Positions 1 through 64,000 of a stretch of DNA of 64,000 nt are shown piece by piece. The DNA lies in contig JAKIWG010000001.1 of the NCBI GenBank assembly GCA_022750155.1, positions 145,138 to 209,137 of the forward strand, written 5' to 3'. Each line of letters opens with the position of its first letter. Positions within the stretch are counted from its first letter, which is position 1. The stretch is from Thermoplasmata archaeon. GTDB lineage: Archaea > Thermoplasmatota > Thermoplasmata > Lutacidiplasmatales > UBA184. A program made the translations under genes and the position numbers. Under the pieces are notes generated by a model. The model was not told the DNA's origin. It did not search any database and worked only from the letters and a program-made list of their open reading frames with translations.

Positions 1-390
1 ACGGTGTTCGACGCAGTCGCCCCGGACATGGCGATCGCCCAGAAGGAAGTGTTCGGCCCCGTGCTCGACGTCATCGAGTTCTCCACGTTCGACGAGGCGA
101 TCGAGATCGCCAACGGGGTCGAGTATGGGCTCGCCGGGAGCGTCTGGACGAACGACCTTCGGACCGCGATGAAGGCCGCCCACGCGTTGCGGTTCGGGGA
201 CATCTGGGTGAACGACCACCTCCCCCTCGGCTCGGAGACGCCCCACGGCGGGTTCAAGCAATCCGGGTTCGGCAAGGACCTGGGGACGGATTCGCTGAAC
301 GACTACACCGTCGTCAAGAACATCTACGTCGACCTGACCGGCCAGGCCCGCAAGGGCTGGCACTACACGGTCTACGGAGATCCGGCGTAG
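1..390 (+). CDS. aldehyde dehydrogenase, C-terminal part (window edge)
   Basis: Only the last 129 codons are present and the reading frame is open through the first base, so the gene begins upstream of the window. The segment is the C-terminal part of the NAD(P)-dependent aldehyde dehydrogenase fold: KEVFGPVLDVIEF, the EYGLAGSVWT strand and the oligomerisation tail HGGFKQSGFGKDLG followed by NDYTVVKNIYVD. This tail is typical of the betaine-aldehyde / gamma-aminobutyraldehyde dehydrogenase branch. The catalytic Cys lies upstream and cannot be checked. A second aldehyde dehydrogenase follows closely on the same strand, and a class III aminotransferase is nearby, so a role in polyamine or GABA breakdown is plausible but inferred. 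Confidence 0.9.
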   Translation, partial: TVFDAVAPDMAIAQKEVFGPVLDVIEFSTFDEAIEIANGVEYGLAGSVWTNDLRTAMKAAHALRFGDIWVNDHLPLGSETPHGGFKQSGFGKDLGTDSLNDYTVVKNIYVDLTGQARKGWHYTVYGDPA

Positions 391-448
391 GGCACGCCGG
401 GGAGGAGCCACGATCGACGGCATCCCGTCGGACGGCCGCGCCGACCTG

Positions 449-1894
449 TTGATCGGGGGCGTTCGTCGACCCCCTTCCACCGGAGCCTACCAACCGATCA
501 TCGACCCTTCCACGGGCGAGCGGTTGGGCGAGGTGGCGCTCGGGAGCGCGGAGGACGCGCGGTCGGCCGTCGACTCCGCCGCGTCGGCCGAGGAGCGATG
601 GGGGGCGACCCCGGGCCACGAACGCGCGCGGCTCCTGAGGAACCTGGCCGACCGGCTTTACGCCGATGGGGAGACGATCGCCCGGCTGATCGCCTCGGAG
701 GTCGGCAAGCCGATCACCGATGCCCGGGTGGAGGTCGAACGCGCCGTCGGGGTCTACAGGTTGGCCGCGGAGGAGGTCCGCCAACTGACGGGAGAGAGCT
801 TTCCGGCGGACGCGTACGCGCTCCCCCGCGGGAACGAGCACCGGCTCCTGTTCACCGTGCGGGACCCGATCGGGGTCGTCGTGGCCATCTCGCCGTTCAA
901 CTTCCCCCTCAACCTGCTCTCGCACAAGGTCGCCCCGGCCCTCGCCGCGGGGAACCCCGTCGTGGTCAAGCCGACGAGCGCCGCCCCGTTCACCGCCCTC
1001 CGACTCGCCGGGCACGCCCTGGCGTCGGGGATCCCTCCCGGGGTGTTCAACGTCGTCCTCGGTCCGGGGGGAGCGCTCGGCAGCGCCCTCGTCGAGCACC
1101 CCAGGACCCGCCTCATCACCTTCACCGGATCGACCGAGGTGGGCAAGGGGATCGCGGAACGGGCGGGACGCCACGCCAAGCGGGTGATCCTCGAGCTCGG
1201 GGGGATGGACCCGCTCCTCGTCCTGGAGGACGCCCCCCTCGGGCCGACGGTGGCCGCGGCCGTCCGGGGGGCGTTCGGGTATTCCGGTCAGGTCTGCACG
1301 GCCTCCAAACGGCTCCTGGTGGCCGACTCCGTCGCCGACGAATTCGCCTCCCGTCTCTCGAAGGCGGCTTCCGAGCTCCACGTCGGTCCGGCGCTCGAGG
1401 AGACGACCCAGGTGGGGCCACTCATCGACGGCGCGGCCCTCGACCGGATGGACGCCCTCGTCGCCGACGCGCTGGGGCACCAGGCGAAGGTCCTCACCGG
1501 GGGGCGGAGGCGAGCGGGCGGCCCCGGCCACTTCTACGAGCCCACGGTCCTCGACGCCGTGCCGAGCGCGGCCCGGATCACCTCGGAGGAACCGTTCGGC
1601 CCGGTGGTGCCCATCCTGCGTTTCCACGATGACGAAGAGGCGATCCGCATGGCGAATTCGACCACGTACGGGCTCCAGGCGGCCGTGTTCACGAACCACC
1701 TGTCGCGCGCGTTCCGCATCGCCCGGAGGATCCGGGCGGGCGGGGTCCACATCAACGACCCGACGAACCTGCGCTGGGACGCCCTCCCCTTCGGAGGGGT
1801 CAAGGAGAGCGGGCTCGGGAGAGAGGGACTACGCTACGCCATGCAGGAGATGACCGAGGTCAAGCTGATCTCGGTCAACTTCGCCCCGCCCTGA
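449..1894 (+). CDS. NAD(P)-dependent aldehyde dehydrogenase
   Basis: Full-length aldehyde dehydrogenase (about 481 residues from the TTG used here). Cofactor and catalytic residues are visible: SPFNFP (Asn151), KPTSAAP (Lys174), FTGSTEVG, general base Glu249 in LELGGMD (usually GGND) and nucleophile Cys283 in GQVCTAS. It resembles the archaeal lactaldehyde / succinate-semialdehyde / non-phosphorylating glyceraldehyde-3-phosphate branch; the substrate cannot be fixed from sequence. The start is unclear. The frame stays open upstream, and a strong Shine-Dalgarno-like GGAGGAG at 401-407 sits six bases before an ATC at 413, which would add 12 residues that fit the usual N terminus. It probably forms an operon with the preceding dehydrogenase. 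Confidence 0.9.
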   Translation: MIGGVRRPPSTGAYQPIIDPSTGERLGEVALGSAEDARSAVDSAASAEERWGATPGHERARLLRNLADRLYADGETIARLIASEVGKPITDARVEVERAVGVYRLAAEEVRQLTGESFPADAYALPRGNEHRLLFTVRDPIGVVVAISPFNFPLNLLSHKVAPALAAGNPVVVKPTSAAPFTALRLAGHALASGIPPGVFNVVLGPGGALGSALVEHPRTRLITFTGSTEVGKGIAERAGRHAKRVILELGGMDPLLVLEDAPLGPTVAAAVRGAFGYSGQVCTASKRLLVADSVADEFASRLSKAASELHVGPALEETTQVGPLIDGAALDRMDALVADALGHQAKVLTGGRRRAGGPGHFYEPTVLDAVPSAARITSEEPFGPVVPILRFHDDEEAIRMANSTTYGLQAAVFTNHLSRAFRIARRIRAGGVHINDPTNLRWDALPFGGVKESGLGREGLRYAMQEMTEVKLISVNFAPP

Positions 1895-2117
1895 CCGGCC
1901 CCGGTCTTAGGGTCGGGGTCGATCCCCGCCACGGCGAACGGGCCCGGGGGAGGCGGGGGCGTCCCGGGGCCGCCAGGGCGCGGGTGGGGGTCACGCTTCG
2001 GCCGCGGCCCGAAGGCCGCCCAAGGCACCGGCTGTGCACCCCACGTCGTCCGGGCCGCGCGGTCAACCGCCCGCGCACCGTCCCCGTCCGACATCTATCC
2101 CATCGAACGGCCGCCGA

Positions 2118-2152
2118 GTATTTGTCTTCATTCTGGTTAATTGGGTTAAGTA
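2118..2152. terminator. AT-rich tract between convergent genes
   Basis: The 251-base gap between the convergent aldehyde dehydrogenase and CARF regulator genes is GC-rich except for this stretch with several short T and A runs near its right end. Such tracts serve as archaeal terminators; here it could end both transcripts. No hairpin is needed or seen, and no gene is visible in the gap. Confidence 0.3.
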
Positions 2153-2991
2153 GGTGAATTCGCGGCGTCCGAGGAGCCCCCCTCCCCGAAGAGGCCGAGG
2201 GCGAGACGACCCTGCTCGGTGAGCCGGACGCGCCCGCGGGCGCCGGCGGCATCGGAGGTCACGAACCCCCACTTGCGTTCCAGCGGCTCGAGTCGATGTC
2301 TCAACCGGCTGTGCTGGGCCTGCGGGGAAGGAACGTGCGCCGCCTCTTCCCCGGGAAGCGGCCGGTCGAGCCCCAGCTCGCGGATCAGGTCGCGCTTGCG
2401 CAGCGCGCCCCCCCGCCGACGCAGCGCCTCCAGGACCTCCACCAGCTCTGGGGAGGGGGAGCGGAGCTCGTAGACCGACACCGGGTCGACGCGGCGGACG
2501 ACGTCGTTCACCGGTCGGACCTTCGGGGTGAGCCCCGAATACCAGGACTGGGAGACCTGCACGTAGTACGGCTCACCCCGCCATAGCATGCACGCGAGCG
2601 TACCGGCGATCGCCGTGATCTTCGTCCCCGTCGATACGTTCACGCGTAACGGGACGACCCCGCGGGCGTGGCGGTCGACGCGCTGCTCGGCCTCGAAGAT
2701 GGACCGCAGTTCCGCCAGCGCCCCGAACACATCCCAGATCTGCGTCGGCCGGATCCGCACGTCGATGGGGTGGCGGCTCTGCGCGAGCCGTCGGACGATC
2801 TCCTTCAGGAACGGTTCGGCCCGGTCGTCCTCCGACCGGGTGAGCAGGTAGGCCCGGTCGGCCCGCTCGGCGAGGATGGAGTGGGTGACGCGCTCGACCT
2901 CGAACCCGACGGGCGCGATATGGATGCGGGCGTGCGGGTCCCCGAGCGGGGGGTCGTGCGGAGGGGCGGTCGACGTGCGCCGCCGGACCAT
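2146..2991 (-). CDS. CARF-domain winged-helix regulator (HFX_2341 / DUF6293-like)
   Basis: A 281-residue protein with a Rossmann-like N-terminal half beginning HIAPVGFEVERV, then DRAYLLTR, and the strand-loop NVSTGTKITAIAGT near residue 120, the place where CARF domains bind cyclic oligoadenylate-like ligands. The C-terminal third (from about residue 190, VLEALRRRGGALRKRDLIREL) is a winged helix-turn-helix with a wing ending GRVRLTEQGR. This is the layout of archaeal HFX_2341-type regulators and of Csa3-like proteins. No CRISPR array or cas gene lies in the window, so it may control the surrounding metabolic genes. An AT-rich gcattcatc element on the minus strand about 28 bases before the ATG suggests a leaderless transcript. 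Function is inferred from fold only. Confidence 0.75.
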   Translation of the reverse strand: MVRRRTSTAPPHDPPLGDPHARIHIAPVGFEVERVTHSILAERADRAYLLTRSEDDRAEPFLKEIVRRLAQSRHPIDVRIRPTQIWDVFGALAELRSIFEAEQRVDRHARGVVPLRVNVSTGTKITAIAGTLACMLWRGEPYYVQVSQSWYSGLTPKVRPVNDVVRRVDPVSVYELRSPSPELVEVLEALRRRGGALRKRDLIRELGLDRPLPGEEAAHVPSPQAQHSRLRHRLEPLERKWGFVTSDAAGARGRVRLTEQGRLALGLFGEGGSSDAANSPT

Positions 2992-3039
2992 CGGGCTCGC
3001 TATCGCGCTCGGGGGATGAATGCTGCGCGCCCGCCCGGC

Positions 3040-4536
3040 CTACGGGAGGCTGCGGCCGGGCGGGGGCGGCGCCGGAACCGGGTGCATCGGCGGGGGGATC
3101 CAGGGTCCGGGCGCCGGCTCCGGACCCGTGATCCCCGTGGCGACGCGGCGCGCCGGGACCGAGAGGGTGGGGCCGGCGTCCATCGCCGTGATCGCCTCCT
3201 CGAAGATCGAGAATCCCCGGTCGAGCAGCTCCTCCTCGATGACCAACGGGGCGATGAATCGGAGCACCTGGTCGCTCGGGCCGCACGTGTGCATGAGGAG
3301 CCCGCGCAGGAACATCTCGTGGCGCAGCTCCTTCGCGCGGTCTCCCCAGGGCGTCCGTTCGGGGCCCCCGTGGACGAACTCGACCCCGATCATGAACCCC
3401 TGGCCACGGACCTGGCCCATCGAGGGATGGTGGAGGGAGAGCTCCTCGAACCGCCGCATCAGCTTCGGTCCGAGGGTCGCGGCCCGTCCCACCCACGCCT
3501 CCTCCTTGAGGATCTTCAGGACCTCGGTGCCGACCGCCAGCGCGAGGGGGTTGCCCCGGTACGTGCCCAGGTGGAAGCCGGCCGGCAGGTCGGGTACGAG
3601 GTCGTCCCGGTACGCCACCATCGAGACCGGGATCCCGCCGCCGATCGTCTTGGCGATGCAGAGGATGTCGGGGGTGACGTTCGAGTGTTCCGACGCCCAC
3701 ATCTTGCCCGTGCGGCCGAGGCCGGTCTGAATCTCGTCGAGGATCAGCAACAGGTCGTGGCGGTCGCAGAATTCGCGTAGCGCCGGGAGGAACTCGGGCG
3801 GGGGGACCACGTAGCCGCCCTCTCCCAGGATCGGTTCGACGAGGATCGAGGAGACCTCGTCCAGCCCGGAGTACGGGTCGTTCACAAGGTGCTCGAGGAA
3901 CCGGATCGTCCCCTGGACGCCGCCGTCCGGGTCGAGGATCGGGCGGTACGGGTCGGGGTACGGGACCCGGACGATCTTCCCGCCGTGGAAGGAGGTGGTC
4001 TTTCGGTACTTCCGGCCGCTGGTGAGGTTCGCCGCGCCGCCGTGCACGCCGTGGTACGCGCCCGAGAAGGCGATCACCCCGTGGCGCTTCTTGGCGAAGT
4101 CGGCGAGGTTCACGGCCGTCTCTACGGAGTCGCCGCCCGTGACCGTGAACAGGACCCGCGCCCGGTCGCGCAGTGTCCCCGGAAGGACGCTCCTCAACTC
4201 CCGCAGGAAGTCGACGCGCGCCTCCGTGGGCAGTTCGAGGGAATGCCAGATGCGGTCGAGCTGCCGGTCGAGGGCGGTGCGCAACCGGGGGTGGCGATGG
4301 CCGAGGTTGAGGACCGAGACCCCGGAGACCCAATCGATGAACCGGTTCCCGTCGGCGTCCTCGATCGTCGCGCCGCGCGCTTCCCGGACGGCGATGGGGA
4401 AATACTTCGGGTAGACGACGGCCTCGCTCTCCCACTCCGCCTGGCGGGCCAGCAGCTCCTTCGACTTGGGGCCGGGCGGGATCGACCGGATCCGCGGCGC
4501 GTCCGGATAGCTCAGCCACTCCTCGGTCGCGGTCAT
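3040..4536 (-). CDS. class III (GABA/diaminobutyrate/ornithine-type) aminotransferase
   Basis: PLP-dependent fold-type I aminotransferase of 498 residues. The expected elements appear in order: GHRHPRL, TGGDSVETAVNLA (phosphate contact), the aromatic stacker in SGAYHGVHG, LVEPILGEGGY, LLILDEIQTGLGRTG with PLP-pyridine Asp267, the Schiff-base Lys296 in CIAKTIGGG, and GTYRGNPLA. The subgroup is close to 4-aminobutyrate aminotransferases, but ornithine and diaminobutyrate enzymes are alternatives. The last 30 residues are a Pro-rich tail outside the domain. A GAGGGG sits about nine bases before the ATG. With the two aldehyde dehydrogenases it could make the steps putrescine-derived aldehyde to GABA to succinate semialdehyde to succinate; that pathway is inference. 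Confidence 0.88.
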   Translation of the reverse strand: MTATEEWLSYPDAPRIRSIPPGPKSKELLARQAEWESEAVVYPKYFPIAVREARGATIEDADGNRFIDWVSGVSVLNLGHRHPRLRTALDRQLDRIWHSLELPTEARVDFLRELRSVLPGTLRDRARVLFTVTGGDSVETAVNLADFAKKRHGVIAFSGAYHGVHGGAANLTSGRKYRKTTSFHGGKIVRVPYPDPYRPILDPDGGVQGTIRFLEHLVNDPYSGLDEVSSILVEPILGEGGYVVPPPEFLPALREFCDRHDLLLILDEIQTGLGRTGKMWASEHSNVTPDILCIAKTIGGGIPVSMVAYRDDLVPDLPAGFHLGTYRGNPLALAVGTEVLKILKEEAWVGRAATLGPKLMRRFEELSLHHPSMGQVRGQGFMIGVEFVHGGPERTPWGDRAKELRHEMFLRGLLMHTCGPSDQVLRFIAPLVIEEELLDRGFSIFEEAITAMDAGPTLSVPARRVATGITGPEPAPGPWIPPPMHPVPAPPPPGRSLP

Positions 4537-4570
4537 GCGGTGGGTCCCCTCGTTTCTGGCAAGGAGTCGG

Positions 4571-4582
4571 TCGATATCAATC
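4571..4582. promoter_or_regulatory. shared AT-rich element between divergent genes
   Basis: The palindromic tcgatatcaa core is the only AT-rich stretch between the divergent aminotransferase (start 4536) and amidohydrolase (start 4611). It lies about 35-40 bases from both starts, so it may hold TATA boxes for both directions. Confidence 0.35.
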
Positions 4583-4610
4583 CGCGGAGGCCTTCGAGGC
4601 TCCCGCCGGG

Positions 4611-5603
4611 ATGATAACCCGCCGCTCGCTTCCCGGCGCCGTGCCGCGGCGGGGGCCGGAACCGGCGAGCGGGTCCTCCAAAGGGGAGCGGCGCGCGCCG
4701 GCCCGCTCCCGTCACGCGACGCGGTCGACGGACCCCGGCCCGAGGACCCACCCCCGTCGGCCGACGACGGGAGAGGGCCGGTTCGATTTCCACCTGCACC
4801 TGAGCCAGTACTGGCCGGAGCCGCTCGTCAACCGCTACGACCTCGACCTGGAGCTCTCGGTCCACTCGCTCCTGCGGGAGATGGACGCGAACGGGATCGC
4901 CGACGGGCTCCTGCTCCAGCTGCAGACCGCTCCCGACGTCGAGGCGACGCTCGCCGAGGCCGACCGGATGTACCGGGAGAGCGGCGGGCGTCTCTGGCAT
5001 ACCTCCACCGTCGACCCGACGCGGGGAGTCGAGGAGGTCGCCCGGGCGGTCGGTCTCTGGGAACAAAACCCCTCGTTGCGCGCGATCAAGCTCTACCCGG
5101 GCTACCGGCGCTTCTACCCCCACGACGTGCGGCTCGAGCCCGTATACCGGTTCGCGGCCGAGCACCGCATCCCGGTCCTGTTCCACCAGGGGGATACCCT
5201 CGACCCCCTGGGGATGATCAAGTATGCGCGGCCCATCGAGCTCGACGAGGTCGCCGTCGAGCATCGGAACGTCCGATTCGTCCTCTGCCACCTCGGGAAC
5301 CCATGGGTCGAGGAGGCCGCCGAGGTGGTCTACAAGAACGAGAACGTCTACACCGACACCTCCGGCCTCGTGTGGTCGCCGCGGATGCCGCATTTCGACC
5401 GCCAGGTCCAACGCGCCACGCGTCGGATGGAGAACGCGTTCGCCGCGATGGGTACCGTCGACCGGGTGCTGTACGGCTCCGACTGGCCCCTCGAGTCCCT
5501 ATCCCTCGCCACGGGGATGATCGAGGCGCTGGACTTCTCGGCCGCCGAGAAGGCGCAGATTCTCGGCGGAAACGCCCGCCGGCTGCTGGCGCGCCGCCCG
5601 TAG
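4611..5603 (+). CDS. amidohydrolase family protein (TIM barrel, amidohydrolase 2 type)
   Basis: A 330-residue protein whose domain starts near residue 56 with the metal-binding HxH (FDFHLHLS), followed by KLYPGYRRFYPHD, PVLFHQGDT with a metal-ligand His, FVLCHLGNPW and a late Asp in YGSDWPLES. These are the hallmark ligands of metal-dependent amidohydrolases of the PF04909 group (decarboxylases, hydrolases and lactonases with a TIM barrel). The first 55 residues are Arg/Pro-rich and match no fold; the true start may be further in, but no other ATG or convincing GTG is in frame and the TATA-like element at about 4576 supports 4611. The substrate is unknown. Confidence 0.8.
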   Translation: MITRRSLPGAVPRRGPEPASGSSKGERRAPARSRHATRSTDPGPRTHPRRPTTGEGRFDFHLHLSQYWPEPLVNRYDLDLELSVHSLLREMDANGIADGLLLQLQTAPDVEATLAEADRMYRESGGRLWHTSTVDPTRGVEEVARAVGLWEQNPSLRAIKLYPGYRRFYPHDVRLEPVYRFAAEHRIPVLFHQGDTLDPLGMIKYARPIELDEVAVEHRNVRFVLCHLGNPWVEEAAEVVYKNENVYTDTSGLVWSPRMPHFDRQVQRATRRMENAFAAMGTVDRVLYGSDWPLESLSLATGMIEALDFSAAEKAQILGGNARRLLARRP

Positions 5604-5717
5604 GCCCGGGCCCTTTTGTTCCACGCGCGGCGCGATTGCGTCCACTGCAAACCAGCGTTCCGGGTGAAACGGTATAATGCGCCCCGCGTCGAGCGGTGCG
5701 TAGGCGGGCCGGCGAGG

Positions 5718-6638
5718 ATGCATCGACGATTCCGGGTGGCGCTCGCCGACCGGCCCCTCCTGTTCGAACCCGTTCCCCCGAGCGCGCGGGCGACCCCGGA
5801 GCGGAGCCTCGCGCTGCTGGGGGAGCTCGCCCGGCTGGTGGAACGCGTCGAGCGGGTCGACGCGATCGACGTCCCGGAGCTCGTGGACGAGAACCACGAC
5901 GGACGGCCGTACTACCGGTCCGGGGACATCCGGGGATTCGCCCACGGCATCTCCGAGCGGACCGGGTGCGATGCGATCGTCAACAAGGTGGTGGCGCACC
6001 TCGCCTCCGGGGAGGCGCTCGCCGAGTGGGCCCGGGAGAGCGTCGGGCGCGGGGTGTCGCACCTCGTGCTCGTCGGGGGCTCGAGCCGGTACATCCCGTA
6101 CTCCGGTCCGTCGGTGGCCGAGGCCGACCGCATCTGCAGGCCGATCCTCGACGCCTCGGGCGGGCTGCTCGGCAACATCGCCATTCCCCAACGGACCGGC
6201 GAGGCGCACCGGATGCTCGCGAAGACCCGCGCCGGCGCGGGCTTCTTTACGACGCAGATCCTGTTCGACTCCGAGGCAGTCCTCCGGCTCCTCCGCGAGT
6301 ACGACCAGCTCTGTGCGCAGGCGGGCTTGACCCCGTCGAGCGTGCTGCTGAGCGTGGCGCCGATCGCCGACGAGGGGGACGCCGAGTTCGTCCGGTGGCT
6401 CGGAGCCGATGTCCCGGAGAGCGCCGAGCGGGCGATCCTGAACGGCGACGAGAAGGGCGCGACCACTCGGTCGATCGAGCACGCCCTCCAGTTGTGGGGA
6501 CGGGTGCACCGGGCCGTGCGGGAGGCGGGGCTTTCGGTCCCCGTCGGGGTCAACGTCGAGCAGATCTCCCAGCGTCACCTGGCGTCGGCCGGCGAGATGC
6601 TCACCGCATTCGCACGAGCCATCGACGAACCTTCCTAG
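5718..6638 (+). CDS. methylenetetrahydrofolate reductase-like (MetF-fold) protein
   Basis: 306 residues from an ATG preceded by GGCGAGG. The sequence follows the beta8/alpha8 barrel of methylenetetrahydrofolate reductases: LLFEPVPPSARATPE at the N terminus (where the catalytic Glu lies), AIDVPELVDEN, the Asn of CDAIVNKVVAH, HLVLVGGSSRYIPYSGP, GNIAIPQRTGE, and the FFTTQILFDSEA strand that contacts flavin or folate in the family. It resembles the short, divergent 'mycobacterial-type' reductases more than E. coli MetF. Expected activity is reduction of a methylene-tetrahydropterin or folate; which C1 carrier is used cannot be told. Thirty-four upstream codons are open but look non-coding. Confidence 0.78.
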   Translation: MHRRFRVALADRPLLFEPVPPSARATPERSLALLGELARLVERVERVDAIDVPELVDENHDGRPYYRSGDIRGFAHGISERTGCDAIVNKVVAHLASGEALAEWARESVGRGVSHLVLVGGSSRYIPYSGPSVAEADRICRPILDASGGLLGNIAIPQRTGEAHRMLAKTRAGAGFFTTQILFDSEAVLRLLREYDQLCAQAGLTPSSVLLSVAPIADEGDAEFVRWLGADVPESAERAILNGDEKGATTRSIEHALQLWGRVHRAVREAGLSVPVGVNVEQISQRHLASAGEMLTAFARAIDEPS

Positions 6639-6656
6639 GGCGGGGCGCCCCTCCGG

Positions 6657-7544
6657 TCAGGGCCGACGGGCGGCGCCGATGACCACGGAGGTCGGCACCG
6701 CGAACCCCTTGGTCCCGCGATAGTCCTCGAGGAACTCCCCGACGACCCGTCGGACCTCACCGGCCTGTTCGATCGTCAGCGTCCGAAGGGCGGCGCGGGT
6801 CCGCGCCGACCCGTCGAAGACCATTCTCCAGAAGGTGTCGACGCTGGGCAGCGTCACCCGGTACTCCACCCGAACCGTCGGCTCCGGGTCGAGCCCGGCC
6901 GTTCGGAGCGCCTCGGAGAAGACCATCGGGTCGGAGAAGCGGAAGAATCCCGGTGCCTCGGGGAGTTGGGGGTGCAGGTCGAGCTCCTCGAGCGCGTCCG
7001 GCACGAGCTGCATCAATTCCGCGTCCGCACCCCACACCGACCAGGCCCCCCGGCCCCCGGGTCGCAGGACCCGCCGACCTTCGGCGAGCGCCGCCTCCGG
7101 GGAGGGAAAATGGAGGAGTCCGAGGTTGCACAGCACCCGGTCGAAGCTCGAGTCCCGGAACGGTAGGCGCTCGGCGGACCCCCGCCCGACGGGCGCGTCG
7201 GAAAATCGGCTGCGGAGGAGCGCCAGCATGGGCGCGGAGAGGTCCACGCTCACCACGCGGGCTCCGAGCTCCCGGCAGGCCCCGGTGACGGTCCCCGGGC
7301 CGCAGGCGACGTCGAGCACGGACTGGTCCGGGCCGACCGCGACCGATCGGGTCAACGCGGCGCCCGACTTCGTGACGGCAGGGACCCACGCTTCGGCGTA
7401 CGCCGCCGCTACCTCGGGGTCGGACCACGCACCTCGCTCGAGCGAGCGGAAATCCACGAGGTGGTGGATGGGCGTTGGCGGAAAGCGGTTGTGCCGCACC
7501 CGCCAGAGGGCCCGGGAGTGCCGCCGCAACCGGAGGGGGGACAC
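6657..7544 (-). CDS. class I SAM-dependent methyltransferase
   Basis: Methyltransf_11-type protein. SAM-binding motif I is VLDVACGPGTVTG, motif II VVSVDLSAPML, then FDRVLCNLGLLHFPSPEAALAE (motif IV and post-motif) and VLRPGGRGAWSVWG. The domain most naturally begins at an internal GTG near 7457 (VDFRSLERGAWSDPE), since the first 29 codons from the outer GTG are Arg-rich and a TATA-like ccttaacgg lies at about 7557-7565, too near the outer start. The C-terminal half (strands with VEYRVTLPSVDTFWRMVFDG) resembles small-molecule or ubiquinone/tocopherol-type methyltransferases. Substrate unknown. It ends 18 bases from the convergent MetF-like gene. Confidence 0.85.
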   Translation of the reverse strand: MSPLRLRRHSRALWRVRHNRFPPTPIHHLVDFRSLERGAWSDPEVAAAYAEAWVPAVTKSGAALTRSVAVGPDQSVLDVACGPGTVTGACRELGARVVSVDLSAPMLALLRSRFSDAPVGRGSAERLPFRDSSFDRVLCNLGLLHFPSPEAALAEGRRVLRPGGRGAWSVWGADAELMQLVPDALEELDLHPQLPEAPGFFRFSDPMVFSEALRTAGLDPEPTVRVEYRVTLPSVDTFWRMVFDGSARTRAALRTLTIEQAGEVRRVVGEFLEDYRGTKGFAVPTSVVIGAARRP

Positions 7545-7645
7545 GGAACGGCCCTTGCCGTTAAGGGGGCCGCCGGGTTGGCCCCCCGGAGCGGCCCGAA
7601 CGGCATGCGCCCCACCACGGCGAGGGCGGGAGTTCGGGTCCTATC

Positions 7646-8449
7646 GTGAAGAACTACCAGGTGCGCCCGGGCTCCAAGGTCGACCTGCGCGAATGGAAGA
7701 CCGACGACACCTCCGGCTCCGACGGGAAGAAGCAGCACGGCAACGACCGACTCGCCCAGCTGCGCGACGAGCTCGAGCCGCTGCAGGAGCTCCTCTACGC
7801 GGGTCGGGAGCACAGCGTGCTCGTCGTGCTCCAGGGGATGGATAGCGCCGGGAAGGACGGGACCATCCGCCGGGTCTTCGAGGGGGTCAACCCCCAGGGC
7901 GTCCGGGTGGCGCAGTTCCGCGTTCCCACCGCCCTCGAGGCGTCGCACGATTTCCTCTGGCGGATCCACCCGCAGCTCCCCGCCAAGGGGGAGATCGTGA
8001 TCTTCAACCGCAGCCACTACGAGGACGTCCTCGTCACCCGGGTCCACCGGCTCGTCCCCGAGGCCGTCTGGCACCGACGGTTCCGCGAGATCAACGAGTT
8101 CGAGCAGATGGTCGTGGCGAGCGGCACGATCATCCTGAAGTTCTTCCTGCACCTCGGCGAGGAGGAGCAGAAGCTCCGGCTGAAGGCCCGGCTCGACGAC
8201 CGGACGAAACACTGGAAGTTCAGCGCGGGGGACGCGCAGGAACGCAAGCTCTGGCCGAAGTACATGCGGGCCTACCAGGAAGCGGTGGAGCAGACGAGCA
8301 CCGCGTGGGCTCCCTGGTACATCGTCCCGTCCGACCGCAAGTGGTTCCGGGACCTGCTCGTCTGCACCGTGCTCGTCGACGCGCTCAAGTCGCTGCGCAT
8401 GAAGTACCCCCCGCTCCCTCTGGAGTTCAAGGGCGAGCGCGGCGTGTGA
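7646..8449 (+). CDS. ppk2: polyphosphate kinase 2 family protein
   Basis: 267-residue PPK2 kinase that transfers phosphate between polyphosphate and a nucleoside mono- or diphosphate. Walker A is GMDSAGKDG (residues 64-72), followed by the family signature FEGVNPQGVRV, FRVPTALEASHDFLWR, the Walker-B/lid region FNRSHYEDVLV (120-130), NEFEQ and FFLHLGEEEQKLRL. Length and motifs fit the single-domain class (about 230-300 residues); class I (ADP) versus class III (AMP and ADP) was not resolved. The start is GTG. Its 3' end overlaps the convergent toroid-protein gene by 23 bases. A cytosolic role in polyphosphate energy storage or nucleotide recharging is the family expectation. Confidence 0.93.
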   Translation: MKNYQVRPGSKVDLREWKTDDTSGSDGKKQHGNDRLAQLRDELEPLQELLYAGREHSVLVVLQGMDSAGKDGTIRRVFEGVNPQGVRVAQFRVPTALEASHDFLWRIHPQLPAKGEIVIFNRSHYEDVLVTRVHRLVPEAVWHRRFREINEFEQMVVASGTIILKFFLHLGEEEQKLRLKARLDDRTKHWKFSAGDAQERKLWPKYMRAYQEAVEQTSTAWAPWYIVPSDRKWFRDLLVCTVLVDALKSLRMKYPPLPLEFKGERGV

Positions 8450-9554
8450 GTGGTCGCGCCGCACCCTCACGGGGTGGTCCACCCACTCGGGCCGGAGGGT
8501 TCCGTTCGGCCCGCGATCGAGTACCGGGGGATCCGGAGAGTTCGCCGGGGGCCGCCGCTTCGACGCGTCGGAATACGCGAAGCGCCCGGAGCGTGATCAT
8601 CTTGCTCGGCTCCCCGACCTGCTCGAGGACGAAGGGGGTCGGTCGCCGACGGGGATGCCGTTCGAACCACTCGGCGATCGGTCCTTCCACGTCCGGGTGG
8701 GCGGCGTCGAGATTCCAACGACCGTCCGGTCGGCGGCGCTCGGTCAGTGCCCGGAGCGCGGGTCCGATCCGGGGGTCCCCCGCGTACCCGAGGTCCGTGA
8801 GCAGGTCGAGTCCCACGAGGACGTCGTAGTAGTAGTGGACGGGATAGTGGAGGCGGTACCACGGAGGGTAGCGCTCGCCCTGGCGGAGAAGCTCTCGGCT
8901 GAGGAAGAACTCCGCGGCGCGGCCGACGCACGCCTCCATCTCGGGGGTCCAATGCGACCGTGGATACGCGGCAAACGCGCTCAGGCCCTCCCAGGAATCC
9001 AGGTTCCGACCGGAACCCCAGCACGACCAACCCCCGAGTTTCGCCTGGTGCTCGACGAGCCAATCGAGCGAACTTCGGACCGAGGGGTGGTCCGCGTATC
9101 CGAACCGGAGGAGGGCGCGGGTCGTGTTGCCCAACGTGCAGAGGTGGCTCGTCCTCGAACCGTCGGGTCCGAACCCTCCATCGGATTTCCCGAACCGTTC
9201 GATCCAGCGGGCGCACGCGAGCGCGACGCGGGGTTCCTCCCGGGTGAGGCCGAGGTCGGAGAGCACCAGGAGCTGCCAGTTCGTGGAGAGGTACTTCGGT
9301 TCGTAGAAGCGGCGCTCGGATCCCCAGAACCCGCGTGGGTCCATCGCGTCCAGTATCTCCCTCGCCCACCCCACGCGCGTCAGGTCCGCACGAGCCTGCC
9401 GGACGTCGGGGTCCGTCTCAGGCTTGCCCTGGAGTCCCGTGAGGGTGAGCAGGCGAATCGAAGGTTGGTCGCCTTCCAGGAGCCATCCCAACGGGTCGGA
9501 ACGGGCGCCGGCCGCTCTCGATGCGGCTCGAGGGGTTCGCGGGGTGGCTGCCAC
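8427..9554 (-). CDS. alpha/alpha-toroid (terpene cyclase/prenyltransferase-like) protein
   Basis: 375 residues starting at GTG, with a TATA-like gaataacc at 9579-9586, about 28 bases upstream (leaderless). The body repeats the helical-barrel pattern of squalene-cyclase/prenyltransferase-beta folds: MDPRGFWGS, FGKSDGGFGPDG, EHQAKLGGWSCWGSGRN and ERRRPDGRWNLDA, each a QW-like W/F-G turn, with STNWQLLVLSDLGL and YYYDVLVGLDLLTDLG helices between. No DxDD or DDxxC catalytic motif was found, so activity as a triterpene cyclase is not supported. Related uncharacterised 'prenyltransferase/squalene oxidase repeat' proteins are common in soil prokaryotes. Its cellular role is unknown. Confidence 0.75.
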   Translation of the reverse strand: MAATPRTPRAASRAAGARSDPLGWLLEGDQPSIRLLTLTGLQGKPETDPDVRQARADLTRVGWAREILDAMDPRGFWGSERRFYEPKYLSTNWQLLVLSDLGLTREEPRVALACARWIERFGKSDGGFGPDGSRTSHLCTLGNTTRALLRFGYADHPSVRSSLDWLVEHQAKLGGWSCWGSGRNLDSWEGLSAFAAYPRSHWTPEMEACVGRAAEFFLSRELLRQGERYPPWYRLHYPVHYYYDVLVGLDLLTDLGYAGDPRIGPALRALTERRRPDGRWNLDAAHPDVEGPIAEWFERHPRRRPTPFVLEQVGEPSKMITLRALRVFRRVEAAAPGELSGSPGTRSRAERNPPARVGGPPREGAARPLTRRARP

Positions 9555-9578
9555 AGTCCGGAACCGGAATGGGAGGGT

Positions 9579-9586
9579 GGTTATTC
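9579..9586 (-). promoter_or_regulatory. TATA-like box of the toroid-protein gene
   Basis: Minus-strand gaataacc in GC-rich DNA, centred about 28 bases before the GTG at 9554. The spacing implies transcription starts at or next to the start codon. Confidence 0.45.
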
Positions 9587-9784
9587 ACGGCCGCGGAGGG
9601 TCGCGAAACGCTCCGTCGCAGGGGGCGTTCCCATCGCGGAGACCTACCGGGCGGACCGTCGGAACGGCGCGCCGATCCGTATTCGAGGACCGTTCGGGCG
9701 CGGGAGGGTGGACCTAGGCCGTGCGATGTCCGAGTAACGACCTCCCGCACTTAAGGCGGGCAAGGTACTCCAAGCGGGACCCCG

Positions 9785-10465
9785 ATGGATGCCCAGAGCG
9801 TCGGAATCTCGATCTCTCTCGCGCTCCTGACCGCGGCCCTCGGGTTTCTCTCGGCCCGAGCCTTCGTGCGGGGATTCCGCTCCAAGGTTCGAGTGCAGAT
9901 GTGGTGGGCCGGCGGCCTCGCCATGGCGGGTGCGGCGATGGGGGTGGAGACGATCGTGTACCTCGGAGTGGTGGATCAACCGCTCCTCCAGTCGTACGTC
10001 TTCCTCTCCGCGGCCCTCGTCGGGATTCTCTCGATCGGTGCCTGCCGGGTCCTCCGACGCCCGCGCGTCGAGTCGGCCTATTCCTGGTACATCCTCGGGG
10101 CGTGCGGGGTGCTCGCGGTGGCCAGCTTCGAGACCCCGCTGTCGGCGGACATGGTGACCCAGGGCATCATCACCGGGAACCCCCCGCTCTCGATCCTCAT
10201 CCTCTCCACCCTGGTCACCGGGCCCGCGACGGTAGTGCTCCTCGCGTCGGCGGCGAGCTCCCTCCGACGCTCCCGAGATTGGCGCACCCTGTTGATGGTC
10301 GCGGGGGCCCTCGTGCTCGGCGCGGGCGGCACGCTGTACATCGCATCGTTTCCGGTCGCACTCTACTACGCCGAGTTCCTCGGCATCCTCCTCCTGTTCG
10401 CGGGCCTGATGAGCCTCAAACCGGCGGGGACGACCGCCCCGGCGCCGGGTGCCGCGACCGCCTGA
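9785..10465 (+). CDS. polytopic membrane protein of unknown function
   Basis: 226 residues with about seven predicted membrane helices, judged by eye: residues 8-27 (ISLALLTAALGFLSARAF), 38-58, 67-84, 100-117, 133-155, 167-187 and 190-209. Short charged loops (RGFRSKVRVQ, RRPRVES, RRSRDWR) lie on alternate sides and suggest the positive-inside orientation. A short Ala/Pro tail ends the protein. No signature motif was recognised; the size and seven-helix layout recall small archaeal sensor or scaffold membrane proteins, but no function is claimed. A cttaagg element about 30 bases before the ATG suggests a leaderless message. It starts divergently from the toroid gene across a 230-base gap. Confidence 0.7.
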   Translation: MDAQSVGISISLALLTAALGFLSARAFVRGFRSKVRVQMWWAGGLAMAGAAMGVETIVYLGVVDQPLLQSYVFLSAALVGILSIGACRVLRRPRVESAYSWYILGACGVLAVASFETPLSADMVTQGIITGNPPLSILILSTLVTGPATVVLLASAASSLRRSRDWRTLLMVAGALVLGAGGTLYIASFPVALYYAEFLGILLLFAGLMSLKPAGTTAPAPGAATA

Positions 10466-10622
10466 TTCTCTTCCGATCTCCCGAGAGGCCGGCGGGGCCG
10501 ACCGCCACCTCGGGAGCGACTCCCGACGTGCCGCCCGGTGGGGTCGAACCGGATGCGGAGTGTCGATTTCGGTAATGCCGCGCCCGCTCGGTGCATCTAC
10601 CCCCCTCTGGCTAGGGGTTCCG

Positions 10623-12032
10623 ATGTCACCACGAGTCGAAGCCCCCACCGTCCGCTCCATCCCGGAAAGCCGCCAGCTCCGCGCCGACCTCCGCGGTCCG
10701 GTGCTCACGCGCGACGATCCGGCGTACGACGAGACCCGCAAGTTGTACAACGCGATGATCAACAAGCGACCTGCCGTGATCGCCCGGTGCTGGGACGCTG
10801 CCGACGTGGTGACCGCGCTACGGTTCGGCCGTGAGCAGAACCTCGACATCGCGGTCCGCGGAGGGGGTCACAACGGGGGCGGACTGGGCAGTGTCGACGA
10901 CGGCCTGATGATCGACCTCTCGCTGATGCGCGGGGTCCGCGTGGACCCGAAGTCGCGCACCGCCGACGTGTCGGGAGGCTGTCAGCTCGGGGACCTCGAC
11001 CATGCGGCCGGAGCGTTCGGATTGGCGACCCCCGGGGGGATCATCTCGACGACCGGCGTCGGAGGGCTCACCCTCGGAGGGGGCCTGGGTCACCTCACGC
11101 GGAAGTACGGCCTCACCATCGACAATCTGACGTCCGTGGACATCGTGCTCCCCGACGGCACGTTCGTCACCGCGGATGCGGACGAGCACCCCGACCTGTT
11201 CTGGGCCGTGCGCGGCGGCGGAGGCAACTTCGGGATCGTGACGAATTTCCGCTTCCGGCTCCACCCCGTCCCCTCGGTGATCGCGGGCCCCACGTTCTGG
11301 CCCATCGACCAGGCCGAGGAGGTCATGGCGTGGTACCGCGAGTTCCTCCCGAAGGCGCCGGAGGAGCTGAACGGGTTCTTCGGATTCCTGACCGTCCCCC
11401 CGGGTCCCCCGTTCCCGCCAGCCCTGCACCACCAGAAGGTGGCCGCGGTGGTGTGGTGCTCGCTCGCCTCGGCGGCCCAGACCGAGCGACTGCTCGAAGC
11501 GGTCCACCGGGTCGGGACTCCGAGCCTGCACGCGGTCTCCCCGATGCCGTACCCCGCGCTCAACAGCATGTTCGACCCGCTCTATCCGTCCGGCCACCAG
11601 TGGTACTGGCGGGCGGATTTCGTGAAGGAGCTCTCGGACGAAGCGATCCACCAGCACGTCCTGCACGCGCAGCAGCTTCCGACCGGCCAATCGACCATGC
11701 ACCTGTATCCGATCGACGGGGCCGCTTCGCGGGTGGGTGCCCGCGACACGCCCTGGGCGTACCGCCACGCACAGTGGGCGGAGGTCATCGTGGGCGTGGA
11801 CCCCGACCCCCGCAACGCGGCCCGCCTGCGGGATTGGGTGGTCGGATACCACGAGGCACTGCACCCCTACTCGATGGGGGGGGCGTACGTGAACTTCATG
11901 ATGGACGAGGGGACCGAGCGCGTCCGGGCCACCTACGGGGAGAACTACGATCGGTTGGCCACGCTCAAGCGGCGGTTCGACCCGAAGAACGTCTTCCACG
12001 TCAACCAGAACGTGCGCCCGGCCACCGCGTGA
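10623..12032 (+). CDS. FAD-dependent oxidoreductase, berberine-bridge / VAO type
   Basis: 469 residues from the ATG that fits the domain start; an upstream extension is open but unlikely. The PP-loop of the vanillyl-alcohol-oxidase flavin fold is clear: AVRGGGHNGGG, with His83 as the expected 8-alpha-histidyl FAD link, VSGGCQLGDLD, ATPGGIISTTGVGGLTLGGGLGHLTRKYG in successive short segments, and RGGGGNFGIVTNF. The C terminus has the BBE signature FDPKNVFHVNQN. I see no cysteine in the segment where bicovalent family members carry the second flavin link, so a single covalent link is likely. Such enzymes oxidise sugars, alcohols or secondary metabolites with O2 or another acceptor. Substrate unknown. 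Confidence 0.88.
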   Translation: MSPRVEAPTVRSIPESRQLRADLRGPVLTRDDPAYDETRKLYNAMINKRPAVIARCWDAADVVTALRFGREQNLDIAVRGGGHNGGGLGSVDDGLMIDLSLMRGVRVDPKSRTADVSGGCQLGDLDHAAGAFGLATPGGIISTTGVGGLTLGGGLGHLTRKYGLTIDNLTSVDIVLPDGTFVTADADEHPDLFWAVRGGGGNFGIVTNFRFRLHPVPSVIAGPTFWPIDQAEEVMAWYREFLPKAPEELNGFFGFLTVPPGPPFPPALHHQKVAAVVWCSLASAAQTERLLEAVHRVGTPSLHAVSPMPYPALNSMFDPLYPSGHQWYWRADFVKELSDEAIHQHVLHAQQLPTGQSTMHLYPIDGAASRVGARDTPWAYRHAQWAEVIVGVDPDPRNAARLRDWVVGYHEALHPYSMGGAYVNFMMDEGTERVRATYGENYDRLATLKRRFDPKNVFHVNQNVRPATA

Positions 12033-12095
12033 GCCCCACCGGTTGGAGGGTCCCGCCGCCCATGGCTTGATAGGCGCGCGCAGCGATGGCCGGCC

Positions 12096-12251
12096 ATGGG
12101 CCATATGGTGGCGTGCCAGTGCGGTTGGACCCTCGTCTCACCGTTGGGCGCGGAGGATGTCTACGGGCACCTGAAGCTTCACGTGCGGGACCACCACGCC
12201 GGGCTCAAGGTCTCCGACTCCGAGCTCCGCGAGAAGATCCACCCGATCTAG
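12096..12251 (+). CDS. small DUF1059-like protein
   Basis: A 51-residue reading frame that is easily missed because of its size. It contains an N-terminal ACQCGW pair of cysteines, LVSPLGAEDVYGHLKLHV and a C-terminal HVRDHHAGLKVSD, which matches the pattern of the small DUF1059 family (a Cys-x-C or C-x-C element, then a helix, then a His-rich AHxxxxHG-like segment). The combination of two Cys and several His suggests a small metal-binding protein. Its stop codon overlaps the end of the convergent Lrp-type regulator by four bases, so both frames are packed end to end. Function in the family is unknown. Confidence 0.7.
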   Translation: MGHMVACQCGWTLVSPLGAEDVYGHLKLHVRDHHAGLKVSDSELREKIHPI

Positions 12252-13204
12252 TCGGAGCCCCGGTCCGACGCGGGCCCGCCGCGCGCGGCCGCCAACTCGG
12301 CGATCCCTCGGTCGATCCAGCTCCCCCGGGGGGGTTCCCGGATCTCCTTGAGGATCATCGCGGCGCAGGCCTCGACTCCGGTCACCTGTAGGGCCTGCAC
12401 GATCGCCTCCTCCGGGTCCGCGAGGCTGGTCCCGAACATGTCGACCAGGAGGGGTCCGGTCAGCGAGTAGCGCGCAGCCCAGATGGACGGGCCTCGCCGT
12501 CGCCGTAACCGGGTGAGGACCTCCCCGCGGGCCCCCGGCTGGGTCGAGACCGTCAGTCGGTAGAGGACGAGGCCGCTCTGCCGTTGAGCATCGATGACGG
12601 GCCGGATCGTCACTGCTCCCGAGGCCCGGATCCTTCCGAGCCGATAGCGGACCATCCGAGGCGTCATCCCCAGCGCCTCGGCGACGTCGGCGGGGGGCGC
12701 GCGCGCGTCATAGCGCATCCGTTCGATGATCCTCCAGTCCACGGGGAGTAGCCGGGCGCCGTTCGGATGCAGGACGCGTCGCCCCTGCTCCCAGCGGTCG
12801 AGCTCGAACCGGTCCGCGATGCGCTCGGCGAGCCCGGTCGTCGCCTCGGGGGTCGGCCCGGCGCCGGTCACCACGAAGGAGGTCCCGAGGAAGTCGAGGG
12901 CTTCCACCATGCCGACCTGTGCTTCGGCGAACCGGAGCGCCTCGAGCTTCGTGGCCACGTTGACGCCATCGAAGCGGTACGTCGCCTCGGAGGTGATCCC
13001 GAGGAGGCCGAGGTCGGGGACCGCCTGATAGTACTTCAGGAACCCTTCCTCTTCGAGCCGGCGAAGCCGTAGCCGAACGGTCTTCTCGTCCAATCCGAGC
13101 CCGTGCGCGAGCCGCCGGATCCCCGGCGGTCGGGCCGGGAGGAGGGCCTCCGGGGGGCCGGAGACGGACATGGCACAGAAGATGCGGACGTCGTGCGCGT
13201 CCAT
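12248..13204 (-). CDS. Lrp/AsnC-type regulator with two helix-turn-helix domains
   Basis: 318 residues from the ATG at 13204; a TATA-like cctaagag at 13234-13241 lies about 33 bases upstream, which argues against the outer in-frame ATG at 13234. Two winged HTH units are visible: one at about residues 30-65 (IRRLAHGLGLDEKTVRLRLRRL) and a second at about 160-195 (DVAEALGMTPRMVRYRLGRI), each followed by a ferredoxin-like half resembling the RAM/AsnC ligand domain. Proteins with this doubled layout are frequent in Thermoplasmata and Halobacteria. The ligand and target genes are unknown. Confidence 0.75.
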   Translation of the reverse strand: MDAHDVRIFCAMSVSGPPEALLPARPPGIRRLAHGLGLDEKTVRLRLRRLEEEGFLKYYQAVPDLGLLGITSEATYRFDGVNVATKLEALRFAEAQVGMVEALDFLGTSFVVTGAGPTPEATTGLAERIADRFELDRWEQGRRVLHPNGARLLPVDWRIIERMRYDARAPPADVAEALGMTPRMVRYRLGRIRASGAVTIRPVIDAQRQSGLVLYRLTVSTQPGARGEVLTRLRRRRGPSIWAARYSLTGPLLVDMFGTSLADPEEAIVQALQVTGVEACAAMILKEIREPPRGSWIDRGIAELAAARGGPASDRGSD

Positions 13205-13345
13205 GCCGGGTGCAGCGACCCAGTGGATGGCCACTCTTAGGCAGCGTCGTAGGTGGCCGTGCCCACCGCCGGGCCGACGGCCGCCGTGCCTCGGGCCCGA
13301 GAGGATTCGTTCTGTTGGGAGTCTTAGCAGGAGGGCCCGAACTAT

Positions 13346-13759
13346 CTACGTCTCCTCCGGCAGCAATTTAAACCCGGCCTGGCGGAAATCGGGATCGAAC
13401 CCGAAGGCAGTTCGAATCCCGAGGGCTTCCATCGTTACGAAACTGAGGCAGTCCGTCAAGCTCCAGCGCTTGTCGGGACGCCCTAGGAGCGTGTCCCAAG
13501 CCGCCCAGAACCGCTCGGGTGTCGTCCAAACCACATGAAGACTCTCGCTCTCGGTCACAATCGTTCGGAAGTCCCCCACGAGGCCAGCCGACCCGTGGAG
13601 CCGGAGATAGGTAACGGCCTCGTCCAAGACGTAGTCCGTCGTCACGAGCCGGCCGTGACCGCCTTGGAGAAGTTCCCCCTGGACCCTGCGGGCGTGCCGG
13701 TGGAATCCGTCCCGCTGATCGAGCAACGCGATCCAAGCGCCCGAATCCACGAATATCAT
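13346..13759 (-). CDS. vapC: VapC-type PIN-domain toxin (module 1)
   Basis: 137 residues starting with MIFVDSGAWIALLD. The four acidic residues of a PIN nuclease are in place: Asp5, Glu47 (DYVLDEAVT), Asp103 (LTDCLSF) and Asp122/124 (FGFDPDF). PIN toxins cleave RNA, commonly tRNA or rRNA, when their antitoxin is degraded. The ATG overlaps the stop of the upstream antitoxin gene by four bases (ATGA), the usual translational coupling. An upstream in-frame extension exists but would read into the antitoxin. Confidence 0.88.
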   Translation of the reverse strand: MIFVDSGAWIALLDQRDGFHRHARRVQGELLQGGHGRLVTTDYVLDEAVTYLRLHGSAGLVGDFRTIVTESESLHVVWTTPERFWAAWDTLLGRPDKRWSLTDCLSFVTMEALGIRTAFGFDPDFRQAGFKLLPEET

Positions 13760-13995
13760 CGGGACCGGCCGTACAACGCGGTATCGTGATCCCGCGATCC
13801 CCAACGGACCTTGCCTTTTTTCCGGATCAGCGGAAAGGCATGGAACACGGGATCCTGGGGATTGACCCGGTCCGGTAGGAGGTGGGCATGGAGTGCCTCC
13901 CGAGCCACCTCTTTCATGCTCTTCCCCTCGGTGGCTGCCCGTTGCCGGAGTAGTTGATACTCCTCATCCCCGATGGCCGTCTGGACCAGCTTCAT
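13756..13995 (-). CDS. vapB: VapB-like antitoxin (module 1)
   Basis: 79 residues from MKLVQTAIGDEEYQLLRQRA, a short beta strand followed by two helices (EGKSMKEVAREALHAHL), the ribbon-helix-helix pattern of many VapB antitoxins. The basic C-terminal tail (IRKKGKVRWGSRDHDTALYG) would wrap the toxin and includes the overlap with it. The ATG at 13995 is preferred to the one at 14016 because the TATA-like tatatgag is centred 29 bases from it, giving a leaderless transcript. It forms an operon with the PIN toxin and is likely autoregulated through repeats over its start. Confidence 0.8.
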   Translation of the reverse strand: MKLVQTAIGDEEYQLLRQRAATEGKSMKEVAREALHAHLLPDRVNPQDPVFHAFPLIRKKGKVRWGSRDHDTALYGRSR

Positions 13996-14017
13996 CGTGC
14001 ATGTTACATGGAGCATG
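13993..14017 (-). promoter_or_regulatory. heptad CATG repeats over the vapB start (candidate operator)
   Basis: CATG occurs at 14000, 14007 and 14014, exactly seven bases apart, with a degenerate CATC at 13993. The first two copies form the palindrome CATGTTACATG. The array fills the space between the TATA box and the start codon, where a bound VapB-VapC complex would block transcription. Operator function is inferred from position and symmetry. Confidence 0.4.
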
Positions 14018-14019
14018 GT

Positions 14020-14028
14020 CTATATGAG
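14020..14028 (-). promoter_or_regulatory. TATA-like box of vapBC module 1
   Basis: The minus-strand ctcatatag sequence stands out in GC-rich DNA and is centred about 29 bases before the vapB ATG at 13995. Confidence 0.5.
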
Positions 14029-14448
14029 TGCAAGGGGATGCGGTCGGGCACCGGCCCCGGGGGCCGCCCCAACGGGCTCGCCCGTGGGATCCATTTCCCT
14101 GGGGAGCCTACCGCCGTGAAATGTCGGTAGGCGTCTGGCTCGCCCCCACCCCAGGATCCCACGCGCTCTCCCCGGCGCGCGTGGAGCATCCCCGACCCCC
14201 CGGTCGGGCAGGCATCGCGCACCCTGGCCGAAAACCTTGCGCGGCCCGGTTCCGACCGGTGCATAGGGGAGCCCCTGGCTGGACTTTCCGACCTCGAAAT
14301 GCCATGGCGGGCACGAGCGCCGGCTCCGCAGGCCCCACGACCGTCCCTGTGGTTACACGGGTTACGGGCCGGAGGGGACCCGCACCCAAGGGCTCCCAGT
14401 ACCGGAGGCCCTCCAGGTGGGGGGGATCGGTGCTCGAAGCTGCGTAGG
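14029..14448. other. intergenic region between the two toxin-antitoxin modules
   Basis: About 420 bases between the divergent modules. No open frame here looks like a protein, no tRNA or repeat was recognised, and base composition is close to the genome average until the TATA box at its right edge. I see nothing further in it. Confidence 0.5.
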
Positions 14449-14457
14449 GTATAATAG
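14449..14457 (+). promoter_or_regulatory. TATA-like box of toxin-antitoxin module 2
   Basis: A gtataatag element lies about 41 bases before the AbrB-antitoxin ATG at 14494, predicting a short leader of roughly 14 bases that carries an AGGGAG ribosome-binding site. Confidence 0.5.
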
Positions 14458-14471
14458 TATTGCGTGCCTTA

Positions 14472-14483
14472 CCTATCGGTAGG
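14472..14483 (+). promoter_or_regulatory. cctatcggtagg half-palindrome, candidate AbrB operator
   Basis: CCTA and TAGG arms flank a four-base centre at the predicted transcription start of module 2. AbrB-type antitoxins commonly repress their own promoters at such symmetric sites, so this is a candidate autoregulatory site. No second copy was found. Confidence 0.3.
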
Positions 14484-14493
14484 GAGAAATGCC

Positions 14494-14742
14494 ATGTCGA
14501 CGGAGGTGGGTACTGTCAGCACCAAGGGACAAGTGACGATTCCGAAAGACATCCGCGATGCCCTGCGGATTCGACCTGGCGACAAGGTCCTGTTCGACGT
14601 GACCCAAGGAGACCGAGCGACGGTGCGGAAGGCGGAGCCGGCCAGGCTGGTCGAAATCCTGGATCGTCTTGGTCCGATGAAGGAGACAGGCGTCGTGTTC
14701 CAGAGGAGGTTGCGACGTGAGTGGTCCCGACGCGATCGTTGA
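14494..14742 (+). CDS. AbrB/SpoVT-type antitoxin (module 2)
   Basis: 82 residues from MSTEVGTVSTKGQVTIPKDI, the swapped-hairpin AbrB DNA-binding motif (GQVTIPKDIRDALRIRPGDKV), with a basic C-terminal tail that would bind the toxin. The ATG follows an AGGGAG. A GTG ten codons upstream is in frame but lies before the predicted transcript start. The last 26 bases overlap the start of the PIN toxin gene, which marks the pair as a translationally coupled toxin-antitoxin operon. Confidence 0.88.
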   Translation: MSTEVGTVSTKGQVTIPKDIRDALRIRPGDKVLFDVTQGDRATVRKAEPARLVEILDRLGPMKETGVVFQRRLRREWSRRDR

Positions 14743-15160
14743 TACCAACGTCTTCGTTTCCGCTCGCAACCCCAGGGAAGCAGGATATGACGCATGCCGG
14801 GCGCTGCTCGACGCCATCGATGGACATCGGGTTCGAGCCATGGTCTCCACGGTGACATTGGCCGAGCTTCGGGCCGGTTTCGCTGCGGAGGAAGTTCCAA
14901 CCGTCTGGAATCCACTCTTGGCGCATCTGCTCAGCTCGCCGGACTTCCGCGTAGAGCCCGTGGATGCCGATGTCGCGGAGGCGGCCGGCGAACTCCGTCA
15001 GTCCGGTCGGCTCGCCCTTCCGGATGCCCTCATCGTGGCAACGGGTCGACTTCGGAGGGCCCAGTGCCTCGTGACCCAGGACCTCGAACTTCGAAAGGTC
15101 AAGATCGGTATATCGATCAAGGAGCCGACCGAGTTCCTCCGTTCCATGTCCGACCGCTGA
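14717..15160 (+). CDS. vapC: VapC-type PIN-domain toxin (module 2)
   Basis: 147 residues beginning at GTG, with AGAGGAGG just upstream inside the antitoxin gene. PIN acidic residues: Asp9 in AIVDTNVFVSA, Glu50 in TLAELRAGF, Asp103 in LPDALIVATG and Asp122 in LVTQDLELRK. The sequence is a distinct PIN subtype from module 1, so the two systems are not recent duplicates. Expected activity is Mg-dependent RNA cleavage, held in check by the AbrB-type antitoxin. Confidence 0.9.
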   Translation: MSGPDAIVDTNVFVSARNPREAGYDACRALLDAIDGHRVRAMVSTVTLAELRAGFAAEEVPTVWNPLLAHLLSSPDFRVEPVDADVAEAAGELRQSGRLALPDALIVATGRLRRAQCLVTQDLELRKVKIGISIKEPTEFLRSMSDR

Positions 15161-15320
15161 CCCGCAGCCCCGGCGACCCGGGCCCGAGGGAATCCGAAAC
15201 CCGCGGCGTTTCGAGTCCGTCGCGGATCCGCCCTCTCGGGATCGGTCGGCAGTTCAAGCGAGCCGATACGCTGGTTGAGAATCTCCTCGAATCGATTCCC
15301 TCGCCGAGGCCGCTGGGTGA

Positions 15321-15704
15321 TCACCCCTTCTTACGCTGGCTCAAGAACCTTGGAAGGACGACGATGTCCTGGTCGTACGCGTTCAAGAACGATTCGCGCC
15401 AGCGTGCTCTCAGCTTCTGGGCAGAGAGAACGTCCGACCGTAGGCGGGCCCAGACATCCACGCCAGTGCGCTTGCCCACGGGCCAGTACTGGATCAGAAA
15501 GGTGGTCCGAGCATGATCGCCTTCCAGGTGTTCGCTGACCTTGCAGAGTGGGGGATACGCCGAATGTCGGCTCTTGCTCCAGCGCCACTTGCCCGCTCGG
15601 AGCACCTCGCATGTGGCCTCGAAGCAAGTGGGCGAGATCTCCTTCCCCTCGAAGTTGAGGAGCGTGGGACCGTGGGCCCCGCTGTGGGTTTCGCCGTTAT
15701 CCAT
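15321..15704 (-). CDS. hypothetical protein next to tRNA-Lys
   Basis: A 127-residue frame with no recognised domain. The composition looks protein-like: balanced hydrophobic, aromatic and charged residues, segments such as ARTTFLIQYWPVGKRTG and a C-terminal LNAYDQDIVVLPRFL followed by a basic end. Codon choice is less GC-rich than in neighbouring genes, as in the toxin-antitoxin modules beside it, which suggests acquired DNA. It could be a small accessory-gene product or a remnant of a larger gene. I found no partner gene; the 160 bases before it and about 215 bases after it hold nothing else recognisable. Confidence 0.45.
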   Translation of the reverse strand: MDNGETHSGAHGPTLLNFEGKEISPTCFEATCEVLRAGKWRWSKSRHSAYPPLCKVSEHLEGDHARTTFLIQYWPVGKRTGVDVWARLRSDVLSAQKLRARWRESFLNAYDQDIVVLPRFLSQRKKG

Positions 15705-15918
15705 GAACTCCCAAAGGAGCTCGATCGGGGCGTCCTAGACGGTGTTGGAATCGTGGAAGAAGACCTCCTCCGGGCCTACGTTCTTGCCGCGCGACGATCG
15801 AGTTTCTGTTTCCCTTCTCGTGCCGTTCCTGCCGGGTCAGGCATGGGCGAGCCTCCGCGCGGGATAAACGCGGTGCGACGTTCATCAGAGAGGGTTCGAG
15901 TCCAGCGGGAGCGGTCCC

Positions 15919-15991
15919 CGGGCCCGAGGGGATTCGAACCCCTGACCTTGCGGTTAAGAGCCGCCTGCTCTACCGACTGAGCTACGGGCCC
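15919..15991 (-). tRNA. tRNA-Lys (anticodon CUU)
   Basis: A 73-base cloverleaf on the minus strand. The seven-pair acceptor stem (GGGCCCG with CGGGCCC) is perfect, the D arm is GCTC/GAGC, the anticodon loop is CTCTTAA with anticodon CTT, and the T arm is AGGGG-TTCGAAT-CCCCT with discriminator base G. The anticodon stem has four pairs plus a G-A contact at 27-43. No CCA is encoded, as is common in archaea, and no intron interrupts the loop. It reads the AAG codon favoured by this GC-rich genome; class II lysyl-tRNA synthetase is encoded at 58.2-59.7 kb. Confidence 0.95.
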
Positions 15992-16313
15992 ATGGGACGG
16001 GGCGGCGGACTCGGTCCCCCCCTATTAACCTCTCGCGAACGGACCCACCCTCGAACGTATCCATAGGTCGGTGGCGCTCGCTCGCGCGGCCGAGGCACCG
16101 CCAGCCCGTCGAGGCTCTGCGTCGCCCGGTCGCCCAAACAGGTCTCCCGAGCGTGGCTGGTGGCCCTCTCGAGGTCCCGCGCCCCAGTCTGCCTCAGGGG
16201 GATTGGTCATGCGAGAAGTCGACCCGACCTCTCCAGGCGAGGCCGATGCTCCGGGAGGTTCGGGCCGGACCAGACGTGGGTCCGGATCGGCTCCACCGAG
16301 GGGGGCCATCGGT

Positions 16314-17900
16314 TCACGGGGTCGCCCCTCCAGCCGGAGTGACGCGGATGCCCCCGCGCAGGAGCCGATGGAGGGCGGGCAAGGGGCGCCCGGCCAACGC
16401 CTCGACGCCCCGTGCGAACGCCAGGTCCCCTGGGACGACACTTCGGGTGACCACGAGGGCCAGCACCGCGACCGCGCAACCGAATGCGGCCGCCGGGAAG
16501 ACCGCCCAGGGGGGCGGGTTCATCCGACCGATCGCCAAGAACACCGGCGTGCAGACCCCGAGCGTGAAGGCGAGGGGCCGAAGCAGCGTCCGCTGGAACG
16601 GCATCACACCGTATCGCCGATGGAGGACGATCAGTCCGAGCCCCGGATACATCCCCCGCGCTACCCCCCAGGCGATGGCGGCCCCGAGGACCCCCAGGAG
16701 TGGGATGAGCGTGAAACTGAGGGCGACGTTCGCGGCGGAGGCGGCGGCCGTGGCGCCGAGAAGCGTCCGCACCTCCCCCAGTCCGGCCTGGCAGGCGTTC
16801 GCCGGTCCGACCACGACGGAGGCAAAGGCGGCGACGCCGAGGATCTGGAGGGCCCCCGTTGACCCGCCGTACGCCGGCCCGAAGACGGCCGTCAGGGAGG
16901 GGCCGGGAAGGAGCGTGAAGACGAGGAAACCGGGCGTCACGAGCAACAGCGACCAACGGGTCCCCGTGAGGTACGTCGCCCGAAGCATCTCCAGGTTTCC
17001 GGAGCGCGCGAGGCGTGCGGCCACGGGGAGATAGATGTACGTGAGCGCCCCGTTGGCGACGAGCAGGACGCGGGCCAAGGTCATGGCCGCCGAGTAGAAT
17101 CCGACGTCGGCCGCCGGCCGATAGGCCCCCAGGATGAGGGTGTCGGCGAACGCCGTGATGAAGGCGAGGCTCCCGACCCCCCAAAACGAGACGGCGAGGG
17201 GCCAGATCCGCGGTCGATGAGGATTCCCGGTGGCGGCCCGCGGGATCCGCTCCGGGAGCCGGACCAGGGCATACGCGCTGAGGGCGGCGAGCGCAACCCC
17301 CTCGGCGACGGCGTAGCCGACCACGACCCAGGTGAAGCCCCAGTGGAACCCGACGGCCAGCGCGACGGCCCCCACGAAGAGGACCGGATTCAGGATCTGG
17401 TTGAACGCAGCGTTCGGCGCGGCGTCCTCGAATCCCTGGAACAGGGCCGCGAGCATGAGGCTCATCACCCCGAACCCGACGGTGACCGAAAAGATCTGGA
17501 AGATGCCCGCGAGCCCCGGGTCGTGGAACAACTGGGCGATGGGGCCCGCGAGGACGTACGTCGCGACCGATGCGATGACCCCGGAGGCGGTCGCGACGGC
17601 GACCGTCGAGCGGACGATGGAACGTCGGATCGCGGGGTCGCGCTCGAACGACAGGCTCCGGGCCGCCGCCTGGTCGAGACCGAGCAGCGCGAGCAGCGAG
17701 AGGAGACCGGTGAGGGCGATCCCGAGGTTGAAATCGCCCCACACGGCGAGCGAGTACCCCCGCACGATGAGAACGCGGGAGAGGAAACTGGCCCCGAACA
17801 GCACCAACGTTCCGACGATCAGGACCGAGGTCCCGCGCCCGACGGCCAGGAACTCGCGGAGGTCGCCGTCCGAGGGCGGTACGGCCGATTTGGAGCCCAT
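16314..17900 (-). CDS. lipid-linked oligosaccharide flippase (MOP/Wzx-type)
   Basis: 528 residues from an internal ATG that fits the family start (the outer frame adds 21 unlikely residues). It shows 12-14 hydrophobic segments with the pattern of polysaccharide-biosynthesis flippases: the N-terminal TSVLIVGTLVLFGASFLSR helix, the RGYSLAVWGDFNLGIAL loop that is diagnostic of the MOP superfamily, LGLDQAAARSLSF and the central GFYSAAMTLARVL. Such proteins move lipid-linked sugars across the membrane. It leads the surface-glycan locus: the GT2 glycosyltransferase lies upstream on the same strand. The C-terminal 20 residues are cytoplasmic. Confidence 0.87.
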   Translation of the reverse strand: MGSKSAVPPSDGDLREFLAVGRGTSVLIVGTLVLFGASFLSRVLIVRGYSLAVWGDFNLGIALTGLLSLLALLGLDQAAARSLSFERDPAIRRSIVRSTVAVATASGVIASVATYVLAGPIAQLFHDPGLAGIFQIFSVTVGFGVMSLMLAALFQGFEDAAPNAAFNQILNPVLFVGAVALAVGFHWGFTWVVVGYAVAEGVALAALSAYALVRLPERIPRAATGNPHRPRIWPLAVSFWGVGSLAFITAFADTLILGAYRPAADVGFYSAAMTLARVLLVANGALTYIYLPVAARLARSGNLEMLRATYLTGTRWSLLLVTPGFLVFTLLPGPSLTAVFGPAYGGSTGALQILGVAAFASVVVGPANACQAGLGEVRTLLGATAAASAANVALSFTLIPLLGVLGAAIAWGVARGMYPGLGLIVLHRRYGVMPFQRTLLRPLAFTLGVCTPVFLAIGRMNPPPWAVFPAAAFGCAVAVLALVVTRSVVPGDLAFARGVEALAGRPLPALHRLLRGGIRVTPAGGATP

Positions 17901-18069
17901 CGTCGGCACCGACCCGCCCGGACTACGAGCTCCCCATGCGGCGGCAGCCGCGAACCGGCCCAAGGGCGCCCCGCCGCTTCGGGGGGGGCCCGGGGCGTAG
18001 TCGGAACGGCGGGTTCGAGGTGGGCATGCGGTCGGGCCTGCTCATCGTTCCGCCCCCCCCTGGACGCGT

Positions 18070-19536
18070 TCAGTTGGCCGTCGACGTCAGACGCTCGAGT
18101 TCTCGCCGCGGGGGTGGCCCCTCGTCCTCCGATCCGCTCTCGATTCCGCGGGGGGCGGGGGAGACCCGGACGTGCGTGCTCGAAGCGTTTGCGGCCACGA
18201 GCGCGAGCTCCTTCTGGAGTCCGGAGGTGTCGAGCATCGCGCCCAGGATCAGCAGCGGGCTCGGCCTCAGGATCCCACGGGTTCGCAGGTACCCGGAAAT
18301 CGAGAAGTTCTCGGGCGTCGACGCCGGGGCATCCGGGTCGCCCTCCTCGAGGACCAGGGTGCGTCGCGCGGGCGGCACGCTCACGAGCGCCGACCCCGGC
18401 GCGGTGGCGTCCGCGGGGGCGTCCGGAAGCGTCACGACGACCGTCGAGGCAGCGACGACCTCTTCCGATGCGGGAGGCGCTCTCTCCGACGGCCCCTCGG
18501 CCGCCCCGGGGGAGACGATGCGGGCGGAGATCTGGACGCTCGGTCGCCGCCGCTCCACGGTTCGGGCCACCTCGATCGCCTCGGGGTACCGCGCGGAGCC
18601 GCTCAGGACGAGGAACGAGGTCGCGGGTAGGCTGCACAGGAGCGTCGTCAGGTCCTGCGCCAGCGGCGTCATCGATCGGCGAGAGGCGGATGCGGTACCC
18701 GTAACCACCGACTTCGGCGGTACGGGCGTCTGGGCGGAGTGGCGCAGGATGGACAGGAGGATACGGGCCCCGTCCCGGACGGCGTGGAGCTTCGCCTCCC
18801 CGACCCGGGGCCGGTACTCGACCGGGATCTGGATGACGCGAAGCCGTCGGCGCATCGCCTTGACGAACAGCTCCGACTCGACCTCGAACCCGGTGGACCT
18901 GAGGTCGAGCTCGGGGAGCACTTCGACCCGCACCCCCCAGAATCCAGTGCACACGTCGAGGATCGGCCCGCCGCTGAACTGGCCGGCGCAGAAGTTGAGC
19001 AGCCCGTTGCCCACCCGATGGACGAGGGCGGCCCCTCGGACGGTCGGTCGCTCGACGGGATGGCGGACTCCGGCGACGACCTCGGCGTCGGACTCGAGGA
19101 GGGCGATCGCCACCGGCAGGCGGTCGCACGGGTACGTTCCGTCCGCGTCCAGGACCACCACCGACCCGTAGCCGTGGTCGACGGCCCAATGGAGGCCCTC
19201 CAGCACCGCGCTCCCCTTCCCCCGTCCCTCTTGCATGAGGACACGAGCTCGAAGCTCCTGCGCGACGAGGCACGTTTGGTCGGTCGAGTGTCCGTCGACG
19301 ACCAGGACGTCCGGGGCCCGTCCGTTGGAGAAGTCGGTGACCGAGGCGAGGTCGTCTAGGGTGAGCCGCAGCCCCAGCTCCTCGTTGAGCGTCGGCAGGA
19401 GGATCAGGGGTGGCCCCCTCGGGTTCGGTGCGACCCGAGGGGGCTGGGCAGGCAGCGGTGCGGGGGCACGGCCGAGGGGGTGGGGGAACCCCGGGGAGAC
19501 CGCCGAGGGCGGCGACCGGCCCGATACGCCATGCAT
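18070..19536 (-). CDS. GT2 glycosyltransferase with a long C-terminal domain
   Basis: 488 residues from the ATG at 19536; a TATA-like tttataacc at 19577-19586 makes the GTG at 19560 less likely. Residues about 40-270 form a GT-A glycosyltransferase 2 domain of the dolichyl-phosphate mannose/glucose synthase type: ILLPTLNEELGLRLTL, VLVVDGHSTDQT, GRGKGSAVLEGL, VVVLDADGTYPCD (metal-binding DxD), TGFWGVRVEVL and GFEVESELFVKA. The last 200 residues carry no glycosyltransferase motif; they include LPATSFLVLSGSARYPEAIEV and repeated Ala/Pro-rich segments and may be an independent alpha/beta domain. Expected product is a polyprenyl-phosphate sugar for surface glycans. Confidence 0.85.
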   Translation of the reverse strand: MHGVSGRSPPSAVSPGFPHPLGRAPAPLPAQPPRVAPNPRGPPLILLPTLNEELGLRLTLDDLASVTDFSNGRAPDVLVVDGHSTDQTCLVAQELRARVLMQEGRGKGSAVLEGLHWAVDHGYGSVVVLDADGTYPCDRLPVAIALLESDAEVVAGVRHPVERPTVRGAALVHRVGNGLLNFCAGQFSGGPILDVCTGFWGVRVEVLPELDLRSTGFEVESELFVKAMRRRLRVIQIPVEYRPRVGEAKLHAVRDGARILLSILRHSAQTPVPPKSVVTGTASASRRSMTPLAQDLTTLLCSLPATSFLVLSGSARYPEAIEVARTVERRRPSVQISARIVSPGAAEGPSERAPPASEEVVAASTVVVTLPDAPADATAPGSALVSVPPARRTLVLEEGDPDAPASTPENFSISGYLRTRGILRPSPLLILGAMLDTSGLQKELALVAANASSTHVRVSPAPRGIESGSEDEGPPPRRELERLTSTAN

Positions 19537-19851
19537 GCTCGGTCGTACCCATCGCGCCACGAGGAAAACCAGGGGAACCGGTTATAAAGTCGGCCGCTAA
19601 TCCGCGCGCAATTACGGAAGCGGTCGGTAACGAAGGTACCCGAACCGCTCCGGGAATCCCCCCCGGTCGGGCCGACGGACCGGTGGGGTCCGAGGCGGGG
19701 CGCCGATAGTGGTGGGGCCCGTCGATCGGCAGCGGGTGGGTCCCGCTTTTGAGGGGCACCCGGCGACGCCCGCCAAAACCCCGCGCGCGCTCGGGTGCAG
19801 CGGTCGGCTCGGGATCTACGCCCTTTACCTCGAGCGGGGCGGGCGATCCGG
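19537..19851. other. intergenic region before the GT2 gene
   Basis: About 315 bases between two minus-strand genes. It holds the minus-strand TATA-like tttataacc at 19577-19586 and, next to it, a short AT-rich patch (gctaatccgcgcgcaattacgg). No gene, tRNA or repeat is visible in the rest. Confidence 0.5.
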
Positions 19852-20988
19852 CTAGCGCAGTGGCTCCCCCGTGGGGTCCGGTGGGAGGTCCGGCCCGGCA
19901 CCGGAGGGGAAGGCCCCCGAGGGCGGGCCGACGCTCGCGGGGGCCCGTCGCAGCCGTGGCGGGATCCACCGCTGAAGCGTCTGGGGGGCGAGGACGTATA
20001 CGACTTCGAGCACGACGAGGACGGTGAGCAGGACCCCTGTGAGCACGATCAGGGGGATCCAGTTCGACCCGCCACCGGATGCGGCACCCCCTCCGGAGGA
20101 GGCGGCGACGATCTGGACCAGGACGACGGTCAACTCGTAGGTCAAGTTCGAGTACTCCCAGAAATGCAGCGAAGCGACCTGGGGCGTCGTCCCCGCCGGG
20201 ACGGTATTGGACCAGCATAGCTGCCCGTTCTGGCCGTTCGGGACCGATACGGTGGCGGTCACGATGACCGCCGAGGGGTTGACGGTGGACAGATGGGTCG
20301 AGAACGTCCTTCCGGCGACCGCACCGGCCACGCACGAGGGGTTCGACTGGCCGATCGTCCACGTCGGCCCTGAGGGGAATACGAGGTCGGCAATCTGCGC
20401 CGGGGTCACGGTGGAGGCGTTCGACCAGGGGCCGTAGGTGACGCTCCCGTCGGGAGCCTCGAGCAGCCACTGCCATCGGAACTGCACCGCGTACGCGCCT
20501 ACCGGCCACGACGCCATGATGGCAACCCCTTGTGAGGAGAGCAAAGCCGAGGAGGTCGCGTTGAAACGAAGCGGGGTGGCGAATCGGCTCGCGGGCCCGG
20601 ACGTGACGGTCGTCGGCGTGCTCCCGTTGACGGTAAGGTTCTGGGAGGCGAGGTAGAGGTGGATGCCCCCGGTCGAGGTCGGCAGCTCGACCAGCGCCGA
20701 GGGGATCCGGACCGTGGCGGGTCCGGCGGAGGCGGGATAGGATGGCGCCGACACCCGGTAGATGGCGGCGATGACCTCTCCTGAGGCGGTCGAACCGGTC
20801 GGAGCCGTGTCGTTCACGTAGAGCGCGGAGTGGTAGATCAACGGGGGCGAAGGCGCCTCTGGGCCCGCTCCACCGGACGCGGTGGGGGGAAGGAGGGCCG
20901 CCCCCGCCCCGAGGCCGCTTCCGATCCACAGCGCCACCAGGCACGCCACCGCTCGGCGCCCCTCGGTCGAACGACCCCTGCGGGACAT
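19852..20988 (-). CDS. secreted surface protein, four-member paralogous family (member A)
   Basis: 378 residues from MSRRGRSTEGRR: a basic N terminus and signal-like helix (AVACLVALWIGSGLGAGAALL), an extracellular beta-rich region with several N-glycosylation sequons (NDT, NLT, NGS, NAT, NAS), then a Ser/Gly spacer, a membrane helix near residues 315-340 (WIPLIVLTGVLLTVLVVLEVVYVL) and a basic Pro-rich cytoplasmic tail. The core ...GVAIMASWPVGAYAVQFRWQW...YGPWS... matches the secreted proteins at 36.6, 38.2 and 47.4 kb. Unlike those, it ends in a membrane anchor. It lies between the GT2 gene and the divergent twin GT-C-like genes. Function unknown; a glycosylated envelope protein is the likely role. 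Confidence 0.75.
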   Translation of the reverse strand: MSRRGRSTEGRRAVACLVALWIGSGLGAGAALLPPTASGGAGPEAPSPPLIYHSALYVNDTAPTGSTASGEVIAAIYRVSAPSYPASAGPATVRIPSALVELPTSTGGIHLYLASQNLTVNGSTPTTVTSGPASRFATPLRFNATSSALLSSQGVAIMASWPVGAYAVQFRWQWLLEAPDGSVTYGPWSNASTVTPAQIADLVFPSGPTWTIGQSNPSCVAGAVAGRTFSTHLSTVNPSAVIVTATVSVPNGQNGQLCWSNTVPAGTTPQVASLHFWEYSNLTYELTVVLVQIVAASSGGGAASGGGSNWIPLIVLTGVLLTVLVVLEVVYVLAPQTLQRWIPPRLRRAPASVGPPSGAFPSGAGPDLPPDPTGEPLR

Positions 20989-21120
20989 GCGATTCCGGAC
21001 CGTAACCCGCCTCGCGGGACCTTGTAGCCCCGGATGCCGTCCACACTCAGGCGTGACCACCTCACCATACGGTGACGCCCTACGCCTACCCAAAGCGAGC
21101 GCCTTTCAATCGACCCCCGG

Positions 21121-23652
21121 ATGAAAACCCCGGGAGGCTGGGGTCTGTCGACGGCGTCTCCGCGCATCGGATTCGGCGCCGGGCCGGCGCCCCACGCCGC
21201 GGGCGACGTCCACTCCAGCTCCCAGTGGAGCTCCGCCCGCGCGATCGAGGTCGGATACTGGCTCGCGGTGCTGCTCGTCACGGGGGTGGCCGCCCTCGCC
21301 CTCTTCCTCGTCTTCCGGGAGAATGCGCTCCCGCCGGGGGGCGACCCCGGGAACTGGCTCGCGACGGCCCTCGCATTCATCGGCCGTCCGTTCCCCACCC
21401 AGGTGATCCCGTTCGCGTATCCGCCCGTGACGTTCCCGGTGTTGGGGCTCGCGGTCGTCGTCGCCGGGCCCGTGACGGGCGTCGCGCTGTTCGCCGTCGC
21501 CCTCATGGTCGCATTGGGACTCTCGACGGCGGCCCTGGCGGCGACCCTCCTGCGCAGCCGGCTCGTCGCGTTCCTCGTGGTCGTGTTCCTCCTCGCCGAC
21601 CCCTCCCTCCTCGGGATGTTCTTCTGGGGAGCCTACCCGAACCTCCTCGGGTTCGTCTGGATGAACCTCGCCCTGGTCGGACTGCTCCGCGCCGGGCAGG
21701 GACGCCCGTCGGCCGGGGCGGCCCAGTTCTGGGTCTTCTTCACGCTCGCGGCGCTCACGCACTCGCTCGTCGGTGCGGTGCTCGCCCTGACCACGGCGCT
21801 CTACCTGGGCCTCGGGTTGGGCGTCCCTCTCCCCTCGTTGGGGGCCCTCGTCTCCAAGGCCCGGCATGGGGCGCTCGAGGCGCCCGGTCTCGCGGCGCGG
21901 GCGCTGTTCGCCTCCCGAGGGGGCCAGGGGGGCATGGTACTGTTCGGCGGCCTCGTGGGCGGATACTACGCGCTCACCGCGATCGCCGGAGTCCCCCATC
22001 CGAGCTACCTGGCCACCGACGCGAACGGATTCGGGGTCACGTCCCTGACCGGAGCGCTCAACGCGCTGCTGCCCGGGGCCGTGCTTCCGGGGGCGTTCGT
22101 GGTGGCGTTCCTCGTCCTCGCGGCGTTCGGGGCTGCTCTGCTCTACGCGATCGTCCGGGACCGTCGTCCCGCGTGGCTCACCGCGCCCGCGGTCCTCCTG
22201 CTCGCCTGGCCGCTGGCGGTCACCCTGCTGATCCTCGGGGGGTTCGCCGCGAGGGTCGTCACCGACTACCGCCGGTTCGGGTACTTCTACCTCATTCCCG
22301 CCGGCCTCGCCGCCGGGTACCTCGTCGAGCGGACGTGGGTCCTCGGCCCAGGGCGGAGGCGCCCCACCTCGTCAGGGGCCGCGCCCGGCGACCCGACCCA
22401 TCTCATTCCGGTGCGGCGGGCGCCCGGGGGCCCGCCCCCCCTCGTCCCACCGCCGTTCCGACGCCCTGCCGTCTGTGCGGCGATCGCGATGGTCATCCTC
22501 CTCGTCGTGCTCGACACCGCGACCCTCCCGGGTCTGGCCCGGGAAGAGACGACGTTCACCCAGATCGGGCACGACGCCGCCTTCCTGCAAGCGCTCCACG
22601 CCATCCAGCGGACGGGCGTCTCGGGGGCCATCGTCACCGTCCCCGGGGCCGACAAGTGGGTCCGCGGGCTCACCGGCGAGAACGCCTTCGCGCCCTACGC
22701 CACGAACGCACTCCTGTTCTACCCGTCACAGCAGCTCGACTCCGAGCTCACGTACTACTCGCTCAGCAGCCACTACGCCGTCACCAACGGGCACGTCGCC
22801 GCCTCCGTCCGGGGCACGGCCCCGTCGATGACCGGCGGGATCCCGGACTACTCGGTCTACGAATCCGGCACGCTCCACGAGCTGCTCCGACTCCCTCCGA
22901 CGAGCGTGGCGGTCCGCCTGCACGCCCACGGCAACGGGACCCTCGTGGCCCGCAGCCTGACCGCAACGCCCGGAGTCTTTCTGCCCGCGCAGCCCACGGG
23001 GCCGATGGGGATCTCGTACGAGGAGCCCGACTTCTGGTTCAACGTGTCGGTGACGCTGGGCACCTCGGCCCCCTACGCGGTCACGACGTTCCTCGCGACG
23101 GCGCGGGGCGCGTTCTCGATCGCGGAGCTCGACGTCACCGCGACCCCACCCGCGGGTTCCACCGCCCTGGCCTGGCCGAACGTCGTCGCGGGGGATTTCC
23201 TATGGTCCCCCGCCGGAGACCCGTTCCAGCCCGTGACCTACGGCAACGTGACTCCGGCCAGCGCGTTCCGCGGAGCCACCGACTTCGACCCGGCGTCGGG
23301 GGGACCGGCGGCGCTCCTGGCGTTCGTCGCCCCGAACCCGAACGGTAGCGCGTCGATCGGGGGCCAGCTCAACCTGACGACCCCCGTCGCCGCGTTCACG
23401 GACGGGGCGAGCCCCGGAAGCTTCGACGCCCCCGCCATCTGGAGCACCCTCGGGGCCCGATTCGTCCTCTGGTGGAACGCGAGCGCCTCGTCGGCGTCGT
23501 CGGTCCTTCCGGCGACCGAGGCCGGATTCCTGACCCTCGAGTACGGGCTCCGGATCCTATACGAGAACGCCGAGTGGGTGGCGCTCGAGATCCCCGGCAC
23601 CCTCTCCGCGGCGTACGGGTCGGCCCCGTCGTCAGGGCTGGTGGGTCGGTGA
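21121..23652 (+). CDS. polytopic GT-C-like membrane protein, copy 1
   Basis: 843 residues. An N-terminal cytoplasmic tail is followed by about ten to twelve membrane helices (first at 45-65) up to roughly residue 475, then an extracellular C-terminal domain of about 350 residues with NVS, NGT and NLT sequons. The loop after helix 1 carries GGDPGNW (Asp75), the position where GT-C glycosyltransferases keep a catalytic acidic residue. FFWGAYPNLLGF (168-179) and DYRRFGYFYLIPAG recur in the next gene. The layout resembles uncharacterised archaeal membrane proteins of the YfhO/6-pyruvoyl-tetrahydropterin-synthase-related type. Proposed role, by inference: sugar transfer onto surface glycans or proteins. 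Confidence 0.7.
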   Translation: MKTPGGWGLSTASPRIGFGAGPAPHAAGDVHSSSQWSSARAIEVGYWLAVLLVTGVAALALFLVFRENALPPGGDPGNWLATALAFIGRPFPTQVIPFAYPPVTFPVLGLAVVVAGPVTGVALFAVALMVALGLSTAALAATLLRSRLVAFLVVVFLLADPSLLGMFFWGAYPNLLGFVWMNLALVGLLRAGQGRPSAGAAQFWVFFTLAALTHSLVGAVLALTTALYLGLGLGVPLPSLGALVSKARHGALEAPGLAARALFASRGGQGGMVLFGGLVGGYYALTAIAGVPHPSYLATDANGFGVTSLTGALNALLPGAVLPGAFVVAFLVLAAFGAALLYAIVRDRRPAWLTAPAVLLLAWPLAVTLLILGGFAARVVTDYRRFGYFYLIPAGLAAGYLVERTWVLGPGRRRPTSSGAAPGDPTHLIPVRRAPGGPPPLVPPPFRRPAVCAAIAMVILLVVLDTATLPGLAREETTFTQIGHDAAFLQALHAIQRTGVSGAIVTVPGADKWVRGLTGENAFAPYATNALLFYPSQQLDSELTYYSLSSHYAVTNGHVAASVRGTAPSMTGGIPDYSVYESGTLHELLRLPPTSVAVRLHAHGNGTLVARSLTATPGVFLPAQPTGPMGISYEEPDFWFNVSVTLGTSAPYAVTTFLATARGAFSIAELDVTATPPAGSTALAWPNVVAGDFLWSPAGDPFQPVTYGNVTPASAFRGATDFDPASGGPAALLAFVAPNPNGSASIGGQLNLTTPVAAFTDGASPGSFDAPAIWSTLGARFVLWWNASASSASSVLPATEAGFLTLEYGLRILYENAEWVALEIPGTLSAAYGSAPSSGLVGR

Positions 23653-23707
23653 GGCAGGGGTCGGGACCGGTACCCGCCGGCGGCCCGGCTCGCCCGGGGC
23701 ACGGGCC

Positions 23708-26119
23708 ATGAACGCCCCGGGGTTGCCCTGGACCCCTCCCGCGCCGGAGTCCCCGCCCGAGCTGCGCCGCCCATCGCTGACGTGGGATTCCGGGTTCCTC
23801 CGTTCCCGATCGCTGGCGAGCCGCTGGTACCTCGTCCCGATGCTCGGCATGATCGCCGTCGTCGCCGCGATGGCCGCCGTCGCGTACTCCCGCTCCCCGG
23901 TCCCGCCGGGGGTGGATCCGGGCCACTGGCTGTCGATCTCCTACGGGTACGTCGGGCTGCCCAACGCACCGGACCCGACCGACCAGATGCTGTTCTACTC
24001 CCCGCTGCTGTTCCCGTTCCTGGGGGGGCTCGTCCTCCTCACGGGCAACCCCCTCGTGGCCGCCGACGTCTTCGCCATCGGCCTGTTCGTCCTCTACGGC
24101 CTCTCCGTCGCCCACCTCGCGCGCCGGTTCCTTGTGTCGGGCCCGCTCCAGGTGGCGCTCGTGGGCCTAGCGGTCCTCTCGGGGCCGACGATCCAGATGC
24201 TGTTCTGGGGCGGCTACCCGAACCTGCTCGGATTCGTCCTGATCAACGAGGCGCTCATCGCCCTCCTCGCGTTCGTCCGAGCGGGTCGAACGGTCGACGG
24301 GGCGCTGTTCTACGCGCTCCTCGCGCTCACCTACCTGGCCCACGACCTCTCCTTCGTCGTGTTGATGGCCACCGTCGGCATGGCGGGGCTGTACCTGCTG
24401 CTCCTGCGTCGGATCCATCCGAGGTTCTTGCTCCGCCCGGTCAACCTCCTCGGGGCCCTGGGGCTGGCCCTGGTCGTGGGCGGGTACAGCGAGCTGACCA
24501 CCCGCCTGGGGATCGGTCACGCGGACTACGTCGGGGCGAACCCGTCCGCGTACTACATCGACCAGGTCGGCGAGCTGTTCGCCCCCCTCGCCCACGCCCC
24601 GCTCCTCGCACCCGCGGGACCCTCGGTCTACCTCGACCCCGTGGCGACGGCGGTGCTCCTCGCCGTGGCCCCGCTCGTCGGGCTCGTGGCGCTGCTGGGG
24701 GTCCAGCACGCCGTCCCCGGTCGCGTCGACCGCCGGATCACCATCGCCGCGGCGTGGCTCGCGGCGGCGCTCACCGTTCCCGGGATCGGCTACCTGGCCC
24801 ACGTCGACACCGACTACACGCGATTCCTCTACTTTCTTCCGCTCCCGTTCTTTCTGGTCACGCTCGCTGCGGTCGAGCGCGCCTACGTGCGCGAGCTCGT
24901 GCCGGGTCCCGAGCGGTCGCCACCGGACCCCGCCGTCCCGGGCGGCTCCCCGGCCCGATGGGTGCGGCCGAAACTCGACCGGAACCGGGTGAACGCCACG
25001 GCGATGGCGGGGTTCATCGTCGCGCTCGCCCTCGGCATGGTGTTCGCGACGGTGACGGTGCCGGTGATCGAGGGCAATGAGCTCGCGAGCACGGCGACGG
25101 CCCACGACGTGCCGTTCCTCCAGGCCATGCAGTGGCTCAAGGACAACCGGACCGCGGGCAGCGTGCTGACCGTGCCGTCGACGGCCCGGTGGACCGAGGC
25201 GCTCACCGACCGCGACGCGTACACCGTCGGACCGGTCTGGCTCCTGTTCGCCCCGTTCCAGATCGTCAACGCTCAGGAGGCGTACTGGGCACTCACCTCC
25301 CAGGAGGTCCTCCTGAACTCCCAGGCCGGGCTCTCGTTCTCCGGGTTCGCGACGCCGGTGATGAGCCAGGGCCCGATGTATACGGCCTACGCCCACGGCT
25401 TGCCGTTCCCGGTCGTGCGCCTCCTCCCAGGGAGCTTCGAGGTCAACGCGACCGGCGTCAACGGCACCCACACCTACGGGCTGAGCGGAGGCGTCCTGCC
25501 GAGCTCGGGGGCGCTCGGGAGCCGAGCGACGAACCTGACGGTCACGTACACCTGCCCCGTGGCGACCGTCCGGGAGTCGAGCTCGATGTCGACGGACGGG
25601 GCCCTGGTCCGGTTCACGGTCGTCCCCGACCCGGGCGTCGTGGTCAACCGTTTCGGTCTGTCGATCTCGGGACCCCCGTCGAACTCCCCCACGCTCAACC
25701 GGGACTCGATGGTGGCGACGACGTTCAACGGCTCCAACGCGACCTTCGTCGTCTCCGGAAGGCTCGGGCAGTACCCGACACCCGCCGAGGTCGACACGAC
25801 CCTCCGTTTCGACCCGGCTCCCCGCTGGGTGCCCCCCACCGTCCCGACCTCGGGCGCGACGTGGAGCGCCTCGTTCTCCGACCCGAACGGCTCCTCCGCG
25901 TTCGGGGTGGGCGTCGCGTTCAGCTCGGTCGGGGCATCCTACCCGAGCGACGGACTGCCGTCGTCGTTCAGCACCCTCGGGTTCCTCGACGCCCAGTCGA
26001 TCCGCTTCCTGCTCTGGCCGACCCACCTCGCCGGTTCCGTGGAGACCCCGTACTACGAGTCGACGTTCGGGTTCCAGCCCGCCTACGCGAACTCCGAGTG
26101 GGTGATCCTCGCTCGGTGA
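23708..26119 (+). CDS. polytopic GT-C-like membrane protein, copy 2
   Basis: 803 residues, a tandem paralog of the preceding gene starting 55 bases after its stop. Shared landmarks: first helix then PPGVDPGHW (Asp70), LFWGGYPNLLGFVLIN (166-181), HVDTDYTRFLYFLPLPFFLV, the segment VPFLQAMQWLKDNRTAGSVLTVP that starts the extracellular domain (compare AAFLQALHAIQRTGVSGAIVTVP in short segments), and an end of the form ANSEWVILAR. Identity is scattered, so the duplication is old. Many sequons (NAT, NGT, NLT, NGS) lie in the external domain. Same inferred role as copy 1. Confidence 0.72.
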   Translation: MNAPGLPWTPPAPESPPELRRPSLTWDSGFLRSRSLASRWYLVPMLGMIAVVAAMAAVAYSRSPVPPGVDPGHWLSISYGYVGLPNAPDPTDQMLFYSPLLFPFLGGLVLLTGNPLVAADVFAIGLFVLYGLSVAHLARRFLVSGPLQVALVGLAVLSGPTIQMLFWGGYPNLLGFVLINEALIALLAFVRAGRTVDGALFYALLALTYLAHDLSFVVLMATVGMAGLYLLLLRRIHPRFLLRPVNLLGALGLALVVGGYSELTTRLGIGHADYVGANPSAYYIDQVGELFAPLAHAPLLAPAGPSVYLDPVATAVLLAVAPLVGLVALLGVQHAVPGRVDRRITIAAAWLAAALTVPGIGYLAHVDTDYTRFLYFLPLPFFLVTLAAVERAYVRELVPGPERSPPDPAVPGGSPARWVRPKLDRNRVNATAMAGFIVALALGMVFATVTVPVIEGNELASTATAHDVPFLQAMQWLKDNRTAGSVLTVPSTARWTEALTDRDAYTVGPVWLLFAPFQIVNAQEAYWALTSQEVLLNSQAGLSFSGFATPVMSQGPMYTAYAHGLPFPVVRLLPGSFEVNATGVNGTHTYGLSGGVLPSSGALGSRATNLTVTYTCPVATVRESSSMSTDGALVRFTVVPDPGVVVNRFGLSISGPPSNSPTLNRDSMVATTFNGSNATFVVSGRLGQYPTPAEVDTTLRFDPAPRWVPPTVPTSGATWSASFSDPNGSSAFGVGVAFSSVGASYPSDGLPSSFSTLGFLDAQSIRFLLWPTHLAGSVETPYYESTFGFQPAYANSEWVILAR

Positions 26120-26212
26120 GTCGGCGCAGGTTCGCATCGGTCGGTTACGGTCTACTCGTTCGGGGACGAATTATCGTGCCGGTTTAACCCGCTGACCCCG
26201 TTTCGTTCCTTC

Positions 26213-27748
26213 GTGTGCGCCGCCGCGTCGTTCCAGCGAGTCCCCCCGACGTCGTTCGATTCCGAGGCCGCTTCCGATCACCGGGGGCCGCGCCCCCCCC
26301 ACCGACCGCCGAACCTCCTGTTCGTCGTGCTCGACTGCGCGCGGGCGAAGAGCTTCAGCGTGAACCTCGGCGACCACGTCGCGCGGACGCCGGTCATCGA
26401 CGGCCTCGCCCGGAGCGGCACGGTGTTCAGCGGCGCGGTCGCGCCGGCGAACTGGACCGTGCCCTCGCACATGTCGATGTTCACCGGAGACTACCCAGGC
26501 GCCCACCGGCGCCGGACGTTCGAGCGGGGGAGCGCCTCGCGGGAGACCGTCGCCGCGTGGCTCGCGCGCCGGGGGTACGAGACGGCGATGTTCACCGAGA
26601 TGGTCCACCTCGTCGCGGGGTACGGGCTTGAGGACGGCTATGCCCACCGTGCCGCCCGGTACATCGGCATCTCCGACGAACAGCGGACCACGTCGAACTG
26701 GATCGCCTCCCACAGTGGGGTCCTCTACTCCGCGGGGATGCGCTCGTTGCTCGAGCGCGTCCCGCCGTTGATCGTGCCGCTGAACGTCTTCAACCACCGC
26801 CAGGAAGTGGCGTTCAAGCGCGACGTCTGCGGCACCTACGTGCCCGAGGCGTTCGAACAGTGGCTCGGCGAGCGCAATGCGTCGAAGCCGTTCCACGCCT
26901 TCGTCAACCTGGTGGACGCCCACGAACCGTACCCGATCGTGCCCAACGGGCACCCGATCGGGCCGATCCAGCGTTGGTACGCCCGCTCGCCGCGCTACTA
27001 CCTCCTATCGGTCCGCGGGCTCCAGGAGCGGGTCCCCTGGGAGGGTTTGGTGAACGGGTATCTCTGGTCGATCGGGGAGGCCGACCGGAAGGTCGGCCGG
27101 TTGCTGGCCGCCCTGGAGCGGTTCGGCGAACGCGACCGGACCATGGTCGTCGTCACCGCCGACCACGGCCAGTCGTTCGGCGAAGGGGGGAACGTCTTCC
27201 ACGGCTGCGGTGCGACGGACTCCATCGCACGGGTCCCGCTCGTGGTCGCTCCGGCGGCGGGGCAGTCGCTGCCGTCTCGCGTCGAGCGGTGGACGAGCCT
27301 GTGCGAGGTCGCCGCCTGGCTGAAGGCGGCCGCGGTCGGGCACGCGCCGTTCGGGGAGGGCGGGGAGGCCCCCATGCCGTTCGCCGCGTCGTCCCCGCCG
27401 ACAGACACCGTCTACTGCGAAGGGGCGCCCGCCTCAGACCCGAACCGGTCGCTCCGGGGGATCCGGGCCGAGGCTCCGTGGAACCACCGGCTCCTCGCGG
27501 CCTATCGCGGGCGGATGAAATACGTCCTCGACCTCGAGACCTCGCATGTCTTCCGTTGGGAGATGGATGGTTCGGACCCCGACCTCCATTCCCCGGACGA
27601 GTTCCTCGGCGCCGACGCCACGGAACTGCGGGCGACCGTCTTCGCCGGCTACCCCGGGCTCGAAACGATCCCCACCGGCCCGAGAGCGTCGGCCAACGTC
27701 CCCGAGAACGCGGTCGACCGCCGGCTCCGCTCCTGGGGATACGACTGA
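26213..27748 (+). CDS. sulfatase-fold (alkaline phosphatase superfamily) enzyme
   Basis: 511 residues beginning at GTG with a ggtttaaccc element about 29 bases upstream. The fold is shown by LLFVVLDCARAK (metal Asp41), NWTVPSHMSMFTGDYPG (nucleophile region, residues 81-96), NLVDAHEPY, and VVVTADHGQSFGEGG with metal Asp/His. The nucleophile motif reads T-V-P-S-H where true type I sulfatases have C/S-x-P-S-R, so the formylglycine precursor is absent; a Thr nucleophile acting on phosphoesters or phosphoglycerol is more likely. No membrane helix or signal peptide was seen. It ends 37 bases before the convergent phosphodiesterase gene. Confidence 0.8.
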   Translation: MCAAASFQRVPPTSFDSEAASDHRGPRPPHRPPNLLFVVLDCARAKSFSVNLGDHVARTPVIDGLARSGTVFSGAVAPANWTVPSHMSMFTGDYPGAHRRRTFERGSASRETVAAWLARRGYETAMFTEMVHLVAGYGLEDGYAHRAARYIGISDEQRTTSNWIASHSGVLYSAGMRSLLERVPPLIVPLNVFNHRQEVAFKRDVCGTYVPEAFEQWLGERNASKPFHAFVNLVDAHEPYPIVPNGHPIGPIQRWYARSPRYYLLSVRGLQERVPWEGLVNGYLWSIGEADRKVGRLLAALERFGERDRTMVVVTADHGQSFGEGGNVFHGCGATDSIARVPLVVAPAAGQSLPSRVERWTSLCEVAAWLKAAAVGHAPFGEGGEAPMPFAASSPPTDTVYCEGAPASDPNRSLRGIRAEAPWNHRLLAAYRGRMKYVLDLETSHVFRWEMDGSDPDLHSPDEFLGADATELRATVFAGYPGLETIPTGPRASANVPENAVDRRLRSWGYD

Positions 27749-27785
27749 ACGGCGGCCAGAAGCCGCGGCACGGAGCGCTGCCGGT

Positions 27786-29234
27786 TCACGCGGCCGTTGT
27801 CATCGGGCTGCGGCGCCCCGAGCTCTCGATGACGGCCCGGACGGCCCGACCCTGCATGTGGGTCGGCATCTCCTCCCCGAGCAGTTGGAGGATCGTGGGG
27901 GCGATGTCGATGAGGGGGAACGGGGCGAGGATCGTCGCCTGGGTTCCTTGGGCGGGCCGGTAGAGGAACACCCCGTGACGGCTGTGGACCGCATCGTCCG
28001 CCCCCACGTCGTTCTCCTGGAGGTACATCGACGGGTGACCCATCGTTCCGGCGGAGCGCACCCGCAGGTCGTCAAAGTAGAGCATCAGGTCCGGCGCCTC
28101 GCCCGTCACCGACGCGTACAGATCGCGCGGGTCGAGGACCTGGACGGGCAACGGTGCCCCGTCGGGGTCCTCGATCTCGCCGAGCTCGCCCACCACGCGC
28201 TCGCGCAGGTCCTCGGCCTGCGGGGGCGTGAGGGTGCCCGACAGCTCACGCCCCTGGAGGTTGAAGAACAGTCGGGCGTAGTAGCCTCCCGCGCCCCAGA
28301 TGGTCGTCCGGTTCCAGTCGACATCGACCTGCTCGAACGGGGTCCCCGGGCGCTCCGGGGGGCGCTTGAGGACGATGTAGCCCTTCTCCTCGAGCCACTG
28401 GTTGATGCAGAAGCAGCCGCGCATCGCCATGCTCCCGTGATCCGACACGATCATCACGTCGGCACGGTCGTCGGCGATCCGCAGGAGCCGGCCGATCCCC
28501 TCGTCCACGAGGGCGTAGTACTCCTCGGCGATGTGCTCGAACGGGTTGCCCGGGCGGAACTCCGGGTGCCCCAGGTCGAAATGCTTCCAGAACGCGTGGT
28601 GGAGGCGATCGGTCCCGACCTCGTGGAGAGCGAAGAGGTCCCACTCCTCCCTCGCGAACAGCGACTCGGCGACCCGGAACCGGCGGACCGTCATCTCGAA
28701 GATGTCGCGCGCGACCTTCTCGAGGTCGCCGGAGCGGAACGTCACGTCGAACTGGTAGCGTCCGAACTCGCGGTCGATCTCCGCACGCAGGGAGTCGGGG
28801 TACGTCGTCCCCTCGCTGTTCGGCGGGGTGAGGAAGTCGGAGATGTAGACGCCGTTGACCGAAGGCGCTGGGAAACCGAGCGGCATCCCGACCACGGCGA
28901 CCCGGTGCCCGCGTTGGGAGAGGAGCTCCCAGACCGTCGGCACCGGGACGTCGGTCGACTTCGGGAGCGTCATCTCGGTGTACGACTTCCGACGGCGGTG
29001 GCGAAACCCGTAGAGCCCCAGCGTTCCCGGGTCGACGCCCGTGAACATCACCGGCCAGGCTGGCACCGATATCGGCGGGTCGGTCGTCCGAAGGGGCGCC
29101 CTCATCCCGCGCGCGACGAGGGACCGGACGTTGGGCATCACGGGGAGCATCCGGTCGAACAGGAACTCGGGGGGGACCCCGTCCAAGCCGATCACCAGCA
29201 ACCGTCGCGCGGGGGAGCTCCTTCGAACCGGCAT
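27786..29234 (-). CDS. type I phosphodiesterase / alkaline phosphatase family protein
   Basis: 482 residues from the ATG at 29234, chosen because the TATA-like ccaaatacc at 29255-29263 is about 25 bases upstream. Family features: LLVIGLDGVPPEFLF with metal Asp, PPISVPAWPVMFTGVDPG with the Ser/Thr nucleophile, GYVSD-type strand in the form MIVSDHGSMAMRG (Asp-His metal pair), and HSRHGVFLYRP near the end. It belongs with nucleotide pyrophosphatases, phosphonoacetate hydrolases and archaeal AP-superfamily proteins found in glycan loci. The substrate is likely a phosphodiester, possibly a glycan or lipid head group; this is inference. Confidence 0.82.
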   Translation of the reverse strand: MPVRRSSPARRLLVIGLDGVPPEFLFDRMLPVMPNVRSLVARGMRAPLRTTDPPISVPAWPVMFTGVDPGTLGLYGFRHRRRKSYTEMTLPKSTDVPVPTVWELLSQRGHRVAVVGMPLGFPAPSVNGVYISDFLTPPNSEGTTYPDSLRAEIDREFGRYQFDVTFRSGDLEKVARDIFEMTVRRFRVAESLFAREEWDLFALHEVGTDRLHHAFWKHFDLGHPEFRPGNPFEHIAEEYYALVDEGIGRLLRIADDRADVMIVSDHGSMAMRGCFCINQWLEEKGYIVLKRPPERPGTPFEQVDVDWNRTTIWGAGGYYARLFFNLQGRELSGTLTPPQAEDLRERVVGELGEIEDPDGAPLPVQVLDPRDLYASVTGEAPDLMLYFDDLRVRSAGTMGHPSMYLQENDVGADDAVHSRHGVFLYRPAQGTQATILAPFPLIDIAPTILQLLGEEMPTHMQGRAVRAVIESSGRRSPMTTAA

Positions 29235-29489
29235 GGTCGGTCGATGGGGGGCGCGGTATTTGGACCGCATGAGAGCGATCCGTACGTTCCAGAGCGCTCA
29301 GGTAGGACGTTACCCGGCCGGCCGCCTCGTACGTTTCCATCGACTCCGGCGGGGTGGGGGCGGCCCCCTCGAGCGGAACGTCGCCGATCCGTGGTCCCTA
29401 CCGCGTCCCGGCGGACGGGTCTCCCCCCGGGGCCGGCACGTCCGGAGGCGTTCGTTCCGCCGCGGTTTCTCGGCCGGGACAGTGACCAT

Positions 29490-29518
29490 TTCGATAGTTC
29501 CCTACCCAGTTCGATAGT
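29490..29518 (+). promoter_or_regulatory. direct repeat TTCGATAGT, two copies 20 bp apart
   Basis: The nine-base word occurs at 29490-29498 and 29510-29518, two helical turns apart on the same face of DNA, and ends five bases before the TATA box of the HxlR gene. This is the expected position for an activator or autoregulator site in archaea. Confidence 0.5.
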
Positions 29519-29523
29519 CGCCC

Positions 29524-29531
29524 CTTATATT
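29524..29531 (+). promoter_or_regulatory. TATA-like box of the HxlR gene
   Basis: The cttatatt element is centred about 27 bases before the ATG at 29555, predicting a leaderless transcript. Confidence 0.6.
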
Positions 29532-29554
29532 GGGGGAGGCGGGATTCGGGTCTG

Positions 29555-30223
29555 ATGACGCCCCTGGCGAGCCGGGATAGTGCCTCGCCCGTGAGTAAGC
29601 TCAGAACCGTTCCCCTCACGGGGGCTTCGGAGCAGGAGATCCGCCGAGAGTTCCAGGTGTTCCGGGAGGCCTCGGTCCGGTTGGCCGAGCGCGTCCGGGA
29701 CCTCTCCATCGAGGACTCCGATCCGGTGGCTGCTGCGCGGGCCGACCTTCACTTGGTTCGCTCGATATTCGGGAAGTGGTCCTCGGACGTGCTCATCGCG
29801 CTGCACGCCCTCCCCACCGCAGGATTCGAGGAGCTGCGTCGCAACCTGAACGGGATCAGCCCGCGCGTGCTCTCCCTCAAGCTCAAGGAGCTCGAGCAGA
29901 ACGGGATGGTCCAGCGCGAGATCCTCGACACGCGGCCTCCCCGCGTCCGCTATTCGCTCACGGACCGGGGCTGGACGGTCGCCTGGCTCTCCCAGCCGGT
30001 GCTCCTCTACCTGCGGTTCACCGACGAGCGGCGGGCTTCGCCCCTCGCAGCGGGTACGGAGCCCGTCCGGCCGACCGAGCAAAGCGGCGCTCCCTTTCGT
30101 CCGATCGCCGAGCCCCTCGAGCCCGAAGCGCTCGGGGGTCGAGCTCGCGCGGCCCCCCGGGAAGCGGCGCGGGGTACGCGCGCGCCGATAGGGAGTTCCC
30201 GAGTGGGAACGGTCGTTCCTTAA
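29555..30223 (+). CDS. HxlR-type winged-helix transcriptional regulator
   Basis: 222 residues. The HxlR DNA-binding domain spans about residues 60-150: IFGKWSSDVLIALHALPTAGFEELRRNL (in family form: helix then recognition helix), GISPRVLSLKLKELEQNGMV and the wing ILDTRPPRVRYSLTDRGW. The N-terminal 50 residues contain a helix (EQEIRREFQVFREASVRLAERV) not usual in the family, and about 60 Arg/Pro/Ala-rich residues follow the domain. HxlR proteins often sense reactive aldehydes, quinones or redox change through Cys; no Cys is seen here. It is leaderless and preceded by paired sites that it may bind itself. Confidence 0.85.
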   Translation: MTPLASRDSASPVSKLRTVPLTGASEQEIRREFQVFREASVRLAERVRDLSIEDSDPVAAARADLHLVRSIFGKWSSDVLIALHALPTAGFEELRRNLNGISPRVLSLKLKELEQNGMVQREILDTRPPRVRYSLTDRGWTVAWLSQPVLLYLRFTDERRASPLAAGTEPVRPTEQSGAPFRPIAEPLEPEALGGRARAAPREAARGTRAPIGSSRVGTVVP

Positions 30224-30602
30224 GCGCTCCCCCCGTGAGGGAGATTGTGCCCTCGCACGCCCGACCGCTCAGGGGTTCCGGTCCACCCCCCGGGACGCCG
30301 AAGCGATCGGGAGCCTCCCCTTGGCTTCGTCCACGGGAAGGGGCGGTCCGGCGGGGGCCGACGGCGCGGCGGGAGATGTCGGGGAGGATGAGCCGGCCGG
30401 ATGGCCGCTCCTCGCAGATCCCGCCGCGCCGCCACCCGTATCGAGGCGGGGCGTCTGGAAACGACCCAATCGTCGTCCACTAGGGCCTGGCCGAGCGTGC
30501 CCGTCGACCCGTCACCGAGGGGGTCCCGGGGCGACCGGTCTCCGGTGAGGGCCGTTCACCGGCGCGGCGCCGCATCCGGCACCCACGGCGACGGGGCGGT
30601 CG
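30224..30602. other. region without a recognisable gene
   Basis: About 380 GC-rich bases between the HxlR gene and the decayed sat gene. Frames are open on several strands because of the composition, but none shows a domain or a promoter. It may be the remains of a larger degraded segment that includes the sat remnant. Confidence 0.4.
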
Positions 30603-30860
30603 ATGATTCCCCCACCGCACGGAGCTCGCTTCGTCGACCGTCGGCTCGGCCCCCCACGAGGTCGAACGACTCCGCCGTCAGATCGACGAGCTCCCGTAGC
30701 GTTCGGTGGAGGTCGACCCGGTCGACGACGCGGCGAAGATCGCCGTAGGGGCGTATCGCCCGCTCGAGGGGTTCCTGAACCGAGCCCAGCTCGAGACGGT
30801 GGGGGTCGACTCGCTGTTGCCCGGGGCGGTCCCGTGGCCGATTCCGATCCTCCGCTCCCC
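30603..30860 (+). pseudogene. sat: remnant of sulfate adenylyltransferase (ATP sulfurylase) N terminus
   Basis: Conceptual translation gives a broken ATP-sulfurylase N-terminal PUA-like domain. From 30603 the frame reads MIPPPHGARFVDRRLG, matching the family start PHGG-LVDRR. The homology then moves to another frame (positions 30601+3n) with HEVERLRRQIDELP, a TAG stop at 30697-30699, and VDDAAKIAVGAYRPLEGFLN (usual form: xxIAxGxFSPLxGFM) followed by LETVGVD and VPWPIPIL (usual form LWPIPITL). So there is at least one frameshift and one stop, and nothing of the catalytic domain with its HxGH motif follows. The gene is dead; sulfate activation must rely on another locus, if present. Confidence 0.65.
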
Positions 30861-31005
30861 TCCCGGACGGTCGGCCGCCGCGGATCCGACCCACCCGAAC
30901 GACGGAGGTGCATCCGGAACGGTCGAGGCTACGCCGTAAGGACCCATGCGCGGCCTCGCGCCGTATCCTGTCGGAAAGGGTCTATCCCCGGCACCACGGT
31001 GGTCC

Positions 31006-31013
31006 CTTATATG
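31006..31013 (+). promoter_or_regulatory. TATA-like box of the PAS-array kinase operon
   Basis: The cttatatg element lies about 60 bases before the GTG at 31069. Transcription from about 31035 would give a leader of some 34 bases carrying GGGAGGAG at 31056-31063, so this operon seems to use a led, Shine-Dalgarno-type start, unlike many neighbours. Confidence 0.5.
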
Positions 31014-31068
31014 GCGCGACCCGAATGACCGTGACGCCTTGGTCGGGACGTCACAGGGAGGAGAGGAA

Positions 31069-34000
31069 GTGACGGCGACCGTCCGCTCGGCGCCGTTCGT
31101 TGACTACCGCGCGTTCCTCCAGAACGTCTTGGAATCCTCGACCGAATACTCCATCATCGCCGCGGATTCCAACGGGAAGATCCTCCTTTGGAACGAAGGC
31201 GCCCACCGGATCTACGGCTACACTTCCGAGGAGGTCGTCGGGAAGGACAGCCGGATCCTGCTCCCCCCCGCGGACATCGCGGCCGGCAAGTACGACACGG
31301 TGCTGAAGACCGCGCTCGCCCAGGGCAAGTGGGAGGGGGTGATGACCCGCCGCCGGAAGAGCGGGGAGCATTTCCCGGCGCGCCTCGTCCTCACGGTGCT
31401 GCGCGAGCAGGCCGGGCAACCGCTCGGTTTCCTCATCGTCTCGAAGGACATCACCGACGAGCAGCACCTCCACCAGAAGCTCATCGAGTCGGAGGAGTAC
31501 AACCGGGGGCTCATCGAGTCGAACATCGACGCGATCATGACCACCGACACCCTGGGGATCATCACCGACGTCAACCGACGGGTCGAGGAGCTCACCGGGC
31601 GACCCCGCGACCAGCTCATCGGGACGCCCCTCAAGGAGTACTTCGCCGACCCCGCACGGGCCGAGGAGGGGATTCGGCGCGTGCTCGCCGAGGACCGCGT
31701 CACGAACTACGAGCTCACCCTTCGGTCGGTCCGTGGCACCGAGACGGTCGTCGCCTTCAACGCCACGACGTTCCGGGGCCGCGATCAGAAGCTGCGCGGC
31801 GTGTTCGCCGCCGCGCGCGACGTCACCGAACAGAAGCGGCTCGAAACGCAGCTCCGCGAGTCGCAGAACTACACCCGTGGCCTGATCGAGGCGTCGCTGG
31901 ACGCGATCATCACCGTCGACAAGGACGGGGTGATCACCGACCTGAACCGCCAGATGGAGACGGCCACGGGATACACCCGCGAGGAGCTGATCGGCAGCCG
32001 GTTCGCGGACTACTTCACCGACCCGGAGCGGGCGGTCGCCGGCGTCCGGGAGACCCTCGAGAAGGGATTCGCCGAGAACTACGATCTCACGCTGAAGACG
32101 CGGCAGGGGCGCGAGCAGATCGTCTCGTTCAACGCCTCCATCTTCCGCGACATCGAGGGGGGGGTGAAAGGGATCTTCGCCTCGGCGCGGGACATCACCG
32201 GGCAGAAGCTGCTCGACCAACAGCTCCAGGAGTCCCAGATCTACAACCGCAGCCTGATCGAGGCGTCCCCGGACGCGATCGTCGTCGTCAACACCGACCT
32301 CGTCATCACCGATGTGAACGAGGAGATGGTCAAGATCACCGGGTACTCCCGGGAGGAGCTGATCAGCAGCACCTTCAAGACCTACTTCACCGAGCCCGAC
32401 CGGGCCGTCGCCGGGGTCCGCCAGACCCTCGAGCAGACGTACGTCACCAACTACGAGCTGGTCCTCAAACCTCGCGACGGCCCGCAGCGGATCATCTCGT
32501 TGAACGCCTCGGTGTTCGGCGACCCCGAGGGCCACGTGAAGGGGATCTTCGCCTCGGCGCGGGACATCACCGAGCAGCGGGCCCTCGAAGAGCAGCTCCG
32601 CGAGTCGCAGAACTACAATCGGGGCCTGATCGAGGCGTCGGTCGACGCGATGGTCATCGTCGACCCGAAACTGCTCATCACGGACGTCAACGAGCAGATG
32701 GCGAAGCTGACGGGGCACACCCGCAAGCAGCTCATCGGGTCGGCGTTCATCCAGTACTTCACGGAGCCGGACACGGCCGCCGCCGGGGCGCGGAACACCT
32801 TCGAGCGGGGCTTCGTCACGAACTACGACCTCGTGCTCCGCTCCAAGGGCGGCCAGGAGCTGCCCGTCTCGCTCAACGCCTCGGTGTTCAAGGACATCGA
32901 GGGCCGGGTGCGGGGTATCTTCGCTTCCGCACGCGACGTCACCGAGCAGAAGAAGCTCAACAGCCAGTTGCGGGAGTCCCAGAACTACACCCGGGGCCTG
33001 ATCGAGTCCTCCGTCGATGCGCTCCTCACGACCGACGTCCTCGGGGTGATCACCGACGTGAACCGCCAGATGGAGGTGATCACGGGGGTCCCCCGTGACC
33101 GCCTCATCGGCTCGCCGCTCAAGACGTACTTCCGCGACACGGCCGCGGCCGAGGCGGCCGTGCGCCGGGTGCTCGAGCAGAACCAGCTGACGAACTACGA
33201 GCTCGTCCTGACCTCCCAGACCGGGGTGGAGACCCCGGTCTCGTTCAACGCCACCACGTTCCGAGACGCGAACGGTGCGCTCATCGGCATCTTCGCGGCC
33301 GCGCGAGACGTCACCGAGCAGAAGAAGCTCGAAGGGGAGATCCGCGAGTCGCAGAACTACAACCGCAGCCTCATCGAGGCGTCGGCCGACGCGCTCGTCA
33401 CGGTCGACCCGACCCTCACCATCACCGACGTCAACGAACAGATGGTCCGGGTCACCGGCTACCGGCGTCTCGAGCTGATCGGTTCGCAGTTCCCCGACTA
33501 CTTCACCGACGCGGGCCGGGCGGCCGCGGGGGTCCGCAAGACCCTCGACGCGGGGGTGGTCACCAACTACGAGCTCGCGCTTCGCAGCCGCACCGGTCGC
33601 ATCGCCCAGGTCTCGTTCAACGCGTCGGTGTTCCGCGATACCTCCGGTCGGGTCGGGGGGATCTTCGCCTCGGCGCGGGACATCACCGAGCAGAAGAAGC
33701 TCCAGGAGCAGCTCCGGGAGTCGCAGCTGTACAACCGCAGCCTGATCGAGGCGTCCCCGGACGCGCTCGTCATGGTCGACCCGGAGCTCGTCATCACGGA
33801 CGTCAACGAGCAGATGGTCCGGCTGACGGGGTCGCCCCGCGACGCCCTCATCGGGAGCTCGTTCCGGACGTACTTCCTCGACGGGGAGCGGGCCGCCGAC
33901 GGGGTCCGAAAGACCCTGCAGGAGGGGTCGGTCTCGAACTACGAGCTCGTCCTGAAGTCCCGCAGCGGGCGGCACATCCTGGTGTCGCTCAACGCGGCGG

Positions 34001-35619
34001 TGTTCAAGGATATCGAGGGCCGGACCGAGGGGATCTTCGCCTCCGCCCGGGACATCACCGACCAGAAGAAGATCGAGGAGAAGCTGGTCGAGTCGCAGAA
34101 CTACAACCGCGGGCTCATCGAGGCGTCCCCCGACGCCCTCGTCACCGTCGACCCGGACCTCGTCATCACCGACCTCAACGAGCAGATGGTCCGACTCACG
34201 GGGTTCAGCCGCAAGCGGCTGATCGGGCAGCGGTTCCCCGAACTGTTCACCGACCCGTCGCGGGCCGACGAGGGGGTCCGCCGGGCGCTTCGCGAGAACC
34301 TCGTCAACAACTACGAGCTGATCCTGCGCAAGCGAAACGGGCAGAAGATCCCCGTCTCGACCAACGCCGGCACGTTCCGCGACATGGCGGGCAATGTCCA
34401 GGGCGTGCTCGCCGCCGCGCGGGACATCACCGAGCAGAAGAAGCTCGAGGCCCAGCTGAGGGAGTCGCAGAACTACAACCGGGGGCTCGTCGAATCGAAC
34501 ATCGACGCCCTCATGACCACGGACCTACTCGGGGTCATCACCGACGTCAACAAGCAGATGGAGGTCCTCACGGGCATCTCGCGCGAACAGCTCGTGGGGA
34601 CGCCGTTCAAGCACTACTTCACCGACCCGGCGAAGGCGGACCAAGCGATCAAGTCCGTCCTGAGCGAGAACCGGGTGACCGACATCGAGCTCGCGATCCG
34701 CACGCCGTCCGGCTCGATCACCGACATCTCCTACAACGCGACGACGTTCAAGGACACCGAGTCGCGCCTCGCCGGTGTCTTCGCCGCCGCACGGGACGTG
34801 ACCGAGCAGAAGCGGCTCCGCGACCAGCTCGAGCAGCGCAACAGCGAGCTCGAGATCCAGAACCTGCGCGTCCAGGAGGCGAACCGGCTCAAGAGCGAGT
34901 TCCTCGCCAGCATGTCCCACGAGCTTCGGACGCCGCTCAACAGTATCATCGGCTTCTCCGAGTTCCTCCTGAACGGCGACGGGGTCGCGCTGAAAGCCGA
35001 GCAGCGCGAATACCTGGGCGATATCCTCAACAGCGGCAACCACCTCCTGCAGCTCATCAACGACGTCCTCGACCTCGCCAAGGTCGAGTCCGGGAAGATG
35101 GAGCTCGCCCCGGAGCCGTTCTCGCCCCGCCAAGCGGTCGAGGAGGTCTGCTCCGTCGTCAAGCGAATGGTCAGCGAGAAGAACCTGGAGCTGCACACCC
35201 ACGTCGCGCGGGACATGGCGATGGTCTCCCTCGACCCATTGAGGTTCAAGCAGATCCTCTACAACCTACTGTCCAACGCCGTGAAGTTCACCGACGAGGG
35301 GGGCCGGGTCGAGGTCTCCGTCGCCCCCCACGGAGACAAGGCGTTCGAGCTCAAGGTGCGCGATACCGGTATCGGCATCGCGGCCACCGACATCCCGAGG
35401 CTGTTCCGGGAGTTCGAGCAGCTCGAGGCCGGCCCGTCGCGCCGCTACCAGGGTTCGGGGCTCGGCCTCTCCCTGACGAAGAAGCTCGTCGAGCTCCACG
35501 GGGGTCGGATCGAGGTCGATAGCGTCGTCGGCAAGGGGACGACGTTCCGTGTTCTCCTCCCCTACCTCGCAGGAGCTTCTTCCCAGGAGGTCGGCGTTGC
35601 CCCGACGGTGCCGGCGTGA
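31069..35619 (+). CDS. giant multi-PAS sensor histidine kinase
   Basis: 1516 residues from the GTG after GGGAGGAGAGGAA (an upstream in-frame ATG at 30946 precedes the predicted transcript start). No membrane helix or signal was seen, so it is a cytosolic sensor. Order: one divergent PAS (residues about 5-135), then nine PAS+PAC units of exactly 124 residues, a coiled-coil linker (EQRNSELEIQNLRVQEANRL), a HisKA domain with phospho-acceptor His1284 in SMSHELRTPLNS, and a HATPase with N box NAVKFTDEGG, G1 DTGIGI and G2 GSGLGLSLTKKL. There is no receiver domain; two stand-alone receivers follow directly. It autophosphorylates and passes phosphate on; PAS units may bind a flavin, haem or small ligand, not identifiable here. 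Confidence 0.9.
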   Translation: MTATVRSAPFVDYRAFLQNVLESSTEYSIIAADSNGKILLWNEGAHRIYGYTSEEVVGKDSRILLPPADIAAGKYDTVLKTALAQGKWEGVMTRRRKSGEHFPARLVLTVLREQAGQPLGFLIVSKDITDEQHLHQKLIESEEYNRGLIESNIDAIMTTDTLGIITDVNRRVEELTGRPRDQLIGTPLKEYFADPARAEEGIRRVLAEDRVTNYELTLRSVRGTETVVAFNATTFRGRDQKLRGVFAAARDVTEQKRLETQLRESQNYTRGLIEASLDAIITVDKDGVITDLNRQMETATGYTREELIGSRFADYFTDPERAVAGVRETLEKGFAENYDLTLKTRQGREQIVSFNASIFRDIEGGVKGIFASARDITGQKLLDQQLQESQIYNRSLIEASPDAIVVVNTDLVITDVNEEMVKITGYSREELISSTFKTYFTEPDRAVAGVRQTLEQTYVTNYELVLKPRDGPQRIISLNASVFGDPEGHVKGIFASARDITEQRALEEQLRESQNYNRGLIEASVDAMVIVDPKLLITDVNEQMAKLTGHTRKQLIGSAFIQYFTEPDTAAAGARNTFERGFVTNYDLVLRSKGGQELPVSLNASVFKDIEGRVRGIFASARDVTEQKKLNSQLRESQNYTRGLIESSVDALLTTDVLGVITDVNRQMEVITGVPRDRLIGSPLKTYFRDTAAAEAAVRRVLEQNQLTNYELVLTSQTGVETPVSFNATTFRDANGALIGIFAAARDVTEQKKLEGEIRESQNYNRSLIEASADALVTVDPTLTITDVNEQMVRVTGYRRLELIGSQFPDYFTDAGRAAAGVRKTLDAGVVTNYELALRSRTGRIAQVSFNASVFRDTSGRVGGIFASARDITEQKKLQEQLRESQLYNRSLIEASPDALVMVDPELVITDVNEQMVRLTGSPRDALIGSSFRTYFLDGERAADGVRKTLQEGSVSNYELVLKSRSGRHILVSLNAAVFKDIEGRTEGIFASARDITDQKKIEEKLVESQNYNRGLIEASPDALVTVDPDLVITDLNEQMVRLTGFSRKRLIGQRFPELFTDPSRADEGVRRALRENLVNNYELILRKRNGQKIPVSTNAGTFRDMAGNVQGVLAAARDITEQKKLEAQLRESQNYNRGLVESNIDALMTTDLLGVITDVNKQMEVLTGISREQLVGTPFKHYFTDPAKADQAIKSVLSENRVTDIELAIRTPSGSITDISYNATTFKDTESRLAGVFAAARDVTEQKRLRDQLEQRNSELEIQNLRVQEANRLKSEFLASMSHELRTPLNSIIGFSEFLLNGDGVALKAEQREYLGDILNSGNHLLQLINDVLDLAKVESGKMELAPEPFSPRQAVEEVCSVVKRMVSEKNLELHTHVARDMAMVSLDPLRFKQILYNLLSNAVKFTDEGGRVEVSVAPHGDKAFELKVRDTGIGIAATDIPRLFREFEQLEAGPSRRYQGSGLGLSLTKKLVELHGGRIEVDSVVGKGTTFRVLLPYLAGASSQEVGVAPTVPA
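31483..34830 (+). repeat. nine tandem 372-bp PAS-encoding repeats
   Basis: Units begin at 31483, 31855, 32227, 32599, 32971, 33343, 33715, 34087 and 34459, each exactly 372 bases with no insertion or deletion. Each begins with a form of RESQNYNRG and ends with ARD[IV]T[EDG]Q...L. Units 1, 5 and 9 share TTDxLG, NATTF and FAAARDVTEQK; units 2-4 and 6-8 mostly share EASxDA, NASVF and FASARDIT. This gives an A-BBB-A-BBB-A order with a super-period of 1488 bases. Confidence 0.9.
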
Positions 35620-35999
35620 TGGCTCAGATACTCATCGTCGAGGACAACCCGACGAACCTCAAGCTCGCGGCCGTCATGCTGGCGGCGGCGGGGTACGAGA
35701 CGCGCGGGGCGATCGACGCGGAGGAGGCGGCGCGGGCGATCCACGAGCGCGTTCCGGACCTGATCCTGATGGACCTCGGACTCCCCGGAAAGGACGGCTA
35801 TGAGTTCACCCGGGAGCTCCGGGGGAAGGCGGAGACCGAGGGGGTTCCGATCCTCGCGGTGACGTCGTTCGCCATGAAGGGCGACCGGACCAAGGCGATG
35901 GACGCGGGGTGCAGCGCCTACCTGACCAAGCCGATCAACCGCCGGGAGCTTCTCGACCAGGTCGGGAAACTGCTGACGGTCGCCCCGGGGAGTGCATAG
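35619..35999 (+). CDS. stand-alone response regulator receiver (CheY/DivK-like)
   Basis: 126 residues and only a receiver domain: acidic pair Glu8-Asp9 (LIVEDN), phospho-acceptor Asp52 (LILMDLGLPGKDG), switch Thr82 (AVTSFAMKGD) and Lys104 (YLTKPI). The ATG overlaps the kinase stop by one base (TGATG); a GTG one codon earlier is also possible. There is no output domain, so it acts as a phosphate shuttle, a protein-binding switch or a phosphate sink. The Lys-containing AMKGD loop resembles receivers that follow hybrid kinases (DivK-type). It is co-transcribed with the kinase. Confidence 0.92.
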   Translation: MAQILIVEDNPTNLKLAAVMLAAAGYETRGAIDAEEAARAIHERVPDLILMDLGLPGKDGYEFTRELRGKAETEGVPILAVTSFAMKGDRTKAMDAGCSAYLTKPINRRELLDQVGKLLTVAPGSA

Positions 36000-36518
36000 A
36001 TGACGGAGTATTCGAGGGTGAGTGGCGGGGCCGTGGCGCCGAAGTCCGAACCGTTGCCGAGCATCCAGACGGCCCTGGGGAAACGGATCCTCGTGGTCGA
36101 GGATTCGCCCTCGGCGCGCAAGCTGATGCAGCAGCTGCTCCTTCGTCTCGGCGTCTCGCTCCCGGACCTGCGGCTGGCGGCGACCGTCCCGGAGGCGCTG
36201 CAGCTGTTCACGAGCTGGGAGCCGCAGATCGCCATCGTCGACCTGCAGCTCCGCGGCTCCCCGGCCCCGGGCGCTCCCGGGGCGGGGACCGACGCGCCGT
36301 CGAACGGCGACGAGCTCGTCCTCCAGCTGCTCCAGCGGAACCCCGGCCTCAAGGTGATCATCTGCTCGGCGTCCGAATCGGACGGAGTGGAGGTGAAGGC
36401 CTTGATCCAGAAGGGCCGCGTCCTGTCGATGATCAAGCCCGTGGTCGCCTCCAAGCTCGCCGAGGTCCTGTCGCGCGCGACCCAACCGTCCTCTGCGTCC
36501 GCGGGTCGCGGGCGGTAG
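36000..36518 (+). CDS. second stand-alone receiver protein
   Basis: 172 residues, starting at the base after the preceding stop. A 27-residue leader precedes the receiver fold: RILVVEDSPSARKLMQQLL, acceptor Asp81 in AIVDLQLRG, Ser123 in IICSASESDG and Lys146 in MIKPVVASKL. A Pro/Gly/Ala-rich insertion of about 15 residues follows the phospho-Asp loop, an uncommon place for a long insertion because it borders the active site. No output domain. As third gene of the operon it is a second possible target of the PAS-array kinase, perhaps competing with the first. Confidence 0.85.
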   Translation: MTEYSRVSGGAVAPKSEPLPSIQTALGKRILVVEDSPSARKLMQQLLLRLGVSLPDLRLAATVPEALQLFTSWEPQIAIVDLQLRGSPAPGAPGAGTDAPSNGDELVLQLLQRNPGLKVIICSASESDGVEVKALIQKGRVLSMIKPVVASKLAEVLSRATQPSSASAGRGR

Positions 36519-36575
36519 GGGTCTCCCCGACCCCGACGGTCCGCGCGTCGGGGTTCGGGTCCCCTCCGGACCCGC

Positions 36576-37883
36576 TCAGGCGTAGGAGATCACGAACGAG
36601 CCGTTCGAGCTGACCAGCAACCGATGGGATGAGGTGGGGAAGAGGCCGCCGCTGAACTGCCAACCGGTGAACGCGTGGCCCGGACAGCCGGGGAGGGTGA
36701 AGGAGTACGGGGTCGAGGAGGGGCGCGTCGTGATCGTGCTCCCGTTCCCGTAGCCGGTGCCGTTGAAGGTCACCTTGCCGCAGCTCGACGGCTGGAGATG
36801 GACCTGGACGGTGGCCCACGGCGTGTAGCTCGCGTTGACCGCGACGCTGGCCAGGAGCGCGCCGCAGACGTCGTGAATGTGGACGAGGTAGGTGCCGGGG
36901 TAGAGATAGCGGTTGTAATTGAGCAGCGGTACGGAGACGGTTACGTTCGACGCCCCGTTCGGGGCGGTCTGCCCGTGGTCCTGGACGACCTTGCCGGTCG
37001 CCGGGGACTCGAGTTCGAGGAAGAAGTACCTCGCGGAGACGATTCCGCCCAGGCGTGCCGAGTAGTTCGCGCCGATCCACTGGGACGGGCCGCTGCTCGA
37101 GAGGACCGTCACGGAGGGGGCCGGATAGAATTCGCTCGGGATCGAGGACGGCCACTGGGAGGTGTTGGTGGGGACGCTCCACGGCCCGGTCACCGTGGAG
37201 CCGTTGGGCTGATTCAGGGCCCAATGCCAACGGACCGCCAGGGTGACCGCGCCGTACGGTGCGTTCCCTTCCACCGCGATCTTCTCCGTCGAGAGGACTG
37301 CCGAGCGATTCGTCGCGAAGCGGACCCCCGAGGACTCTACGACCGACCGGTTCGACACGTAGGCGTTCGTCCAGCCGGCGCCTGTCACGGAGAAGTTGGA
37401 TGGGGAGAAGTACACCTGCGCGGTTCCCCCAGCCGCCTGGGGGAAGTTCGCGAAGGCGCTCGGGACGTCGATCACCACCCCCCGCGCGGCCGCCGGATAG
37501 CTCATCGCCCCGATCTCGAATTGCACCGACAGGGCGCCGCCGGCGGCCAACGGCTGCGTGGGAGGGGCGATCGGCACCAGGACGGCCGACGGAGTGGGCG
37601 AGCCGTACGGGTAACAGGCCGGTTGATGGGCCCCCGTCGACGCGTTGCTGGGGGGTACGACCACCGGCGGGAGCGAGGGGAGCGAGGTGGGTAGGACCCC
37701 GGCCACCGCGGCGAAGGAGACGACCGCCACCCCGAGCACGGCCCAGTACATCGCCCACGGCCACCAGGGGCGTCCGAGGGGCGTGGAGGTCGATCGTCGT
37801 CGGATCGACCATCGCGAGCTCGTCCCCGGCAGGGGGCTCCCGGAGCGCTTCGGGGGCGGCTCGGAGGTCAGGGGGGTGTGCAT
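36576..37883 (-). CDS. secreted surface protein, paralogous family (member B)
   Basis: 435 residues from MHTPLTSEPPPK; longer in-frame extensions upstream look non-coding. A membrane or signal helix lies at about residues 44-68 (AMYWAVLGVAVVSFAAVAGVL), then an extracellular beta-rich region rich in Ser/Thr and sequons (NAS, NFS, NRS, NGS, NYS, NVT). Family core: IAVEGNAPYGAV...VRWHWALNQ...GPWS and FYPAPSVTV. It then has the YPGTYLVHIHDVCGALL module shared with member C, and a C-terminal module CGKVTFNGTGYGNGS...GCPGHAFTGWQFSGG shared with member D. No C-terminal anchor, so it is held by the N-terminal helix or released. Function unknown. Confidence 0.72.
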   Translation of the reverse strand: MHTPLTSEPPPKRSGSPLPGTSSRWSIRRRSTSTPLGRPWWPWAMYWAVLGVAVVSFAAVAGVLPTSLPSLPPVVVPPSNASTGAHQPACYPYGSPTPSAVLVPIAPPTQPLAAGGALSVQFEIGAMSYPAAARGVVIDVPSAFANFPQAAGGTAQVYFSPSNFSVTGAGWTNAYVSNRSVVESSGVRFATNRSAVLSTEKIAVEGNAPYGAVTLAVRWHWALNQPNGSTVTGPWSVPTNTSQWPSSIPSEFYPAPSVTVLSSSGPSQWIGANYSARLGGIVSARYFFLELESPATGKVVQDHGQTAPNGASNVTVSVPLLNYNRYLYPGTYLVHIHDVCGALLASVAVNASYTPWATVQVHLQPSSCGKVTFNGTGYGNGSTITTRPSSTPYSFTLPGCPGHAFTGWQFSGGLFPTSSHRLLVSSNGSFVISYA

Positions 37884-38193
37884 GAGGCACCATGTCCGGG
37901 CGTCGTCTCCCCGCCGATGGCGCGGGGGGGGCTTCGCACGCAAAAAATGGGGTCTCGGGGATAAGGCGGGTTCGTTACCGCGGGGGAAGCACGTACGGTC
38001 GGGCACGGTGGCCCGGACGCCCCTGCCGCGAAGCAGGGAACGGAGATCGGTGGCCGGTCGGCCCGTCGCGGGCCGTCGGGGCCACCCGTCCCTCGGGGTC
38101 GATCCGTTCGGGGCCGCCGATCGGGCCTCGACGGACCGCGGGGCCGCGTGGGATTCGTGCCAGGAGAAGCCGGTGCGGAATGGCTCCGGGCCA
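37884..38193. other. intergenic region between family members C and B
   Basis: 310 bases. A minus-strand ccttatcc TATA-like element at about 37960-37967 would give member B a leader of roughly 55 bases. An A6 tract on the plus strand (cgcaaaaaatgg near 37942) reads as a T tract after member C and may serve as its terminator or as part of the promoter. No gene is visible. Confidence 0.4.
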
Positions 38194-39171
38194 TCATGGA
38201 ACCGATACGGGGATGCTGTGGACGATCGCCTGGCAGTGGTCGTGGATGTGGACCAGGTAGTGCCCCGACGGGAGGGCACCCCCGCCGGCGTACGCCATCC
38301 GCGCGGTCGCGTTGAAGGTGGTCGCGCCGGCCGCGGTCGATTCCCAGCGGGAGGTGATCTCGGTTCCGTTGGTCGGGAACTCCACGACGACCCGGAAGGA
38401 GGTGTTGTCGACGGCCCCCCCCAGTTCCGCGGTAAAGTTCGCCCCGGCCGCGACGTTCGTACCGCTCGTCCTCAGGAGCGGAACGTACGGGGCGGGCAGG
38501 AGGATGCTCGGAAGCTCCGGGGGAGAGGCGTTCGCACGGGGGACCGACCAGGAACCGTTCGTCCGGTTCGCCCCCGCGGAGGTCGTCTCCGACCAGTGCC
38601 ACCGGAACTCAACGTTGAGCTGGCCGTAGGAGGCCGACGCCATCACCGCGATCCTCTGCGTCGAGATCCAGCTGGGCTTGGAGGTCGAGAACGTGACGGC
38701 CGAGGCCAAGGTCTTGACGTGGGTGACCGAGACCGAGCTGGACCACCCGACCCCGTTCAGGGTGAGGGTCTGGGATGGGGTGAAGAGGGTGAGACTTCCG
38801 GTGGGGGTCGTCGGGAAGACCGCCGTCACGCTGGGCACGTAGACGGTGACGGGGAGGACCCCGTTGGAGGCGTTGGCCGCCGCCACGGAGTAGGTGACCG
38901 CCACCGACCCCCCCGACCGAATGTTCGAGGACGGATCGCTTCCGGGGATCTGCAGCGCCGACGGGTTGTGCCCGGACCCTCCGCACATGCCCGTTCCCGC
39001 GGGGAGGGGGGCCGGGGGCGACCCGGGAATCGGGGTCAGGGGCCCGGCGCCCGATGACAGGGCGCCGATCGCGAGGATCAGGAGCACCGTTTCGAAGGCC
39101 CGGGACGCCGAGCGAAGCGCCGGCGCCGGGAGCGGTCGAGGTCGAACGTTCCGCCGGATCTCTCGAGGCAT
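38194..39171 (-). CDS. secreted surface protein, paralogous family (member C)
   Basis: 325 residues with an Arg-rich N terminus and a signal-like helix (FETVLLILAIGALSSGAGPL). The mature part repeats the family plan: SGGSVAVTYSVAA, VTVYVPSVTAVFP, LTLNGVGWSSS, RIAVMASASYGQLNVEFRWHW, GSWSVP, LLPAPYVPL, and ends with LPSGHYLVHIHDHCQAIVHS, the His/Asp/Cys module also in member B. It lacks the Cys-rich C-terminal module and any C-terminal anchor, so it may be secreted. Several sequons (NAS, NRT, NFT, NTS, NGT) suggest N-glycosylation. GGAG lies shortly before the ATG and a TATA-like tttcatac further upstream. Confidence 0.72.
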   Translation of the reverse strand: MPREIRRNVRPRPLPAPALRSASRAFETVLLILAIGALSSGAGPLTPIPGSPPAPLPAGTGMCGGSGHNPSALQIPGSDPSSNIRSGGSVAVTYSVAAANASNGVLPVTVYVPSVTAVFPTTPTGSLTLFTPSQTLTLNGVGWSSSVSVTHVKTLASAVTFSTSKPSWISTQRIAVMASASYGQLNVEFRWHWSETTSAGANRTNGSWSVPRANASPPELPSILLPAPYVPLLRTSGTNVAAGANFTAELGGAVDNTSFRVVVEFPTNGTEITSRWESTAAGATTFNATARMAYAGGGALPSGHYLVHIHDHCQAIVHSIPVSVP

Positions 39172-39499
39172 GGTCGGGGGCCTTCTCCTGGATGTTCGAC
39201 GGCGCCGGGTATGAAACGGGCCCCCTATCGGGCGAGTTAGCCCGCGCGCATCTGGATAGGGGGTTTTCCCGGGGCGGGATCGGCACGGCCTGGGGTCGGC
39301 GTTCGGGCCGAACGTCCGTCAGGGTCCGGATAGACTATTTCATCTCAGAATTGGATATTATGGGTCTAAACTGATGAAAAATACGTAGTAAAGTGCGCAT
39401 TAGGTACCAGGTTGGTGAGATAATGTCAATCTGGTTAGAACATGCGCAGGATGATACTAAGTACTCGCCATTGCCACGAAGTTCACTGGAGGCGAACTC
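39172..39499. other. AT-rich divergent control region
   Basis: 328 bases between divergent surface-protein genes. About 130 bases (39330-39460) are strikingly AT-rich for this genome. It includes an imperfect inverted repeat with TTTCATC at 39338-39344 and GATGAAA at 39373-39379, TATA-like sequences for the plus-strand gene (gatactaag near 39452) and GGAGG at 39488-39492 seven bases before its GTG. Confidence 0.55.
39338..39379. promoter_or_regulatory. inverted repeat TTTCATC / GATGAAA
   Basis: Seven-base perfect arms, extendable with mismatches to TATTTCATCTCAG and CTGATGAAAAATA, separated by 28 bases within the AT-rich island. Likely a protein-binding site controlling one or both divergent surface-protein genes; this is inferred from symmetry and place. 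Confidence 0.35.
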
Positions 39500-41251
39500 G
39501 TGTCGATCTTGCCGCCCGCATCGGGGAGGGCGTCGGTTCCCGAACCCGCCCCGCCGCGACGAACCGCCGGGGGGAGGGCAGTTCGGGGGGTCCGCCCCCG
39601 CCGAGAAGCATCCGTCGCCCCCCGACGTCCCAGGGGCCCAACCCTCGCCGTCGTCTCGCTTCTCCTGATCACGGGCGTCTTCCTGACGCTCGACCTGCTT
39701 CCATCGATAGGACTCTCCGTTCCTTCGGTGGCCGGCCGCCTTCCGCTGCTCGCCCCGTCGCCGGGGGCGCCGGGCGCGGTCGGCCCCGGGGTGGCGAGGT
39801 CGCTCGCCGTCGGCCCACGGATCGCCGATACCCCGGGGAGCTTCTGGTCGCTCGACGCCCAAACGAGTTGCGCGAGCTGCATCTCTTCGAACGCCTCGGT
39901 CACCGGATTCCTCTCGGCCACCCCGTTCACGTGGGTCCGGTACGGACAGATGACGGACGCGTGCAACATCTCCGTCGGTCTGCAGTACAGCGCGGACGGA
40001 GTCTCGTCCCACGGGTGCGGCTTCGACGTGTACGCGCTCAAGGCGTGGTGCGCGTCGCTCACCCCGCACTGTCACGCCATCCTCAGCCTCCCGGGGGAGA
40101 ACAACAATTCGGCAGAGGACTCCGCGATCGCGAAGTGGATCGTCCAGACCGTCGGATTCCAACCCGCGTACTGGTCGATCGGCAACGAACCCACGGGATG
40201 GACCCATTACGGGATCCCGTGGGCCCATTGGCGATCGACCGACCGCGTCGCCCCCTCCTCGCTGGCATACGCGCTCGACGTGAGGGCGGCGATCGCCGCC
40301 GTTTCGCTCGTCGACCCCGGGGCACGGTTCGTCGGGATCGAAGCCGCGTGCTCGTGCAACACCGGCTGGTTCCAGGATGTCGCGCGGGTCGACGGCGGGT
40401 CCATCTCGGCGATCGCGTTCCACAATTACCCGTCCTCCGGGTCCACGCAGGAGAGCGCGCAGCAGTTCTTCGCCCCTCTCGCAAGTCCCAGCAACGTCAC
40501 CAGCAGCGTCGCCCGAGTGCGCGCCGCGATCTCGGGTCTTTGCCCGAGGTGCTCGGCGATGCCCCTGCTGGTCAACGAGTACAACGCCGGCCCGGGGTGG
40601 GCGCCGTCGAATCTCGGCGGGAGCTACGCCAACGCCGTCTTCCTTGCCGCCTCGGTCGTCCAGGCGCTGCAGGGAAACGTCAGCCAGCTGACGATCTTCA
40701 ACCTGCAGGGGGGGTCCTCCGGTCACCTCGGGTTCTCTCTGATGGACTCGCGTGGAACCGTGGGCCCACCCGGTCTCCTGTTCTCGCGGGTCCTCTCCCA
40801 CGTGGCGATCGGGTCGGTCTACGGCACTCGCCTGTCGACCGCCTCCCCCGGAGTCTGGTCGGTCGAAACCCGGAACTCGACGACCGCAAGTGTCCTCGTC
40901 GTCAACACGAACCTCACCCACGCCCTCACGCTCTCCCTTCCGATAGGGTTCCTCCCGTCGCCCGCCGGAACGGCCTACTGGTGGGGGCCGTCGTCGGCAA
41001 ATCCCCGGAGCAGCTCCGGAACGATCGCCACGAGTTGGTCGATCCCGACGCAGGGACTCCTGCTCATCGACGTTCCGGTCCTGCGGATCGGGCCGCTATC
41101 CCCCCCGCCGGCACCCTCCGCACCGATCGTCGGGGTCGGCACGACCGGGGCAGGTTCGCCCACCGTGGTGCTCCCGATGATCCTCGCAGGCGGGACGCTC
41201 CTCGGGCCCGGGTGGGTCGATGCGGTGACCCGGGAACCGGTTTCGAGGTAG
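39500..41251 (+). CDS. membrane-anchored glycoside hydrolase-like (clan GH-A) surface protein
   Basis: 583 residues from a GTG with GGAGG upstream. A basic 47-residue tail leads into a membrane helix (LAVVSLLLITGVFLTLDLL), then an extracellular TIM-barrel region with TWVRYGQMTDAC, YWSIGNEPTGW (acid/base Glu230) and PLLVNEYNAGPG (nucleophile Glu360). Two Glu after strands 4 and 7, the first in an NEP motif, are the mark of clan GH-A retaining glycosidases such as arabinofuranosidases, xylosidases or GH79-like enzymes. Several Cys pairs (SCASCISS, EAACSCN, LCPRCSA) suggest disulfides outside the cell. A C-terminal beta domain and a weak hydrophobic end follow. Glycan substrate unknown. Confidence 0.75.
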   Translation: MSILPPASGRASVPEPAPPRRTAGGRAVRGVRPRREASVAPRRPRGPTLAVVSLLLITGVFLTLDLLPSIGLSVPSVAGRLPLLAPSPGAPGAVGPGVARSLAVGPRIADTPGSFWSLDAQTSCASCISSNASVTGFLSATPFTWVRYGQMTDACNISVGLQYSADGVSSHGCGFDVYALKAWCASLTPHCHAILSLPGENNNSAEDSAIAKWIVQTVGFQPAYWSIGNEPTGWTHYGIPWAHWRSTDRVAPSSLAYALDVRAAIAAVSLVDPGARFVGIEAACSCNTGWFQDVARVDGGSISAIAFHNYPSSGSTQESAQQFFAPLASPSNVTSSVARVRAAISGLCPRCSAMPLLVNEYNAGPGWAPSNLGGSYANAVFLAASVVQALQGNVSQLTIFNLQGGSSGHLGFSLMDSRGTVGPPGLLFSRVLSHVAIGSVYGTRLSTASPGVWSVETRNSTTASVLVVNTNLTHALTLSLPIGFLPSPAGTAYWWGPSSANPRSSSGTIATSWSIPTQGLLLIDVPVLRIGPLSPPPAPSAPIVGVGTTGAGSPTVVLPMILAGGTLLGPGWVDAVTREPVSR

Positions 41252-41376
41252 TCCGCCTCGGTCGCTGCGTGGCTCGTCAGGGAGGGAGCGATGATGGGGC
41301 GCACACGGCCGATCCCTCAGGGGCTTCGAGCGGGGGGCGGACGGCTCGACCGTTGCGGTTACGGTCTTCTGGCAAG

Positions 41377-41383
41377 CTATATC
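41377..41383 (+). promoter_or_regulatory. TATA-like box of the Fic-fold gene
   Basis: The ctatatc element is centred 28 bases before the ATG at 41408, which makes the message leaderless and decides that start over the upstream ATG at 41291. Confidence 0.6.
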
Positions 41384-41407
41384 ATCGGTCGCGGGCGAGG
41401 TTGGCCC

Positions 41408-42619
41408 ATGGCCGTCGAAACGGCCAGGTTCGCCCACTGCATCGCGCGCCGGCCCGTAGAGTACCGGGCGAAATCGCCGTTCCGTCCGTCGATCTCGGCC
41501 CCCCTCGACTTCGCGGTCCGGGTCGGGGAGCTCTACACGCTCGACCACGAGCTCGACCGGGCGGTCCTCCGTGACGGGGACTACGCGTATCTCGTGGGCG
41601 AGGAGCTCGACGCCGAGCCGGGGCCGATGCGGGTGCTCGACGCGGGGGCCGTAGAGACGACGGGAGCCCCCCATGCCGCGGGGTCGACCGAACGCTCCAC
41701 GCGGCGCAATCAGCTCCGCCGCCAGTCCGCCCTCAACCACGCTCGACTGGAGGCCGAGTCGGCGGGGTTCCGACCCCCCTGGACCGTCGACCTCCTCCAG
41801 GACGTCCACGCGACGCTCCAGCAAGGGCTCGGGAACGGGATCCCCTCCGGAGAGCTGCGGCGCAGTTCGTTCTCCGCGACGGACCCGGAGGGCGAACCGG
41901 TGTTCCACGCCTGTCCTCCGGACCGTATCCGGGGGGACCTGCAGGCCGTGCTGGACTGGGTCGACCGGTACGGCGCCCTCTACCACCCGCTGATCCCGGC
42001 CACGGTGCTGTTCCAGGCGCTCTTCAGCATCCGCCCGTTCCCGAGCGGGAGCGTGAGCGTGGGGCGCTCCGTCGCTCTGCTCTACCTACGGCACCACGGG
42101 CTACCCAACGTGGCGATGGCTCCGGTGGCGACCGTCAGCCTCGCCTCCCCCGAACTCGCGATGCGGCTCCTCCTCTGGACCGAGGCCACGGGTTCCTACA
42201 CGGAGCTCCTCGACCACCACCTCGACTCCGTCCTGCAAGCCTACGCGATCGCGAACCGGCGGTGGCTGGGCGAGTCGGTGCGCTCCGAGCAGCTCGAGGA
42301 GGTCCAGCTGCGCCTCGTAGCGCGCGCGCGCCGGGCGCCCGGGTGGTTCTCCGCGCGCGACGCCATGCAATGGGTCGGCGCGCGCAGCGACCAGACCATC
42401 CTCCGACACCTCAACGAACTCGTGGGCCGGGGGATCCTCGAGTCGCTCGGACGGACCCGCGGCAAGCGGTTCCGCGTCGTCGCGCGGGCCACCGCCCCGC
42501 CGGTCCCCACGTCTCGCTACCCCTCGGATCGGATCGATTCGGACGGGACGGGGACCACGGAGTCGCAGCCCACGGCGCGCCACCGCCGTTCGACTCCGAG
42601 CCTGGGGTCCCCTCCGTGA
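41408..42619 (+). CDS. Fic-fold protein with degenerate active site and C-terminal winged helix
   Basis: 403 residues. The Fic domain is recognisable from about residue 105: NQLRRQSALNHARLEAE, GELRRSSFSATDPEGEPVFHACPP (the flap), YHPLIPATVLFQALFSIRPF and then PSGSVSVGRSVALLYL. Active Fic enzymes carry HPFxDGNGRxxR at the last site; here it reads RPFPSGSVSVGR (209-220), so the catalytic His is Arg and the Mg/phosphate-binding D-G-N-G is lost. AMP transfer is therefore unlikely. Residues about 330-390 (WFSARDAMQWVGARSDQTILRHLNELVGRGIL) form a winged HTH. The protein may work as a regulator or adaptor. The first 100 residues are unassigned. Confidence 0.8.
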   Translation: MAVETARFAHCIARRPVEYRAKSPFRPSISAPLDFAVRVGELYTLDHELDRAVLRDGDYAYLVGEELDAEPGPMRVLDAGAVETTGAPHAAGSTERSTRRNQLRRQSALNHARLEAESAGFRPPWTVDLLQDVHATLQQGLGNGIPSGELRRSSFSATDPEGEPVFHACPPDRIRGDLQAVLDWVDRYGALYHPLIPATVLFQALFSIRPFPSGSVSVGRSVALLYLRHHGLPNVAMAPVATVSLASPELAMRLLLWTEATGSYTELLDHHLDSVLQAYAIANRRWLGESVRSEQLEEVQLRLVARARRAPGWFSARDAMQWVGARSDQTILRHLNELVGRGILESLGRTRGKRFRVVARATAPPVPTSRYPSDRIDSDGTGTTESQPTARHRRSTPSLGSPP

Positions 42620-42652
42620 GACCCGTGCCCGAACGGGTGGCGCCCGTTCGGG

Positions 42653-42877
42653 TCAGAGAGGCCGCTTCGGTCGGGCGTCCACGCGGATCGCACCGGAGTG
42701 GGGATCGAGGTACCAGCGGACCTCGTCTCCCGCACAGAGCCCGAGGCTCGCGGCGATGACCTGGGGGATGGTGACGCGCAGCGAGTCGGATCCCCGCGAG
42801 GCTCGGACCGCTCGGCTGACGAACGGTGTTTCCTGTGCTACGGCGCTCACGGGCGTGGACAGCCCCGACGGAGCCAT
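42653..42877 (-). CDS. AbrB/SpoVT-like DNA-binding protein
   Basis: 74 residues from an internal ATG; the frame extends further upstream without homology. The swapped-hairpin motif is SLRVTIPQVIAASLGLCAGDEVRWYL, followed by a strand and a basic end (IRVDARPKRPL). This is a lone AbrB-type regulator with no PIN or other toxin gene next to it. It ends 33 bases from the convergent Fic-fold gene; because Fic toxins usually pair with small antitoxins, a functional link was considered, but the opposite orientation argues against an operon. Confidence 0.7.
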   Translation of the reverse strand: MAPSGLSTPVSAVAQETPFVSRAVRASRGSDSLRVTIPQVIAASLGLCAGDEVRWYLDPHSGAIRVDARPKRPL

Positions 42878-43086
42878 AACCTGCGGGGGAAGGAGCGGGA
42901 GGAGCGGGTAGTCGCTACCCCTGCCGACCACGGCACCCTGGGGCCGTCGGCATCGGCCCCGGCAGGGCGAGCCGTTCGGAGGCTCGCGGTCGCACATCCC
43001 GTCGAACCGCGCACGGAAGGTGCTTACCAGTCGCTCGTTACGCGGCTATCTACCCGCCGGGGACTGGAGGCGGCGACCCCGAAGGC

Positions 43087-44754
43087 ATGTGGTCGGTGAT
43101 GATGACGAGACCCCGGTCCCCTGTTCCCACGGTTTCGGAGGCTCCAGCACCCGGGCCGGGGCCGGTGGGGGCCGTGGGCGACCGGATCCGCCTGCCCGCC
43201 GGCGTCGGCCTGGCGACGGAACCGATACTCACTCCGGAGGCCCTCGAATTCCTCGCGACGATGGCCCGGCGATTCCGCCCGCGGTGCGCCCGCCTGCTGT
43301 GGGAACGAAAGGTCCTCGCCGATCTGCGGGAGCCCTCGGGCAGCGGCCCCACGGCCGAAGGCCGCGCGATCCGGGAGGCGGACTGGACGGTCCCGCCGGC
43401 GCCCCCGGGGCTCGAAACCCGCCAGGTGGAGATCGTCGGCGAGCCTGCCGCGAGGGCGATCGTCCGGGGTCTGAACTCGAAGGCGGACGTCTTCGTGGCG
43501 GACTTTGACGACCTTCACGCCCCGATGTGGGGGGTCACTCTTCACGGCCAGTGGAACCTGGCCCGCGCGGTGCGGCGGTCGCTGGAGTACCTCGCGCACC
43601 ACGGGGAGCGGTTCCGGGTCGTCAGCCGCCCCGCGACGATCATGGTGCGCCCGCGAGCGTGGCACGTCGCCGAACCCGGCCTGACGGTCGACGATCGACC
43701 CGTGCCGGCGGGGCTGTTTGACGCGGGCCTGTACCTCTTCCACAACGCTCGGGAACTCGTGCGGTGCGGCACCGGGCCGTACTTCTACCTCTCGAAGCTC
43801 GAGCACTACCCGGAAGCCGCGCTCTGGGACGAGGTGTTCACCTTCGCCGAGGGAAGCCTCGGGCTGGCGAGGGGCACGGTCCGGGCCACCGCGGTGATCG
43901 AGACGGTCACGGCGGCGTCGGAGATGGATGAGATCCTGTTCGCCCTGCGGCCCCACAGCGCCGGACTCGCCTTCCACCAGCTCGGGCTCACGTTCAGCCA
44001 GCTGAAGCGGTCCGCCCGCTCACTCGGATCTCCGGAGCCGGGGGACCCGGTGTTCTCGGGGGGCGCCGAGTTCCTCGGCGACACCGCGCGCAGGGTCGTC
44101 CGGACCAGCCATCGCCGTGGGGCCCCGGCGTTGAACGCGTCCCCCGTGCATCTCCTCGACCTGGAGATCGGCGGTCCCAGCCGCCCGGAGATCGCCTCCG
44201 AGCTCGCCGAGAAAGTGCGGGACGTGCGCACGGGGTTCGACGGGTGCTGGGTGGGGAACCCGGCAGCCGTCCCCGTGGTGCGGAAGTTCTTCGAGGCGCG
44301 CTCGAGCGCGGTGGCGTTGGCGATCAGCTCCGGAGTCTCCGGCGACCCGGTGGCGGGCGATTACGAACGGGTCGGGAGCCTCGTGGCTCCGGGGTTCACC
44401 CCTCGGACCGCCGTTCGTGCGAGCCTTCGATTCCTCGAGGCTCGGTACCGGGGAGCCGGCTCGGTCGTCGTGGATCATGTGCTCCAGTCGGAGTCGAACG
44501 TCGAGGTCGCGCGGACCCGGCTGTGGCTGTGGACCCATCCGGGATCGATCAGCGGTTCGACCGACCCCGACCGGGCCGCCGAGCTGAGGGTGATCCTCGG
44601 CGAGGAGCGCGCGGAGCTCCGCCAGGAGGCGGCGACGGACCCATCGAGGCTCCTCGGCGTCGACAGCGCTGCCCGCGCCGTCGACCGCCTCACGCTCGGA
44701 GCAGAGATCGTCGAGTACCTGACCCGGGACACCGAGTCGGACGCCACCTCCTGA
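43087..44754 (+). CDS. malate synthase-like protein lacking key catalytic residues
   Basis: 555 residues with the malate synthase A fold throughout: VFVADFDDLHAPMWG, GQWNLARAV, RPRAWHVAEPG (Arg190), GPYFYLSKLEHYPEA, GTVRATAVIETVTAASEMDEIL (Mg ligand Glu272), then HSAGLAFHQLGLTFSQLK. In true enzymes the last segment is H-AGLN-GRWDY-FS with the second Mg ligand Asp; here GRWDY is HQLGL. The catalytic-base motif MEDAATAE is replaced by LQSESNVE (466-473). The PMTVPFM/GGMAAFIP region is also changed. So glyoxylate plus acetyl-CoA condensation is doubtful. It may act on another acyl-CoA or be a pseudoenzyme. No isocitrate lyase is in the window. Confidence 0.75.
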   Translation: MWSVMMTRPRSPVPTVSEAPAPGPGPVGAVGDRIRLPAGVGLATEPILTPEALEFLATMARRFRPRCARLLWERKVLADLREPSGSGPTAEGRAIREADWTVPPAPPGLETRQVEIVGEPAARAIVRGLNSKADVFVADFDDLHAPMWGVTLHGQWNLARAVRRSLEYLAHHGERFRVVSRPATIMVRPRAWHVAEPGLTVDDRPVPAGLFDAGLYLFHNARELVRCGTGPYFYLSKLEHYPEAALWDEVFTFAEGSLGLARGTVRATAVIETVTAASEMDEILFALRPHSAGLAFHQLGLTFSQLKRSARSLGSPEPGDPVFSGGAEFLGDTARRVVRTSHRRGAPALNASPVHLLDLEIGGPSRPEIASELAEKVRDVRTGFDGCWVGNPAAVPVVRKFFEARSSAVALAISSGVSGDPVAGDYERVGSLVAPGFTPRTAVRASLRFLEARYRGAGSVVVDHVLQSESNVEVARTRLWLWTHPGSISGSTDPDRAAELRVILGEERAELRQEAATDPSRLLGVDSAARAVDRLTLGAEIVEYLTRDTESDATS

Positions 44755-44887
44755 GACCGTCGGCCGAGGCCCGCGGCACGCCCGCTGCGGCCTGGGCAGC
44801 GGGGGAGTCATCGAATCAGAAGAGCCTTTCTCGGAGGTTAGGGCCCCTATGTAAGCCGTTCCGGGATGAAGATTCAGGTACCCGCGG

Positions 44888-46459
44888 ATGAGGTGCAGGT
44901 CGCAGGACATCCAGGATTCTTCGGGGGCGTTCCGCCCCCCGAGGGGATCCCGGCGGACGAGGTCGAGGGTCTGGCTGGCGCTGCTGGTCGCCGCCGGTCT
45001 CACGCTCCCCCTCGCCCCGTGGGCCTCCGGGGGACCGAGCCCGTCGGCGAGCGGCGTCCAGCTCTCGGTCACGGCGTCCGGCCCGGGAGCGATCGCTCTC
45101 AGTTGGTCGGTCTCGGCGACGCTCCTCCTGGCTTTCGACCACTACGAGGTGTTCCGGTCGACCGTCGGCTCGACCGGTCCGTGGGCGCCGCTGCAAACCC
45201 TGCGCAACGCTACGGACATGTCGTTCTATTGGGAGGGGCTGACCCCCGGAACCTCCTACTGGTGGGAGGTCGGGCTGTTCGACAGCCTGGGCGGGAACAC
45301 CAGCTCGAACATCGTCGAGCACACCCAACCCGGCGTGGCCGCGCTGACCGGTTCCCGAAGCGGCTCGACCTCCGCCAACCTCTCGTGGACGAACTCGGCC
45401 TCGTACGGTCCCGGGCTCGCCTTCTCCTCGTACACGATCGAGATGGCGGTCGACAACGGCACCTACTCGGCCAGCGCGCCGCTCCGCAGCGAGTCGGTGC
45501 GATCGGCCGTCGCGACGTCACTTCGGGGTGGGGCCTGGTACGACGTCTACGTCGTCACCGCCGAGGGGTGTTCGGGGGCGGCCAACTGCCCCTCGTTTCC
45601 GCAATCTTCGCTGACCGACTCCAACGTCGTGGCGTTCGCCATGCCGTGGCCGCTCACCGCGCAGGTCACCTCCGCCTCCTCCACCCTGACCCCCGGGGGA
45701 GTCGGCACCTTCGCGTGCGCGGGCTCGGGGGGGGTGGCCCCTCTCAAGATCACCTGGAAGTTCGGGGACGGGACGGGGGCCGCAGGCACGCCGGTCACTC
45801 ACGCGTTCCAAGCCGCCGGCACCTATACGGTCGCCTGCACGGTGAGGGATGCCATCGGCTCCCGGGCGCTCGCTTCCACGAACGTCTCCGTCAGCGCCGC
45901 CGGAACCGGGGGAAACGCGTCTGGGAACGGTAGCGGCACCGGCTCAGGCTCGGGCAATGGCTCCTCGGGCAGCAACGGAACGGGCGCGAACGGGACCCTC
46001 CCCGGGGGCAGGGGTCGTGGTTCCGGTGGATCGGGCGGTCTCCCCGGTTCGTCGCCCACGTCCTCCGCCTCCCCGATCATGCCCGCCCTTGAGGGGTTCC
46101 TCCTCGTGGCGTTCGTCGCGGCGGTCATCGGGCTTTCGATCATCGTGGCCCGCCGAGGCGCAGGAGTCCGAGCGGCCCTCGGGCCGAGGGCGTCTCGCCG
46201 TTTCGGATCTCTGCCTCCTTCGGCCCCAGGGACCACGACTCCGCCGCCGGGGGCCATCGGCAAGGTCACCGTCGCGGCGCCGTCCGGTCCACCTTCGGGC
46301 GTACCAGGGGATTCCGCGGTGCGGCGTCCGTCCCGGGGCGTTCCGGCCCACCGCCCTCCGGGGACGGCGGCCGCCCCCACGACGGCTCCATCCCGGACCC
46401 CCCGGGACCTCGACGAGCTACTGGACGAGCTCGAGGGGACGGGCTCCCGTTCCTCCTAG
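44888..46459 (+). CDS. surface protein with fibronectin type III and PKD domains
   Basis: 523 residues. Arg-rich start and signal helix (VWLALLVAAGLTLPLAPWASGG), then two Fn3-like domains (about residues 55-145 with FDHYEVFRST and LTPGTSYWWEVGLFD, and 150-250 with ANLSWTNS and WYDVYVVTAEG), a PKD domain (about 262-338: ITWKFGDGTGAAGTPVTHAFQAAGTYTV), a Gly/Ser/Asn-rich linker with many sequons, a membrane helix near 398-420 (FLLVAFVAAVIGLSIIVA) and a cytoplasmic Pro-rich tail. This is the plan of an archaeal adhesin or envelope protein anchored at its C terminus. A cctatgtaa TATA-like element lies about 41 bases before the ATG. Confidence 0.82.
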   Translation: MRCRSQDIQDSSGAFRPPRGSRRTRSRVWLALLVAAGLTLPLAPWASGGPSPSASGVQLSVTASGPGAIALSWSVSATLLLAFDHYEVFRSTVGSTGPWAPLQTLRNATDMSFYWEGLTPGTSYWWEVGLFDSLGGNTSSNIVEHTQPGVAALTGSRSGSTSANLSWTNSASYGPGLAFSSYTIEMAVDNGTYSASAPLRSESVRSAVATSLRGGAWYDVYVVTAEGCSGAANCPSFPQSSLTDSNVVAFAMPWPLTAQVTSASSTLTPGGVGTFACAGSGGVAPLKITWKFGDGTGAAGTPVTHAFQAAGTYTVACTVRDAIGSRALASTNVSVSAAGTGGNASGNGSGTGSGSGNGSSGSNGTGANGTLPGGRGRGSGGSGGLPGSSPTSSASPIMPALEGFLLVAFVAAVIGLSIIVARRGAGVRAALGPRASRRFGSLPPSAPGTTTPPPGAIGKVTVAAPSGPPSGVPGDSAVRRPSRGVPAHRPPGTAAAPTTAPSRTPRDLDELLDELEGTGSRSS

Positions 46460-46591
46460 GGCACGGCGGGTCGGCTCGCCGCCGTGACCGCCTCTCGAGT
46501 TCCTGGGAGCGTCCCACGCCCTCTTCCCAGATGGTTACGAGGTCACCTCCCACCATTAGTCACGGCCGTGGGCTCGACGGCTAGGACGCGT

Positions 46592-47317
46592 ATGGCCGGG
46601 GCCGAATTCCTACGGATGGCGCAGCCCACCCACCTGGTACTCCGCTCCATCGACCCGGCGGCGTCCAACCTGGTGGGACTTGCCCTGGTCTCGGCCGCGT
46701 CGACCGGTTTCGCCCTCCTGGAGATACGCGAGCACCCCGCCGCGCCCGGCGGCTGGGAGTCGCCCTGGAGCCGGCTGGTGCCCGACGACCGCCACATGAT
46801 CAGCTTCGCCCCGGCCCGGCATCCCGAGCATGCCACGCCCGGGCTCGAGGGGAGTTGGCCGATCTTCCGCGCCGACCAGCCCGATCGCCCGATTTCCTAC
46901 CTGCCGGAGTTCCTTGCCTCGCCCGAGGCCTCCGGCCAGGCGCTCCGTCACCGGCTGGCGATTCCGAAGCCCGCGACGATCCTGATCGTGAACGGGGGCT
47001 TGGTCGCCCGCCGGTTCCCGGACGACCCGACGCTCACGGGGCGGCTCATGAGCGTCCAGAAGCAGTTCGGGCACTCGGTGGTCCTCGCCGCCGATGAGAC
47101 CCATCGCCGGGACTACAGCGTGTTCGACTACCTGTTCGATGTGCTTCCGTCGGGAGCGGGGTGGGGCTCGACCCGGGTCCGTTGCGCGAGGGCTCCTAGT
47201 TCGGCCCTCATGCGCGCGGGGGACGAGTTCACCCTGAACGAAGTCGGCGGGTTCGAAGCGCTCGCCGAGCGTTGGCGCGGCTCCCAGGCCGGAACTGCAG
47301 AGCCCCCCTCGTCGTGA
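46592..47317 (+). CDS. conserved-looking hypothetical protein
   Basis: 241 residues from MAGAEFLRMAQPTH; 36 upstream codons are open but Arg/Pro-rich. No signal peptide or membrane helix. The sequence has alternating strand and helix segments: THLVLRSIDPA, GLALVSAASTGFALLEI, ATILIVNGGLVARRFPDD and SVVLAADETHRRDYSVFDYLFDVL. The pattern suggests a soluble alpha/beta fold, but no catalytic or binding motif was recognised. It follows the Fn3/PKD surface-protein gene on the same strand after 132 bases and converges on surface-protein member D. Confidence 0.6.
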   Translation: MAGAEFLRMAQPTHLVLRSIDPAASNLVGLALVSAASTGFALLEIREHPAAPGGWESPWSRLVPDDRHMISFAPARHPEHATPGLEGSWPIFRADQPDRPISYLPEFLASPEASGQALRHRLAIPKPATILIVNGGLVARRFPDDPTLTGRLMSVQKQFGHSVVLAADETHRRDYSVFDYLFDVLPSGAGWGSTRVRCARAPSSALMRAGDEFTLNEVGGFEALAERWRGSQAGTAEPPSS

Positions 47318-47380
47318 GGGCGGCACGGAGCGTGCGCGCCTCGCGACGTGCCGCTGCGCGCGCAGGGCGCCCCCGAACGG

Positions 47381-48595
47381 CTAGGCGAACCTCGCCGTCA
47401 GGTTGCCCCAAGCGCTGATCGTCGCGTTCGAGGTCATGGACCCGGAACGTCCGACCCAGACTCCGGCGCTCCGCGTCCACCCCTGGAACGCCTTGCCGGA
47501 ACATGCCGAGACCCCGATCGGGATCCCGTTGACCGAGGGCCGGACGCGGAGCACCGAGCCGCTCGCGTAGGCGGTCCCGTTGAATCGGACCGGTCCGCAT
47601 CGCGAAGGCGATGCCGTGAGGGTGACGTTCGCCCAGGGTGCGTAGACGGCGTGCAGGCTGATGCTGTAGAGGAGCGACAGGCAGTAGTCCCGGACGTGGT
47701 CGAGGAGCGTGGCGGGCGCGAGGGGGGCACGGTACGGGAGGATCCAGACCGAGACCGCGTCGGGGGTGCTGTTCCCCGGACCGGTCGTCGTCTCGTCGTT
47801 GCGGAAGGCCCGCCCGGTGGAGGCGTACTCCAGCACGCTGTGGAAGATCGTCCCGGAGGTCGCGCCGGTGAGGTACGCCGTGAACTGGCTCCCGATCGCG
47901 GGCGAATTGTTCGAGTTCGAGACCAGCCGGACGTAGGGCGCCGGGTAGAAGGAGGACGGGTGGGGACCCGTGGTCGATACGTGGCTCCATGGGCTGGTGA
48001 CCGTCGTGCCGTTCCCTCCGAACGTCACGCTCCAGTCCCACCGGAAGACGATGGTGGCGGTCTGGTACGACGCGTTGGCCATGATCGCGAGCAGCTCGCT
48101 CGTCATCCGCGCTGGAGCGGCCGCGAACCGGACCGCACCAGAGATCGATGAAGTGTGGGTCGCGATTGAGCCGCTCGACCAAGCGGTCCCGTTCAGCCGG
48201 ACCGTCCGGGGTGCGAGGAACGAATCGAACGAGGAGCCGTTCGCGAGAGGGAATTTCGCGGTGAAGCTGGGCACGGTCAGCAGCAGGTTCGCGGTCCTGT
48301 GGGTGACGTTGTGGATCGCGAATTCATAGCTCACCGAGAGCGCGTCGCCTCGCGACAAGGCGAACGATGGGCTGGGGAGGAGGACGTCCCTCGCCGACCC
48401 GATATCGGTGGCGTTGAACGGACAGGTCGAGGGGTACTGCCGGTCCGGTCCGATCACGGCCAGCCCCGGCGCCGCACTCCCCGCGGCCAGTGGCAGGGTC
48501 GGGAACACCAGTAGCGCCAGCACCGCGGCGAGACCGGGTCGGAATCCGTGGACTGGCAGTCGGCCCCGGAGAACCCCGGCCGGGTGACGTCGCAT
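47381..48595 (-). CDS. secreted surface protein, paralogous family (member D)
   Basis: 404 residues with a signal peptide (GLAAVLALLVFPTLPLAAGSAAPG) and no C-terminal anchor. Family plan: GDALSVSYEFAIHN, LLTVPSFTAKFP, RLNGTAWSSGS, LLAIMANASYQTATIVFRWDW, SPWSHV and FYPAPYVRL. It then carries LLDHVRDYCLSLLYS, related to the VHIHDxC module of members B and C, and PWANVTLTASPSRCGPVRFNG...ACSGKAFQGWTRSAG, the Cys-rich C-terminal module of member B. Sequons are frequent (NAT, NVT, NGS, NGT). The two Cys at the C-terminal module probably form a disulfide outside the cell. Function unknown. Confidence 0.73.
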   Translation of the reverse strand: MRRHPAGVLRGRLPVHGFRPGLAAVLALLVFPTLPLAAGSAAPGLAVIGPDRQYPSTCPFNATDIGSARDVLLPSPSFALSRGDALSVSYEFAIHNVTHRTANLLLTVPSFTAKFPLANGSSFDSFLAPRTVRLNGTAWSSGSIATHTSSISGAVRFAAAPARMTSELLAIMANASYQTATIVFRWDWSVTFGGNGTTVTSPWSHVSTTGPHPSSFYPAPYVRLVSNSNNSPAIGSQFTAYLTGATSGTIFHSVLEYASTGRAFRNDETTTGPGNSTPDAVSVWILPYRAPLAPATLLDHVRDYCLSLLYSISLHAVYAPWANVTLTASPSRCGPVRFNGTAYASGSVLRVRPSVNGIPIGVSACSGKAFQGWTRSAGVWVGRSGSMTSNATISAWGNLTARFA

Positions 48596-48766
48596 GAGGG
48601 GAGAACCGTTCCTCCGCTCTTCTTTCCTCGGGATAGAGGGTTGCTTGCAGGGTAGCAGGTCGCAACGATGTGGCCTGGTGGGGAATGCGAGGGCTCCGGG
48701 GGTGGGCCTTCCCGCCGATTCCGGGCGCCACCCATCGCCGGCACCGAAGGCCGCCGATGAGGCGAC

Positions 48767-49711
48767 TCAGCGGCGGATCCTCTCGAGCGCGGCGCCGACC
48801 ATCAGCGGCAGCAGGACGGTCACGTCGCCTTCGACGGTGGTGTGCCGCGCGTTCGGTTTCACCTTGCCCCACGAGATCGCCTCGCGGGTCCTCGCACCGG
48901 AGAGGCTGCCGTCCCACTCGACGGCCGTCGTGATGTAGAGCGCCGCGTCGAGCCCCCCGCGGAACTGGTTCCACCAGATGGTATGGTGCTTGGAGATCCC
49001 CCCGCCGAGCATGATGGCTCCCGCCCTCTTCGCCTCGAACACGAGGTCGGAGAGCCGTTGCTCGTCGTCGAACAGGTCGAGCGAAAGCCCGCGGTGGGAT
49101 TGCCAGAATAGCCAGAGTTGCGAGCCCACCGCCCCGTCGGTGATCCCGGGGACGAACACCGGAACCCTCCGCTCGAAGGCGGCCCGGCACAGGCTTTCGG
49201 CCCCGGGGCCCTTCCCGAGCGACTCCCCGATCGCCCAGACGAGCTCGCGGGTGGAGAGCGAACGGACGCCCTGCGCCCAGAGCCGCCGAAGCAGCGCCTG
49301 CATCTTCCGCTCGATGACCGTGCCGTAGTTCGCCTCGGGGATCACGAGGTTCCCGAGCCGGTAGAGGCCTTTGCGGTGCAACTCCCGGTCGTCGAGGTCC
49401 CACGCCCCATGGTAGTACGGCTTAAACGAGCGTGCGAGGTCGTGGTCGAGGGTGCCGCACGTCGTGACGACGGCGTCGACGTATCCCCCCGAGACGAGCT
49501 CGTGGAGGACGCCCCGCGAGCCGGTCGCGACGATGTCCGCCGGGAACGAGAGGAAGACCGTCATCTCCTCGTCCGAGAGGATGCGGGCGAGCAGGTCCAC
49601 CCCCTCCGCGACTCCCTTCGCGCTGAACCCCCCGGCCTCCTCCATGCGGCGCATCAGCGTGTCGAGCGACGGGTGGTCGTCGATCCGGATGTCCTTCACC
49701 TTGCGCGGCAC
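48767..49711 (-). CDS. dys: deoxyhypusine synthase
   Basis: 314 residues, the usual archaeal length. It makes the deoxyhypusine residue of translation factor aIF5A from spermidine and NAD. Family features: the Asp/Thr-rich VDAVVTTCGTLDHDLARSF, YGTVIERKM, VPVFVPGITDGAVGSQLW, and the active-site Lys241 in LGGGISKHHTIWW, then YITTAVEWDGSLSGAR at the NAD/spermidine site. It is the third gene of a minus-strand operon, 13 bases after the presenilin-like gene, which itself follows aIF2-beta, so two translation functions are co-transcribed. Confidence 0.95.
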   Translation of the reverse strand: MPRKVKDIRIDDHPSLDTLMRRMEEAGGFSAKGVAEGVDLLARILSDEEMTVFLSFPADIVATGSRGVLHELVSGGYVDAVVTTCGTLDHDLARSFKPYYHGAWDLDDRELHRKGLYRLGNLVIPEANYGTVIERKMQALLRRLWAQGVRSLSTRELVWAIGESLGKGPGAESLCRAAFERRVPVFVPGITDGAVGSQLWLFWQSHRGLSLDLFDDEQRLSDLVFEAKRAGAIMLGGGISKHHTIWWNQFRGGLDAALYITTAVEWDGSLSGARTREAISWGKVKPNARHTTVEGDVTVLLPLMVGAALERIRR

Positions 49712-49724
49712 GCTACGCCCCCTC

Positions 49725-50693
49725 CTACAGGCTGAAGGTCAACCCGAGGCCAAAGGAATGGAACAGGAGGACGTAGGAGAGGATGTAGCCGGCGAGCGCC
49801 CCTCCGTTGAGCAGTGGAAGCCCCGCCTGCGGGTTCCCCCGCATCACGAGGCTCATCAGCACGCTGTACCCGACGAGAGAACCCAGCAGGGTCGCGACGG
49901 CGACGAGGAGGTTCGCGCCCACCCCCAGCATGTGGGGCGATAGCGGGAGCCAGACGAACGCCGAGACGACCAGGATGCCGGGGATGACGACGTCGCCGAG
50001 GCCCATGAACATCGCCTCCCGCTCCTCCGTGGGCTGGGCCCGGGTCTCGGAGAGCCGGGGCGAGTGGGTGTAGTCGAACCCCGGTGAGCTCGGCATCACC
50101 ATCAGGATCGGGAGCTTCAGATCGGTCACGACGTCGGCGAGGGAGATCATGTGCTTGGTCCCGTAGACCGCGATCGCGTCGTAGATCGCCAGGGCGATGA
50201 GCAGGATGAACGTCGGAAGGATCCCGAAGGAGATGCCGATCAGGGCGATGATCGACCCGGCGGCGATGAATCCGGCCAGGTCGACGACGTACCATTGCGG
50301 TTCGAGCAGGAGCGCGAGGAGCAGGCCGACGGCGACGAACCCCGCGAGGACGATCGACACATCGAGCGTGAATCCGGCCCCGGCCGGCGGCAGGAAGAAC
50401 GGCCGGGGAGTGACCAGGGCGAACGCCGCGCTCAACGTGATGTCGAGCGCCGCCGCGATCCACACGAGGATGAGCCAGCGGAGCGCCTTGACCCCGCCGG
50501 CGCGGGCCGCGAAGTAGGGAATCGCGACCCCTGCGGCGATGATGAAGAGGATGATGAAGAGCGGGTCGGTCGCGCTGTTCGGGTTCGACGTCGACTGGAG
50601 GCCGGCGGCCCGGAACGGGAGGGCGAGGAGCAGCGCCACCACCTGGGCGCCGACGTAGAGCGACAGGAGACCGACGGACCGAAGGCCCCGCAC
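49725..50693 (-). CDS. presenilin-like intramembrane aspartyl protease (A22 / SPP type)
   Basis: 322 residues from a GTG eight bases after the aIF2-beta stop; upstream in-frame codons belong to that gene. About nine membrane helices. The catalytic Asp pair is present: Tyr171-Asp172 in LAIYDAIAVYG (helix 6) and Asp234 in MGLGDVVIPG (GxGD, helix 7). The third motif appears as GLPLLNGGALAGY (291-303), equivalent to PALP-LNGG. The hydrophilic loop between helices 6 and 7 (HSPRLSETRAQPTEE) is where presenilin-type proteins are flexible. It would cut transmembrane segments of unknown substrates. Archaeal homologs are established as active proteases. Confidence 0.9.
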   Translation of the reverse strand: MRGLRSVGLLSLYVGAQVVALLLALPFRAAGLQSTSNPNSATDPLFIILFIIAAGVAIPYFAARAGGVKALRWLILVWIAAALDITLSAAFALVTPRPFFLPPAGAGFTLDVSIVLAGFVAVGLLLALLLEPQWYVVDLAGFIAAGSIIALIGISFGILPTFILLIALAIYDAIAVYGTKHMISLADVVTDLKLPILMVMPSSPGFDYTHSPRLSETRAQPTEEREAMFMGLGDVVIPGILVVSAFVWLPLSPHMLGVGANLLVAVATLLGSLVGYSVLMSLVMRGNPQAGLPLLNGGALAGYILSYVLLFHSFGLGLTFSL

Positions 50694-50701
50694 GGCCCCG
50701 C

Positions 50702-51319
50702 CTACGGGGCGACCACGGCGTAGGCGTTGTTCCCGAGGACCTTGGTGATCTTCGCGTTCACCGTCGAGCCGCGCTGGGTGGCGCCGGTCACGAAGATGAC
50801 GAACCCTTCCTTCTTGGCGACCCCGTCCCCGCGCCGGCCGACGTCCTCGATCGTCAACCGGTAGACCTCGCCCACGACGACCGGCGTCTTCGGCTTCTCC
50901 GGCTCGACGATGCGGCGCATCGTCACGGGCCGCTGGGCCCCGCACGCCTCGCAGATGAGCAGCGTCAGGCGGCCGTCCTTGCTGAGGTGCGTGTCCGGTC
51001 GCTTGCACTCCGAGCAGATCACGTACTTCTCGGTGTACTCGCGGATCCGCTGGTTGATCGACTCCTTCGAGAGCCGGGACTTGAGGACCCCCCGGGGTCC
51101 GTCCAGGACGCCCGGACAGCCCATCTCGCGCGCCAGGAATCCGATCAGGTGCGCGGGCTCCCGTCGCAGGACCTTGGTGATCTCCTCGAAGTTGCGGATG
51201 ACGGTGTTCTTGCCGTCGCTCATGGCGTCGACCTCGGGGACCTGGAACCGGTCGCTGCCGATCTGCACCGTCGGGAGCTTCTCGCGGGCCCGCTCGAGCA
51301 GGCGCTGGTATTCTTGCAT
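50702..51319 (-). CDS. translation initiation factor aIF2 subunit beta with TRAM domain
   Basis: 205 residues from the ATG at 51319 (an 11-codon upstream extension lies before the predicted transcript start). The domain order is aIF2-beta core (about 1-135) with NTVIRNFEEITKVLRREPAHLIGFL and the zinc-binding C4 module CSECKRPDTHL...CEACG, then a C-terminal TRAM RNA-binding domain (about 145-205: VYRLTIEDVGRRGDGVAKKEGFVIFV split over its strands). It is part of the heterotrimer that delivers initiator tRNA to the ribosome. The TRAM fusion is known in several archaeal lineages. First gene of the operon with the presenilin-like and deoxyhypusine synthase genes. Confidence 0.93.
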   Translation of the reverse strand: MQEYQRLLERAREKLPTVQIGSDRFQVPEVDAMSDGKNTVIRNFEEITKVLRREPAHLIGFLAREMGCPGVLDGPRGVLKSRLSKESINQRIREYTEKYVICSECKRPDTHLSKDGRLTLLICEACGAQRPVTMRRIVEPEKPKTPVVVGEVYRLTIEDVGRRGDGVAKKEGFVIFVTGATQRGSTVNAKITKVLGNNAYAVVAP

Positions 51320-51346
51320 CGGAACGACCCGAACGAGGGGGTGGGG

Positions 51347-51356
51347 CTTCAAAAGC
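51347..51356 (-). promoter_or_regulatory. TATA-like box of the aIF2-beta operon
   Basis: The minus-strand gcttttgaag is centred about 32 bases before the ATG at 51319, giving a leader of only a few bases. Confidence 0.5.
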
Positions 51357-51387
51357 CTTGCCGAGCGCGACGGTCGGCGGGCCCCGC

Positions 51388-52032
51388 CTATTCGGGGAAC
51401 AGGTGCGGCAGGATCAGGGTCATGTCCCGCTCGGTGACGGAGGCCGTCGCCTGCGAGCGCACGTGCTCGTCGGCCGGCTGGAAGGCGACGCCGATCCGGG
51501 AACGTCGGAACAACCCGACGTCGATGTCGGAGTTCCCCACCGAGGCGGTCTCCTCGACGGAGACCCCCAGCTGGCGCTGGACCTGCTCGAGGACCCTTTC
51601 CTTTCCCTTGATGGGGACCCGGATGATCCCCTCTCCCGTGAGGCGCCCCGAGGCATCGACGCGGAAGCCGTTCGCGAGGACATACTCGATCCCGAGCTCC
51701 CGCCCGATCCGCTTGGCCAGCACGTCGATCCCACCGGAGATGATCGCGGTGCCCACCCGGCGCCGGTGAAGCTCGTCAAACAGCGCCCGGGCTCCGGGCA
51801 TGAGCGGCACCGCGTCGAGGATCGCCCCGAGGTCCTGGACCGTCAGGCCCGGCCGGTGCGTCCACCACTTGCGGATGTCGCGGCGGACGAACTCCTCATC
51901 GTCGATGCGATCGTTCACGAACAGGTCGAGGGCCTCGGCGTTCTCGTCGCCGAAGTGGCGATGGACCGCTCCCCAGGAACTGTCGACATCGACGAGCGTC
52001 CCGTCCATGTCGAAGGCGACGAGCCTAAGCAC
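51388..52032 (-). CDS. HAD-family phosphatase, phosphoserine-phosphatase-like
   Basis: 214 residues from GTG. HAD motifs: I FDMDGTLVD (nucleophile and acid Asp), II AIISGGIDVLAKRIG, III Lys in VPIKGKERVLEQV, IV SVGNSDIDVGLF. Motif II and the GGIDVL segment resemble SerB, and the cap is helical, so phosphoserine or a related small phosphoester is the likely substrate. The start overlaps the end of the aldo-keto reductase gene by eight bases; it is the last gene of the ABC transporter / ValRS operon. Confidence 0.85.
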   Translation of the reverse strand: MLRLVAFDMDGTLVDVDSSWGAVHRHFGDENAEALDLFVNDRIDDEEFVRRDIRKWWTHRPGLTVQDLGAILDAVPLMPGARALFDELHRRRVGTAIISGGIDVLAKRIGRELGIEYVLANGFRVDASGRLTGEGIIRVPIKGKERVLEQVQRQLGVSVEETASVGNSDIDVGLFRRSRIGVAFQPADEHVRSQATASVTERDMTLILPHLFPE

Positions 52033-53011
52033 GGCCCTCCCGGACGATCGCGTCGGCCCGGTCGAGCACCGCGTCGGAAGGCCGTACGGCCCACGCCTCC
52101 AGCAGTTCGTCGACCTGGGCGCCCTGACTGGCCCCGAACAGGGGGGCGACGCCCTGGCGGGAAAGCCAGTGGAGCGCGATCGAGGGGAGCGGGACCCCGG
52201 CCTCTCGGGCCAACTCGCGGAGCGAGCGGGCCCGATCCCGGAGCTCCGCGAAGTGGTCCTCGTCGAGGATCGAGTGGGCGTAGCGCTTGAGCTCGGCCGA
52301 CGGCTTTTCCCGGTCGAGGTAGCGACCGGCCAGCAGGCCGCGGGCGAGGGGCGTGTACGCCTCGATCACGATGCCGTGCTTTCGGCAGTACGGGGCGATG
52401 GCCTCGCCCTCCTCGCGGTCGAGGAGGTTGAACCGGACCTGGTTCACCACGATCTCCGCCTCGGGGAGCGCCGCCTGGGCCGCCTCGAGCTGCGGGACCG
52501 TGAAGTTGCTCACCCCGATCGCCCCCACTTTCCCGGATTTCCACAGGAGCTCCATCGCCCCCATCGTCTCCCCGATGGGCACGTGCGGGTCGGGGGCGTG
52601 CACGAGGTAGACGTCGACGGAGGGACGGGCCAGTCGGTGCAGGCTCTGCTGGATCGAGGCGCGGACCTGGGCGGCGCGCAGATGCTCCCAGGAGACCTTC
52701 GTGGTCAGGAAGGGGACGAAGGCGCCCGCGGGTCGGTCGGAGAGCGCGTCGCCGAGCATCCGCTCGCTCCGGCCGCTCCCGTACACCTCGGCAGTGTCCA
52801 ACCACGGGACCCCCTTCTCGAGGGCACGAAGGAGGGAGGACCGGGTCCTCGCCTCGTCCTCCTTGGTCCACCGGCCGAGCGCCCACAGCCCGAAGCCATA
52901 CGGCGGGTGCACCTTCCCACTCCGGCCCAGGGGGAGGCCGACCGGCCCGGGGGGGCGGGATACCGGCACCGGGCGGCTCCTGGGGGCGGATTTGGATCTT
53001 TTGGCCGTCAT
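52025..53011 (-). CDS. aldo/keto reductase
   Basis: 328 residues with a TIM-barrel aldo-keto reductase layout. The catalytic tetrad is visible: Asp and Tyr in WLDTAEVYGSGRSE, Lys in FLTTKVSWEH and His in YLVHAPDPH. Next come GAIGVSNFTVPQLE, VVNQVRFNLLDRE and IVIEAYTPLARGLL, then the C-terminal NADPH-phosphate region APLFGASQGAQVDE. It reduces small aldehydes or ketones with NADPH; the substrate is not predictable. The ATG overlaps the ValRS stop by four bases (ATGA), so the two are translationally coupled. A Pro/Arg-rich leader of 25 residues precedes the domain. Confidence 0.92.
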   Translation of the reverse strand: MTAKRSKSAPRSRPVPVSRPPGPVGLPLGRSGKVHPPYGFGLWALGRWTKEDEARTRSSLLRALEKGVPWLDTAEVYGSGRSERMLGDALSDRPAGAFVPFLTTKVSWEHLRAAQVRASIQQSLHRLARPSVDVYLVHAPDPHVPIGETMGAMELLWKSGKVGAIGVSNFTVPQLEAAQAALPEAEIVVNQVRFNLLDREEGEAIAPYCRKHGIVIEAYTPLARGLLAGRYLDREKPSAELKRYAHSILDEDHFAELRDRARSLRELAREAGVPLPSIALHWLSRQGVAPLFGASQGAQVDELLEAWAVRPSDAVLDRADAIVREGRA

Positions 53012-55698
53012 GCGCTGGCCGCCCCTGTGGGACCGGGCCTCTTCAGGTGCTCGTCCAACCGGGCGATCCGCTCGGCGAGCTCCCGGGCCTTCCCCTCGGT
53101 CTCCCGGACCACCTCGGGCGGAGCCCGCGAGACGAACCCCGTATCGGCGAGGCGGGCCCGGGTCTTCTCCAGGAGAAGGGAGAGCTTCTCCCGCTCCCGG
53201 CGAAGCGCGTCGGCCTCGGCCGCCTCTGCCTCGGGGGGCTGTGGGACGAAGAACTCCCCCACCTCGGTCACCGTCGCGGCGGCGCGGCCGGGTGGCCGCT
53301 CCTCACCGGTCAGGAAGGAGAGCTCGGCGACCCGGGCCAGACGGAGGATCGACGCACGCTGCGCCTCCAGCACGAGCCGCGCGGGAGCCCCCGCGGGGCG
53401 AACCCACGCCGCGACGAGCTCCGAACCGGGGAGCTTCTGCTCGGCCTTCAGGTTCCTTAGCGCCCGTATCGCCTCGAGCACGACGCCCATGGCGGCTTCC
53501 GCCTCCGGGTCCTCCCGGGTCTCGGCGGTCGGTGGCCAGGGGGCGACGGCGAGGACCTCTCCCTCGTGGGGGATCGAGTGCCACAGCTCCTCCGTGACGT
53601 GCGGGACCATCGGGTGGAGGCTCCGAAGGCTTCGCTCGAGGACGAACAGGAGCACCTCGCGCGCGGTCCGGGCTTCCCCCTCGCCCCGGCGCCCCTGGAG
53701 GGCCTCCTTGGAGAGCTCCACGTACCGGTCGGCGAGGTCGTGCCAGACGAACTGGTAGAGGACCGTCGCGGCCCGCGTGAACTCGAAGGCGGTCAGCGCC
53801 TCGTCGACCTCTCGGGAGGTGCGGGTCCAGCGCGACAGGATCCAGCGGTGCTCGAGCGGGGCCGAAGCGGGGAGGGCCGGGGCGTGCCGGGGGGCCTCCA
53901 TGCCCTCGGGGATCTGGCCGAGGGCGAACCGCACGACGTTCCAGAGCTTGGTCAGGAAGTTCCGGGCGCCGTCGAGGGTGCCCGCCCCGAACGGCCCATC
54001 CTGGTCGACCGGATTGGGGAAGAGGAGGGCGAATCGGACCGCGTCCGCACCCCGCTCCCGGATCACCTCGGCGGGATCCGGGGAGTTTCCGAGGTGCTTC
54101 GACATCTTCTGCCCGCGCTCGTCGCGCAGCATCCCGGTGAAGTAGACGTCGGAGAACGGGCGCGACCCGGTGAAGTGGTAGCCGGCCATCATCATCCGGG
54201 CGACCCAGAAGAACATGATGTCCCGCCCGGTGACGAGCACGCTGGTCGGGTAGTACGACGAGAGCGCCGCCGTCGGCTCGGGCCAGCCCAAGCTGGCGAA
54301 CGGCCAGAGCCAGGAGGTGAACCAGGTGTCGAGCACATCCGGGTCGGCGGTCAGGCGGTGCTCCCCGCACTTCGGGCACCGTTCGGGCGGTTCGGTGGCG
54401 GCCGTCGGGGCGTGGCAGCGCTCGCAGTAGTAGACCGGGATCGGGTGTCCCCAGGTGACCTGGCGAGAGATGCACCAGTCCTCGAGTCCCTCCATCCACC
54501 GGAAGAACGTGAGATCCCACCGGCTCGGATGGATCCGTATCTCCCCGGACCGGACGGCCGCGATCACTGGGGGCGCCAGCGCGGTGGTCCGGACGAACCA
54601 TTGGGTCGAGAGCAGCGGCTCGATGACCGCATCGGAGCGTTCCGAACGCCCGACGGAGTGGCGGAAGCGCTCCTTCCGCTCCAATAGTCCGGCCTCCTCG
54701 AGGGCCTGGGTCGTCGCAACCCGCCCCTTCTCCCGGGACATCCCCCGGAACCGTTCCGGGACCCACTCGCCGGTGAGGCGTGCCTCCGTGTCGAGAATGG
54801 GGGGTGGCATCTCGAGCTCCGGGTGGCGCCGGGAGATCTCGTAGTCGAGCGCGTCGTGCCGTGGGGTGACCTTGAGCGCGCCGTTTCCGAACTCCTGGTC
54901 CACGCCGGCGTCGGCGACGACGGGCACCACGCGGTCGGTCAGCGGGACGCGCACGCTCCGACCGACCGATGCGCGGTGGCGCTCGTCGTCCGAGTGTACC
55001 GCGACGCCCACGTCCCCGAAGATCGTCTCCGGCCGGACCGTCGCGACGACGACCCCCCCGGGAGAGCCATCGGCCCATCGGTAGCGGACGTAGAGGAGCT
55101 CCGCGTCCTCCTCGCGATGGACGACCTCGAGGTCGGAGACCGCCGTCCTGAGCGTCGGGTCCCAGTTCACGATCCGTTCGCCCCGATAGATCAGGCCCTC
55201 CTCGAACAGGCGGACGAAGACCTTCTTCGTCGCGAGGACGGCCTCGGGGTCGAACGTGTAGCGCCAGCGGGACCAGTCGAGGGAGAGGCCCGGAGCGCGC
55301 AGCTGGAGGCGGATCCGCGCCTCGTGTTCCTCCTTCCACCGCTGCACGTGCGCGAGGATCTCCTCGCGGGGCAGCGACTCCAGCCGGATCCCCTGCTGGG
55401 CGAGCCGTCGGCGGACCTGCACCTGGGTGGAGAGGCCCGCGTGGTCGATGCTGGGCAGCCAGAGCGTCGCCTCCCCCCGCATCCTATGCCACCGGACGAG
55501 GAGGTCCATCACCGTGTCCCCCAGCATGTGGCCGAGGGTCAGCACCCCCGTCACGTTCGGCGGGGGGAGGATCAGGGAGAACGTCGGACCCTGGGGCCGG
55601 TCGGGGGCGTGGAAGTACCTCCCCTCCTCCCAGACCTTCTGCCAGGTCGCCTCGACGACCGCCGGGTCGAACCGGCTCGGCAGCTCCGGGCGGGTCAG
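53008..55698 (-). CDS. valS: valyl-tRNA synthetase
   Basis: 896 residues, class Ia synthetase charging tRNA-Val. The nucleotide-binding signature is PPNVTGVLTLGHML (HIGH becomes TLGH) and the second is KMSKHLGNSPDP (KMSKS becomes KMSKH). The editing CP1 domain lies between, with the zinc module CERCHAP...CPKCGEHRL. An anticodon-binding domain (HRWILSRWTRTSREV) and a C-terminal coiled-coil arm (ADALRREREKLSLLLEKTRA) follow. The arm and NSPDP are typical of bacterial-type ValRS, hinting at transfer. No ATG or GTG fits; CTG at 55698 overlaps the permease stop (CTGA) and follows GGGGAGG. Confidence 0.92.
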   Translation of the reverse strand: MTRPELPSRFDPAVVEATWQKVWEEGRYFHAPDRPQGPTFSLILPPPNVTGVLTLGHMLGDTVMDLLVRWHRMRGEATLWLPSIDHAGLSTQVQVRRRLAQQGIRLESLPREEILAHVQRWKEEHEARIRLQLRAPGLSLDWSRWRYTFDPEAVLATKKVFVRLFEEGLIYRGERIVNWDPTLRTAVSDLEVVHREEDAELLYVRYRWADGSPGGVVVATVRPETIFGDVGVAVHSDDERHRASVGRSVRVPLTDRVVPVVADAGVDQEFGNGALKVTPRHDALDYEISRRHPELEMPPPILDTEARLTGEWVPERFRGMSREKGRVATTQALEEAGLLERKERFRHSVGRSERSDAVIEPLLSTQWFVRTTALAPPVIAAVRSGEIRIHPSRWDLTFFRWMEGLEDWCISRQVTWGHPIPVYYCERCHAPTAATEPPERCPKCGEHRLTADPDVLDTWFTSWLWPFASLGWPEPTAALSSYYPTSVLVTGRDIMFFWVARMMMAGYHFTGSRPFSDVYFTGMLRDERGQKMSKHLGNSPDPAEVIRERGADAVRFALLFPNPVDQDGPFGAGTLDGARNFLTKLWNVVRFALGQIPEGMEAPRHAPALPASAPLEHRWILSRWTRTSREVDEALTAFEFTRAATVLYQFVWHDLADRYVELSKEALQGRRGEGEARTAREVLLFVLERSLRSLHPMVPHVTEELWHSIPHEGEVLAVAPWPPTAETREDPEAEAAMGVVLEAIRALRNLKAEQKLPGSELVAAWVRPAGAPARLVLEAQRASILRLARVAELSFLTGEERPPGRAAATVTEVGEFFVPQPPEAEAAEADALRREREKLSLLLEKTRARLADTGFVSRAPPEVVRETEGKARELAERIARLDEHLKRPGPTGAASA

Positions 55699-57362
55699 AG
55701 CGCCCCCCTCCCCGGTCGGCCGATGGCGAACAACGCCGCGAGGCCGAGCTCCAGCAGCGCCAGGGCGCCCATGCTCGGGAACGTCACGAGCGCCGGGCCC
55801 GCGCGCAAGAACTCGAACGCGGCGAGCGGGACGGCCGCGACGAGGACGCCCGGGATCGCCACGAGGGTCGCGATCCATGCGCCGGAATACAGGTTCACGA
55901 TCGGGAGCCCGCGGCGTCGGGCCTCCCGGAACAACAACCCGAGCTCGAGGAAGGAGGCCGCGAGGACCCCCGGGAACTCGGCGGCGATGAACGCGAGGAA
56001 GAGCCACGGGTCGAAGAAGCGGAACAGCGTCAGGCCGAGCACGAGGCCGCTCGCGATCAGGTAGATGATCGCGACGAGGAGGACCTTGCCGAGCAGCACA
56101 TGGTGGTCGGCGAGCGGAAGGGTCCGGGCGTAGGAGTAGCCCATCACCTCGATCGCGAAGAACGCCGGTCCGAAGAAGGTTGCGAGCAGGGCGGCGGTCG
56201 CCACCGCGGCGATCCCGAGATTGAACGTGTCGCCGTTCGCCGGGTTGACGACCGTCCAGAACCCGATCGCCATCGCGTCGAGCAGGGGGAGCAGGATGAG
56301 GAAGGCGTACCCCGGGGTCCGCGAGGCGGTACGGAGGTCCTTGACGAGCACGGCGAGGCTCGCCCGGGAAGGGACCAGCCGCAGGTCCTCGGCCCGCCCG
56401 ACCCCCCCGGCGTCCGGCGTCGACCGCACCAGCCGGCGGGGCGCTCGAACGAGCCAGACCACGAGAGCGCCGACCGCCTCGAGATAGACCAGAGACCCGA
56501 ACAGCGCCCACAGCGGGTCGACGGTCGAGGTCGGGGCGACCCCCTGCAGGGTCGGGGCCGACGCGGTGAGGAGGGCGAAGGGGAACGGGAAGGAGAGGAC
56601 GAACGCCGTGAACGCGGGGGCCGGGCCATAGTACCAGAGCTGCTGGACGAGGGCGAAGTACTGCCCGGAGAACGTCACGAAGCCGTACATCGCGAACGCC
56701 GGGATCGCCCAGAGGAGCAGGTAGGACCACCGGACGAGCGATTGCCGACCGCCCCCCCGCGCCCCCTGGATCCGGCGGACGAAGAACCGGCCGGTGAGCA
56801 GGGCCAGCGCGATGGCGACGGAGACGACGGCGATCACGCCGAGGAACATCGCGACGCCGGCGAGCGGGCTGTTGAGCGACACGGCCACGACGAGCGGGGT
56901 GATCACCACGCAGCTGAGGGCCGGGGCGTCGAACAGCCGGAACACCAGTATCGCGCCGACGCGGTCGAGGGTGCGTTCGTCCACCGGCATCGTTTCCAAC
57001 AGGGTCATCGACGAGGACCCCAGGAACGTCGGGAGGATCTGCAGCCCCGTCCACCACACCAGGGCGAGCTCGAGGACCAGGACCCCGTCGAGCACGCCGG
57101 CGACATAGAGGCCCCGCGGGAGCCCCCCGCCGAGCGCGGTCTCCACGCGCTGGGTCAGGAACAGGTAGGCGCCGATCCCGACCAGGCCGAGGACGAATGC
57201 CACCATCAGCTTGCTCTGGGTGACGCGCCGCAGCGCCTTCTCCGTCAGTTCCTCGTCCGGCGTCGAGCTCGGCAGGTTCCCCTGCCGGATCGCGTAGATC
57301 GCCTGGAAGGCGATCTCGGTGTACGGCGCCTCCGAGAGTCGCCAGGCTTCCCGCCAGCCCAT
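55695..57362 (-). CDS. ABC-2-like transporter permease
   Basis: 555 residues with about 14 hydrophobic segments, for example LMVAFVLGLVGIGAYLFL, VLVLELALVWWTGLQIL, VSVAIALALLTGRFF, LLLWAIPAFAMYGFV, LLATFFGPAFFAIEVMGYSYART and VLLVAIIYLIASGLVLGLTLF. The SYARTLPLADHHVLLGK loop in the second half is typical of large ABC-2 exporter permeases. It pairs with the ATPase encoded three bases upstream. The substrate is unknown; such pairs often export drugs, lipids or peptides. The stop overlaps the ValRS start by four bases. Confidence 0.82.
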   Translation of the reverse strand: MGWREAWRLSEAPYTEIAFQAIYAIRQGNLPSSTPDEELTEKALRRVTQSKLMVAFVLGLVGIGAYLFLTQRVETALGGGLPRGLYVAGVLDGVLVLELALVWWTGLQILPTFLGSSSMTLLETMPVDERTLDRVGAILVFRLFDAPALSCVVITPLVVAVSLNSPLAGVAMFLGVIAVVSVAIALALLTGRFFVRRIQGARGGGRQSLVRWSYLLLWAIPAFAMYGFVTFSGQYFALVQQLWYYGPAPAFTAFVLSFPFPFALLTASAPTLQGVAPTSTVDPLWALFGSLVYLEAVGALVVWLVRAPRRLVRSTPDAGGVGRAEDLRLVPSRASLAVLVKDLRTASRTPGYAFLILLPLLDAMAIGFWTVVNPANGDTFNLGIAAVATAALLATFFGPAFFAIEVMGYSYARTLPLADHHVLLGKVLLVAIIYLIASGLVLGLTLFRFFDPWLFLAFIAAEFPGVLAASFLELGLLFREARRRGLPIVNLYSGAWIATLVAIPGVLVAAVPLAAFEFLRAGPALVTFPSMGALALLELGLAALFAIGRPGRGAL

Positions 57363-57365
57363 CGG

Positions 57366-58169
57366 TCAGCCCCCGAGGGAGCGGACCGCCACCCGGACCG
57401 CTTCCTCCTCCCGGGTGAGACGCAGGAAGATCTCTTCGAGCGAGGCGTCCCCCTGTTGCACGCCCTGCCGAAGCTCCTCGAGGGTGCCTTCCCCCCGCAG
57501 CAGGCCGTGGTCGAGGATGGCGACGCGCTGGCACAGCTGCTGGGCCACCTCGAGCGTGTGGGTGGAGAACAGGACGCCGCGCTGACCGTGCCGCACGTAG
57601 CTCGTGAGGAGCTCCTTCATGATCCGCACCGCGCGCGGGTCGAGGTTGTTGAGCGGTTCGTCGAGCACGAGCAGCGGCGGCTGGTGCAGGAAGGCGGCGG
57701 CGATGAGGACCTTCTGGCGCGTCCCGTTCGAGAGCGTGGCGATCGGGCGCTCGAAGTCGGACTCGATCTGGAAGGCGGTCGCGTAGCTCCTCGCCCGTTC
57801 GCTCGCTTCGGCCTCGGTCAAGTGACGGACGCTCGCGATGTACTCGAGGAACTCGCGGGGCGTGAGGGCGTCGAACAGCAGGGTGGACTCCGGAACGTAG
57901 CCGATCCGCTCCTTGACGGCGATCGGCGTCTTGATCGGGTCCATGCCGAAGACCGAGATCGTGCCGGAGGCGGGCGGAACCAGCCCCACGATCGCCTTGA
58001 TCGTGCTCGACTTTCCCGCCCCGTTCGAGCCGAGCAGGCCGTAGATCTCTCCCGGCCGGACCTCGAAGGTGAGCTGGTCCACGGCGACCTGCGCGCCGTA
58101 TCGGACGGTGAGCGCCTCGACCCGGAGGGGGAGCCCGTTCGGGGCGCGGCTCGAGGACGACGATACCAT
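57366..58169 (-). CDS. ABC transporter ATP-binding protein
   Basis: 267 residues. Walker A GSNGAGKSS (residues about 45-53), Q loop region ERIGYVPESTLLFDALTPRE, signature LSNGTRQKVLIAAAFLH (usual LSGGQ, here LSNGT), Walker B PLLVLDEPLNNLDP, and the H loop VLFSTHTLE. The layout is that of the CcmA/DRA-type drug or lipid exporter ATPases. It energises the permease encoded right after it. First gene of the five-gene operon that continues with ValRS, aldo-keto reductase and the HAD phosphatase. Confidence 0.93.
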   Translation of the reverse strand: MVSSSSSRAPNGLPLRVEALTVRYGAQVAVDQLTFEVRPGEIYGLLGSNGAGKSSTIKAIVGLVPPASGTISVFGMDPIKTPIAVKERIGYVPESTLLFDALTPREFLEYIASVRHLTEAEASERARSYATAFQIESDFERPIATLSNGTRQKVLIAAAFLHQPPLLVLDEPLNNLDPRAVRIMKELLTSYVRHGQRGVLFSTHTLEVAQQLCQRVAILDHGLLRGEGTLEELRQGVQQGDASLEEIFLRLTREEEAVRVAVRSLGG

Positions 58170-58226
58170 GGAGCGAGCGTAAACAGGCGGCGGGTCCGTA
58201 TAAATCAGGGCCGCGCGCGGTACGGT

Positions 58227-59714
58227 TCAGCCCGGTCGGGGACGGACCGGGAGGAACAGGATGACGTCCTTGATCGATGCGATGCCGGTGAGCGCCATCA
58301 TCAACCGGTCGATCCCGATCCCGAACCCGGTGGCGGGCGGCATGCCGAAGCGCAGCGCCTCGACGAAGTCGCCGTCGTAGGCGTAGTGGTCGTCTCCGCT
58401 CCCCTGGAGCTGCGCCCGGAACCGTGCCTCCTGCTCGTCCGGGTCGTTGAGCTCGGTGTAGGCGTTCCCGAGCTCGAGGCCCTGGGAGAACAGTTCGAAC
58501 CGTTCGACGAGGCCGGGCCGGCTGCGGTGGCGCTTGGCGAGCGGGGTCGTCAGCTCCGGGTAGTCGAGCACGAAGGTGGGTCGGTCGAGGGTCGGCTCGA
58601 CGTAGTGCTCGAAGAGCTTGTCGAGGAACTTCCCCGCGGGCGATTCATCCGGGACGCGGGCGCCGGCGGCGCGGGCCAACGCCCGCAGTTCTTCGCGGCT
58701 CTTGTGGAGGAGGTCGGTGATCCCCGAGCGCTGCTCGAGCTCGGAGACGAAGTCGACGGTGGCGAACGGGGGACGGAACCGGGTCGGAGCTTCCCGCGCG
58801 GCCGGGGAGTCCGGGAGCAGCTCGGCGATCCGGCGCGCCAGCCGCTCGTACATCCGCTCGGTGAGGGCGCGCATGTCGTGATAGTCGGCGTACGCCCAGT
58901 AGACCTCGAGCTCGCTGAACTCCGGGGAGTGGATCGAGTCGAGGTCCTCGTTCCGGAACACATGCCCGATCTCGTAGACCCGCTCGAGGCCGCCGACGAG
59001 CAGGCGCTTGAGTGGGAGCTCGAGGGAGATCCGGAGTTGGAGGGGTCCGTTGAGGTAGTTGGAGTGGGTGCGGAACGGCTCGGCCGCCGCCCCGCTCGCG
59101 GTCGGAACGAGCGACGCGGTCTCGAACTCCAGGAATCCCTCGGAGTCGAGGAACGCGCGAAGCTCCCGCACGAGGAGCGAGCGCGCGACGAAGCGCTGCC
59201 GGGTCTCAGGGGAGGAAAGGAGGTCGACGTATCGGCGTCGGATCCGCTCCTCCGGGTCCTGCAGACCGTGGAACTTCTCCGGAGGGGGGTGGATCGCCTT
59301 GGCCAGTAGGACGAGCTCGCTCACGAGGAGCGAGGGCTCGCCGCGCCGGGTCTGGAGCGGCACCCCCCGTGCGCCGATGAGGTCGCCCGGGTCGACCACC
59401 GATAGCGCCCTCGCATACCCCTCCTCCCCCAACTCGTCCACGCGCAGGAATAGTTGCAGGCCCCCGGCGAGGTCCTCCACGTCCAGGAATGACGTCTTGC
59501 CGTGGGTTCGGGTCGTCCGAAGACGCCCGGCGACGGCGAGGAGTTCCCCCCCCTCGGAATGGGTGCCCGGCGACAGGGCCTTCGCCCGCACGACGACCTC
59601 CGAGGTGGCCACGCGCCCGGGGAACGACCAGGGATACGGCTCGCCTCCGGCGGTGCGGATCCGCTCGACCTTGGCGCGGCGTTCGCGTTCCAAGGGGGAT
59701 CCGTCCTCGACCAT
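58227..59714 (-). CDS. lysS: lysyl-tRNA synthetase, class II
   Basis: 495 residues. N-terminal OB-fold anticodon domain (about 55-145: LLAVAGRLRTTRTHGKTSFLDV, LQLFLRVDELG), then the class II core: motif 1 region RRRYVDLLSSPETRQRF, motif 2 GHVFRNEDLDSIHSPEFSELE and motif 3 GFGIGIDRLMMALTG. The ELGNAYTELNDP Lys-binding strand is present. Many archaea use a class I LysRS, so the class II form is a lineage marker or an acquired gene. It charges tRNA-Lys such as that encoded at 15.9 kb. It lies 57 bases upstream of the ABC ATPase gene and may head the same transcript. Confidence 0.95.
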   Translation of the reverse strand: MVEDGSPLERERRAKVERIRTAGGEPYPWSFPGRVATSEVVVRAKALSPGTHSEGGELLAVAGRLRTTRTHGKTSFLDVEDLAGGLQLFLRVDELGEEGYARALSVVDPGDLIGARGVPLQTRRGEPSLLVSELVLLAKAIHPPPEKFHGLQDPEERIRRRYVDLLSSPETRQRFVARSLLVRELRAFLDSEGFLEFETASLVPTASGAAAEPFRTHSNYLNGPLQLRISLELPLKRLLVGGLERVYEIGHVFRNEDLDSIHSPEFSELEVYWAYADYHDMRALTERMYERLARRIAELLPDSPAAREAPTRFRPPFATVDFVSELEQRSGITDLLHKSREELRALARAAGARVPDESPAGKFLDKLFEHYVEPTLDRPTFVLDYPELTTPLAKRHRSRPGLVERFELFSQGLELGNAYTELNDPDEQEARFRAQLQGSGDDHYAYDGDFVEALRFGMPPATGFGIGIDRLMMALTGIASIKDVILFLPVRPRPG

Positions 59715-59769
59715 TCGGTTCGCTGTCCCCCCCCGAGGGGCGGACGGCTAAAAGTTGGTGGACGGAAGT

Positions 59770-60165
59770 TCACCCGACGAGGCCCTCGAGCGAGAGGCGC
59801 TCGGTGCCGCCGGGCCTCATCAGGACCAGGTGTTCGGGTTCGCGGCCGGAGGCGCCGACCCCGGGCTCGTGCAGGAGCAGGAAGGTGCCGAAGAAGAACT
59901 CGGCCGTCGCGTCCCCTCCGCCGATCCCGTAGCTGACGTAGTCGGAGAAGTATACGTGGACCTGCCCGGAGCGGTGGCGTCGCAGGGCATCGAGGAACGT
60001 CGTGAGCGGCTCCATCCCCTTTCGCTGGAGCTCCTCGACAAGGTCCCGGAGCAGGGGACGCTGGGAGAGGCCGCCGAGGCCATCGTAGGCTAGGTAGACT
60101 GCGGGGCGCGGGTCGAGCGTGACGACGTCCAAACGGAGAACCCCCTCGACCGCCTTCGTCCGCAT
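59770..60165 (-). CDS. small protein of unknown function
   Basis: 131 residues. It has a well supported promoter: minus-strand gcttcataa at 60190-60198, centred 29 bases before the ATG (leaderless). Strand-like segments LRLDVVTLDPRPAVYLAYDG, VHVYFSDYVSYGIGGGDATAEFF and LLLHEPG, with a helix PLLRDLVEELQRKGMEPLTTFLDALRRH between, suggest a compact alpha/beta fold without membrane segments. No family was recognised. It lies 55 bases before LysRS on the same strand and may be co-transcribed. Confidence 0.65.
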   Translation of the reverse strand: MRTKAVEGVLRLDVVTLDPRPAVYLAYDGLGGLSQRPLLRDLVEELQRKGMEPLTTFLDALRRHRSGQVHVYFSDYVSYGIGGGDATAEFFFGTFLLLHEPGVGASGREPEHLVLMRPGGTERLSLEGLVG

Positions 60166-60189
60166 GGAAAGCGGCCTACTCGGTATCCG

Positions 60190-60198
60190 TTATGAAGC
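60190..60198 (-). promoter_or_regulatory. TATA-like box of the 131-residue protein gene
   Basis: The minus-strand gcttcataa is about 29 bases from the ATG at 60165 and supports this small gene as real. Confidence 0.5.
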
Positions 60199-60363
60199 CT
60201 TCGCACCTCCGAACTCGGGCCGCACCCGCCGGGGAGAACGGACGGGACGCACCGGTGCGTCGGGTCCCTACGAAACTCGGTGACCTGGTCCCAAGTGTGA
60301 TCACCGTCCCCGACCGGAAGGTCGGGTCGATGGAAAGGGTTGGACGATCGGGCCGGGTCCGGC

Positions 60364-61998
60364 CTAGTGGGGATGGCCGCCGCCCATGCCGCCGGGGGGG
60401 CCGCCGCCACCGCCGCCCTTCTTGGACGCGATGACGTCATCGATCCGAAGGACCATGTTGGCCACCTCGATCGCCGAGGAGAGGGCCTGGCGCTTCACCC
60501 GTGCGGGCTCCACCACGTGGAGCGCCCACATATCGCCGGCCTTGCCGGTCGAAACGTTGACCCCGGCGTTCTTGTTCGCCTGGGCTCCGCCGTGCGCTCC
60601 GCGCAGCTCGATGAGGACGTTGATCGCATCGTACCCGCCGTTCTCGGCGAGGGCCCACGGGATGATCTCGAGCGCCTGGGCGAACGCCTCGACGGCGAGT
60701 TGCTCGCGCCCGCCGACGGTCGGGGCCCACTTGCGCAGCTTGACCGCGAGGTCGATCTCGGTCGCGCCGCCGCCGGGGCAGACCACGCCGTCCTCGAGCA
60801 CGCTCGCGACGACCTTGAGGGCATCCTGGAGCGAGCGCTCGACCTCCTGGGTCACGTGCTCGGTTCCGCCGCGGATCAGGATCGAGACGGAGCGCGGGTT
60901 GTGGCAGCCGGTGACGAACGTCATGTGGTCGTCCCCGACCTTCTTCTCCTCGACGGTCTCGGCCGTGCCGAGGTCCGAGGCGGAGAGCTCCTTGAGGCCG
61001 GTGACGATCTTGGCGCCGGTCGCGCGGGCGAGCTTCTGCATGTCGCTCTCCTTGACCTGCTTGACGGCGAGCACGCCGTCCTTCGCGAGGTAGTGGAGGA
61101 CGACGTCGTCGATCCCCTTCTGGCAGACGAGGACGTTGGCGCCGGCGGTCTTGACCATCTCGGCCATGTGCCGGAAGGTCTTGTCCTCCTCGTCGAGGAA
61201 GCTCTGGATCTGGCTCGGGTTCTTGATGTTGATCTTGGCCTCGATCTCGGTCTTCTTGACCTCGAGGGCCGAGTTCAGCAGGGCGATCTTGGCGCCGTGC
61301 ACGAGGCGGGGCATGCGGGGGTGGCCGCGCTCCTTGTCGAGGATGATCCCGGAGATCAGCGAGGTGTCGTTGATCGTTCCGCCGTGGCGTTTCTGGATCA
61401 GGATCTTGTCGACATCGGCGACGACCTTGTCGCCCCGGGTCTCGACGATCTGGTTGACCGCATCCACGGCGATCTTGGCGAGCTGGTCGCGCGAGCCGAA
61501 GACGCCCTTGGAGCCCATCGCGGTGGTGGCGCAGTCCATGAGGATCGCCCGGTCGCCGGCCTTGACGGGGGTACCGATCTCCTTCTCGAGGAGGCGCTGC
61601 GCCTCCTGGACGGCGATCTGGTAGCCGCGGGTGATGACGGTCGGGTGGATGTTCTGCTCGAGAAGACCCTCGGCGCGCTTGAGGAGCTCCCCGGCGAGTA
61701 CGACGGCGGTGGTGGTGCCGTCGCCGCACTGCTGATCCTGGGTCTTTGCGACCTCGACCAGCATCTTGGCGGCGGGGTGCTCGACGTCGACTTCCTTCAG
61801 GATGGTGACGCCGTCGTTGGTGATCGTGATGTCGCCCATTCCGTCCACGAGCATCTTGTCCATGCCCCGGGGGCCGAGGGTGGACCGCACCGCGTCGGCG
61901 ATGGCGCGGGCCGCGGCGATGTTGTTGGCCGTCGCGCTCTTGTCGCGGACACGCTCTGTTCCTTCTCTCAAGACGAGGATGGGGGTTCCCTGTAGCAT
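60364..61998 (-). CDS. thermosome subunit (group II chaperonin)
   Basis: 544 residues from the ATG at 61998, placed about ten bases after the predicted transcript start; a TTG seven codons earlier is less likely. Group II chaperonin marks: [23 protein letters not shown] split over its strand and turn, [15 protein letters not shown] (ATP site with Asp), [28 protein letters not shown], and the flexible C terminus rich in Gly and Met ([13 protein letters not shown]). It folds proteins inside a double ring driven by ATP, without a separate lid. This gene alone places the DNA in the archaea. No second subunit gene is in the window. Confidence 0.97.
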
Positions 61999-62029
61999 CT
62001 GGCTCACCGAGTGCGGCAACCTTGCTCTT

Positions 62030-62039
62030 CTATATAATG
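62030..62039 (-). promoter_or_regulatory. TATA-like box of the thermosome gene
   Basis: The cattatatag sequence (minus strand) is the strongest TATA match in the window, about 36 bases before the ATG at 61998. Being nearly symmetric it may also drive the divergent kinase gene at 62113. Confidence 0.6.
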
Positions 62040-62112
62040 ACCGCTAGCGACGGTAAGAGTTGTGGTGTACAGGAATTAGTTCCTCTATGGAGGGTAGGGG
62101 GGATGGGGGAAG

Positions 62113-62622
62113 GTGGCCGAACGCGAGCCCTATTTCGTGATCATCCGCGGACCGCTCGGAGTTGGCAAGTCCACGGTCTCCGAGCGGCTCGCCCGCCAGC
62201 TGGGCGGCGAGATCATCTCCATCGATCGGATCCTCGACGCACACGACCTCTGGGAGGAGGGGAACGTCTGGGAGTTCCTCCGGGCCAACGAGATCGCGGC
62301 CGAGATGGCGCTTCGGCCCTTGGCGAGAGGGCAGCCGGTGATCTTCGATGGAAACTTCTACTGGGAGTGGCAACTCGAGGACCTGGTCGGGCGGCTCGAC
62401 CACCCGCATCGTGTGTTCACCCTCGAAGCGCCGTTGCGAGTGTGCATCGAGCGGGACCGCGGGCGTGAGAAACCCCATGGCAGTCAGGCGGCCCGCGCGG
62501 TCTATGCGAAGTCGACCGTGTTCGAGTCGGGCATCGGGATCGACGCGGGGGGTTCGCCGGACTCAGTCGTCCGAAAGATCATGGCACACCTCCCCCGAAC
62601 CCGCGCTCCTGCCGATCGGTAG
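62113..62622 (+). CDS. P-loop nucleotide/zeta-like kinase
   Basis: 169 residues from a GTG with GGGGGAAG upstream. Walker A is IRGPLGVGKST (about 11-21). Then EIISIDRILDAHD (substrate-binding Asp), GQPVIFDGNFYWEWQLEDL (Walker B-like strand) and ERDRGREKPHGSQAARAVY (lid with Arg). The small single-domain kinase layout resembles AAA_33/zeta-toxin-like and shikimate/gluconate-type kinases. The physiological substrate is unknown. It is divergent from the thermosome gene, sharing a 114-base control region. Confidence 0.78.
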   Translation: MAEREPYFVIIRGPLGVGKSTVSERLARQLGGEIISIDRILDAHDLWEEGNVWEFLRANEIAAEMALRPLARGQPVIFDGNFYWEWQLEDLVGRLDHPHRVFTLEAPLRVCIERDRGREKPHGSQAARAVYAKSTVFESGIGIDAGGSPDSVVRKIMAHLPRTRAPADR

Positions 62623-62847
62623 GACTCCCTCAGAGTGGCCGCCATCGTGGCCCCCCTCTCTCCTTCGAAGGAGGGTCGTCACCAATCGCTTTCGGTAGAC
62701 GCGAGCCGGGACCGCCGGAGCTGGTGCCGGGCGGAGGGGCTGAGCCCGGAGGTCGCCGATCGCTATGTTCCGGGAAATTCATCGAGTCCCGAGCTTGCGA
62801 CCGGGCCCGTGGAGCGACGAGGCGGCCGCATCTTCCGAGGGGGGAGG

Positions 62848-63810
62848 TCATGAGTCGTACGGTATGAGGGTCCCGGTGGATCGCACGAGCGCGGAGTAGG
62901 CGCGCCGGATCTCTTGGGTAACGGGTCCCTGCTTGCCGTTCCCGACCCTCCGACCCTCGACCTCGACCACGGGGAGGATCTCCCCCCCGGTGCCGGTGAG
63001 GAACACCTCGTCCGCCACGAACATCTCTTGGAGCGCGATCGGACGGACCTCCAACCGGCGAACTCCGCGGGCCAGGTCGACGACCGTCTCCCGAGTGATC
63101 CCCTCCAGGCTTGCGGAGGTGGGGGGAGTCACGAGCGTGCCGTCGCGGACCAGGAAGACGTTCTCGGCGCTCCCCTCGGCGACGTTCGAGTGCTCATCCA
63201 GGAGGATCGCCTCGTCGGCGCCCCGGGCGTTCGCCTCGCTCTTGGCGAGGACGCTGTTGAGGTAGTTCAGCGATTTGACCCTCGGGTCGAGCGAGCTCGC
63301 CGGGACTTTCCGACGGGATGCGACGATGACCCGGATCCCGGACCCTTCCGGAATGGAGAACATCGCGATGGTCGCACAGATCACGACCACGCTCGGTCGC
63401 GGCGATTTGCGAGGGTCGATGCCCAGATCTCCCTTTCCCCGGGTGAACAGCGGCCTAAGGTACCCGTCGCGAAAGCCGCTGCGCGCACACGCCTCGAGAA
63501 CCACTCGACGCAGTTCGTCCTGTCCGATGGGAGGGACGAGTCCAATCCCGTGGGCAGAACGGTACATCCGGTCGAGGTGCGGGTCGAGCTTGAAGACGCG
63601 CCCGGCGTAGAACCGTATCCCCTCGAAGACCCCGTCCCCGTAGAGGAGCCCGTGGTCGAAGACCGATATCTTCGCCTCGTCCGGCGAGAACCAACGGCCA
63701 TCGATGTAGACCACTCCCCCTGGGCCGGTCCGCGAGCGCCCCTCGGGTGCGTCGGCGTCTTCGGGACGGTCCGATGGGGTCGACCTTGCTGCATACGCTC
63801 CTGCGCCCAT
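62848..63810 (-). CDS. ilvE: class IV aminotransferase (branched-chain amino acid type)
   Basis: 320 residues, PLP-dependent fold-type IV. Features: FDHGLLYGDGVFEGIRFYAG with substrate/PLP contacts, YLRPLFTRGKGDLG, the Schiff-base Lys179 in DPRVKSLNYLNSVLAK, EAILLDEHSNVAEGSAENVFL, and FLTGTGGEILPVVEVEGR near the end. It most likely interconverts Val, Leu and Ile with their 2-oxo acids; D-amino acid transaminase or aminodeoxychorismate lyase are less likely alternatives. The first 32 residues are an unstructured leader. A TATA-like ggttgaaatacc at 63838-63849 precedes the ATG with a very short leader. Confidence 0.88.
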   Translation of the reverse strand: MGAGAYAARSTPSDRPEDADAPEGRSRTGPGGVVYIDGRWFSPDEAKISVFDHGLLYGDGVFEGIRFYAGRVFKLDPHLDRMYRSAHGIGLVPPIGQDELRRVVLEACARSGFRDGYLRPLFTRGKGDLGIDPRKSPRPSVVVICATIAMFSIPEGSGIRVIVASRRKVPASSLDPRVKSLNYLNSVLAKSEANARGADEAILLDEHSNVAEGSAENVFLVRDGTLVTPPTSASLEGITRETVVDLARGVRRLEVRPIALQEMFVADEVFLTGTGGEILPVVEVEGRRVGNGKQGPVTQEIRRAYSALVRSTGTLIPYDS

Positions 63811-63837
63811 GGGTCAGCGGCTCGAATATCCCCCGAC

Positions 63838-63849
63838 GGTATTTCAACC
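63838..63849 (-). promoter_or_regulatory. TATA-like box of the class IV aminotransferase
   Basis: Minus-strand ggttgaaatacc, centred about 33 bases before the ATG at 63810. Confidence 0.4.
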
Positions 63850-63960
63850 GGGTTGCCTCGATAATGCACAAATATCGTGTTAATCAAAGAAATATTGGCC
63901 ACTCATCCTATTATCTATTTACGTTACGGTCTTTTGTCCAGTTAGATGGATCCCATGTGG
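63850..63960. other. AT-rich intergenic region at window end
   Basis: A stretch clearly richer in A and T than the rest, with tattatctatt and gtgttaatcaaag segments. It probably holds promoter elements for the next gene, which is outside the window. No gene starts in the last 190 bases. Confidence 0.4.
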
Positions 63961-64000
63961 GCTCCCCCGGGGCACGGCCCGTGGTCCCGGTGGGGCCGCT

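Follow-up and report, generated by a model that had tools for sequence, protein, structure and literature searches.

A Fic protein with an erased active site and an ancestral winged helix, a probable DNA-binding regulator in a small group of soil archaea

What becomes of a Fic protein once the residues needed for its chemistry are gone? This question is raised by a gene in a 64,000-nucleotide stretch of DNA from a Thermoplasmata archaeon (the window; Table 1), in which a sequence-only reading had seen a Fic-fold protein with an erased catalytic motif. The assignment to the Fic/Doc fold family was borne out, since the product of 403 residues scores 25.7 bits against PF02661 over the whole model (positions 2-93 of 93; Pfam cut-off 24 bits), and its orthologues reach 30-35 bits. 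A second Fic match was not found in the window genome (2.13 Mb, 93.7% complete). Most or all of the genomes used here are probably metagenome assemblies.

Table 1. Features of the pseudo-Fic locus, in window coordinates.
Feature	Position	Strand	Basis or context
Secreted protein, NEP...NEY pattern	39500..41251	+	adjoins pseudo-Fic gene upstream in 6/6 loci
BRE/TATA promoter element, GGTTAC-N3-CTTCT-N3-AAG-N-TATATC	41357..41383	+	conserved in five genus genomes
Pseudo-Fic/wHTH protein, 403 aa	41408..42619	+	Pfam Fic above cut-off; orthologues in five other genomes
Linker, residues 61-95	41588..41692	+	site of inhibitory helix N-[IV]-H-x-S-x-x-x-E-G in intact relatives
Erased Fic motif RPFPSGSVSVGR, residues 209-220	42032..42067	+	alignment with orthologues and intact relatives
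C-terminal winged helix (wHTH), residues 298-357	42299..42478	+	pLDDT 85-94; 71% mean identity
Predicted recognition helix, residues 328-340	42389..42427	+	clade-specific R332 to L, 333 to R, 334 to H
AbrB/MazE-fold small gene, candidate partner	42653..42877	-	PF04014 24.8 bits, cut-off 24.7
Malate synthase	43087..44754	+	downstream; matched in 3/6 loci including the window
Secreted FN3/PKD-domain protein	44888..46459	+	downstream in 6/6 loci

The motif of Fic AMP-transferases, HPFx(D/E)GNGRxxR with its catalytic His, is absent from the window protein, which reads RPFPSGSVSVGR instead. It has lost His209, the acidic residue, the second Gly and the first Arg, and it retains Pro, Phe, the first Gly and the final Arg. 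The alignment thus agrees with the earlier claim that the catalytic His and the Mg/phosphate-binding residues are gone and the final Arg is kept. Orthologues were found in five other genomes by searches across relatives, class, genus, family and order (44-60% identity), so that the erased motif is carried by the window genome, four genomes of the same genus and one of a sister genus; one of the orthologous loci comes from the MAG AcS4-93, a Lutacidiplasmatales genome with 68% GC (PMC9287336). The motif varies from IRPFPSGSVSVGR in the window to IRPFPRGSLAVGR, IRPFPVGNVTVGR, IRPFPAGNVAVGR and IRPFPMGNVTTAR in the other genus genomes and VRPFPSGNHAVGW in the sister-genus copy. All six copies have Arg in place of His209 and lack G216 and R217; P210, F211 and G214 are kept in all six and R220 in five, leaving an invariant R-P-F-P-x-G pattern with a Pro fixed after RPF. 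All of the approximately 42 other aligned relatives (27 SoFic-like and 15 others) retain HPF...GN...R.

Conservation of the altered motif in orthologues, proposed as a check of the sequence-only reading, was therefore found in six of six genomes, and a search for close orthologues with an intact motif, the finding that would have spoken against it, came out negative. Because all six genomes share the erasure, it is not local, and sequencing error or local mutation could be ruled out. The six copies form one clade in the maximum-likelihood tree (support 100/100, stem 0.87), placing a single origin of the erasure within the sampled sequences. In the sister-genus copy, what looks like a break in the reading frame falls on a 10-N gap in the assembly. 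No viral relatives of the erased clade were found; the viral matches to the intact profile came from intact-motif searches and were used for alignment depth only.

The loss described by the sequence-only reading for the motif is correct as far as it goes, but it extends far past the motif to the inhibitory helix and the Tyr-Tyr pair. The 27 intact relatives share 56 columns with a conservation of at least 90%. Of these, 29 persist in five or six of the erased copies and comprise fold residues (among them N110, W125, G148, P170, W184, P210, F211, G214, R220) and positions of the winged helix. Nineteen of the 56 are lost in the erased clade, mostly in or around the active site, including the N-H-S of the inhibitory helix, the HEFE preceding the motif, H209, G216, R217, F223, C238 and Y251/Y252. 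The inhibitory helix, (S/T)xxxE(G/N), is deleted in the five genus copies, where about 10 residues are missing, and degenerate in the sixth, so that the window protein lacks the N-terminal helix that marks class II Fic proteins. The remaining linker is rich in Gly, Pro and Ala, fast evolving and predicted to be disordered (pLDDT <50 at residues 60-92). For ATP, intact SoFic relies on E73, H198, R206 and Y241 (PMC12249575); judged by their offset from the His, the first three would correspond to the inhibitory Glu, H209 and R217, and Y241 presumably to one of Y251/Y252. Joint loss of enzyme and restraint would be expected in a non-catalytic protein, which has no activity to restrain. Loss of catalysis with retention of the fold is strongly supported.

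The fold itself was examined by AlphaFold2 with an alignment of 39 sequences, which gave a pLDDT of about 85-92 in the Fic core, about 85-94 in the winged helix and 69.9 on average overall. The best Foldseek matches in the PDB were Fic proteins (4rgl, SoFic 3zec/3eqx, 7cb8, CbFic2 8cil, 7xux). The structure prediction asked for by the sequence-only reading hence supports the Fic core, although this support is not independent and is partly circular, because Fic homologues were fed to the model. The C-terminal winged helix (about residues 298-357) was found where it had been proposed, and its wing is basic in the window protein (TRGKR). Erased and intact families align collinearly in hhalign over 1-358 and 1-365 (probability 100, E 1.5e-61), showing in the window protein the Fic core plus C-terminal winged helix of SoFic-type proteins in full-length register; the PADLOC SoFic profile matches the window protein with E 5.5e-15 and intact archaeal relatives with 1e-36 to 1e-44. 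The winged helix is also present in the intact class II/SoFic-type relatives examined, and the ancestor was therefore already a Fic-wHTH protein. The fusion to a winged helix seen in the sequence-only reading thus holds, but the winged helix did not join a Fic domain that was already dead. By these alignments, the window protein belongs to a pseudoenzyme branch of the class II SoFic-type Fic proteins with an ancestral wHTH fusion.

The promoter offers a further view of the gene. In the five genus genomes, the consensus GGTTAC-N3-CTTCT-N3-AAG-N-TATAWC is found with at most one mismatch per genome, and since its TATA lies at -30..-25 from the pseudo-Fic ATG, the transcript should be leaderless, in support of the start assigned earlier from the sequence. 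The 25-base core, which ends in TATA, has no second occurrence in the window genome at up to three mismatches. An in-frame upstream coding extension to 41291 is disfavoured because the variable bases of the element show no codon or third-position bias, and its conserved bases fit a BRE/TATA element. Intact relatives across the class carry a 24-bp palindrome, ATTRT-N14-AYAAT, which in most cases precedes the start by about 65-85 bp and lies just upstream of BRE/TATA (e.g. L027, L007, L020, L005, L036, L039). It is perfect in 10 of 25 intact promoters versus 0-3 of 25 at each of the other spacings between 2 and 30, a contrast that was chosen as a fair control because the motif had been defined from these same 25 promoters; inverted repeats are enriched overall in the promoters of intact relatives (z 5.2). 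This palindrome is probably the autoregulatory operator of a whole family of intact archaeal SoFic-type genes, which fits the published self-repression by CccR (PMC9755527). It is absent from all six erased promoters, near which no other palindromic operator was found either (392 of 1000 shuffles equal or better; z 0.8). A palindromic operator at the own promoter, as in CccR, is thus seen in the intact relatives and not in the erased clade. Elsewhere in the window genome, the ancestral operator was matched at one site with two mismatches, a smaller count than that of the reversed control. In the erased clade, the predicted recognition helix differs at the three positions listed in Table 1. The one pointer to autoregulation in the erased clade is the conserved, genome-unique element, which could simply be the promoter.

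All six loci share the order secreted protein, pseudo-Fic gene, convergent AbrB-like gene and secreted FN3/PKD protein; in three of them, malate synthase lies between the last two. Close orthologues of the AbrB-like gene, whose presumed start codon was chosen by alignment, occur only in the six pseudo-Fic genomes, and none of the intact Fic genes tested has it as a neighbour. Among the NCBIfam models, the AbrB-like protein comes closest to TIGR02609 doc_partner, though weakly (18.7 bits vs a cut-off of 55.9). As the Pfam match is a bare pass and this likeness is weak, a toxin-antitoxin origin is a lead and not a result. The surroundings of the locus (PAS kinase, two receivers, secreted proteins, FN3/PKD) were detected in a genome of a sister genus (G273), and neither the pseudo-Fic nor the AbrB-like gene was; the two therefore seem to come or go together, and the AbrB-like gene may be linked to pseudo-Fic function. 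The adjoining upstream secreted protein has no match in Pfam or NCBIfam and no significant one in the PDB, and its structure model is unusable (pLDDT 33); it resembles a glycosidase by eye only and possibly represents an undescribed glycosidase family. The NEP...NEY family is multi-copy in many genomes of the archaeal family. Three related secreted proteins whose homologues cross-match flank the locus (36576-38279, 38194-39171, 47381-48595 (-)); the two scanned gave no Pfam match. A very large PAS-repeat histidine kinase (30940-35616, plus strand; about 10 PAS stretches) precedes two receiver-domain proteins (35523-35996, 36000-36518), with >85% identity in two relatives, and a tRNA-Gly (CCC) gene lies next to the receiver gene, close to where the conserved locus begins (36497-36573, plus strand).

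Given that the active site and the inhibitory helix are gone, that the stem branch is long and that the gene is present in a patchy manner (6 of 103 family genomes), it might be a drifting pseudogene that no longer serves a purpose. We regard this as very unlikely. The reading frames of the five genus copies are open at 54-60% identity, R209-P-F-P212 is invariant, promoter and synteny are conserved, and the regions of the protein differ in constraint: among these five copies the winged helix has the lowest pn (0.16; mean identity 71%), followed by residues 1-60 (0.20) and the Fic core (0.26) at a ps of about 0.43-0.53, whereas the former inhibitory linker (pn 0.51 vs ps 0.53) and, likewise, the C-terminal tail show pn close to ps. 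Synonymous sites are near saturation, and pn/ps is to be read here as a regional contrast and not as a calibrated dN/dS; with linker and tail as an internal control, the constraint on wHTH and Fic core argues against a decaying gene. In EcSofic, the C-terminal domain is also packed against the Fic domain, whose activity it controls (PMC12249575), so the constraint on the winged helix could be structural. A constrained protein might still be an enzyme in which Arg209 replaces the His in another transfer reaction. Non-canonical Fic motifs can perform phosphocholination or phosphorylation (PMC8401265), and the invariant change from His to Arg suggests a role for the Arg. Such altered chemistry nevertheless appears improbable to us: besides the His, the acidic residue, G216, R217 and Y251/Y252 are lost, positions 213, 216, 217, 251 and 252 have no single conserved substitute across the erased copies, active enzymes have a restraining helix that is missing here, and Doc-type variants still depend on the His (PMC4454073).

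Two further readings concern partners. The dead Fic domain could be a scaffold that binds another protein, perhaps the AbrB-like one, as a de-toxified toxin-antitoxin pair. The co-inheritance of the two genes in all six loci, the G273 locus in which neither was detected and the weak doc_partner likeness point in this direction. BepC offers a precedent for non-catalytic action (PMC7842960), and a small antitoxin is encoded next to EcSofic (PMC12249575). On the other side, the AbrB-like gene is convergent and not in an operon, and its family match lies far below the cut-off. We hold this to be unlikely, but it is compatible with the main explanation and does not exclude a regulator role. Since the toxicity of EcSofic needs dimerisation (PMC12249575), a dead copy could also poison an active one in mixed dimers and serve as a dominant-negative antidote. 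This is extremely unlikely: no other Fic match was found in the window genome, and no genome has both an erased and an intact SoFic-type copy (6 vs 6 of 103 family genomes).

We therefore favour, as probable, a non-catalytic DNA-binding regulator derived from a dead SoFic-type Fic-wHTH protein, with a new site. The ancestor would have been a class II SoFic-type protein that could AMPylate targets, had its inhibitory helix as a brake and probably bound and repressed its own promoter. In the erased branch, the catalytic His, the Mg/phosphate-binding residues, the Tyr-Tyr pair and the inhibitory helix would have disappeared together, with the fold and the DNA-binding domain retained; because the latter two were kept, the present protein is most likely a dimeric, non-catalytic DNA-binding regulator. 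The changed recognition helix may redirect it to a new site, possibly the conserved element of its own leaderless promoter, and the AbrB-like neighbour may act together with it. DNA binding, dimerisation and autoregulation of the pseudo-Fic protein are properties that we infer. The earlier proposal of a repurposed regulator stands as the best reading, with the winged helix most constrained and the former inhibitory helix evolving almost freely. More tentatively, and with some doubt, a chromosomal toxin-type Fic-wHTH autorepressor may have been disarmed by the joint loss of catalysis and inhibitory helix, moved to a new DNA site by the changes in its recognition helix and fixed with an AbrB-like partner as the dedicated regulatory pair of a surface/secreted-protein locus, turning an AMPylase into a transcription factor.

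The protein shares its Fic-wHTH architecture and a collinear alignment with SoFic/EcSofic (PDB 3eqx, 3zcn; PMC3667792, PMC12249575), but it lacks their catalytic motif, inhibitory helix and Tyr-Tyr pair; as the catalytic residues are absent, the toxic AMPylation during phage infection of the SoFic anti-phage system would not be expected. CccR of Yersinia pseudotuberculosis is a class II Fic protein that represses its own promoter via a palindrome (PMC9755527) and, like the window clade, combines the Fic domain with a C-terminal HTH; in contrast to this clade, it is an active AMPylase with His and inhibitory helix. CbFic2 of Coxiella burnetii (PDB 8cil), a class II Fic protein with a DeoR-type wHTH and functional DNA binding (PMC10628234), is an active (de)AMPylase with the motif HPFDDGNGRIGR, whereas the window motif is erased. 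Non-catalytic or motif-poor Fic domains have been described for BepC (HxFxKGNGRxxR), Bep8 (PFxxGNE) and AvrB (PMC7842960, PMC8401265, PMC2686095). As in the window protein, the Fic fold is retained there for binding without, or apparently without, AMPylation, but these are host-injected effectors that lack a wHTH, and the window protein is chromosomal, archaeal and equipped with a DNA-binding domain. AMPylation-independent Fic domains in the cited literature are injected effectors; a conserved dead Fic domain in a DNA-binding protein of free-living archaea would show that a toxin-type enzyme can become a plain regulator. The long-suggested idea that the Fic-HTH fusion is a regulator in itself is thereby made testable, and the palindrome of the intact archaeal relatives provides a concrete candidate operator. 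As far as sequence comparison can tell, an enzyme-dead Fic protein has been maintained by selection in these few soil archaea, most likely as a gene regulator.
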